Virus record (IMG/VR): IMGVR_UViG_3300017713_000045
Location: 1 to 31,010 of that record
From: a virus
Length of the DNA stretch: 31,010 nucleotides
Direction: 5' to 3' (one strand)
Shown here: piece after piece, positions 1-31,010 of the stretch
Numbering within the stretch: position 1 is the stretch's first letter
Layout of the letters: every line of letters starts with the position of its first letter
The notes under the pieces: model-generated
Seen by the model: only the letters and a program-made list of their open reading frames with translations
What the model was told of the DNA's origin: nothing
Database searches by the model: none
Program-made: the position numbers and the translations under genes

Positions 1-2
1 AT

Positions 3-161
3 GAAGCCGAAGAAACCGATGAAGCCCCGGAAGCCGAAGCCGGCGAAGAAGCCGAAATAGAAGATGGTGCTGAAGATGCAGTATTAGATGATGAAATCAC
101 AGATGAAGATATTGAAGCAGCTGTTGATGAATTAATTGACGATGAAGAAGACGAAAATTAA
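3..161 (+). CDS. gp67: Prohead core protein gp67-like, C-terminal part only
   Basis: Only the last 52 codons are in the window; the 5' end is cut by the window edge. The visible part is almost entirely Glu, Asp and Ala and ends in an acidic tail (DDEEDEN). T4 gp67 (PIP) is a small, highly acidic internal core protein encoded directly before 68-21-22-23, and the next four genes here are in exactly that order. The call therefore rests on position and composition rather than on a diagnostic motif. Such core proteins form the scaffold inside the prohead and are cut to peptides by the gp21 protease. The alternative is an acidic C-terminal tail of some other structural protein. Confidence 0.55.
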   Translation, partial: EAEETDEAPEAEAGEEAEIEDGAEDAVLDDEITDEDIEAAVDELIDDEEDEN

Positions 162-184
162 TTTAAACTCTAAACTCAAAGTGT

Positions 185-192
185 TATAAATA
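185..192 (+). promoter_or_regulatory. Late promoter TATAAATA before gp68/gp21
   Basis: An exact match to the T4-type late promoter octamer TATAAATA lies 27 bases before the gp68 start. It would be recognised by the gp55 sigma factor encoded in this window. The octamer sits inside a short inverted repeat, GTGTTA-TAAA-TAACAC (181-196). Confidence 0.7.
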
Positions 193-218
193 ACACATGG
201 TACTAAAAGGTTGCACTT

Positions 219-443
219 ATGATTAGTTTTTCTATGTTAAGAGAAAAAAGAAAAAAGGGGATGCCCCCGGGAGAGCATGTCTTCGACCAAAAGGTTGCAG
301 GATATGATCTTATGATTCATAAGGAAAAAGGCCGGTTTATCGCATACATTGATATGGAAAAATTCGATGAGTTTCGAAATATGAATGATGCAAAAAAAGC
401 CATGACGCAATTTGTAAAAATGGCTGGGAGGAAAAAACGATGA
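219..443 (+). CDS. gp68: Prohead core protein gp68
   Basis: A 74-residue basic protein directly before the prohead protease and overlapping it by 4 bases (ATGA). It contains a PPGEHVFDQKV segment near residues 16-26, then an IHKEKGRFIAYID segment; marine T4-like gp68 proteins of this short size have similar segments. T4 gp68 is longer (about 141 aa). It is a minor internal component of the prohead scaffold that affects head shape. An AAAGG stands 8 bases before the ATG. The call combines family resemblance with conserved gene order. Confidence 0.75.
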   Translation: MISFSMLREKRKKGMPPGEHVFDQKVAGYDLMIHKEKGRFIAYIDMEKFDEFRNMNDAKKAMTQFVKMAGRKKR

Positions 444-1096
444 AACTAATTACTGAATTCACAGAAAACGATGTGCAATGCATTGTCGAAAAAGCAGAAG
501 ACGGTACTAAGTCACATGTCATCGAAGGTGTTTTTGCCCAGGCAGACGGAAAGAATAGAAATGGTCGCATATATCCACTGCCAGTATTAACAGGCGCAGT
601 GAATGAATATGTCGAACAACAAGTTAATCAAGGACGAGCAGTTGGTGAATTAAACCATCCTGACGGTCCAACGATTAATCTTGATAAGGTATCCCATCGT
701 ATTACCGAACTAAAAATGGACGGTAAGAATGTGATGGGTAAGGCACGTATTTTGAGTACTCCAATGGGAATGATCGTTTCAGGTCTTCTTGAGGGTGGTG
801 TTCAATTAGGTGTATCAACTCGTGGTATGGGAAGTCTTGAGCAAAGAAATAACGCTATGTATGTCAAAGACGATTTTAAATTAAATACGATTGACATCGT
901 ACAGGATCCATCAGCACCTAATGCTTTCGTTAATGGAATAATGGAAGGTGTAGAATGGATATGGAATAACGGTATTATCGAAGCCCAAGAAATTGAAAGA
1001 ATAGAGACTGAAATTAAGAAAGCCCCTCGTGCTGATCTTTATGAGACGCAGGTACGTGAATTCAAAAATTTCCTCTCGTTACTGAAAACAAAATAG
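440..1096 (+). CDS. gp21: Prohead maturation protease gp21
   Basis: 218 residues, close to T4 gp21 (212). This serine protease assembles inside the prohead and cleaves core and shell proteins after L/I-x-E sites. The conserved N-terminal part is clear: a GKNRNGRIYP segment (37-46), GELNHP with a candidate catalytic His73, His86 in VSHRI, and GVSTRG with a candidate nucleophile Ser126, in the order expected for the herpesvirus-type assembly protease fold. The start overlaps gp68 (ATGA) and follows a GGGAGG Shine-Dalgarno. It lies immediately before its substrates, the scaffold and the major capsid protein. Confidence 0.93.
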   Translation: MKLITEFTENDVQCIVEKAEDGTKSHVIEGVFAQADGKNRNGRIYPLPVLTGAVNEYVEQQVNQGRAVGELNHPDGPTINLDKVSHRITELKMDGKNVMGKARILSTPMGMIVSGLLEGGVQLGVSTRGMGSLEQRNNAMYVKDDFKLNTIDIVQDPSAPNAFVNGIMEGVEWIWNNGIIEAQEIERIETEIKKAPRADLYETQVREFKNFLSLLKTK

Positions 1097-1107
1097 GAGA
1101 GTCAATT

Positions 1108-2046
1108 ATGACTGATCAAGTACAGGACCAGGAAATTGAGCTCAATGATGACGAGAATACGTTTGAAGAAGCTCACGATCCTAAAAATGCCGAAGCTGAC
1201 TCCATTGCATCTGTAGATAAAGCAGAAAATGCTGGTAAAACAGCAGCGAAGCGTAAAGGCGATAAGTCTGATGGCGAAAAATCCATCAAACCTGCCGCTA
1301 CAAAAGCGCCCGCACCGCAAGCAGAAGCCAATGACTTTAACGACGATCTGGAAGCCCTGATCGGAGAAGAAGCTACATTGTCTGAAGGATTCAAAGGCAA
1401 AGCCGCGATTATATTTGAAGCTGCAATCTCATCGAAAGTAGCAGAAGAAGTTAGTCGCATCGAGGAAAATTATTCAGCTCAACTCTCAGAAGAAGTTGAC
1501 ACATTCAAAGCCGAAATGGTTGAGAAGGTTGACGGTTATCTGAACTACGTAGTTGAAAATTGGATGAAAGAAAACGAAGTTGCAATTCAGTCCGGTCTAC
1601 GCACTGAAATCGCAGAAGAGTTTATGGACAAATTGCAGACACTATTTACAGAGTCTTATATTACTGTTCCAGAATCCAAAGTTGACCTAGTTGACGAGTT
1701 GTCAGAAGCTAATGCAGAGCAAGCCTCTAAATTGGACGAACAGACAGCAGACATCATCGCTATCCGTGAGGAACTAGAAAGCTATAAGCGTTACGAAATT
1801 ATTCGTGAAGCTGCTGCTGGCCTCGCTGAAACTCAAGTAGAAAAGCTAGTTAAGCTTTCTGAAGATGTAGACTTTGTAAGTGAAGAAGTTTTCGCTGAAA
1901 AAGTTGCTACTATCAAAGAAGCATATTTCAAAAAACCAGCTAAAGACACTGCAGAAGACATTGCTGAAGATGTAGCACATGAAGACGGAGATGTATCCGC
2001 TCCAATGGCTGCTTACCTAACAGCACTACGTAAACCAACTTATTAA
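1108..2046 (+). CDS. gp22: Scaffold (major prohead core) protein gp22
   Basis: 312 residues, very rich in Glu, Lys and Ala, with long heptad-like helical stretches (roughly residues 90-260), as expected for the T4 gp22 scaffold (269 aa). It forms the inner core around which the shell assembles and is degraded by gp21; several L-x-E tripeptides that could be cut are visible. Residues 1-75 are low-complexity and charged, making it somewhat longer than T4 gp22. The start follows an AGGAG ribosome binding site 11 bases after the protease gene. Position between 21 and 23 makes the call firm although scaffold sequences diverge fast. Confidence 0.9.
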   Translation: MTDQVQDQEIELNDDENTFEEAHDPKNAEADSIASVDKAENAGKTAAKRKGDKSDGEKSIKPAATKAPAPQAEANDFNDDLEALIGEEATLSEGFKGKAAIIFEAAISSKVAEEVSRIEENYSAQLSEEVDTFKAEMVEKVDGYLNYVVENWMKENEVAIQSGLRTEIAEEFMDKLQTLFTESYITVPESKVDLVDELSEANAEQASKLDEQTADIIAIREELESYKRYEIIREAAAGLAETQVEKLVKLSEDVDFVSEEVFAEKVATIKEAYFKKPAKDTAEDIAEDVAHEDGDVSAPMAAYLTALRKPTY

Positions 2047-2060
2047 GGGAGTTCCAAAAG

Positions 2061-3398
2061 ATGGAAACTTACGATAAACTAACCCAGAAATGGGCTCCGG
2101 TACTGAATGAAGGTACTGAAATCAAGGACTCACACAAACGTGCAGTTACTGCCGTTGTTCTTGAAAACCAAGAAAAAGAGTTTGCTTCACAAAATGAGCA
2201 AGCTGGAATGCTAAACGAAGCTGGCCCAGGCAACGCAGTATCATCTGCAGCTAACTGGAACCCAGTTCTAATCTCACTTGTACGACGTGCAATGCCTAAC
2301 ATGATGGCATATGACGTATGTGGTGTTCAGCCAATGACTGGTCCAACAGGACTTATCTTTGCAATGAAATCACGTTACGGTGCTGGTGCAACATCATCAA
2401 CTGAAGCGCTTTATAACGAAGCTCTTACAGGTCACGCAGGTGACTCATCTGTAACTGAAAACAGCAATCCTTCAGGTCTTAGCGGAATTGATCCAGCTGC
2501 AGGTAACGTAGCGGGTGACTCTTCACTTGACTCCGAGCGTGTAACTGGTGGTACTGCTGGCGGTATGTCAACTGCAGACGCTGAGGGTCTTGGATCTTCT
2601 GGTCAAGGTCCATCATCTACTTTCAACGAAATGGGTTTCACCATTGAAAAAGCAACTGTGACTGCAAAATCACGTGCTTTGAAAGCAGAATATAGCTTAG
2701 AACTTGCTCAGGATCTTAAAGCCATTCACGGCCTAGATGCTGAAACAGAACTAGCGAACATCTTGTCAACTGAGATTCTTGCTGAAATCAACCGCGAAGT
2801 AATTCGTACAATCAACTCACAAGCCAAAACTGGTGCATTGACTGCTAACACAGCTATTAATGGTATCTTTGACCTTAGCACAGATGCTGATGGTCGTTGG
2901 TCAGTTGAGAAGATCAAAGGCTTGATCATGCAGCTAGAGCGTGAATCAAATGCGATTGCTAAAGAAACAAGACGTGGTAAAGGTAACTTCATGATCTGTT
3001 CTTCTGACGTAGCATCTGCTTTGTCAGCATCAGGCATGTTGGACTATAGCCCAGCAATGAGCACAAACCTTAACGTTGATGACACAGGCAACACATTCGC
3101 TGGTGTTCTTAACGGTCGTATGCGTGTCTATATTGACCCATATGCAACTGCTGATTACGCAAACGTTGGTTATAAAGGTACTAACCCTTATGACGCTGGT
3201 GTATTCTATTGCCCATACGTACCATTAACTATGGTTCGTGCGGTTGCGGAAGACACATTCCAGCCAAAAATCGGGTTCAAAACTCGTTACGGCATGGCAT
3301 CTAACCCATTCGTAGGATCAACTCCTGCAGACGGACTAGCAGCTGTTAAAACTAACCAATACTACCGTATCTTCCGCGTGGACAACATCCTAGCGTAA
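2061..3398 (+). CDS. gp23: Major capsid protein gp23
   Basis: 445 residues with HK97-fold T4-type capsid features: the NWNPVLISLVRRAMPNMMAYD stretch (near 65-85), GVQPMTGPTGLIFAMKSRY (87-105), and a C-terminal PYVPLTMVRAV plus GFKTRYGM segment. It forms the shell hexamers. A likely gp21 cleavage site is M-L-N-E followed by Ala (after Glu53), matching the L-x-E rule; T4 gp23 is cut after residue 65. The start has an AAGGGAG ribosome binding site. T4 gp23 is larger (521 aa); marine relatives are typically shorter. A strong terminator follows, ending the head operon. Confidence 0.97.
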   Translation: METYDKLTQKWAPVLNEGTEIKDSHKRAVTAVVLENQEKEFASQNEQAGMLNEAGPGNAVSSAANWNPVLISLVRRAMPNMMAYDVCGVQPMTGPTGLIFAMKSRYGAGATSSTEALYNEALTGHAGDSSVTENSNPSGLSGIDPAAGNVAGDSSLDSERVTGGTAGGMSTADAEGLGSSGQGPSSTFNEMGFTIEKATVTAKSRALKAEYSLELAQDLKAIHGLDAETELANILSTEILAEINREVIRTINSQAKTGALTANTAINGIFDLSTDADGRWSVEKIKGLIMQLERESNAIAKETRRGKGNFMICSSDVASALSASGMLDYSPAMSTNLNVDDTGNTFAGVLNGRMRVYIDPYATADYANVGYKGTNPYDAGVFYCPYVPLTMVRAVAEDTFQPKIGFKTRYGMASNPFVGSTPADGLAAVKTNQYYRIFRVDNILA

Positions 3399-3406
3399 GT
3401 TAAGTA

Positions 3407-3434
3407 TAAAAAAAGGAGGGAACCAACCCTCCTT
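3407..3434 (-). terminator. Terminator of the minus-strand three-gene operon
   Basis: Read on the minus strand this is an 8-bp perfect stem AAGGAGGG/CCCTCCTT with a 6-base loop, followed by a run of seven T (3413-3407 on +). It lies past the + terminator, so the two convergent terminators are interlocked: each transcript passes the other's hairpin first. Confidence 0.75.
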
Positions 3435-3447
3435 ACACTACCAAACT

Positions 3448-3471
3448 GGGGCGCTTCGGCGTCCCTTTTTT
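3448..3471 (+). terminator. Intrinsic terminator after gp23
   Basis: A 7-bp stem GGGGCGC/GCGTCCC (one G-U pair) is closed by a UUCG tetraloop and followed by six T. This is a textbook rho-independent terminator at the end of the head-gene operon. Confidence 0.92.
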
Positions 3472-3850
3472 ATGAAACCATACGATCTTCTGAAATTTCA
3501 TCTTCAAATACATGCATGCGTGTGAAACCTAAAGGATCAACCATCCACATTTTAGTGCCATCAAGTTCAATGATATCACCAACTGATGTAGATGTAGCCT
3601 TATCATTACACTTTTCAACTCTTTCAGGATCATTCCAAACATTAGTAAGTTTGAATATTTCATCTAAATCATCTGATTTAAGTTCATAAGCTAACTTATA
3701 ATATTGTTGATAATGAGGCATCCAACCTTTGAACCCCTCATTCATCACATTCATTTTTGCTTTTCCAGCATCAATTTGATCCCAACCATGCTTATTGATT
3801 GCATCACGTTGAGTTTTAGTTAAGATAATTTGATATACACGTGCGGCCAT
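3470..3850 (-). CDS. Conserved phage protein of unknown function (126 aa)
   Basis: Last gene of a three-gene minus-strand operon. Its ATG overlaps the stop of the gene before it (TAATG) and has an AAGGGAG ribosome binding site. The N-terminal half is charged and helical with a tyrosine-rich stretch (around 48-54). The C-terminal half has a TSTSVGDIIELDGTKMWMVD segment followed by GF; an S-x-S-x-G-D ... GF arrangement recurs in small phage and plasmid proteins of unknown role. No catalytic motif, membrane segment or signal peptide is seen. The stop codon lies within the T-run of the opposing gp23 terminator. Confidence 0.75.
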   Translation of the reverse strand: MAARVYQIILTKTQRDAINKHGWDQIDAGKAKMNVMNEGFKGWMPHYQQYYKLAYELKSDDLDEIFKLTNVWNDPERVEKCNDKATSTSVGDIIELDGTKMWMVDPLGFTRMHVFEDEISEDRMVS

Positions 3851-3972
3851 TATACATTCTCCCTTTCGTCAATCACTTTTGACATCCAAACTTTCATCAT
3901 TGCTAAGTTTTCAGTGTGATTTTCATCCCACAAATCAAGCATCATTTCGAAGTATTCTTTTGAATCTAACAT
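3850..3972 (-). CDS. Small unknown protein (40 aa) in minus-strand operon
   Basis: A short reading frame, MLDSKEYFEMM... to ...SKVIDERENV, acidic and probably helical. It is joined to both neighbours by TAATG stop/start overlaps, and a GAGGAAGC ribosome binding site precedes its ATG. This tight packing is the main evidence that it is translated. No family is recognised. Confidence 0.7.
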   Translation of the reverse strand: MLDSKEYFEMMLDLWDENHTENLAMMKVWMSKVIDERENV

Positions 3973-4343
3973 TAAGCTTCCTCTAATTCTAATTGATATT
4001 CATTCCAACCATGATTTTTCAATGAAGAATAAAGCCATTCTTCGCCATCCCAAAGATAAAGAAATTGTGCTCCACAATATTCCCAACCTGTAAGAAGGTA
4101 TTCATCAGAACATTCATACACAACTGCTGTATCAGTGTTTGCAGATTTGTCAATACTATCTTGAAGATTTTCATTCAAAGCAGAAATGTAACCACTGTTT
4201 GCAACAGCTGAGGCAAGTTCTTGTGTATTATAGGCTTCTTTTAGCATCATGCCATTGTAAGCAAGATAACCATCATAGTGACAATAAGATGCAGTCACAG
4301 AGCCATCTTCGTTTTTAATGGCAATCATAGATGATGTTCCCAT
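3972..4343 (-). CDS. Conserved phage protein, MGT-S family (123 aa)
   Basis: First gene of the minus-strand operon, with an AAGGAG ribosome binding site. The N-terminus MGTSSMIAIKNEDGSV, a YCHYDGY motif (20-26) and a late YCGAQFLYLWDG segment match a family of small phage proteins that usually begin MGTRSxI and contain YCHWDGY. Their function is not known to me. There is no membrane segment. A promoter (4375-4403, minus) stands directly upstream, so this operon can be transcribed independently of the head genes it faces. Confidence 0.8.
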   Translation of the reverse strand: MGTSSMIAIKNEDGSVTASYCHYDGYLAYNGMMLKEAYNTQELASAVANSGYISALNENLQDSIDKSANTDTAVVYECSDEYLLTGWEYCGAQFLYLWDGEEWLYSSLKNHGWNEYQLELEEA

Positions 4344-4374
4344 TTGTAGTCTCCTTTATTTACTTTATATTATC

Positions 4375-4403
4375 AATATACACTATCTTCTAACAGTTGT
4401 AAA
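4375..4403 (-). promoter_or_regulatory. Sigma70-like promoter for the minus-strand operon
   Basis: On the minus strand: TTTACA (4403-4398), a 17-bp spacer, then TATATT (4380-4375). This is the same spacing as the other early-type promoters in the window. The predicted +1 is about 4368, before the AAGGAG of the first gene. Confidence 0.65.
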
Positions 4404-4467
4404 TAGTTATTTTCAAACAAAATGAAAATAGTTTATAAATGTGTTAAAAAAGATACACATTTTTTCA

Positions 4468-4475
4468 TATAAATA
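4468..4475 (+). promoter_or_regulatory. Late promoter TATAAATA before the tail-tube gene
   Basis: Exact late octamer TATAAATA, 23 bases before the gp19-like start, with an AAAGGA ribosome binding site in between. It fits a virion gene read by gp55-polymerase. Confidence 0.8.
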
Positions 4476-4498
4476 GACATGTAATTAAAGGATATAAT

Positions 4499-5011
4499 AT
4501 GGCCACTACAGTTTCAAAATTCGAAGGAACAAACTTTTTACAGCCAACAGGTTTTAAAGTAGTTGTAAATAGAGATAGATTCAAAAACTTAGAATTCTTT
4601 GCACAGTCAGTACAGCATCCTGATGTCAGTGTATCTCCCGCAATTCAAACGTTTCGTCGTTCTAATGTATATCTTCCTGGTGATAAGCTAGAATATGGCA
4701 CGCTTACGATTGATACAATTCTTGATGAGAATATGAATGTATATAAAGAAATGCATGATTGGCTTACAGTTGGAGTTGAACAAAAACAAACCCCATCTGA
4801 TGGCAATACAATTATAAGTCAAGATAAAAGCTTTTATGATATTAGCGTTCTTGTATTAAGTAGCCATAACAATACGATTGATACAATCCGATATAAAGAT
4901 GCGTTTCCTACAAACCTTGGCACAATCAATTTTCAATCTACAGTTGACGGTGTACAATTTATAACATTTCCTGTAACTTTTGCATATACAACGTTTACAA
5001 TTACTAAATAA
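4499..5011 (+). CDS. gp19: Tail tube protein (gp19-like)
   Basis: 170 residues, close to T4 gp19 (163). The sequence has TGFKVVVNRDRFKNLEFFAQSV (near 17-38), PGDKLEYGTLTI and a beta-rich C-terminus ending FAYTTFTI; marine T4-like tail-tube monomers have comparable segments. Such proteins stack as hexamers to form the inner tail tube. The gp19/gp54 fold is shared by tube and tube-initiator proteins, so a baseplate tube-initiator role is the main alternative. It has its own late promoter and ribosome binding site, as expected for a late structural gene, although it is followed by the recombination gene uvsY. Confidence 0.75.
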   Translation: MATTVSKFEGTNFLQPTGFKVVVNRDRFKNLEFFAQSVQHPDVSVSPAIQTFRRSNVYLPGDKLEYGTLTIDTILDENMNVYKEMHDWLTVGVEQKQTPSDGNTIISQDKSFYDISVLVLSSHNNTIDTIRYKDAFPTNLGTINFQSTVDGVQFITFPVTFAYTTFTITK

Positions 5012-5022
5012 TACGTTATAAT
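4994..5022 (+). promoter_or_regulatory. Promoter for uvsY, predicted leaderless
   Basis: TTTACA (4994-4999), 17-bp spacer, TATAAT (5017-5022), within the end of the tail-tube gene. The predicted +1 (seventh base after the -10 hexamer) is 5029, the A of the uvsY ATG, and no ribosome binding site precedes that ATG. Confidence 0.7.
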
Positions 5023-5028
5023 AATACT

Positions 5029-5475
5029 ATGAAATATCTTGAACAAATCCTACAGATGTGGGAAAAAGACTCGAAGATCGATAATACATCATTAGATGAG
5101 TCTTCTCGTCAATCCCCAGTGTTACATGCTAAATATTTGCCATTGCTTGCTGAAGCTAAAATTGCGTTGAGACGTGCTCATGCAGAACAAAAAGTATTGC
5201 TAAAACAAAAGTGGCTATATTATAATGGCAAAATGAATAAAGAGCAAATTGAAGCACACGGTTGGGACTTCGATCCGTTTGAAGGATTACGTGTATTAAA
5301 GGGTGAGATGGATTATTATTATGATGCTGATACAGATATACAAGCATCAGAACAAAAAATAGATCAGTGGAAGATAACAGTTGAAACGCTAACCGAGATT
5401 GTTGATAATATTAAATGGCGGCATCAAACAATAGGCAATATGATTAAATGGCGAATGTTTGAAGCTGGTGGTTAA
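5029..5475 (+). CDS. uvsY: UvsY recombination mediator
   Basis: 148 residues (T4 UvsY 137). UvsY loads the UvsX recombinase onto gp32-coated single-stranded DNA. Matching features are the N-terminal helix with KDSKIDNTSLDE, the central LRRAHAEQKVLLKQKWLYYNG stretch (T4 has a comparable A-x-K-x-x-LK-x-x-x-DYYSG pattern), and the C-terminal IKWRMFEAGG ending like the T4 MRAFEAGK. The full-length match fixes the start at the ATG, which has no Shine-Dalgarno and sits at the predicted +1 of its promoter. It ends 4 bases into a convergent minus-strand gene. Confidence 0.92.
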   Translation: MKYLEQILQMWEKDSKIDNTSLDESSRQSPVLHAKYLPLLAEAKIALRRAHAEQKVLLKQKWLYYNGKMNKEQIEAHGWDFDPFEGLRVLKGEMDYYYDADTDIQASEQKIDQWKITVETLTEIVDNIKWRHQTIGNMIKWRMFEAGG

Positions 5476-5837
5476 ACTTCTACACCTGATGTAAGAACAC
5501 TTTCAATTAATGGTGTAACTGTATTCCAATCAATCTGCATTAAAAATGCTTGATGTTTATCGTGCAATGCTTTTGATGGCCAATCTTTTACAACTGTAAG
5601 AGTTTGATTTTCTGCATCAAATGATTCTGAAACTGGAGCTGCATTTAAAACTGTTGTTATATCATCTTTATAAGTTGCCCAATCAGTTAAGCCTAATGCA
5701 TTAATTTCAGCTAAAATTTGCGAAACACTTTTTGCTTCAAAAATTGCGTCAAATTCAGTTTGATTTGATGGCTTAGGATCTGGATAAGCAGCATTCCAAA
5801 TATGGCCAGTATGGGTTTTAGTTACTCGGTAAGCCAT
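5472..5837 (-). CDS. Unknown late protein (121 aa)
   Basis: Acidic to neutral protein with no recognised family. It begins MAYRVTKTHTGHIW and has a long central helical region (SVSQILAEINALGLTDWATYKDD, split near 37-59). It has an AGGAG ribosome binding site and, 33 bases before the ATG, a minus-strand late promoter TATAAATA. That promoter suggests late expression, which would fit a virion or assembly role; this is inference. It converges on uvsY with a 4-base overlap of stops and no room for a terminator between them. Confidence 0.75.
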   Translation of the reverse strand: MAYRVTKTHTGHIWNAAYPDPKPSNQTEFDAIFEAKSVSQILAEINALGLTDWATYKDDITTVLNAAPVSESFDAENQTLTVVKDWPSKALHDKHQAFLMQIDWNTVTPLIESVLTSGVEV

Positions 5838-5864
5838 GTGTTCTCCTATTAAGTTTGGCGTTAT

Positions 5865-6764
5865 TTATCTATTTATACGTACTGTATCGAGAGTTGTACA
5901 ATGAGGACCACCTAAAAGATATCTTGCATATGGTAGACTTACTGTTTCAACTGTATAATTCATATCACGAAATTTTTTAATTAACTTTGTTTGATCTTGA
6001 TCAAGCACAATAACACCAGGCTCTATAGTAAGAATATTCATACCTACCCACTTTGATGCAATATTATAATCGTTTGATATATCTCGTATTTCATCTGGTT
6101 CAATCCAGACACATTCCCATTTCTTTAAAAATTCAGGCAAGTGTTCTTCGGAGCATCTTGCCTTATTTATTAATATAACCCCTTCTTTGATTGGCACAAG
6201 AGTTGAATCTAAATGTGAGCCTTGATATAAACCTTTAAGTATGTGTACGTTATATTCTTTGCCTAATGTTTCTTGTAACCATAAGCCACCTTTAAGCGAG
6301 CCAGTTCCGCTTACGAGATATAAAATATCCCTATTACAGCGAATAATATTAGCGGCGTCGAAATATAAGTCGGGATCGTCAAGCGGTGCATGAATAATTT
6401 CTCCTAGTTTAAAATGATGTTTTAATGCAGGCCATTCTTCCCTGCGATATGTGAATCTGGTAGGTGTATATATAACTTTGTTACCAATGATAAGAACAGT
6501 ATCTCGCGTTGAATAAGCACCGAAACCATTTACAGTTTCATAGTTTCGAGCCTTTGGACGAAGTACATTCACACCATAAGTTTTCATTTTATTTGAATAC
6601 TCAGTTAAGCCCTGTTCTGTTTGTTCAATAATGTGAGAAGGCATTTTTTGACCTGAAGGAAGAATCTCCCACTTAACACCATCGGCTATGGGCCAATACA
6701 TACCACGAGCCGTTCCCAATATAACTTCCTTAAGAGGATCCCATTCATTATGACTATAAACCAT
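5865..6764 (-). CDS. Amidinotransferase-family enzyme (glycine/inosamine amidinotransferase-like)
   Basis: 299 residues with the guanidino-group modifying enzyme (pentein) layout: an STRDTVLIIGN segment (85-95), FDAAN with Asp136, GSHLD with His184 and Asp186, and GGPHCTTLD with the candidate nucleophile Cys289 ten residues from the end. The order Asp ... His-x-Asp ... C-terminal Cys matches arginine:glycine and inosamine-phosphate amidinotransferases, which move an amidino group from arginine to an acceptor amine through a Cys intermediate. Arginine deiminase or dihydrolase activity remains possible. Length is slightly short of typical bacterial members. Ribosome binding site TAGGAG. The acceptor is unknown; this looks like an acquired metabolic gene between uvsY and uvsW. 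Confidence 0.85.
   Translation of the reverse strand: MVYSHNEWDPLKEVILGTARGMYWPIADGVKWEILPSGQKMPSHIIEQTEQGLTEYSNKMKTYGVNVLRPKARNYETVNGFGAYSTRDTVLIIGNKVIYTPTRFTYRREEWPALKHHFKLGEIIHAPLDDPDLYFDAANIIRCNRDILYLVSGTGSLKGGLWLQETLGKEYNVHILKGLYQGSHLDSTLVPIKEGVILINKARCSEEHLPEFLKKWECVWIEPDEIRDISNDYNIASKWVGMNILTIEPGVIVLDQDQTKLIKKFRDMNYTVETVSLPYARYLLGGPHCTTLDTVRINR
5870..5877 (-). promoter_or_regulatory. Minus-strand late promoter TATAAATA
   Basis: Exact late octamer on the minus strand, inside the last codons of the amidinotransferase gene and 33 bases before the 121-residue gene. A second near copy (GATAAATA) follows immediately downstream. Confidence 0.65.
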
Positions 6765-6792
6765 TTACTCACTCCTATTTGAATTATATATA
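6764..6792 (+). promoter_or_regulatory. Promoter for uvsW, predicted leaderless
   Basis: TTTACT (6764-6769), 17-bp spacer, TATATA (6787-6792). The predicted +1 is 6799, the A of the uvsW ATG; no ribosome binding site precedes it. The -35 element overlaps the start codon of the divergent amidinotransferase gene. Confidence 0.55.
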
Positions 6793-6798
6793 AAAATT

Positions 6799-8301
6799 AT
6801 GGACGTATTAAAAGTTAAAAATAAGAATCACTCTGTCATGCATATTGCATGCGACTTTGGTATTGCGAATGAGCTTAGCGAGTTCTTTTCATTCTATGTG
6901 CCTGGTTATAAGTTTATGCCAGCATATAAGAATCGTGTATGGGATGGCAAAATCCGCTTATTCAATATTCAAACGATGGAACTTCCGGTTGGCCTGTTTC
7001 CGTTTTTATATGAGTTTGCCAAACCACGTAAGTATCAGGTTGAAGTTGAGCATAACAATTATTATGGTCGGCCAGATGCACAGAACGATATTAACCCAGA
7101 AGAAATCAAAAAATTTATTGATGGGCTTGAATTGCAATCACGTGGTAAGCCAATACAGATAAGAGATTATCAGTTTGATGCAGTATGTGAAGGATTGCAT
7201 CGCAAAAGAGGTGTGTTAATATCACCAACCGGTTCGGGCAAGTCTCTTATTATTTACGCATTGGTTCAACGGTATTTGTTGAATCACCAGGAGAATAATA
7301 AAAAGGTTCTTATTATTGTACCAACGACATCGCTTGTTGAACAGATGTACAATGACTTTGCAGATTATGGAATGCCTGTTGAAGACTGTGTACATCGGAT
7401 ATATTCTGGTCGAGATAAAGAAACAGATAAAGAGATTGTTGTATCCACATGGCAATCAATTTATAAGTTGCAGCCAAAATGGTTTGAGCAATTTGGTGCA
7501 GTAGTAGGTGACGAGTGTCATGGCTTTAAATCAAAGTCGCTTACTACGATTATGAATAAATGTAAAGAAGCAGCATATCGTTGGGGAACAACCGGTACAT
7601 TAGATGGATCACAGACACACGAATTAGTTTTACAAGGACTTTTCGGTAAGATATATAATGTAACGACTACGAAAAAGCTTCAAGACGAAAACACATTAGC
7701 AAAGCTAAAAATTAATGTCTTGTTGCTTAAGCATGCGGAGGAGGTCCGCAGAAACTGGGGAAAACAAGACTATCAAGCTGAACTTGACTATATTGTACGC
7801 AATGAAGCACGTAATAACTTAATTACAAATTTAGCACTTGATCTTACCGGCAATAGCCTTGTCCTCTTTAATTATGTTGAGAAGCATGGGAAACCTCTCT
7901 TTGATCTGATACGTGATAAGGCCCATGAAAAGCGCAAAGTATTTTTTGTGTCTGGCCAGGTTGATACTGCCGACCGAGAAGCAATTCGAAAGATAGTAGA
8001 AAGCCAGAAAAATTCGATTGTTGTTGCCAGCCTTGGAACGTTTTCAACTGGTATAAATATTAGAAACCTGCATAACATTGTGTTTGCTTCGCCTTCTAAA
8101 TCACAAATCCGAGTGTTACAATCAATCGGACGAGGATTGCGAAAGTCAGATGATGGTAGTGTAGCAAAGCTATATGATATTGCAGACGACTTGCATTGGA
8201 AAGGCAGAAAGAACTATACACTTGAACATTCGGCTGAGCGGGTTAAGATATACATAAAACAAGAGTTTGATTATAAAATTTATGAGGTGGATCTTAAATG
8301 A
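6799..8301 (+). CDS. uvsW: UvsW-type DNA/RNA helicase
   Basis: 500 residues (T4 UvsW 503). It is an SF2 helicase that unwinds branched DNA and R-loops and helps switch T4 from origin-dependent to recombination-dependent replication. Visible: the N-terminal FFSFYVPGYKF and VWDGKIRLF segments (29-56), helicase Q region RDYQFDAV, Walker A PTGSGKS (143-149), motif II DECH (238-241), motif III GTTGTLD (263-269) and motif VI QSIGRGLRKS. The N-terminus aligns with T4 from residue 1, fixing this ATG although it lacks a Shine-Dalgarno. It overlaps the next gene by 4 bases. Confidence 0.95.
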   Translation: MDVLKVKNKNHSVMHIACDFGIANELSEFFSFYVPGYKFMPAYKNRVWDGKIRLFNIQTMELPVGLFPFLYEFAKPRKYQVEVEHNNYYGRPDAQNDINPEEIKKFIDGLELQSRGKPIQIRDYQFDAVCEGLHRKRGVLISPTGSGKSLIIYALVQRYLLNHQENNKKVLIIVPTTSLVEQMYNDFADYGMPVEDCVHRIYSGRDKETDKEIVVSTWQSIYKLQPKWFEQFGAVVGDECHGFKSKSLTTIMNKCKEAAYRWGTTGTLDGSQTHELVLQGLFGKIYNVTTTKKLQDENTLAKLKINVLLLKHAEEVRRNWGKQDYQAELDYIVRNEARNNLITNLALDLTGNSLVLFNYVEKHGKPLFDLIRDKAHEKRKVFFVSGQVDTADREAIRKIVESQKNSIVVASLGTFSTGINIRNLHNIVFASPSKSQIRVLQSIGRGLRKSDDGSVAKLYDIADDLHWKGRKNYTLEHSAERVKIYIKQEFDYKIYEVDLK

Positions 8302-8705
8302 GTGATATAAGACAAATGAAACTATTTAGCGGAGAAGAGATTCTTTGTGATTTAGTTGATGTACAAAACGAGTACGAGGATGGAGAGTGCTTTATTATAC
8401 GTGCTGCTTATCTCCTTATATCAAAAGAAGACTTCGAAAACAATATGCGATATTATACATTCAGACCGTTTATGATGCATATTTTAGATCCTGCTCATGT
8501 TCTTTTATTAAATACAGGCGCAGTTATTTGTATAAGTAATCCACATGCAACGGTATTAGAACAATATGTTCATCACTTATCTCTTGTAAGAGAGGAAATG
8601 AGAGAACTAGAACAATCGAATATGGAAAATCATTTAGATAAAATGGCCGGTGAAGATGCAAAGAGAGATGATAATGTTGTAGACTTAAAGCCGAAGCTAC
8701 ATTAA
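8298..8705 (+). CDS. Conserved phage protein, possibly Sm-like (135 aa)
   Basis: Overlaps uvsW (ATGA). The first 95 residues look like a small beta-barrel: MKLFSGEEILCDLVDV (7-22), a hydrophobic strand with IIRAAYLLIS, YYTFRPFMM, and VLLLNTGAVICISNP. A K-L-x-S/T-G-E-E opening and closing small-residue turn resemble Sm/LSm-type folds, and similar proteins occur near uvsW in marine T4-like phages. The C-terminal 40 residues are charged and probably disordered. An RNA-binding or oligomeric role is only inference. A structure prediction would decide. A consensus-quality promoter just downstream points back into this gene on the opposite strand. Confidence 0.65.
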   Translation: MSDIRQMKLFSGEEILCDLVDVQNEYEDGECFIIRAAYLLISKEDFENNMRYYTFRPFMMHILDPAHVLLLNTGAVICISNPHATVLEQYVHHLSLVREEMRELEQSNMENHLDKMAGEDAKRDDNVVDLKPKLH

Positions 8706-8739
8706 GGGTATATTACCCCCTTCTCAAAAGACTCTATTA

Positions 8740-8768
8740 ATTATACACCGATTCTTCAAAATTGTAAA
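8740..8768 (-). promoter_or_regulatory. Antisense-facing promoter (no gene downstream)
   Basis: On the minus strand: TTTACA (8768-8763), 17-bp spacer, perfect TATAAT (8745-8740), predicted +1 near 8733. It points leftward into the 3' ends of the Sm-like and uvsW genes, where no minus-strand gene exists. It is back to back with the gp55 promoter. It may make an antisense RNA. Confidence 0.5.
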
Positions 8769-8802
8769 CCCCCTAAACGCACAATATTTAAAAATAAATA
8801 AG

Positions 8803-8831
8803 TGTACAATCCTCAGAACCTATGATATAAT
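8803..8831 (+). promoter_or_regulatory. Promoter for gene 55
   Basis: TGTACA (8803-8808), 17-bp spacer ending TGA (extended -10), TATAAT (8826-8831). The gp55 ATG follows at 8857 with an AGGAG ribosome binding site. Confidence 0.75.
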
Positions 8832-8856
8832 AGGTAATATATGCTAGGAGTATATT

Positions 8857-9456
8857 ATGAAACCAAGAGACAAGCCCCATTATGTAAACAACCGAGAGTT
8901 CTCTCTGGCCGTTGTTGAATATGTTAAAAGGGCAAATCAAGCAGAAGCAAGTAAAATAGAGATTCCTAAGGTCACTGATTATATTGCTACATGCTTTCTT
9001 AAGATTTCCGAAGGCCTATCTCACAAATCTAACTTCATTCGATATACGTATCGTGAAGAGATGGTAATGGATGCAGTTGAAAACTGTCTCAAAGCTATAG
9101 GTAACTATAACATCGAAGCAGCTACACGATCAGGCAATCCAAATGCCTTTGCATACTTTACTCAAATTTGTTGGTACGCTTTTTTACGTCGTATTGCACG
9201 AGAAAAGAAGCAACAAGATATTAAGCTAAAGTATATTTCACAAAGTCCATTTGAAGACTTTGCTGTAGTCAACGCCGATGAAGAATCACTGGCTGCTGCG
9301 CATATGTTCGTCGATCAATTGAAGTCTAAGATTGATCAGTTGAAAGAGAAAGACACATACATTGATGCCATTGTAAAAGAAAAGAAGAAGGAACGCAAAA
9401 AGCGTGACATGGCTGCTAATAGTAGTGATTCTGATTTAGGAGAAATATTTAAGTGA
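8857..9456 (+). CDS. gp55: Late-transcription sigma factor gp55
   Basis: 199 residues (T4 gp55 185). gp55 is a minimal sigma-70 relative that directs host RNA polymerase to TATAAATA late promoters together with the gp45 sliding clamp. The diagnostic core is residues about 60-125: NFIRYTYREEMVMDAVENCL, then NPNAFAYFTQICWYAFLRRI and a basic REKKQQ, the region-2-like segment. The C-terminus is Lys-rich and ends with an acidic/hydrophobic SDLGEIFK, fitting the clamp-binding tail of gp55. Late octamers occur at 185, 4468 and 5870 (minus). Overlaps gp47 by 4 bases. Confidence 0.95.
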   Translation: MKPRDKPHYVNNREFSLAVVEYVKRANQAEASKIEIPKVTDYIATCFLKISEGLSHKSNFIRYTYREEMVMDAVENCLKAIGNYNIEAATRSGNPNAFAYFTQICWYAFLRRIAREKKQQDIKLKYISQSPFEDFAVVNADEESLAAAHMFVDQLKSKIDQLKEKDTYIDAIVKEKKKERKKRDMAANSSDSDLGEIFK

Positions 9457-10511
9457 AAATAGCAATACTCAACGATACACATGCAGGTATTCGAAATGCA
9501 TCTGATATCTTTACTGATAATGCTAACGTATTTTATAATGAGTTCTTTTCGTATTTGAAAAACAACGATATTAAGAAAATCATTCATCTCGGTGATGTAT
9601 TCGACAATCGTAAATTCATTAACTATAAATCTTTGCATAGTTTTAGAAAGAACTTCTTAAGTAAGCTTCGTGAATACAATATTCATATGGACGTTATTCC
9701 AGGTAATCATGACGTGTTCTATAAGAATACAAATGAGCTTAATGCGTTAAAAGAGTTACTCGGCCATTATATGAACGAAGTAACTATTCATATGGAACCA
9801 ACTGTATTGAATCTTGATGGATTTAAGTTTGCTCTGTTGCCTTGGATTACTCAAGAAAACTATGGCAAATCTATGGAGTTTATTAAGATATGTAAAGCAG
9901 ATTGGCTTGGTGGTCATTTGGAACTAAAAGGGTTTGATGTAATGCGAGGTGTGCCACATCATGGCGGTCTAGATCATAGCATCTTCAATCGATTTGAAAA
10001 AGTATTGTCTGGTCACTTTCATGTAAGCTCACAACGCGATAACATTCAATATCTCGGTACACAGCTTGAGTTCTTTTGGTCAGACGCACATGACGAGAAA
10101 GGCTTCCATATACTTGATACTGAAACTCGTGATCTTGAAAAGATTGTAAATAAGAATACTTTGTTTGAGCATATCATATATGATGATTCAAAGGTTGATT
10201 ATACATTGTTTGATACGTCACATCTATGTAACAAATTTGTTAAAATAACTGTAATAAACAAGAAAGACCTATTTACATTTGATCGATTTGTTGATAAAAT
10301 ACAGAATGAAAGCATACACGATTTGAAGATAGCCGAGAACTTTAGCGAGTTTGCCGGTGATAATGTAGAAGATGAATCCGTATCAATAGAAGATACTGGT
10401 GAGCTTCTCGACAATTATGTCGATGCTGTTGAAACTGAATTAGATAAAGACAAATTGAAAGTTGATATGCGTAATCTATTAGCAGAAGCACAAGCACTCG
10501 AGGTAGCATGA
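9453..10511 (+). CDS. gp47: Recombination endonuclease subunit gp47 (Mre11-like)
   Basis: 352 residues (T4 gp47 339). It is the nuclease half of the gp46/47 complex that resects DNA ends for recombination-dependent replication. Calcineurin-like phosphoesterase motifs are complete: DTH (Asp8, His10), GDVFDNR (47-53, Asp48), GNHD (84-87), His155 in GGHLE, and GHFH (187-190). The C-terminal third is acidic and links to gp46. Start and end overlap the neighbours by 4 bases (GTGA-type start overlap with gp55, ATGA with gp46), so the three are translationally coupled. Confidence 0.96.
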   Translation: MKIAILNDTHAGIRNASDIFTDNANVFYNEFFSYLKNNDIKKIIHLGDVFDNRKFINYKSLHSFRKNFLSKLREYNIHMDVIPGNHDVFYKNTNELNALKELLGHYMNEVTIHMEPTVLNLDGFKFALLPWITQENYGKSMEFIKICKADWLGGHLELKGFDVMRGVPHHGGLDHSIFNRFEKVLSGHFHVSSQRDNIQYLGTQLEFFWSDAHDEKGFHILDTETRDLEKIVNKNTLFEHIIYDDSKVDYTLFDTSHLCNKFVKITVINKKDLFTFDRFVDKIQNESIHDLKIAENFSEFAGDNVEDESVSIEDTGELLDNYVDAVETELDKDKLKVDMRNLLAEAQALEVA

Positions 10512-12244
10512 TATATTTTAAGAAGCTACGATGGAAGAACTTTATGTCTACGGGCAATGAGTTTACTGAAATCAATCTCCAGTCACATAAGTCTACATTG
10601 ATTGTAGGACAAAACGGCGCAGGTAAATCTACATTACTTGATGCAATGTCATTTGCATTGTTTAATAAACCTCACCGCAATATTAGTAAACCACAGCTTG
10701 TTAATTCAATCAATGGCAAAGAGTGTATTGTTGAAATTGAGTTTACTATAGGTAAGTCTAACTTCCGTGTAAAGCGTGGTATTAAACCGGCTATCTTTGA
10801 AATCTGGCGCGGTGATGTAATGATTAATCAGGATTCACATGCAAAAGAGTATCAGAAGATCCTCGAACAGAATATCATTAAATTGAATCACAAAAGTTTT
10901 CATCAGATTGTGGTATTAGGTAGTTCTTCATTCATACCATTTATGCAATTAAATGCACAGCATCGGCGAGATGTTATTGAAGATTTACTTGACATTAATG
11001 TATTCTCTAAAATGAATACTCTTGTAAAAGAAAAGAATGCCGTACTTAAAGAAAAGCTAAAAGATATCTCACATCAACTTGATTTAAAGAAGAATCAGAT
11101 TGATTCGCAGCGCAAGTATATTCGTGATATCAATGCAATCAATGAAGAAGAAATTGATACAAAAGAGATTCAGATTACTGCGACTGAAGAAGAAATTGAT
11201 ACATTGATTGCTGAGAATGTAGAGTCAGCTGAATATATTGAAAAAGAAAGCGATAGGGTTGATTTAGCTTTAAGTGAAGCGAATAACCGTAAACAAAGTC
11301 TGTTACAATATAAAGCAGAGTTTAATACGTCAATTAAAGCAGTTGTTAAAGATGCCAAATTTTATGAAGACAATAGCGAATGTCCAACGTGTGAGCAAAC
11401 AATTGGTGATGAGTTACGCCAGTCTAAACTTGCAGATGCTAAATCACGTGCAGCTGAACTTACAAATGGTATTCAAAAAGTAGAGGAAGAAGGTAGCAAA
11501 GTTTCTGCTACAATTGAAAAGTTTACTACAGCTGCAGGTGTCATTCGTGATCGTCAGCAATCAATCAATAACAATAGTATTGCAATTCAACGGTTACAGG
11601 CTTCAATCAAATCATTTAATTCTGATATCACACGACTGACTGGTCGCACCGGCGATCTATCAAAAGCAAATGAAGAGATGGCAGCTATGACTGCATCAAA
11701 AGATGCTTACATGGAAGATCGTTTAAGACTCAATGAAGTCTTTTCTTACAATACAGTAATGGCTGAAATGCTAAAAGATACCGGTATCAAAACAAAAGTG
11801 ATTAAACAATATGTACCGATTATCAATAACTTAGTCAATAAGTATCTACAAATCCTTGACTTCTTTGTACATTTTAATTTAGACGAAAGCTTTATTGAAA
11901 CAATTAAGTCACGGCATCGTGATTCGTTTACATATGATTCATTCTCTGAAGGCGAAAAACAACGTATTGATTTGGCCCTTCTCTTTACATGGCGGCAAAT
12001 AGCCAAGATGAAAAACAGTGTAGCCACTAATCTATTAGTACTCGATGAAACGTTTGACTCATCACTTGATCATGATGGTGTTGAGAATCTTATGAAGATT
12101 TTGTATTCACTTGACGATGATTCAAATGTATTTGTTATTAGTCATAAAGGTGAAATACTTGATAACAAATTTGAGAATAAGCTGGAGTTTTTTAAAGAGA
12201 AAAACTTTAGCAAAATATCAGATAAGGGTGTACAAGCCGCTTAA
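10508..12244 (+). CDS. gp46: Recombination endonuclease subunit gp46 (Rad50-like ATPase)
   Basis: 578 residues (T4 gp46 560). It is the ABC-type ATPase partner of gp47. Visible: Walker A GQNGAGKST (34-42), coiled-coil arms flanking a zinc hook CPTC (292-295), ABC signature FSEGEKQR (479-486), Walker B LLVLDE (509-514) followed by the D-loop region, and the switch His546 in VISHKG. The layout is complete with no truncation. The start overlaps gp47 (ATGA). The end of the gene carries the promoter of gene 45. Confidence 0.96.
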   Translation: MIYFKKLRWKNFMSTGNEFTEINLQSHKSTLIVGQNGAGKSTLLDAMSFALFNKPHRNISKPQLVNSINGKECIVEIEFTIGKSNFRVKRGIKPAIFEIWRGDVMINQDSHAKEYQKILEQNIIKLNHKSFHQIVVLGSSSFIPFMQLNAQHRRDVIEDLLDINVFSKMNTLVKEKNAVLKEKLKDISHQLDLKKNQIDSQRKYIRDINAINEEEIDTKEIQITATEEEIDTLIAENVESAEYIEKESDRVDLALSEANNRKQSLLQYKAEFNTSIKAVVKDAKFYEDNSECPTCEQTIGDELRQSKLADAKSRAAELTNGIQKVEEEGSKVSATIEKFTTAAGVIRDRQQSINNNSIAIQRLQASIKSFNSDITRLTGRTGDLSKANEEMAAMTASKDAYMEDRLRLNEVFSYNTVMAEMLKDTGIKTKVIKQYVPIINNLVNKYLQILDFFVHFNLDESFIETIKSRHRDSFTYDSFSEGEKQRIDLALLFTWRQIAKMKNSVATNLLVLDETFDSSLDHDGVENLMKILYSLDDDSNVFVISHKGEILDNKFENKLEFFKEKNFSKISDKGVQAA

Positions 12245-12257
12245 TATATGATATAAT
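12229..12257 (+). promoter_or_regulatory. Promoter for gene 45
   Basis: TGTACA (12229-12234), 17-bp spacer ending TGA, TATAAT (12252-12257), overlapping the last codons and stop of gene 46. It lets the clamp be expressed separately from the nuclease genes. Confidence 0.7.
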
Positions 12258-12283
12258 AATAGTAATTATGAAAAGGAATGAAT

Positions 12284-12973
12284 ATGAAGCTAACTGATAT
12301 GACTGTAGAAGTCTTAAAGAACTATTCTACCATTAACTCTAATATTGTATTTACTGAAGGTAATACTATTTCAACGATTGCTGAATCGCGTAATATCTTA
12401 GCGACTAGCACTGTTGATATGACATTTGCTACAAAGTTTGGTGTATATGATCTCAATGAGTTTCTAGGCGTTATTGATCTTGTAGATGAACCACAAATCA
12501 AAGTTGAAGAAACACATGCAGTGATTTCTGATTCAACTGGTCGATCAAAGATTAAGTATTTCTTTACAGACCCTGCAATGGTTACAACTCCAACTGAAAG
12601 TATGCTTGAGAAAGCACGAGGTATGAATAACTTTGTGGTTCATTTTACTATGGATCGAGATACAATGGCTAAGATTAAACGTGCATCATCTGCACTTAAA
12701 CATAAGGAGTTATCTATTACTGCATCCGATGGTGCAATCAGATTAACTGTACTAGATAAAGAAAATACTACTTCAAATACATTTAGTATTGATGTACCAG
12801 GAACATATGAAAGCGAAGATTTTAACTTCATATATAGCATTGAAAACCTAAAAGTCCTACCAGGTGATTATGAAGTAGGCATCTCAACCAAGCAAATGTC
12901 CAAATGGACAAACACCGATAAGAATATGACTTATTGGCTTGCACTCGATAAAACAACAACTTACGGAGCTTAA
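12284..12973 (+). CDS. gp45: Sliding clamp gp45
   Basis: 229 residues from this start (T4 gp45 228). The trimeric clamp gives processivity to gp43 polymerase and is the coactivator of late transcription by gp55. The N-terminus MKLTDMTVEVLKNYSTINSN parallels T4 MKLSKDTTALLKNFATINSG, which fixes the ATG at 12284; an AGGA lies 6 bases before it. An in-frame ATG two codons upstream would abut the AGGA and is less likely. FGVYDLNEFLGVIDLV (around 48-63) matches the T4 YDLNGFLGILSLV strand. Confidence 0.95.
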   Translation: MKLTDMTVEVLKNYSTINSNIVFTEGNTISTIAESRNILATSTVDMTFATKFGVYDLNEFLGVIDLVDEPQIKVEETHAVISDSTGRSKIKYFFTDPAMVTTPTESMLEKARGMNNFVVHFTMDRDTMAKIKRASSALKHKELSITASDGAIRLTVLDKENTTSNTFSIDVPGTYESEDFNFIYSIENLKVLPGDYEVGISTKQMSKWTNTDKNMTYWLALDKTTTYGA

Positions 12974-12976
12974 ATA

Positions 12977-13216
12977 ATGGCAAAACAACAAGTCCAACAA
13001 GTCGTACCTCAGCCAACACCTGACGTACCCCCATCACAAGATGCGCAGATTGCAGACATCGGAAACCGAATTGCACGTAGTGCTATCGCTGTAATTGATA
13101 CAATTGTTCAACGTGGAGGCTTCCGTGGTGAAGAGCTCACAACAATTGGTCAGCTTCGCGATCAATGCGTTCAGCTAACAGCAATGGTTGAACAACAACA
13201 GCTAGACGGTAATTAA
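12977..13216 (+). CDS. Unknown small protein between clamp and clamp loader (79 aa)
   Basis: It begins three bases after the gp45 stop. Residues 1-20 are rich in Gln, Pro and Val and probably disordered; residues 23-78 look like two amphipathic helices (IADIGNRIARSAIAVIDTIV and GQLRDQCVQLTAMVEQQQ). No catalytic motif is seen. It occupies a position near where T4 has rpbA, but I see no resemblance to that RNA-polymerase-binding protein. Function unknown. Confidence 0.75.
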   Translation: MAKQQVQQVVPQPTPDVPPSQDAQIADIGNRIARSAIAVIDTIVQRGGFRGEELTTIGQLRDQCVQLTAMVEQQQLDGN

Positions 13217-13219
13217 AGG

Positions 13220-13248
13220 TTTACATTCTGCTCCATATATTATATAAT
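13220..13248 (+). promoter_or_regulatory. Promoter for gene 44
   Basis: TTTACA (13220-13225), 17-bp spacer, TATAAT (13243-13248). The gp44 ATG follows at 13274 behind a CGGAG ribosome binding site. Confidence 0.75.
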
Positions 13249-13273
13249 GAATTAAATTGACATCGGAGTAAAT

Positions 13274-14215
13274 ATGTCCAAAGACTTTCTATGGGTTGAA
13301 AAGTATCGCCCAAAAACAATCGCTGAAACTATCTTACCAGTCTCCCTCAAAGATACATTTCAGCAAATGGTCAGCAGTGGTGAAGTACAAAATATGTTAC
13401 TCACTGGAACTGCTGGCCTCGGTAAAACCACAGTAGCTAAGGCTTTATGCAAAGAGCTAGATCTTGACTATATCGTTATCAATGGATCTGAAGAAGGTAA
13501 CATTGATACACTTCGTGGCAAGATTAAACAATTCGCATCAACTGTCTCCTTTTCTGGCGGATATAAAGTTGTAATCTTAGACGAAGCAGACTATCTTAAT
13601 GCACAGTCAACTCAGCCTGCGCTACGTGGTTTTATCGAACAATTTTCAGATAACTGCCGTTTCATTCTTACATGTAACTTCAAGAATCGTATTATTGAAC
13701 CATTGCATTCACGTTGTAGTGTATATGAGTTCAATACTACAAAGAAGGATCTTGCAGTATTATGTGGTCAATTCTTTGAACGCGCTGAAAGCATTTTAAT
13801 GCAAGAAGGCATTAAAGACTATGTTAAGTCAGACCTTGCTAATGTTATATCTAAGTATGCTCCAGATTGGCGTCGTGTATTAAATGAAGCACAGCGCCAA
13901 TCTACTTCTGGTGCGCTTGTAGTAAGTAATACAAGTAGCAATGCTACACAACAATTTGATAACCTTTTCGCATCTTTAAAATCAAAAGACTTTAAAACAA
14001 TGCGTTCTTGGATTGTGAATAATCTTGATCTTGATACGTCAGCTATTATTCGTGGTGTTTACGATACCATGACAACTAAAGTTGCACCTGCATCAATTCC
14101 ACAGCTAGTTCTTATACTTGCCGATTATCAATACAAAGCTGCATTCGTTGCAGACCATGAATTAAACCTTGTCGCTTGTATGACTGAAGTAATGTCGGAG
14201 GTACAATTCGCATGA
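13274..14215 (+). CDS. gp44: Clamp loader large subunit gp44
   Basis: 313 residues (T4 gp44 319). It is an AAA+ ATPase which, with gp62, opens gp45 and loads it on primer-template DNA. Motifs: WVEKYRPK (7-14), Walker A GTAGLGKT (45-52), Walker B VVILDEAD (99-106), sensor 1 region TCNFKNRI, and the SRC arginine finger (146-148). Complete length. The stop overlaps the ATG of a tiny membrane-protein gene (ATGA). Confidence 0.97.
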   Translation: MSKDFLWVEKYRPKTIAETILPVSLKDTFQQMVSSGEVQNMLLTGTAGLGKTTVAKALCKELDLDYIVINGSEEGNIDTLRGKIKQFASTVSFSGGYKVVILDEADYLNAQSTQPALRGFIEQFSDNCRFILTCNFKNRIIEPLHSRCSVYEFNTTKKDLAVLCGQFFERAESILMQEGIKDYVKSDLANVISKYAPDWRRVLNEAQRQSTSGALVVSNTSSNATQQFDNLFASLKSKDFKTMRSWIVNNLDLDTSAIIRGVYDTMTTKVAPASIPQLVLILADYQYKAAFVADHELNLVACMTEVMSEVQFA

Positions 14216-14313
14216 AATATTTAATACTCATTGTTGGTCTATGGCTATTGCTTTATCAGGATGCAATACTATTTCATCATTTGCATGCCTTTATTTTAGG
14301 ACTTATAGAATGA
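14212..14313 (+). CDS. Tiny hydrophobic (membrane) protein, 33 aa
   Basis: MKYLILIVGLWLLLYQDAIL..., a single hydrophobic helix (about residues 3-15) followed by a His-rich, hydrophobic tail. The gene begins with an ATGA overlap on gp44 and its stop overlaps the ATG of dexA (ATGA at 14310), which is how neighbouring true genes are joined. The GGAG at 14197-14200 is a plausible ribosome binding site. No family is recognised; it may be a small inner-membrane protein. Confidence 0.55.
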   Translation: MKYLILIVGLWLLLYQDAILFHHLHAFILGLIE

Positions 14314-14888
14314 ATACAATTTATGATTTTGAAACTATGTCACAGGATCCGCATACGGGTGCTGTCTTATCATTTGCTATGTTGAATTGGGATCCAAAGA
14401 AACTATATACTTACAGTGAATTAGTTGACAGTGCTGCATATATTAAGTTTGATGTAAAAGAACAGGTTGAAAAATACAATCGAGTTATTACAAAAGAAAC
14501 TGTTGAGTGGTGGTCTAAACAAAACAAAGAAGCACAGAAAGTTATTGCTCCTTCAAAAGAAGATGTATCTATTTCAGAACTATATCAATTCTATATGATG
14601 AATAAACCAGATTACGATGGTGGCCCAATCTATACACGTCGTAATACTTTTGATCCTGTATTTATGACGTCATTATGTCACGCTACCGGTCATTCAGATG
14701 AACCGTATAAATGGTGGGATATTCGTGATACAATAAGCATGATTGACGGATTGTCATATGGCGCTGACATTAGAAATAACTTTATTCCAGAAGGCCTTGC
14801 AGAGCACTTTATATTACATGATCCACGTCATGATATTGCAATGGATGTAATGCGTATGCAAACTTTAATAGAGGCACTGAATGCTTAA
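14310..14888 (+). CDS. dexA: Exonuclease A (DexA, DEDDh family)
   Basis: 192 residues from this ATG (T4 DexA 227). DexA is a 3'-5' exonuclease. Exo I is IYDFETM (Asp6, Glu8); then a KFDVKEQVEKYNR stretch and ETVEWWSKQ-KEAQKVIAPS that parallel T4 STIEWWKNQSPEARKNIAPS; a FDPVF segment for Exo II; WWDIRDT; and His174-x4-Asp179 for Exo III. A longer frame opens at 14241 but the homologous protein begins at MNTIYDFE, and the ATGA overlap supports 14310. It ends 8 bases into the glutaredoxin gene. Confidence 0.9.
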   Translation: MNTIYDFETMSQDPHTGAVLSFAMLNWDPKKLYTYSELVDSAAYIKFDVKEQVEKYNRVITKETVEWWSKQNKEAQKVIAPSKEDVSISELYQFYMMNKPDYDGGPIYTRRNTFDPVFMTSLCHATGHSDEPYKWWDIRDTISMIDGLSYGADIRNNFIPEGLAEHFILHDPRHDIAMDVMRMQTLIEALNA

Positions 14889-15126
14889 TCTTTATACGAA
14901 GCCAAAATGCTTTTACTGTAAGCAGCTAAAGAAACAACTCAAGTTGTGGGGCTATGCTTATAATGAAGTAAACCTTGACACAGATCCACGTTGTGATGAA
15001 CATATGATGAAGAATGGTCATACAACCTTTCCTCAATTATATTGGAGTAATACAGATGTGCAATGTGGACATTCTACTGAGTTAACAAAAGAACTATTTG
15101 ATGAAAGGCTTGCCGCATGTCAGTAA
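14881..15126 (+). CDS. Glutaredoxin
   Basis: 81 residues, comparable to T4 NrdC (87). Redox-active CFYC at 10-13 after LYTKPK, a TFPQL cis-proline loop (near 49-53), and a C-terminal helix. It would donate electrons to ribonucleotide reductase or other thiol enzymes; the reductase genes are not in this window. The start lies 8 bases inside dexA, the end overlaps gp62 by 10 bases. Confidence 0.92.
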   Translation: MLNLYTKPKCFYCKQLKKQLKLWGYAYNEVNLDTDPRCDEHMMKNGHTTFPQLYWSNTDVQCGHSTELTKELFDERLAACQ

Positions 15127-15506
15127 GTCCGTTTGATTATCTTACATCAATTAATACCAGTAAACGCGATATCATGGTAGACGATATAACAGAGAATGCT
15201 TATAGTGCATTTATGGTCAATCGTGGATTAAGTTACTTTGCTGATACTGCTTTAATTGCAAATGAAATGAACCGTTACCACCACCTTGATAAAAAGCTAC
15301 AATATCAATTTCTTATAAATATAGTCAGAAAGCGGAAACGCTTCTCGAAATGGAATAAACCTGAATTGGTTAAAGATGTTGATGTTGTCAAGGAATATTA
15401 TGGCTATAGTAATGAGAAAGCTCGCCAAGTCCTGTCACTTTTATCATCCGACCAAATGAATAATTTGAGAGAAAAGGTATTTAAAGGTGGTAGAAGAAAA
15501 CAATAA
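15117..15506 (+). CDS. gp62: Clamp loader small subunit gp62
   Basis: 129 residues, shorter than T4 gp62 (187) but the size seen in marine T4-like phages. The FDYLTSINTSKRDIMVDD opening (6-23), FMVNRGLSYFADTALIANEMN (32-52, split here) and RKRKRFSKWNK (91-101) are the recognisable features of this short form. It works with gp44 to load the clamp. In T4, 44 and 62 are adjacent; here a tiny protein, dexA and a glutaredoxin are inserted between them. A TATAAATA occurs inside (15314-15321) but is probably chance. Confidence 0.88.
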   Translation: MSVSPFDYLTSINTSKRDIMVDDITENAYSAFMVNRGLSYFADTALIANEMNRYHHLDKKLQYQFLINIVRKRKRFSKWNKPELVKDVDVVKEYYGYSNEKARQVLSLLSSDQMNNLREKVFKGGRRKQ

Positions 15507-15528
15507 TGTTCACTGGACACCCGCAGAC

Positions 15529-15897
15529 ATGCTTGAAGTTATCCTGGACGAGCCGGATGATTTTCTAAAAGTCAGAGAGACACTTACACGAATTGGCGTG
15601 GCTTCACGCAAAGAGAAGAAGCTATTTCAATCGTGTCATATTTTACATAAACAAGGTCGATATTTTATAGTACACTTCAAGGAGTTGTTTCTTCTTGATG
15701 GTAAGAAATCTAATCTTGAGTTAAATGACATTCAACGTAGAAATACGATTACAACTTTATTGAGTGACTGGGGTTTAATTAAACTTGCAGTAGCAGCTCA
15801 GTTAGATTGTGCGCCATTACGACAGATTAAGATAATCCCATTCAAAGAAAAAACTGAATGGGAATTGTGTCCTAAATATAATATAGGAAACAAATAG
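15529..15897 (+). CDS. regA: RegA translational repressor
   Basis: 122 residues from the ATG at 15529, exactly the T4 RegA length. MLEVILDEPDDFLKVRETL parallels T4 MIEITLKKPEDFLKVKETL, then FQSCHILHKQGRYFIVHFKE and a C-terminal EWELCPKYNIGNK. RegA binds ribosome-binding regions of early mRNAs and shuts off their translation, including its own. The same frame is open back to a GTG at 15487, which has a better-placed AAAAGG; that alternative would add 14 residues and overlap gp62 by 20 bases. Homology favours 15529. Confidence 0.95.
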   Translation: MLEVILDEPDDFLKVRETLTRIGVASRKEKKLFQSCHILHKQGRYFIVHFKELFLLDGKKSNLELNDIQRRNTITTLLSDWGLIKLAVAAQLDCAPLRQIKIIPFKEKTEWELCPKYNIGNK

Positions 15898-15912
15898 AGT
15901 ATATATAGTAGC

Positions 15913-15946
15913 GTAGATGCGGATCCTCCGGTCTACTTAATTTCTT
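15913..15946 (+). terminator. Hairpin after regA, probable terminator
   Basis: GTAGA ... TCTAC outer stem (15913-15936) with an inner CGGA-TCC-TCCG hairpin and one bulge, followed by a T-rich stretch (TTAATTTCTT). It ends the 44-regA block. Its GGTCTAC arm is repeated in the terminator at 16774. Confidence 0.55.
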
Positions 15947-15968
15947 GCTTAGTCAAAAGGAGAAAACA

Positions 15969-16427
15969 ATGACAGGCTTACACACACTATTTCCCCGTTC
16001 ATCTTTTGTGGGATTTGACCATTTATTCAAAGAGCTGGAATTTACAGCTACTCATGCAAATGATCACTATCCCCCGCATAATATTATCAAAGCTGGTGAT
16101 ACTGAATATTTGATTGAACTTGCAATTGCTGGGTTTTCAAAAGATGAGATTAGCGTAGAGGTCAAAGACCGAACACTAACCGTAACAGGCGAACATAAAT
16201 CTAAAGGCAGAGAGTTTATTCATCGTGGTATTAGCACGAAGAAATTTAGACGCACCTTTAGGCTGTCTGAACATGTAAATGTTAACGGAGCCGATATTCA
16301 AGATGGGATTCTTGCAATTGAGTTGGAATATCTCATCCCAGAAAATCAGCGTCCTCGTAAAATCAATATTGGTAACGAGGAAAAAAACCATGACACACGT
16401 CAACAACTTAATGAAAAGGCTAGTTAG
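15969..16427 (+). CDS. Small heat-shock protein Hsp20 (alpha-crystallin type)
   Basis: 152 residues from the ATG behind an AAAAGGAG. The alpha-crystallin domain spans about 35-135: EYLIELAIAGFSKDEISVEV (46-65), LTVTGEH, a basic FIHRGISTKKFRRTFRLSE stretch, and the dimerisation-strand motif DGILAIEL (112-119). IbpA-like holdases are common in marine T4-like phages and are thought to protect proteins during infection; whether this one helps capsid assembly is unknown. It is flanked by two similar hairpins, and its 3' end overlaps the next gene by 38 bases. Confidence 0.93.
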   Translation: MTGLHTLFPRSSFVGFDHLFKELEFTATHANDHYPPHNIIKAGDTEYLIELAIAGFSKDEISVEVKDRTLTVTGEHKSKGREFIHRGISTKKFRRTFRLSEHVNVNGADIQDGILAIELEYLIPENQRPRKINIGNEEKNHDTRQQLNEKAS

Positions 16428-16599
16428 CCTATTAAAAAGAATTGGAATGAGCTTTCGAGAAGGTAGACAACGTTCCGCTAATTGGGAAATTGCACGCATG
16501 CTACAGCAAACTGAATACCGAAATGAATCAGTATCTACGGTATTCAATGCACTTTGCAACCACAATTTAGGCAGTCTACGAGGATACCCAATCAAATGA
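16390..16599 (+). CDS. Unknown basic protein (69 aa)
   Basis: Begins MTHVNNLMKRLVSLLKRIG, an amphipathic basic helix, followed by FREGRQRSANWEIARMLQQ and a C-terminal NALCNHNLGSLRGYPIK. It starts inside the Hsp20 gene in another frame with a GAGGAAA ribosome binding site 7 bases before the ATG, and ends with an ATGA overlap onto the next gene. No family is recognised. The arrangement suggests co-expression with Hsp20. Confidence 0.65.
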   Translation: MTHVNNLMKRLVSLLKRIGMSFREGRQRSANWEIARMLQQTEYRNESVSTVFNALCNHNLGSLRGYPIK

Positions 16600-16766
16600 T
16601 AAAGCGCATTAAAAAGTTCTTTGCTGACTACTTTGCTTTTCCACGCGTTTATAACGGAGTTACATATGATTCCTATCACGGTGATTACTTATCGCGATCT
16701 GTAGATATGTGTGACCTTGAACGTCGTTTAGAAAAGCTACGATATAGCCCGCATCAAGCGTGGTAA
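16596..16766 (+). CDS. DUF3563-like small protein (56 aa)
   Basis: MIKRIKKFFADYFAFPRV is a basic amphipathic N-terminus; DYLSRSVDMCDLERRLEKL (30-48) matches the pattern Y-L-x-x-(S/A)-x-D-x-x-D-L-E-R-R of the DUF3563 family, whose function is unknown. It is joined to the preceding gene by ATGA and followed by an intrinsic terminator, so it closes the Hsp20 unit. Confidence 0.65.
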   Translation: MIKRIKKFFADYFAFPRVYNGVTYDSYHGDYLSRSVDMCDLERRLEKLRYSPHQAW

Positions 16767-16773
16767 AGAGTAT

Positions 16774-16806
16774 GGGTAGACTGTAGCGGTCTACCCGTTT
16801 TAATTA
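16774..16806 (+). terminator. Intrinsic terminator after the Hsp20 unit
   Basis: Perfect 8-bp stem GGGTAGAC/GTCTACCC with a 7-base loop (16774-16796), followed by GTTTTAATT. Confidence 0.8.
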
Positions 16807-16820
16807 GTAGGAGATTACAA

Positions 16821-17069
16821 TTGGCTAAATGGGCAGATCAACCCTGGGAAAAAAAGGAAGTGAAAATGGAAAAGCAATTAGTTAAAGCATGTCGCATGCA
16901 TGCTGAGGGCGAACTTGAACGAGCAAAAACTAATATTATGGTATACATGCATCAAGCTGTTGGTATTGGTGAGCACAGTGATATCGTTGAAGCAATTCAA
17001 AACGAACTTGATACTATGGCAGCGGCAACTGACCGTCTTGATATGTTGAATACACACTTTGCGGAATGA
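16821..17069 (+). CDS. Conserved phage protein of unknown function (82 aa)
   Basis: The core KACRMHAEGELERAKTNIMV, then VGIGEHSDIVEAIQNELDTM, belongs to a family of small phage proteins with an invariant GIGEHSD-(I)-x-E-A-I motif (near 48-57). Function unknown; mostly helical, no membrane segment. The start used is a TTG with a well-spaced AGGAG (7 bases). An ATG at 16866 with AAGGAAG five bases upstream would give 67 residues and is equally plausible. Ends with an ATGA overlap onto the next gene. Confidence 0.8.
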   Translation: MAKWADQPWEKKEVKMEKQLVKACRMHAEGELERAKTNIMVYMHQAVGIGEHSDIVEAIQNELDTMAAATDRLDMLNTHFAE

Positions 17070-17251
17070 AACCCAATACATCGTTTGAGTTAAATGTATT
17101 AGATCTTAAACTGATTGAAGATGCATTGCTATATAAGCAAGCAAATATTCTTGAAGATTCTGATAGGCAAGACATAGCTCGGCTGCTCGGTAAACTTCAC
17201 AATCAAAAAACTTGGTATCGCCCAGACGATGAAGCGTACGTTGGTGGATGA
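17066..17251 (+). CDS. Conserved phage protein of unknown function (61 aa)
   Basis: Pattern FELNVLDLKLIEDALLYK ... LLGKLHNQKTWYRP, which recurs in small proteins of marine T4-like phages; the terminal G-K-L-H-N-Q-K-x-W-Y-R-P is the hallmark. Function unknown. It is translationally coupled to the gene before it (ATGA). Confidence 0.8.
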   Translation: MKPNTSFELNVLDLKLIEDALLYKQANILEDSDRQDIARLLGKLHNQKTWYRPDDEAYVGG

Positions 17252-17283
17252 ATAAATAACTCTATATGACTATGGAGATTATT

Positions 17284-17484
17284 ATGTCTGAATTCGATTA
17301 CATTCTTCGGGCAGTTGCAGAATACCAAGTTACTCGCAATGTACCAGAAGATTCTTTTTGGAATATTATTCGACACGTTGAAGACGGCGATGAATTCCTT
17401 ACAGCTATGCAAGCTCAGTCACACCTCATGGAGCTTGTTGAAAACTATAACATAATGAAAGCACGATATGAGCAGAGCGACTGA
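17284..17484 (+). CDS. Unknown acidic protein (66 aa)
   Basis: MSEFDYILRAVAEYQ..., acidic and helical, no recognised motif. The ATG at 17284 is preceded by GGAG at 7 bases; the frame also contains an ATG at 17266 without a good ribosome binding site. The 3' end overlaps the oxygenase-like gene by 17 bases. Confidence 0.7.
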   Translation: MSEFDYILRAVAEYQVTRNVPEDSFWNIIRHVEDGDEFLTAMQAQSHLMELVENYNIMKARYEQSD

Positions 17485-18097
17485 ATACCTTAAGAACTTA
17501 GGGCCAATGGAAGACTTCATTGAGCATATGGAAGGTGACCCCAACTCAACTTATTATAATGTTCTACCTGATATGAAATATGATGCAGATGAACTATTAG
17601 CTGAACTTGGTTCTATTGTAGATTTAGCTGATGGCAGCTGGGGCAAAGATCAATTACATATATCAAATGTTCCAGGACATGAAGATGATTTAGCTTATTC
17701 ATACGGTAGTCTTGTAGTAGATCATGTTAACTCAAAACCAAATGATGTGATTTTTTATGATGAACCAATAGAAGAATCAGACTTTTCATCTATTAGCACT
17801 ATATTTAAAGATACAACGTTTGAAAAGATTCATTCTGAATTAACAGCAAAATATAAGATTGGCCGGTTTCGTGTTATGACTTCCCGTCCAACCGGTTGTT
17901 TATCTTGGCATAACGATGCAAATAATCGAATACACTTTCCTATAAAAACACAACGTGGCTGCTTTATGATTGTTAATAATGAACCTCGACATTTAAAAAA
18001 AGGTGTCGGTTACTTTGTAAATACAAGGTCGCATCACACAGCAGTCAATGCATCACGAGAAACTCGTATTCATTTGGTTGCAAATGTACTTTCCTAA
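17468..18097 (+). CDS. 2-oxoglutarate/Fe(II) oxygenase-like protein (Asp/Asn hydroxylase type)
   Basis: 209 residues. The C-terminal half carries the double-stranded beta-helix markers: SWHND with His148 and Asp150, a RIHFPI strand, an NTRSHHTAVN segment with His190 as third iron ligand, and Arg200 (TRIHLV) placed to bind 2-oxoglutarate. The H-x-D ... H-x9-R layout is that of aspartyl/asparaginyl beta-hydroxylase-type enzymes. Residues 1-130 are acidic and show no known domain. The substrate could be protein or small molecule. The start has only a weak ribosome binding site; Met14 (17507) is an alternative. Coupled to the PP-loop gene, whose start overlaps its end by 14 bases. Confidence 0.7.
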   Translation: MSRATEYLKNLGPMEDFIEHMEGDPNSTYYNVLPDMKYDADELLAELGSIVDLADGSWGKDQLHISNVPGHEDDLAYSYGSLVVDHVNSKPNDVIFYDEPIEESDFSSISTIFKDTTFEKIHSELTAKYKIGRFRVMTSRPTGCLSWHNDANNRIHFPIKTQRGCFMIVNNEPRHLKKGVGYFVNTRSHHTAVNASRETRIHLVANVLS

Positions 18098-18695
18098 ACA
18101 TATAAAAAAGTGCGGATTGTTTCTTTCAGGCGGAATTGATTCTGCTCTGATTCTATATCATCTATCAAAGCTACCGGTTGAAGTTTATCCTATACACGGC
18201 TATGATATTAACATTCCTGAAATGGACACGCTTACAGTTGCTCAGGATGTAAGGAACTGGATACTCGTGAACGGCATTATGAAGAAAGATCTTCAAGCTA
18301 AGATACATGATATCACTATTCATCCTATGGACTTTGATGGTGTTAAATCAAAATACCATTTTATGAGACCAGCTCGTAAGTATCTCGAACAAAGATTTGC
18401 TGTAACTCATTGGGTGTTTGGTACAAGCCAAGGAATGCCGGGTGACGAAAGACCTGGAAACTCAATGAAAGGTAAAGAGTTACAAAACTTACCGGACAAT
18501 TATGATGATATTATTGTTCCATGGGCTTACAAAAACAAACAAGACATTGCAAAAGAGTATGCTGAATTCAATCTAAATGAATTAGCTAATATTACAAACA
18601 GTTGTACAATGAGCTTACCTGTACCTTGTCGAGAATGCTGGTGGTGTAAAGAACGCTATTGGGCATTTAATTCTTATGATGGGGGTGTACAGTAG
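18084..18695 (+). CDS. PP-loop ATPase, QueC-like (7-cyano-7-deazaguanine synthase family)
   Basis: 203 residues from the ATG at 18084 (an in-frame ATG at 18048 is less likely). PP-loop SGGIDS (15-20) after a hydrophobic strand; a cysteine cluster Cys174, Cys182, Cys185, Cys188 followed by ERYWAF. The C-x7-C-x2-C-x2-C spacing and trailing aromatic helix match the zinc site of QueC, which makes preQ0, the precursor of queuosine and of 7-deazaguanine DNA modifications. No QueD, QueE, FolE or transglycosylase is in the window, so either they lie elsewhere, the host supplies the substrate, or this is a different PP-loop enzyme. Confidence 0.75.
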   Translation: MYFPKHIKKCGLFLSGGIDSALILYHLSKLPVEVYPIHGYDINIPEMDTLTVAQDVRNWILVNGIMKKDLQAKIHDITIHPMDFDGVKSKYHFMRPARKYLEQRFAVTHWVFGTSQGMPGDERPGNSMKGKELQNLPDNYDDIIVPWAYKNKQDIAKEYAEFNLNELANITNSCTMSLPVPCRECWWCKERYWAFNSYDGGVQ

Positions 18696-18714
18696 CCACA
18701 AAACGTGATATAAT
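18686..18714 (+). promoter_or_regulatory. Promoter for gene 43
   Basis: TGTACA (18686-18691), 17-bp spacer ending TGA, TATAAT (18709-18714). The polymerase ATG at 18739 follows a GAGAGG ribosome binding site. Confidence 0.75.
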
Positions 18715-18738
18715 TGTATGATTATGAGAGGCTAATAT

Positions 18739-21225
18739 ATGAAATTCTATACTGATGTTCATCGTTATATGAACCAACTTTATTATCGTGGTCGTACTGA
18801 TAATGGCTCTGCTATTATTAATAACGTCACATTTAAACCTACCCTTTATTCAAGCAGCACAAAACCTGTCACATCAGCTTTCAGTTCGATGGATGGTCGA
18901 CCAGTTGTACCACGTACCTTTGGTAAAATGAGTGAAGCAAAACAATGGGTGGAAGAGAATGAACAAATCACAGGTCGCTCGATCTATGGTACAGTTAACT
19001 ATAAGCATCAATGGATTACGCAAAAGTATCCAGGTGATATTGAATTCGACATTAATCATATTAACATCGTTAATCTTGATATCGAAGTCCATTCCGATGA
19101 AGGTTTCCCTACACCTGAAGAGGCAAAGTGGCCTGTAACTGCAATTACTATTAAATCAAATCAATCAGAAGTCTATCATACATTTGGCTTAGGCAAGTGG
19201 GATGAAACTAAACGTGATTCATCTATTAATCATTTGCTTGTACAGTATCGTGAATGTGCAACTGAAGAAGAGTTATTGCGTAAGTTTATAACTCATTGGC
19301 GTTCCAGCTGGCCTGATATTGTTACAGGTTGGAATGTTCGCGCATTTGATATGCTTTATCTTGCTAATCGAATTCGCAATCTTTCTGGTACAAGTGAAAC
19401 TCTTAAGGGACTTTCTCCTTATAATCTTGAAGGTGAAATCAAGCGAAGTCAAGGTAGCGCAGGTGCTGATGGTAGTGAGCATAAGATTCTAGGTTATGAC
19501 ATTCCAGGTATTGCACAACTTGACTCAATGGCATTGTTTAAGAAGTTTGGCTTTACATATGGCCCACAAGAATCTTATCGTCTTGATCATATTGCAAGTG
19601 TAGTTGTTGGTGAAAAGAAGCTATCATACGAAGAGCATGGTTCTCTTCTTAAACTGTATACAGAAGACTTCCAAAAGTACATTGACTATAACATTAAAGA
19701 CGTTGAGCTTGTTCAGCGCATTGATGATAAGATGGGTTTAATGGCACTTGCACTTACGATTGCATATCGTGGCGGTGTAACATATGAAGAAGTATTAGGC
19801 AGTGTTGGTATATGGGATTCAATTGTTCTTCGTGAGTTGAATAAGCAAGGTATCGTATGTCCATTCAAAGGCAAACGCAAAAAGCAGCTTATTGACTTTG
19901 TAGGTGGTTATGTAAAAGAACCACAGATTGGTGCACACGATTGGGTTGTATCATTTGACTTAGCATCGCTATATCCTAATATTATTACTCAGTGGAATAT
20001 GTCTCCTGAAACCATTACTACGAATTCTGAAAATGTTTCAATAGCAGCAAACGATACTCATTATGATACAACTAAAATTGGTATCATGCCTCAGATCATT
20101 ATTGATTACTATGATGATCGCAAGAAGACAAAGAATGAAATGCTTAAGCTAAAGAAGTCAGGTGGTAGTGAAGCAGACATTCAACATCTCGAAAACCGTC
20201 AGATGGCTATCAAAATTCTTATGAACTCGTTGTATGGTGCAATGGGTAATCAGTGGTTCCGTTACTTTGATTTAAGACTTGCCGAAGCTATTACTATGAC
20301 TGGACAGCAAGTAATTAAACGATGTGAAAAAACTATTAACGATGAATTAAATAAGTTGCTTGAAACTAACAATGTTGATTATGTTATTGCTATTGACACT
20401 GATTCTGTGTATGTAAACTTTGCACCTTTTGTTAAGAAGTTTAACCCATCCGATCCAGTTGACTTTCTTGATAAGGCATGCTCTGATCATTTTGAAAAGC
20501 TATTTGCAGATGACTTTGCAATTATGTTTAAAGAAAAGCAATGCCGTATTCCTCGTATGGAAATGGAGCGTGAAGTTATTGCTGACAAAGGTATATGGAC
20601 TGCAAAGAAACGTTATATTCTTAATGTGCATAATTCTGAAGGCGTACCATACAATCCACCTAAGATGAAGATTATGGGTATTGAAGCAATTAAATCATCA
20701 ACTCCTGCAGTTGTTCGTGATAAGTTTAAAGCCATCTTCCATTACATTATTGCAGGAGATAGGCATGCCACTCAAAAGTTTATTGCAGACTTTAAACGAG
20801 AATTCAAAGCACTTGAACCACATGAAGTAGCATTTCCTCGTAGCGTTAAGAACCTTGCAAAGTTTGCAAATAACAATAATATATACTGTAATAAAGACAA
20901 TCCTAATTTTGATGGACCAGATAAAGTTGCGGTTACACCAATGCATATCAGAGCTGCTCTTCTTTATAATCATCATAAGAAAAAGCACAATGAAGAGATT
21001 GCTTCTGGTGAGAAAGTAAAGTTTTCTTATCTTAAGTTACCTAATCCAATTCGTGAAAACGTGATCGCGTTTCCTGAATTCCTTCCCCCAGAGTTAGGTT
21101 TACATAAATACATAAACTATGATATTCAATTCACTAAAACCTTTCTTGACCCCCTCGAACCAATTTTAAACGCAGTTGGTTGGGATGCGGAGCAGAAAGT
21201 TACTCTTGACGATGTATTCGGATAG
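18739..21225 (+). CDS. gp43: DNA polymerase gp43 (family B)
   Basis: 828 residues (T4 gp43 898). It is the replicative polymerase with proofreading. Exo I is LDIEVHSD (Asp114 and Glu116), Exo II VTGWNVRAFD (Asp204), Exo III YNIKDVELV (Asp321); polymerase motif A FDLASLYP (406-413), motif B with Lys492, Asn496 and SLYG to 500, motif C DTDS (553-556), then a KKRYIL segment. All catalytic residues are present. The far C-terminus ends LDDVFG, a small acidic/hydrophobic tail consistent with gp45 clamp binding. It has its own promoter. Confidence 0.98.
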   Translation: MKFYTDVHRYMNQLYYRGRTDNGSAIINNVTFKPTLYSSSTKPVTSAFSSMDGRPVVPRTFGKMSEAKQWVEENEQITGRSIYGTVNYKHQWITQKYPGDIEFDINHINIVNLDIEVHSDEGFPTPEEAKWPVTAITIKSNQSEVYHTFGLGKWDETKRDSSINHLLVQYRECATEEELLRKFITHWRSSWPDIVTGWNVRAFDMLYLANRIRNLSGTSETLKGLSPYNLEGEIKRSQGSAGADGSEHKILGYDIPGIAQLDSMALFKKFGFTYGPQESYRLDHIASVVVGEKKLSYEEHGSLLKLYTEDFQKYIDYNIKDVELVQRIDDKMGLMALALTIAYRGGVTYEEVLGSVGIWDSIVLRELNKQGIVCPFKGKRKKQLIDFVGGYVKEPQIGAHDWVVSFDLASLYPNIITQWNMSPETITTNSENVSIAANDTHYDTTKIGIMPQIIIDYYDDRKKTKNEMLKLKKSGGSEADIQHLENRQMAIKILMNSLYGAMGNQWFRYFDLRLAEAITMTGQQVIKRCEKTINDELNKLLETNNVDYVIAIDTDSVYVNFAPFVKKFNPSDPVDFLDKACSDHFEKLFADDFAIMFKEKQCRIPRMEMEREVIADKGIWTAKKRYILNVHNSEGVPYNPPKMKIMGIEAIKSSTPAVVRDKFKAIFHYIIAGDRHATQKFIADFKREFKALEPHEVAFPRSVKNLAKFANNNNIYCNKDNPNFDGPDKVAVTPMHIRAALLYNHHKKKHNEEIASGEKVKFSYLKLPNPIRENVIAFPEFLPPELGLHKYINYDIQFTKTFLDPLEPILNAVGWDAEQKVTLDDVFG

Positions 21226-21235
21226 AGCATTCACC

Positions 21236-21269
21236 CACATTTAAGCGTTTACATAACTGTTTAAATGTG
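21236..21269. repeat. Inverted repeat around a promoter -35 element
   Basis: Nine-base arms CACATTTAA (21236-21244) and TTAAATGTG (21261-21269) flank the TTTACA of the promoter after gene 43. It could be an operator, or the stem of a weak hairpin ending the gene 43 transcript (no U-run follows). Confidence 0.5.
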
Positions 21270-21276
21270 TTATAAT
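21248..21276 (+). promoter_or_regulatory. Promoter for the membrane protein-mazG-PrimPol operon
   Basis: TTTACA (21248-21253), 17-bp spacer ending TGT, TATAAT (21271-21276), followed by AGGAG and an ATG at 21300. Confidence 0.75.
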
Positions 21277-21299
21277 AAGACATCAATAGGAGAATAATA

Positions 21300-21464
21300 A
21301 TGTCTACAAGATCTAAAATTTTAACTGTATTCTTTTGGTTACTACTGCTAGTAGCTATTGGATTAACATATCAAGTTGAACGACAGCTAGATTCACGCTT
21401 GAATTCAATGCAAGAACAAATTGATTCTACATCTAAGATGTTAGAAGCAATGACTAATGAGTAA
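21300..21464 (+). CDS. Small single-span membrane protein (54 aa)
   Basis: MSTRSKILTV, then a hydrophobic helix FFWLLLLVAIGLTY (11-24), then a charged helical tail with heptad-like spacing. Positive residues before the helix suggest N-in topology. An AGGAG ribosome binding site and the dedicated promoter upstream make it the first gene of its operon; it overlaps mazG by 8 bases. No family is recognised. Possible roles are lysis (spanin/holin-like) or membrane regulation, but nothing seen decides this. Confidence 0.7.
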   Translation: MSTRSKILTVFFWLLLLVAIGLTYQVERQLDSRLNSMQEQIDSTSKMLEAMTNE

Positions 21465-21870
21465 TAACTGGTCAACAGATATTGCTGACATGCATGTCAA
21501 GTTTGGTGTGCATGAATGGTTTGAAGCTAATAAAGATGATCCTGATCTTATGATTAAGTATCTACAATTTCGCATGGCAATGGTACAAGAAGAAGTCGAC
21601 GAAACTCGCACTGCTATGGTTACCGGCGATCCAGAAGAAGTTGTAGATGGCTTAATTGACTTATGTGTTTTCGCTATTGGTACACTTGATGTATTTGGCG
21701 TTAATGCAAATGAAGCTTGGGATAAAGTATATAATGCTAATATGGCTAAACAACCAGGTGTTAAAGAAGGTAGGCCGAATCCGTTCGGTTTACCTGATTT
21801 ACTTAAACCTGATGATTGGCAAGCACCATCCCACGAGGGTAATCATGGAGATATCGCTAACGCTCTTTAA
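21457..21870 (+). CDS. mazG: MazG-like NTP pyrophosphohydrolase
   Basis: 137 residues, all-alpha NTPase fold: E-E-x-x-E (Glu45, Glu46, Glu49) followed by E-x2-D (Glu61, Asp64) in EEVVDGLIDL, then AWDKVYNANMAK. It hydrolyses (d)NTPs to monophosphates. Phage members act on deoxynucleotides (the T4 dCTPase-dUTPase gp56 belongs to the same superfamily). Given the dCMP-type enzyme at 25475, a dCTP-removing role is worth testing. The C-terminal 25 residues are Pro/Asp-rich. Overlaps the next gene by 26 bases. Confidence 0.88.
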   Translation: MSNNWSTDIADMHVKFGVHEWFEANKDDPDLMIKYLQFRMAMVQEEVDETRTAMVTGDPEEVVDGLIDLCVFAIGTLDVFGVNANEAWDKVYNANMAKQPGVKEGRPNPFGLPDLLKPDDWQAPSHEGNHGDIANAL

Positions 21871-22777
21871 GAGTGCATTCGATAATAAAACACACAAACG
21901 TATGGACTTCCAAAGCTTTTCAGCATTGGAAGATTTGTTGTATCAACTGTCCAAACGTCAACTGAAAGGCAAACGAGATGCGGAACTTATATCACCGGCT
22001 ACTTACAAACCTGATACTACTCGGGCCAACGCGAATGTACTTAATTGGGCAGGTTGGTGTGCTGTTGATGTTGATGATGTTGAAATTGAGGGTGAACTAG
22101 ATGCTTGGATACGCAATCTTGTTCCTGGCTGGCGTTTTGTTTGTTATAGCACTGCGAGCTCTCGAAACGATCAACCTAAGTTCCGCCTTGTGTTCGAGCT
22201 TGGAGAGCAAATTGAAGCAGAGCGAATCAGGCATTTTTGGTACGCACTTAACAAAGAACTCGGCGGAATTGGAGATACTCAAACTAAAGACTTATCACGC
22301 ATGTACTACATCCCTGCGACATATGATGGAGCAAATAATTTTATATTTACTGGCGACGGTAGTAGCATTAACGTTAATGAGTTATTGGCTAAACATCCCT
22401 ATGTAGATAGGGCTAAGAGTGGTAATACGTTTCTCGATAGATTACCTCCTGAACTTGCCGAACAAGTTGTAAACCACCGTAAGAATTCAATGCAAAATAC
22501 AAATGTAGTATGGTCAAGCTTTCACGATTGCCCCTTCTGGCCACGTAGACTAGCTAGTGAATATGTTACAATAAGCGAAACAGGTTGGTACCATAAAATG
22601 TATCAAATGATGGTTGCCATTGCTGCTCGAGCTTTAGAGAAAGAATATCCAATATCTGCAGGTCAAATTGCAGATCTTTGTAAACAATTTGATAATGAAC
22701 ATGGCGGTTGGTATACTGATCGACCTATTGAAAAGGAAGCGGATCGTGCTCTTGAGTACGCCTACAGAAATACATAG
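21845..22777 (+). CDS. PrimPol-like (primase/polymerase-domain) protein
   Basis: 310 residues from the ATG at 21845 (GAGGG five bases upstream); upstream in-frame sequence is the mazG gene in another frame. Residues 65-160 resemble the archaeo-eukaryotic primase/bifunctional primase-polymerase domain: AVDVDD (73-78), CYSTASS (100-106), PKFRLVFEL (111-119) and a TKDLSRMYYIP segment (147-157). These match the metal-binding DxD, the basic strand and the D-x-S-R-x-x-Y-x-P loop of phage PrimPols. The C-terminal 120 residues include a possible helical PriCT-like part. Priming beside gp41 helicase or a damage-tolerance role are possible; activity is inferred. Confidence 0.65.
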   Translation: MEISLTLFKSAFDNKTHKRMDFQSFSALEDLLYQLSKRQLKGKRDAELISPATYKPDTTRANANVLNWAGWCAVDVDDVEIEGELDAWIRNLVPGWRFVCYSTASSRNDQPKFRLVFELGEQIEAERIRHFWYALNKELGGIGDTQTKDLSRMYYIPATYDGANNFIFTGDGSSINVNELLAKHPYVDRAKSGNTFLDRLPPELAEQVVNHRKNSMQNTNVVWSSFHDCPFWPRRLASEYVTISETGWYHKMYQMMVAIAARALEKEYPISAGQIADLCKQFDNEHGGWYTDRPIEKEADRALEYAYRNT

Positions 22778-22882
22778 TGTTGTTTATATCACAGGACAAA
22801 ACTAGAAACTACTTATGTCCTAACTTAATCTTTCTTTTTGTTTTATAATAAAGGCATAGAAACAAACTAAAGGAGTTTTAAA
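22778..22882 (+). promoter_or_regulatory. Intergenic region with weak promoter
   Basis: Contains a TATAAT (22844-22849) without a good -35 at 17 bases (TAACTT), an imperfect hairpin AGGACA ... TGTCCT (22793-22821) followed by T-rich sequence, and an AGGAG for the next gene. It probably combines a weak terminator and a start site. Confidence 0.35.
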
Positions 22883-23404
22883 ATGCCAAATTTGAGATTT
22901 AACATAAAAGACTTAAATCAAAAACAACTTGTTGAAAAGTCAAATAAAGAATCAGATGCAATTTATTCGAAAGAATCAACTCGCAAAGGTCGTACAATTG
23001 AAGCAATACGCATGTCAAATCTTTATGGACTTGCATCAGAACAATTTCTTATTGAAAAATGTGGCTTTAATGATGATCCTCGTGCGTATAAGGATGTGAT
23101 ATCACCTCAAGGACATAGTGTTGAAATCAAAACTACATCTGCAAAAGGTGTAGCCAAAATGCTTAATACATGTGATTATTGGAAAGTCAGTGAACCTTGG
23201 AGACAATTACCTGAATGGCTTATGGTCTTTAAAAGTGAGTGGCTAAGTGGTGAATACATATTACAAGGTACATATAAATGGAATGGACAATCATATGCCG
23301 ATGCTGCATTTGATTGGCAGAAAGAAGCAAAGGCTGCTATTGACTTACGTGAAGATGAATTGTGGCTTGCTAACCCTGTATGGAACATAAGTCACAATGC
23401 ATAA
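22883..23404 (+). CDS. PD-(D/E)XK nuclease-like protein (173 aa)
   Basis: A helix with Glu53 (GLASEQFLIEKCGF) is followed by YKDV (Asp71) and VEIKTT (Glu81-x-Lys83). This E ... D-x9-E-x-K arrangement is the metal site of the restriction-endonuclease fold. The rest has a W-rich segment (CDYWKVSEPWRQLPEW) and no other domain. Its role could be a nuclease acting on host DNA, a junction or repair nuclease; it is not T4 gp49 or endonuclease II/IV by any motif I can see. Ribosome binding site AAAGGAG. Overlaps the next gene by 8 bases. Confidence 0.5.
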   Translation: MPNLRFNIKDLNQKQLVEKSNKESDAIYSKESTRKGRTIEAIRMSNLYGLASEQFLIEKCGFNDDPRAYKDVISPQGHSVEIKTTSAKGVAKMLNTCDYWKVSEPWRQLPEWLMVFKSEWLSGEYILQGTYKWNGQSYADAAFDWQKEAKAAIDLREDELWLANPVWNISHNA

Positions 23405-23678
23405 AGATACTATACTGCAAGAAGCAATTGATGCTAATCCAAATATGATTGTACCATTTTATTTAATGTGTGCATATGCATATTATGAAAAAGATGAACC
23501 GATTGCTTCTGATGCATTCTTTGATAACTTAGCTAAAGTATATTTGGAAAAGTATGATGAGCTTACTCACCGGCATCGTGATGTTGTATCAAAAGAAGAT
23601 TTAGAAGCCGGAACTTTTATGGGAAAGTATCCGTCTATTGTTGAAGGCGCTGTAGAGGATTTTAAAAATAGGACATAA
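23397..23678 (+). CDS. Conserved phage protein of unknown function (93 aa)
   Basis: VPFYLMCAYAYYEKDEPIASDAFFDNLAK followed by a DVVSKEDLEAGTFMG and YPSIVEGA segment; similar small proteins occur in marine T4-like phages. The Y-Y-x-x-x-x-x-P-I-x-S-D-x-x-(F/Y)-D pattern recalls the N-terminal Ia domain of NAD-dependent DNA ligases, but there is no ligase core. Function unknown. Mostly helical, soluble. Confidence 0.75.
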   Translation: MHKDTILQEAIDANPNMIVPFYLMCAYAYYEKDEPIASDAFFDNLAKVYLEKYDELTHRHRDVVSKEDLEAGTFMGKYPSIVEGAVEDFKNRT

Positions 23679-23868
23679 TGGTGGACCACCTTTAGACGAC
23701 CACAATTATGCTTATCGCTTATTTCTATGGAAGAAAGCAAAAAAAGAATCAAAAAAAGTTCCTGTTGAAATTGTACGATTTCGTATAAAGGAAGCACGGA
23801 AAGAAGGATTAACATATGACGAATATTGTTTTAAATATCGTTTACATAAGGAATTAAGTTCAATATGA
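23668..23868 (+). CDS. Small phage protein with no standard start codon (66 aa from ATA)
   Basis: An open frame encodes GHNGGPPLDDHNYAYRLF..., a basic middle, and EARKEGLTYDEYCFKYRL near the end. The GGPPLDD and (E)-x-G-L-T-Y-x-E-Y features recur in small phage proteins. The frame is closed upstream by TAG (23652-23654) and contains no ATG, GTG or TTG. The best candidate start is ATA at 23668, eight bases after a GAGGA; +1 frameshifting from the gene before it, or a sequence error, are alternatives. The stop overlaps the cupin ATG (ATGA), as between true genes here. Confidence 0.5.
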   Translation: MGHNGGPPLDDHNYAYRLFLWKKAKKESKKVPVEIVRFRIKEARKEGLTYDEYCFKYRLHKELSSI

Positions 23869-23869
23869 T
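23841..23869 (+). promoter_or_regulatory. Possible promoter overlapping the first cupin start
   Basis: TTTACA (23841-23846), 17-bp spacer, TATGAT (23864-23869). The -10 contains the cupin ATG at 23865, so it could not serve that start; it is a weak match and may be chance. Confidence 0.25.
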
Positions 23870-24206
23870 AGCAGGTAAAGTATGGGGTACGACCGAACTG
23901 ATTGAAGCTAATGGTGCTCTTGAGTTTCATCGTATCGAAATGAATAAGGGTGGTGTTTGTTCTAAGCACTGCCATGAATTCAAATGGAATGGATTCTATG
24001 TTGAATCAGGTCGTATGCTTATTCGTGTATGGCAAAATGATTACGACTTAGTTGACGTGACAGAGCTACAAGTGGGACAATACTGTAAGGTAAAGCCTGG
24101 TGTATATCATCAGTTTGAATGCTTAGAAGACGGTGTTGCATTTGAATTGTATTGGGCAGAATTTAATCATAATGATATAAAGAGGGAAACGGTAGGACAC
24201 GGATGA
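23865..24206 (+). CDS. Cupin-domain protein 1 (113 aa)
   Basis: Single cupin barrel: motif 1 with His35 and His37 in CSKHCHEF, Glu47, G49; motif 2 with PGVYHQF (His82). Begins VWGTTELIEANG. Cupins with this opening are typically sugar- or nucleotide-sugar-binding, and some are isomerases or oxygenases. It is the first of two cupins followed by a cytidylyltransferase, each overlapping the next by 4-8 bases, which suggests one pathway. Substrate unknown. Confidence 0.85.
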   Translation: MIAGKVWGTTELIEANGALEFHRIEMNKGGVCSKHCHEFKWNGFYVESGRMLIRVWQNDYDLVDVTELQVGQYCKVKPGVYHQFECLEDGVAFELYWAEFNHNDIKRETVGHG

Positions 24207-24523
24207 GATTTATAATTGGTGGTAAAGTAGTAAAACAGGATGAGCGCTATACAGTAACAGATAATACAACTCTTAAGAATTTGATTGTAAGTCAAACAGA
24301 ACTTAATCCAAACAAATCAACAACCGGACATTCACATGCCGGTCAGGAAGAAGTATATTTGTTTCATCAAGGATCCGGTACTATGGAGATTGATGACAAT
24401 CAATTTCAAGTAGATGTGGGCAGAGTAATCACAATACCTGATGGAGCATTTCATCGCGTGCATGCCGGAAGATATGGTTGCACATTCACATGTGTATTTG
24501 ATGGAAAGAGATACGATGGATAA
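24203..24523 (+). CDS. Cupin-domain protein 2 (106 aa)
   Basis: Second single cupin: GHSHAGQEEVYLF (His43, His45, Glu50) and IPDGAFHRV (His84), an intact metal site of the mannose-6-phosphate-isomerase-like type. ATGA overlap with cupin 1, 8-base overlap with the cytidylyltransferase. It differs enough from cupin 1 that a recent tandem duplication is unlikely. Confidence 0.88.
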   Translation: MRFIIGGKVVKQDERYTVTDNTTLKNLIVSQTELNPNKSTTGHSHAGQEEVYLFHQGSGTMEIDDNQFQVDVGRVITIPDGAFHRVHAGRYGCTFTCVFDGKRYDG

Positions 24524-24935
24524 TAGAGTTATAGGATTTACGGCTTCTACCTTTGATTTATTACATGCAGGGCATATTAGTATGCTACGAGAAGCAAAAG
24601 CAAAATGTGACTATTTAATTTGTGGATTGCAAGTTGATCCATCCTTAGATAGACCTAAAAAGAACAAACCAGTACAAACATTGGTTGAAAGATATACACA
24701 GCTACTTGCAGTTAGCTATGTAGATGAAATTATACCATATCAATCTGAAAATGATCTTATTGATATATTGCAAATGTATCCTATTAATATTCGTATTATG
24801 GGTGAAGAATACCGATCGATTCAATACACAGGCAAAGCTGAATGTATTCAACTTGGTATTGAAGTTTATTATAATAAGCGTAATCATCGCTTCTCTTCCT
24901 CCGGGTTAAGAGAACGGATATCGAGTAAAAAATAA
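24516..24935 (+). CDS. Cytidylyltransferase (glycerol-3-phosphate/ethanolamine-phosphate type)
   Basis: 139 residues from the ATG at 24516. Nucleotidyltransferase fold with TFDLLHAGH (His17-x-x-His20), GLQVDPS, an ERYTQL segment (58-63) and RFSSSGLR (125-132, the R/I-S-S-S/T-x-x-R signature). This matches TagD/ECT-like enzymes that make CDP-linked alcohols or sugars from CTP. The full-size match indicates an active enzyme. With the two cupins it could make an activated small molecule for decorating DNA, the capsid or the host surface. Confidence 0.87.
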   Translation: MDNRVIGFTASTFDLLHAGHISMLREAKAKCDYLICGLQVDPSLDRPKKNKPVQTLVERYTQLLAVSYVDEIIPYQSENDLIDILQMYPINIRIMGEEYRSIQYTGKAECIQLGIEVYYNKRNHRFSSSGLRERISSKK

Positions 24936-24938
24936 ACA

Positions 24939-24967
24939 TTTACAACCTTACATTTTTGTGTTATAAT
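24939..24967 (+). promoter_or_regulatory. Promoter for the DHFR-thymidylate synthase unit
   Basis: TTTACA (24939-24944), 17-bp spacer ending TGT, TATAAT (24962-24967), then AGGAG and the DHFR ATG at 24990. Confidence 0.8.
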
Positions 24968-24989
24968 TAACGTATTATAGGAGTATGAT

Positions 24990-25481
24990 ATGATTAATGG
25001 AATTCATGCAATTGTTGCATGCGATGACTTCGGTGGAATATCTAAAGATGGCGTAATGCCATGGCCTAAGAATCCTGCTGATATGGCTCACTTTAAACAA
25101 CATACAGTTGGCCAGATAGTCATCATGGGCAGCAAAACATGGCATGATAAACAAATGCCTTCGCCCTTACCTAATCGATGCAATATTGTAATTACCTCAC
25201 AAGAGCTAGAAGGTCCTGAGCTTACTATCTTTGGTAAGCTACATGAAAAGATACCTGACATACCGTTTGATCAAGTTTTGACAGAGAAGTGGATTATTGG
25301 TGGTGCACAAATTATTGAACAATGCCTTCCAATTATTGATGAGTTTTATCTTACGCGAATTCCAGGTCATTATGATTGTGATACATTCATACCTCTTGAT
25401 GAAATCGGTCTACGCTTTAAATTAGCAGACGAGCATTGGGTAGGACAAACTAACTTTCAAAGGTTAATAAAACGATGGTAA
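24990..25481 (+). CDS. frd: Dihydrofolate reductase
   Basis: 163 residues (T4 Frd 193, E. coli FolA 159). Motifs: IVACDDFGGISKDG, MPWPKNPADMAHF (Trp25, Asp31, Phe35), IMGSKTW (45-51), WIIGGAQI with the NADPH-binding Gly-Gly, and FYLTRI. It regenerates tetrahydrofolate from dihydrofolate, which is needed if the next enzyme is an oxidising (methylating) thymidylate-synthase-type enzyme. Overlaps that gene by 7 bases. Confidence 0.94.
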   Translation: MINGIHAIVACDDFGGISKDGVMPWPKNPADMAHFKQHTVGQIVIMGSKTWHDKQMPSPLPNRCNIVITSQELEGPELTIFGKLHEKIPDIPFDQVLTEKWIIGGAQIIEQCLPIIDEFYLTRIPGHYDCDTFIPLDEIGLRFKLADEHWVGQTNFQRLIKRW

Positions 25482-26263
25482 ATAAATTTGAAACTAACTA
25501 TCTTGCGACAGCACGTAATATTCTATGGACTGGCGACCAACGTGAAGGACGTAATGGTGTAACTGTTTCTTTACCATTTCAATCTTTAACGTTTGATTTG
25601 TGTGATGGCTTACCTCTTATGACAACTCGTAAGAGCCATTATAAAGGTGTATTCGGTGAATATGCTGCATTGATACGTGGTCCTCAACACATTGATGACT
25701 TTACTAAGTGGGGCTGTAATTTCTGGAAGAAATGGGCACGACCTGACGGTACAATTAATCTTGATTATGGCAATGCATGGGTAGACTTCCATGGTGAAAA
25801 CCAAATGGAAACAGTGCTTCATCTTCTTAAGAATGATTATACTGATAGACGAATGCTTATTACCGGTTGGGATCCATCAAACCTTAAGAATGTAGATTTA
25901 CCTTGTTGTCACTATTCATATCAGTTTTGGTCAGACGGTAAGCATCTTGATTTACTATGGACACAAAGATCAGGCGATTGGATGATAGGCGTACCTGCTG
26001 ATGCATTACTTGCTTCTGCTATGGTAAATCAGTTTGCTAGTCTTGCAAATATGATTCCGCGTAAAGTAACAATGATGATAGGCGATGCGCACATCTATGA
26101 AGATCATTGGGAAGCTACACGTGAACAAACACGTCGTAAGCCTTTTGATATGCCATCATATGGTTATATGGCACAGAAAGATTTGTATTCTTTTACGCCT
26201 GATGACTTCATAGTAAAGAACTATGAGCATCATCCTGCTATTGACTATTTACTTAAAGAGTAA
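25475..26263 (+). CDS. Thymidylate-synthase-family enzyme with dCMP-type specificity residue
   Basis: 262 residues. Core TS residues are present: Glu62 (FGEY), Trp84/Trp87 region, Tyr98 in LDYGNAW, nucleophile Cys145 (PCCH), TQRSGD (163-168), GDAHIYEDH (203-211). The E. coli dUMP-binding Asn177 lies in GLPFN; here the segment is GVPAD, giving Asp176. Asp at this site is what T4 dCMP hydroxymethylase (gp42) has, and Asn-to-Asp changes in TS shift preference to dCMP. So the substrate may be dCMP, giving 5-hydroxymethyl- or 5-methyl-dCMP. Adjacent DHFR favours a methylating reaction. Plain ThyA remains possible. Confidence 0.9.
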   Translation: MVNKFETNYLATARNILWTGDQREGRNGVTVSLPFQSLTFDLCDGLPLMTTRKSHYKGVFGEYAALIRGPQHIDDFTKWGCNFWKKWARPDGTINLDYGNAWVDFHGENQMETVLHLLKNDYTDRRMLITGWDPSNLKNVDLPCCHYSYQFWSDGKHLDLLWTQRSGDWMIGVPADALLASAMVNQFASLANMIPRKVTMMIGDAHIYEDHWEATREQTRRKPFDMPSYGYMAQKDLYSFTPDDFIVKNYEHHPAIDYLLKE

Positions 26264-26276
26264 AGTGTGATATAAT
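26248..26276 (+). promoter_or_regulatory. Promoter abutting the dCMP deaminase start
   Basis: TTTACT (26248-26253), 17-bp spacer ending TGA, TATAAT (26271-26276). The ATG follows the -10 directly (26277), so predicted +1 (about 26283) is inside the gene. Confidence 0.5.
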
Positions 26277-26714
26277 ATGGATAAGAAATGGGATAAACGT
26301 TATTTGGATATGGCTAGTGGCATTGCTCAATGGTCAAAAGATCCATCAAGTAAGATAGGCGCAGTTGCTGTTGGCGATAAAGGTCAGGTGCTAGCACAGG
26401 GCTTTAATGGCTTTCCTCGTAATATTAAAGATTGGGAAGAGCGTTTAAAAGTGCGTGAAACTAAATACAAGTTTATGATTCACGCTGAAATGAATGCTAT
26501 CTACAATGCAACTTATAATGGTGTATCACTTGATGGTGCTACACTTTATGTTCATGGTTTACCTTGTTGCGCTAATTGTGCACTCGGTGTAATTCAAGTT
26601 GGTATTAAACGAGTAGTAATGCGCGGCAATATTAAACCTCAATGGGAGGAGTCATTTGAGATGACAAAACAATTATTTAACGAAGCAAATGTAGAATGGG
26701 AATTTATTGAATGA
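26277..26714 (+). CDS. cd: dCMP deaminase
   Basis: 145 residues. Zinc-dependent cytidine deaminase fold: HAE (69-71) and P-C-C-x-x-C (96-101) provide the His and two Cys ligands and the catalytic Glu71. WSKDPSSKIGAV (19-30) and GVIQVGIKRVV are typical of phage dCMP deaminases, which make dUMP for thymidylate synthesis. Smaller than T4 Cd (193). The start is by homology (MDKK...); no ribosome binding site is seen and the upstream promoter would start inside the gene, so translation probably relies on read-through mRNA. ATGA overlap with uvsX. Confidence 0.9.
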   Translation: MDKKWDKRYLDMASGIAQWSKDPSSKIGAVAVGDKGQVLAQGFNGFPRNIKDWEERLKVRETKYKFMIHAEMNAIYNATYNGVSLDGATLYVHGLPCCANCALGVIQVGIKRVVMRGNIKPQWEESFEMTKQLFNEANVEWEFIE

Positions 26715-27760
26715 GTATTATGGATAGGTTGAAGAAGAACTCTAAACTGAAGCATACTGAAGTATTAGCTGAGTCTAAGTTTTTCAATGAAAAAGAACAA
26801 ACACCAACAAGCGTACCTATGGTTAATGTTGCACTTTCAGGCGATCCTGATGGTGGCTTAACTCCAGGCCTGACTGTATTGGCTGGTCCAAGTAAACACT
26901 TCAAGACTTCCTTTGCATTGCTTATGGCAGCAGCTTATCTTGATAAACATGATGATGCTGTAATGCTATTCTACGATTCAGAGTTTGGTTCACCTCAAGC
27001 ATACTTTAAACAGTTCGGAGTAGATCCATCTCGCGTATTGCATACACCTATTACAAATGTTGAAGAGCTTAAGTTTGATTTAATTGGACAGCTCGAAGCA
27101 ATGGAACGCACAGATAAAGTTATCATTGTGATTGATTCGATCGGTAATGTTGCGTCAAAGAAAGAGATGGAAGATACTATGAACGAGAAATCAGTTGCTG
27201 ATATGTCTCGTGCAAAAGCATTAAAAGGTTTATTCCGTATGGCTACACCTTATCTTGCTATGAAGAACATTTCTATGATTGCAGTTAACCACACATATCA
27301 AGAAATCGGATTGTTTCCAAAAGCAATTGTTTCTGGCGGTACTGGCATTTATTATTCAGCTGATAACATCTGGATTATTGGTCGTCAACAAGATAAAGTT
27401 GGTACTGAAATTAAAGGTTATCACTTTGTAATTAATGTTGAGAAGTCACGTTTTGTGAAAGAGAAGTCTAAGATCCCTATTAGCGTATCATGGGAAGGTG
27501 GCGTACAGAAATGGTCAGGCATACTTGATGTTGCATTGGCCGGTAACTTTGTTGCTAAACCATCAAATGGTTGGTATTGTCGTGTTGATATGGAAACAGG
27601 TGAGTTACTTGAACCTAAAGTAAGACAGAAAGATACCTTAGAAGAATCATTCTGGAAACCAGTCTTTGCTGACGGTAAGTTTAAAGAGTTCTTGAAAAAG
27701 CAATATCAAATCGGTCATGAGTCACTTGTGCCTATGGACGATATTGTGGTGGAGGCATGA
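26711..27760 (+). CDS. uvsX: UvsX recombinase (RecA-like)
   Basis: 349 residues (T4 UvsX 391). Strand-exchange protein loaded by UvsY. LTPGLTVLAGPSKHFKTSFA includes Walker A GPSKHFKTS (59-67; T4 has GPSKSFKS); FYDSEFG, Walker B VIIVIDS (near 137-143), NHTYQEIG and SGGTGIYYSADNIW loops follow. Complete core with a short C-terminus. Coupled to dCMP deaminase before and to an 85-residue gene after, by ATGA overlaps. Confidence 0.97.
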   Translation: MSIMDRLKKNSKLKHTEVLAESKFFNEKEQTPTSVPMVNVALSGDPDGGLTPGLTVLAGPSKHFKTSFALLMAAAYLDKHDDAVMLFYDSEFGSPQAYFKQFGVDPSRVLHTPITNVEELKFDLIGQLEAMERTDKVIIVIDSIGNVASKKEMEDTMNEKSVADMSRAKALKGLFRMATPYLAMKNISMIAVNHTYQEIGLFPKAIVSGGTGIYYSADNIWIIGRQQDKVGTEIKGYHFVINVEKSRFVKEKSKIPISVSWEGGVQKWSGILDVALAGNFVAKPSNGWYCRVDMETGELLEPKVRQKDTLEESFWKPVFADGKFKEFLKKQYQIGHESLVPMDDIVVEA

Positions 27761-28014
27761 TACAAAACACTGACTATGAAATGATTCCAAACGATGTAGA
27801 CGGTTGGGACATTCGAATCTTGACCGGTGAGTTTAATGAAACTGTATTTACTTTTGAACACTTAAGAGTTATTGATGATGGACTAAAGTATAGGATTTCT
27901 ATTGTTGAATCTCCAATAGAAGATCTTAATCCTGATGAAAATATAGGTTTACAAAAGGCTGCAGGTGCGATATTATATAATGTATTAGATGACTATTGCA
28001 AGGAATCAAAATGA
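27757..28014 (+). CDS. Conserved small protein between uvsX and 41 (85 aa)
   Basis: Acidic; GWDIRILTGEFNETVFTFEHL (17-37, split) followed by a strand with RISIVESPIEDL and a C-terminal helix LQKAAGAILYNVLDDY. Similar proteins sit between uvsX and gene 41 in marine T4-like phages. Function unknown; the conserved position suggests a replication or recombination accessory. ATGA overlaps on both sides. Confidence 0.8.
   Translation: MIQNTDYEMIPNDVDGWDIRILTGEFNETVFTFEHLRVIDDGLKYRISIVESPIEDLNPDENIGLQKAAGAILYNVLDDYCKESK
27948..27976 (+). promoter_or_regulatory. Internal promoter for gene 41
   Basis: TTTACA (27948-27953), 17-bp spacer, TATTAT (27971-27976), inside the 85-residue gene. Predicted +1 about 27983, before an AAGGAA and the gp41 ATG. 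Confidence 0.5.
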
Positions 28015-29381
28015 ATACAGCAAATATTGAACAAACTATATTAAGAAACCTTTTAACAAATGAAGGGTACACTCGTAAAGTAATACCCTTTATTCAAAAA
28101 GAGTATTTCGAAGGAGTGTATCAAAAACTGTTTGAACAGGTTCTAAGTTACACTGCCAAATATAATAAGCTACCTACATCAGAAGCGTTGCAAATTGAGA
28201 TTGATGATAAATCAAACTTTACTGATGAACAGTATCGCCATGTGGTTGAAATCATGCCACGTTTGTTTGATGAAGAACCTGTCGATGAAACATGGCTTTA
28301 CAATCGTACAGAGAAGTGGTGTCAAGATAGAGCACTCTTTAATTCGATTATGGAATCAATTAAGATTATTGATGGCAAGCACCAGAAGCTAACAAAAGAT
28401 TCATTGCCTGATTTGCTTACAAAAGCATTAGGTGTTACTTTTGATACTAATGTTGGCCACGACTATCTTGAAAACATTGACGAACGCTATGCATTCTATC
28501 ATGCACAAGAAGAAAAGATCCCATTTGATATTGAGCTATTGAATAAAATAACAAAGGGTGGGTTATCAAACAAAAGTCTTAATATTGCACTTGCTGGTAC
28601 AGGTGTTGGTAAGTCGTTGTTTATGTGTCACATAGCAGCAAACTCTCTCATCCAAGGTAAGAATGTTTTATACATAACATTAGAAATGAGTGAAGAACGT
28701 ATTGCTGAACGTATTGACGCTAATCTTCTTGATCTACCAATTGATCAGATAGAGCATATGTCACAAGAAATGTTTAGTAATGCTGTTAATCGTTTGAAAA
28801 CAAAAACAAACGGTCGATTAATTGTAAAAGAATATCCTACTGGTACAGGTAATTCAAATCACTTCCGTGCTTTATTGAATGAACTTAAGCTAAAGAAAGC
28901 ATTTGAACCTGATATCATTATGATTGATTACTTGAATATATGTGCATCGTCACGTATTAAGATGAGTAGTGAAGGTAATAGCTATGGTTACATTAAAGCA
29001 ATCGCAGAAGAACTACGAGGGCTTGCAGTTGAATTCGACTTACCGATTGTTTCTGCAACGCAAACGACACGTAAAGGTTTTTCTAATTCAGATCCTGGGT
29101 TGGAAGATACAAGTGAGTCTTTTGGATTACCCGCAACTGCAGACTTAATGTTTGCTCTTGTTACAAACGAAGAGCTTGAAGAAGAAGGTAACATTATGAT
29201 TAAGCAATTGAAGAATCGCTATAATGATCCGAGTACATATAAACGATTTCTTGTAGGCATTGATCGTAGTAAGATGCGATTAATGGATGCAGAAAAGCAA
29301 GACCTTATGAAAGACACTCCAACCTTTGATAAAACAAATCAAGGTGAGGACCAAAAGAAATTCGATGAATGGAAGTTTTAA
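28011..29381 (+). CDS. gp41: Replicative DNA helicase gp41 (DnaB-like)
   Basis: 456 residues (T4 gp41 475). The start is the ATG at 28011 with AAGGAA six bases upstream. The N-terminal helical domain begins IEQTILRNLL; the RecA-like motor has Walker A AGTGVGKS (195-202), TLEMSEERIAERIDANLLD, Walker B IIMIDYLNIC, and SATQTTRKG with the late KNRYNDPS arginine-finger region. Hexameric 5'-3' helicase that unwinds for gp43 and partners with the primase. The T4 primase gp61 is not in this window. It is followed without a gap by the next gene. Confidence 0.96.
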   Translation: MNTANIEQTILRNLLTNEGYTRKVIPFIQKEYFEGVYQKLFEQVLSYTAKYNKLPTSEALQIEIDDKSNFTDEQYRHVVEIMPRLFDEEPVDETWLYNRTEKWCQDRALFNSIMESIKIIDGKHQKLTKDSLPDLLTKALGVTFDTNVGHDYLENIDERYAFYHAQEEKIPFDIELLNKITKGGLSNKSLNIALAGTGVGKSLFMCHIAANSLIQGKNVLYITLEMSEERIAERIDANLLDLPIDQIEHMSQEMFSNAVNRLKTKTNGRLIVKEYPTGTGNSNHFRALLNELKLKKAFEPDIIMIDYLNICASSRIKMSSEGNSYGYIKAIAEELRGLAVEFDLPIVSATQTTRKGFSNSDPGLEDTSESFGLPATADLMFALVTNEELEEEGNIMIKQLKNRYNDPSTYKRFLVGIDRSKMRLMDAEKQDLMKDTPTFDKTNQGEDQKKFDEWKF

Positions 29382-29726
29382 ATGACAAATGAGATAAATA
29401 TCCTTAAGCAAAATGTTCTTGACTTGCAAGGCCAACTGCAAGCCGCCTATAAACGTATAAAGGAGTTATCAGATATGGTTCAACCAAGCTATTCTTACAG
29501 AGAAATATCAACCTATTGGGGAAACGATCAAACATATTATAGTGATGAACCACCAACTGGATACTGTAAAGTTTGGTATAATGCAAAGGAAGAGATGTTT
29601 GGTATTGATTGGTTTAACGAAGATGATCAAAAAATTGCATCTGAAGAGTATCCTAATAAGTCAATGCATTTTGTAGAGAGTGCTGCAGAGAATTGGTCAC
29701 ACGGAGTTAAGCCCACACCACTGTAA
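29382..29726 (+). CDS. Unknown protein with N-terminal coiled coil (114 aa)
   Basis: Residues 1-33 form a likely coiled coil (INILKQNVLDLQGQLQAAYK, then RIKELSDMV). The rest is rich in Tyr, Trp and acidic residues, including STYWGNDQTYYSDEPP and MFGIDWFNEDD, with no family recognised. It begins directly at the gp41 stop (TAA-ATG) with a GGAAG ribosome binding site, so it is probably cotranscribed with 41. Confidence 0.75.
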   Translation: MTNEINILKQNVLDLQGQLQAAYKRIKELSDMVQPSYSYREISTYWGNDQTYYSDEPPTGYCKVWYNAKEEMFGIDWFNEDDQKIASEEYPNKSMHFVESAAENWSHGVKPTPL

Positions 29727-29730
29727 TATA

Positions 29731-29784
29731 TTTGTAACAGTTACAAATTAATTGCAATTAACCGTTTACATTATTATGTAAACG
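29731..29784. repeat. Three consecutive palindromes before the lysin gene
   Basis: TTTGTAAC-A-GTTACAAA (29731-29747), TTAATTGCAATTAA (29748-29761) and CGTTTACAT-TATT-ATGTAAACG (29763-29784) stand end to end. The third covers the -35 element of the lysin promoter. All arms are perfect. They look like operator sites. Confidence 0.75.
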
Positions 29785-29793
29785 TGGTATAAA
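29765..29793 (+). promoter_or_regulatory. Promoter for the lysin gene, predicted leaderless
   Basis: TTTACA (29765-29770), 17-bp spacer ending TGG, TATAAA (29788-29793). Predicted +1 is 29800, the A of the lysin ATG; there is no ribosome binding site. Confidence 0.65.
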
Positions 29794-29799
29794 GATACT

Positions 29800-30273
29800 A
29801 TGAAAAAATCAACTATATCAAATATCGTTAATGGTGTTGTAGTTGGCGGCTTAGCTGTTGCCTGCACTACCATCTATTCGCACAGTCAAACTGCACCTGA
29901 AATCTCGTGCCTAGCTGATAATATTTACTTTGAATCAAGTAATCAATCAGAGGTAGGCCAGATAGCAGTTGCAAATGTTACTATGAATAGAATGTATTCA
30001 AAACATTTTCCTAATACAATATGTGATGTTGTTTGGGAAGATAAGCAATTTAGCTGGACTCATGACGGCAAATCTGATGTGCCTTCTGATGCTGTAAAAT
30101 ATAACAGCATTTACAATCTTGCTGAATTAGTGTATAATGGTTATATACCCGATATAACTGAAGGCTCTACTTTCTATCATGCCGATTATGTCGAACCTTA
30201 TTGGGCATCGACTATGGATGAGAAAGTAACCACAATTGACAACCATATTTTTTATAAACATAAAGGCAGATAA
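29800..30273 (+). CDS. SleB/CwlJ-type cell wall hydrolase (endolysin), membrane-anchored or secreted
   Basis: 157 residues. MKKSTISNIVNGVVVGGLAVAC is a positively charged start plus hydrophobic helix (about 10-24), a signal or signal-anchor sequence. The Hydrolase_2 domain follows: LADNIYFESSNQSEVGQIAVANV (split, 38-60) with candidate catalytic Glu45, VVWEDKQFSWTHDG, and GSTFYHADYVEPYWA. It would cleave peptidoglycan (lytic-transglycosylase-like). The N-terminal helix suggests host-Sec export without needing a classical holin. Cys22 after the hydrophobic stretch could alternatively mark a lipoprotein, but the lipobox is poor. Promoter and palindromes upstream suggest dedicated control. Confidence 0.85.
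   Translation: MKKSTISNIVNGVVVGGLAVACTTIYSHSQTAPEISCLADNIYFESSNQSEVGQIAVANVTMNRMYSKHFPNTICDVVWEDKQFSWTHDGKSDVPSDAVKYNSIYNLAELVYNGYIPDITEGSTFYHADYVEPYWASTMDEKVTTIDNHIFYKHKGR
30110..30138 (+). promoter_or_regulatory. Internal promoter for the kinase gene
   Basis: TTTACA (30110-30115), 17-bp spacer, perfect TATAAT (30133-30138), inside the lysin gene and 134 bases before the kinase start. Confidence 0.55.
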
Positions 30274-30845
30274 TGAAATTACTTGTGATAGGCTACGGCC
30301 GACATGGCAAAGATACTGTATCCGAGTATCTTGCAAACAAATATAACCTTAGCTTTAATTCTTCATCTTGGCATTGTGCAGACAATGTTTGCTTTCCTGC
30401 ACTTCGTGATAAGTACAATTATAAAACTGTACAAGAATGCTTTGATGATCGTTCAAATCATCGTGCTGAATGGTACGATCTTATCTCTGCTTATTGCGAT
30501 AAAGATCATGCTCGTATCGGTCGTGAAATCTTTTCTTTTTCAAACATCTATTGCGGTGTTCGTAACAAACGTGAATTCCATGCTATTCGTAATGCAGGCT
30601 TATGTGACTTTGTCATATGGGTAGATCGCTCTGACCACCTTCCTGCTGAAGACAAATCAAGTAATACACTTGAACCCTGGATGGCAGACTATATTATCGA
30701 TAACAATGATACGCTCGAACAACTACATATCAATGTTGATCAATTATATAACTATCTTAACTTCGGTGATTATTCTGATATTCTTGAAGAGCTTGAATTA
30801 TCTGCTGGCGTTGGAAGTAGTAGTGTGTCTAAAATGTCACACTGA
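30273..30845 (+). CDS. Deoxynucleoside monophosphate kinase-like P-loop protein
   Basis: 190 residues. The N-terminus MKLLVIGYGRHGKDTVSEYL carries a P-loop G-x-x-x-x-G-K-D-T (7-15), as in phage dNMP kinases such as T4 gp1. GVRNKREFHAIRNAG and DFVIWVDRS resemble the segment in those kinases where acceptor contacts and a core strand occur, and an ITNxGT-like IIDNNDTLEQL region (146-156) follows. It would phosphorylate dNMPs, potentially including a modified dCMP. Length is below T4 gp1 (241). The start overlaps the lysin stop by one base. Confidence 0.75.
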   Translation: MKLLVIGYGRHGKDTVSEYLANKYNLSFNSSSWHCADNVCFPALRDKYNYKTVQECFDDRSNHRAEWYDLISAYCDKDHARIGREIFSFSNIYCGVRNKREFHAIRNAGLCDFVIWVDRSDHLPAEDKSSNTLEPWMADYIIDNNDTLEQLHINVDQLYNYLNFGDYSDILEELELSAGVGSSSVSKMSH

Positions 30846-30866
30846 TATGTTTATTATATTTAGCTG

Positions 30867-30895
30867 TTTACATTACTCCCCAAATGTGATTAAAT
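30867..30895 (+). promoter_or_regulatory. Promoter for the gene beyond the right edge
   Basis: TTTACA (30867-30872), 17-bp spacer ending TGA, TTAAAT (30890-30895). Predicted +1 about 30902. Confidence 0.55.
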
Positions 30896-30901
30896 AGCAT
30901 A

Positions 30902-31010
30902 TGTAAATGTTACAAAGATTGTATGGTCCTGTTGGCGGTACCCAGCGGCTCCACCACAACTACACTATGTCCGTGACTCCTTGGCGGATCTGATCAATGA
31001 CAGGAGTAGG
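30902..31010 (+). promoter_or_regulatory. Structured GC-rich 5' leader with masked ribosome binding site
   Basis: After the promoter, the sequence from about 30921 is much richer in G+C than its surroundings and ends in AGGAG (31002-31006), presumably the ribosome binding site of a gene starting just outside. ACTCCT (30976-30981) pairs perfectly with AGGAGT (31002-31007). TCCTGT (30927-30932) pairs perfectly with ACAGGA (31000-31005). Both pairing segments precede a repeated TTGGCGG (30932-30938 and 30981-30987). A 28-codon frame (ATG 30907, stop 30991-30993) ends inside the second hairpin loop. This resembles a translational switch or leader-peptide control. No tRNA or tmRNA is supported. 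Confidence 0.45.

Follow-up and report, generated by a model that had tools for sequence, protein, structure and literature searches.

Complete replacement of cytosine by 5-methylcytosine (5mC) is, to our knowledge, documented mainly for phage Xp12. All of the cytosine in Xp12 DNA is replaced by 5mC, and the Xp12 relative AXL1 encodes a dihydrofolate reductase (DHFR), a dCMP deaminase, a thymidylate synthase (TS) and a nucleotide pyrophosphohydrolase in one row (PMC9206674). The deaminase of XP-12 acts on 5-methyl-dCTP, yielding dTTP (PMC12088426). The MetaGPA study, in which phage contigs from sewage and coastal samples were chosen because their cytosines resisted deamination by enzymes, found that Asp177 TS, PRA-PH and dCMP deaminase domains are associated with modified DNA (PMC8670742); work cited in the same paper reports that an Asn-to-Asp change at position 177 converts a TS into a dCMP methylase. 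T4 dCMP hydroxymethylase (gp42) belongs to the same superfamily, and its ternary structure (IUCrJ, 2019) names discriminating features, i.e. Asp145, which lies three residues before the catalytic Cys and activates the attacking water, such that its change to Asn abolishes activity, Ser94, which lies two residues before Tyr96 and with Asp145 forms part of a water-holding network, and the absence of a C-terminal tail (PMC6400193).

The DNA analysed here (the window) comprises 31,010 nucleotides (positions 1 to 31,010) of IMG/VR record IMGVR_UViG_3300017713_000045. It is a fragment of a T4-like phage, with a major head protein, DNA polymerase and UvsX that match T4-like families; the DNA polymerase is nearest to that of Phage C48C1 (Kyanoviridae; 49.5%). 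The genes of concern are:

21457–21870 (+), MazG/PRA-PH-type nucleotide pyrophosphohydrolase, 137 residues (PF01503, 41 bits)
24990–25481 (+), dihydrofolate reductase, 163 residues (PF00186, 104 bits)
25475–26263 (+), TS-family enzyme with Asp176, a predicted dCMP C5-methylase, 262 residues (PF00303, 206 bits)
26277–26714 (+), dCMP deaminase family protein, 145 residues (PF00383, 71.9 bits)
26711–27760 (+), UvsX recombinase (phrog_97, 294 bits; T4_UVSX_C)
30273–30845 (+), deoxynucleoside monophosphate (dNMP) kinase-like protein, 190 residues, P-loop GYGRHGKD (phrog_139)

The DHFR and TS-family genes overlap by 7 bases, only 13 bases separate the end of the latter from the deaminase gene, and uvsX starts inside the deaminase stop. 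This spacing defines a block in the order DHFR, TS-family enzyme, deaminase, UvsX, and the position of the uvsX start implies that the operon continues into replication genes. The MazG and kinase genes, 3.6 and 4 kb from the TS-family gene, respectively, lie outside the tight operon, and the five nucleotide-metabolism genes are spread across 9 kb of the window. Just 5' of the DHFR gene (23865–24935, +), the genes of two cupin proteins precede that of an HldE-like nucleotidyltransferase, possibly a small sugar-nucleotide cassette.

The TS-family enzyme and its clade

The TS-family open reading frame is intact and starts with ATG. An AlphaFold2 model of the enzyme (mean pLDDT 95) superimposes on ThyA structures with a Z score of 35.8 and an rmsd of 1.3 Å across 257 residues. 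Alignment with Escherichia coli ThyA (from MG1655) confirms the sequence-only reading in that the main TS catalytic residues are all in place, i.e. Glu62 (E58 in ThyA), Trp84 (W80), Trp87 (W83), Tyr98 (Y94), Arg125 and Arg126 (R126 and R127), Cys145 (C146), His146 (H147), Arg165 (R166), Ser166 (S167), Asp168 (D169), His206 (H207) and Tyr208 (Y209); the C-terminal tail is of full length and aligns through to the ThyA end. The alignment likewise agrees with that reading in placing Asp176 (GVPAD) at the dUMP-binding Asn177 of ThyA, and reveals two further unusual positions absent from it, Asp97 and Cys144 (ThyA Pro145), the latter an additional Cys that immediately precedes the nucleophile. The relevant positions are:

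25763–25765 (+), codon of Asp97 (ThyA Val93 column), a clade-specific acidic residue next to the catalytic Tyr98, by alignment
25898–25912 (+), LPCCH motif (Leu142-Pro-Cys-Cys145-His146), in which Leu142 lies three residues before the nucleophile Cys145, by alignment
26000–26002 (+), codon of Asp176, the pyrimidine-specificity position, by alignment to the ThyA N177 column

Scanning IMG/VR with the patterns CCH[YH][ST]YQ and Fxx[WF][GD]CN[YF]W gave 156 relatives, the best 80 of which were read; these 80 viral contigs fall into 45 groups below 90% identity. Among the best 80 of the 156, every sequence has Asp at the N177 column, where all 19 ThyA-type sequences have Asn. Asp97 and Cys144 are also present in 80/80 of this set, conservation in the CCH and CN[YF]W segments being partly by construction because these segments form part of the scan patterns, outside of which both the Asp176 and Asp97 positions lay. 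Elsewhere, the Val93 column is occupied by Val or Ile in ThyA, by Ala in the Xp12-type enzymes and by Asn in the gp42-type enzymes. The occurrence of the same gene in three independent contigs (L001–L003; 99–100%), together with the presence of Asp in all 80 relatives read, argues that Asp176 reflects neither chance nor sequencing error, and the finding that 71 of the 140 codons differing between the window gene and that of contig L004 are synonymous is consistent with a gene under constraint. Asp179 of gp42 aligns at the specificity column, as had been stated for the T4 enzyme, and the clade-wide Asp supports the earlier proposal of dCMP as substrate; on this basis, we consider it very probable that the window enzyme acts on dCMP.

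In a maximum-likelihood tree of 94 sequences, including 19 ThyA-type rows, the window enzyme and 43 relatives form one clade (support 100/99), which is sister to the ThyA-type rows (grouping support 82/84) and distinct from the gp42-type (100/99) and Xp12-type (100/97) clades. The tree, which the sequence-only reading had proposed together with the inspection of the specificity column, gives the enzyme a clade of its own, and the placement inside ordinary ThyA that the same reading had considered as a contrary outcome is not what the tree shows. Long branches, of which the tree program warned, leave the exact sequence of deep splits uncertain, but the separation of the three Asp clades is well supported. 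Two histories fit the data, repeated origins of Asp or derivation of the ThyA Asn from an Asp ancestor.

Clade members, which are labelled plain thymidylate synthase nearly everywhere in annotations, are present in the cultured phages Kolga (Pelagibacter, SAR11), KF-1 (Edwardsiella), VPMS1 (Vibrio), PH1 (Pseudoalteromonas) and Amaethon (Dickeya). Outside the T4-like lineage, the nearest DHFR-TS relatives are those of contigs L005, L008 and L009, which adjoin a gene that clusters with the Kolga RNA polymerase; a T7-like helicase-primase is encoded close by, as is a family A DNA polymerase in L005, and a MazG and/or DUF6378-type protein lies upstream. The same enzyme occurs in other settings, i.e. 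in the siphovirus Kolga and in KF-1-type podoviruses, which implies movement of the cassette between tailed phages of differing architecture. HMO-2011-type phages were considered as carriers and rejected, the paper describing them reporting ThyX instead. The 'bifunctional dihydrofolate reductase-thymidylate synthase' of ct1fd225 (UOF81436; L037 329–1339) gave no alignment as a TS, and its label is a probable misannotation. Published restriction or base-composition data were sought for KF-1, ETP-1, VPMS1, PH1, Amaethon and Kolga, with nothing usable found.

Partner genes and the Xp12-type module

All of the partners named in the sequence-only reading were recovered, MazG, DHFR and the dCMP deaminase above the Pfam cut-offs and the dNMP-kinase-like protein just below its cut-off, the last being clear by PHROGs and tblastn. 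Forty-eight clade records, many of them fragments, were examined for the same genes. A PRA-PH/MazG-type protein is encoded in 43 of these, mostly close to the enzyme gene, and a dCMP deaminase in 31. DHFR scores above the Pfam cut-off in seven, six of which lie within the window's own subclade. The adjacent DHFR, which the sequence-only reading took to favour methylation, argues only weakly for it since the other 41 of the 48 records have no DHFR match above the cut-off. Clustering of the gene neighbours at 45 dereplicated loci gave a MazG cluster at 32 and a DUF1599 'nucleotide modification associated domain 1'-type cluster at 21, the DUF1599 match being below the Pfam cut-off. In many marine relatives this DUF1599 (Nmad1)-like gene (cluster 6), which is gp36 in Kolga (L031 11532–11984), is the neighbour of the gene for the enzyme. 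ThyX was found neither in 31 clade records nor in the window, and a check of 20 clade records gave one TS-family gene in each. No member of the deaminase family was found in Kolga or VPMS1, whose complete genomes retain the enzyme and MazG.

The Xp12-type system was represented in our comparison by the Xp12 relatives DLP4 and PaMx28. In both, an NTP-PPase, a TS with Asp177, a deaminase and DHFR are encoded in a row, and eight further Xp12-type contigs encode MazG and deaminase in all cases and DHFR in six. In RDJL Phi1 (Roseobacter) and RcRudolph (Rhodobacter) the order is a MazG-kinase fusion, the Asp177 TS, the deaminase and DHFR; the window kinase matches the kinase half of this fusion at 59% (RcRudolph) and 48% (RDJL Phi1), and the window MazG is 39–44% identical to the MazG half of the Xp12-type fusion proteins (44% for RcRudolph). 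The DLP4 pyrophosphohydrolase is itself a two-part protein, the first half of which is homologous to the window MazG (40%) and the second half of which matches the DUF1599-like gene beside the Kolga enzyme (34%), a DUF1599-like part being joined to MazG in PaMx28 as well. These homologies and fusions tie the window MazG and kinase to Xp12-type phages with 5mC, in support of the claim that the window carries a cytosine-modification gene set. The window thus contains a counterpart of each supporting gene in the Xp12-type module, around a different TS lineage.

The Xp12-type phages (Xp12, AXL1, DLP4 and PaMx28, i.e. Bosavirus/Pamexvirus, with RDJL Phi1 and RcRudolph) thus have in common with the window the Asp at the N177 column and the partners MazG-type NTP-PPase, dCMP deaminase and DHFR, the kinase being fused to MazG in the latter two. 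The window differs in that its enzyme belongs to the separate clade sister to ThyA, has LPCCH and DYG in place of NVPCP and AYG, and is encoded by a T4-like phage in which MazG and the kinase are unfused. The residue and partner domains are also those of the MetaGPA cluster (eLife 2021, PMC8670742), and the MetaGPA set, found independently by phenotype, is the same as that of the window; that study, in contrast, followed up a 5hmC carbamoyltransferase, and 50 records examined for the window clade yielded no member of this family. Systems of this kind are known from Xp12; what is new is the lineage of the enzyme, together with its signature and its distribution across marine phages.

With respect to individual partners, PMC9038755 cites work in which a cyanophage MazG is reported to hydrolyse dCTP and dGTP, an activity that fits the dCTP-removing role proposed for the window MazG. 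The window deaminase has Trp123 where that of DLP4 has Trp128, at the position of XP-12 Trp128, a match that we consider permissive, not diagnostic. The window kinase type also forms the N-terminal part of ThyX-annotated proteins of Ruegeria phage V13 (L298 2983–4503) and related N4-like roseophages, which gives a further connection between a kinase and a TS.

Methyl versus hydroxymethyl product

Three residues ahead of the nucleophile, all 20 gp42-type enzymes have Asp, as do the dUMP hydroxymethylases from SPO1 (KDRPC), M6 (KDLPC) and W-14 (KDVPC), which represent a different hydroxymethylase branch without Trp80; a TS-family match in phage ViI was excluded from this comparison. The same position is Asn in 10/10 Xp12-type enzymes and Leu in 19/19 ThyA-type enzymes and 45/45 members of the window clade. 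Trp80 is likewise retained in the clade, as are the full-length tail and, in most members, Trp83, whereas gp42 has Val (Val85) at the Trp87 site and no tail. The window sequence Leu96-Asp97-Tyr98 has no Ser or Thr two residues before the catalytic Tyr. Despite the Asp at the specificity column and an origin in T4-like phages with dNMP kinase, dCMP deaminase and DHFR, both shared with gp42, the window enzyme therefore lacks the hydroxymethylase signature (Asp or Glu at −3, Ser/Thr-x-Tyr, no tail), which favours methylation. It differs in turn from the SPO1-type dUMP hydroxymethylases, which combine Asn at 177 with Asp at −3, in having Asp176 and Leu142, and from ThyA, with which it shares the fold, catalytic residues, Leu143, Trp80/Trp83, the tail and the nearest position in the tree, in having Asp for Asn177 plus Asp97 and Cys144.

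Carbamoyltransferases were found in none of 50 records and family-2 glycosyltransferases in none of 28, i.e. there is no sign of enzymes decorating a hydroxymethyl group. Since the window clade branches apart from the Xp12-type enzymes, a methyl product cannot be read from orthology, and the second MetaGPA position, 147, is His146 in the window enzyme, the ThyA state, which counts against the methylase reading, as do the missing DHFR matches in most clade records and the distance of the MazG and kinase genes from the enzyme gene. The sequence-only reading had left the product as 5-methyl- or 5-hydroxymethyl-dC; the Leu at −3 and the retained tail and tryptophans point to the former, and we consider that a methyl rather than a hydroxymethyl group is probably transferred.

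Proposed pathway and its alternatives

From the residues, clade, gene set, recurrence and fusions observed, we infer a substrate, product, set of catalytic steps and virion modification as follows. Cys145 would attack C6 of dCMP, with Asp176 accepting the cytosine amino/N3 face that is rejected by Asn177 in ThyA; methylene-tetrahydrofolate would donate the carbon, and a folate hydride would reduce the exocyclic methylene to methyl, as in ThyA, leaving dihydrofolate to be recycled by DHFR. MazG may convert dCTP to dCMP, both feeding the enzyme and keeping plain cytosine from the DNA, and the dNMP kinase may move 5-methyl-dCMP toward 5-methyl-dCTP. The phage polymerase would then build DNA with 5mC in place of cytosine, as in Xp12, such that host nucleases would be blocked, and the deaminase would probably turn surplus 5-methyl-dC nucleotide into thymidine nucleotide, like the XP-12 enzyme. 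We regard a dCMP C5-methylase making 5-methyl-dCMP for 5mC-substituted DNA as the best overall explanation and hold it with fair confidence; substitution of the virion DNA with 5mC appears, to a similar degree, likely.

An alternative that we consider unlikely is that the enzyme is a dCMP hydroxymethylase acting by a different route, in which water, perhaps activated by Asp97, attacks the methylene to give 5-hydroxymethyl-dCMP, as in T4. Asp97 places a carboxylate by the catalytic Tyr, at a position structurally equivalent to T4 Ser94 (PMC6400193), and could in principle activate water; Asp176 is as in gp42, GenBank MW202665 labels its clade member 'pyrimidine hmase', and most clade records have no DHFR match. 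The invariant Leu at −3, the absence of Ser-x-Tyr, and the retention of the tail and Trp87 argue otherwise, however, as do the failure to find a glycosyl- or carbamoyltransferase partner in the records given above and the fact that the nearest matching module belongs to 5mC phages.

The position of the deaminase gene raises the question of whether the pathway serves instead to supply thymidine, dCMP being converted via 5-methyl-dCMP to dTMP in replacement of the dUMP route, with ordinary cytosine in the DNA. dCMP deaminases accept 5-methyl-dCMP and the XP-12 enzyme acts on 5-methyl-dCTP (PMC12088426); furthermore, neither ThyX nor a second TS was found in the window or in the clade records checked. 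Yet Kolga and VPMS1 keep the enzyme and MazG without a recognised deaminase, the candidate dCTP-removing MazG and separate kinase fit substitution better, and both functions coexist in Xp12, so that we judge thymidine supply alone to be quite improbable. Least probable of all, in our view, is an ordinary TS that converts dUMP to dTMP, with MazG, DHFR, the deaminase and the kinase being routine phage thymidylate genes. The sister relationship to ThyA, the full ThyA fold with its catalytic residues and the near-universal thymidylate synthase label are in its favour; opposed to it are an invariant Asp where, in the work cited in PMC8670742, Asn-to-Asp alone yields a dCMP methylase, and a clade-wide co-occurrence of genes that matches that of cytosine-modified contigs.

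If the enzyme is a dCMP methylase, 5mC-containing DNA is predicted in phages of many marine metagenomes as well as in Kolga, KF-1, VPMS1, PH1 and Amaethon, and 5mC substitution may extend to dozens of relatives yet to be studied, a cultured SAR11 phage among them. This would bear on marine virome sequencing and on the understanding of host restriction of the clade phages, and the residue three before the catalytic Cys may provide a sequence rule separating methylases from hydroxymethylases in the superfamily. More tentatively, and with rather less than even confidence, it may be that a third dCMP-modifying TS lineage, nearest to ThyA and marked by Asp97 and Cys144, runs 5mC substitution in many unrelated marine phages, both T4-like and T7-like, and in the siphovirus Kolga of SAR11, and that where the deaminase is present both 5mC and thymidine derive from dCMP without a dUMP step.

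Several other genes were noted. Searches of the complete circular record of Phage C48C1 gave no TS-family gene and no ThyX; a DNA methyltransferase is encoded directly 3' of its DNA polymerase gene (L297 17495–18379), perhaps as an alternative means of protection. On the minus strand of the window, positions 5865–6764 encode a 299-residue protein that is amidinotransferase-like by eye, has no Pfam match and matches only a PHROG of unknown function. A PP-loop protein resembling QueC (18048–18695, +; PF06508, 25.8 bits; phrog_1550), which carries an SGGIDS motif and has clustered Cys residues at its C terminus, is encoded with no further 7-deazaguanine genes recognised near it; its gene overlaps by approximately 50 bases with that of an aspartyl/asparaginyl beta-hydroxylase-like 2-oxoglutarate oxygenase (17468–18097, +; PF05118). 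Adjoining the dNMP kinase gene on its 5' side, positions 29800–30273 (+) encode a cell wall hydrolase (PF07486, 97 bits) that has a hydrophobic stretch near its N terminus.
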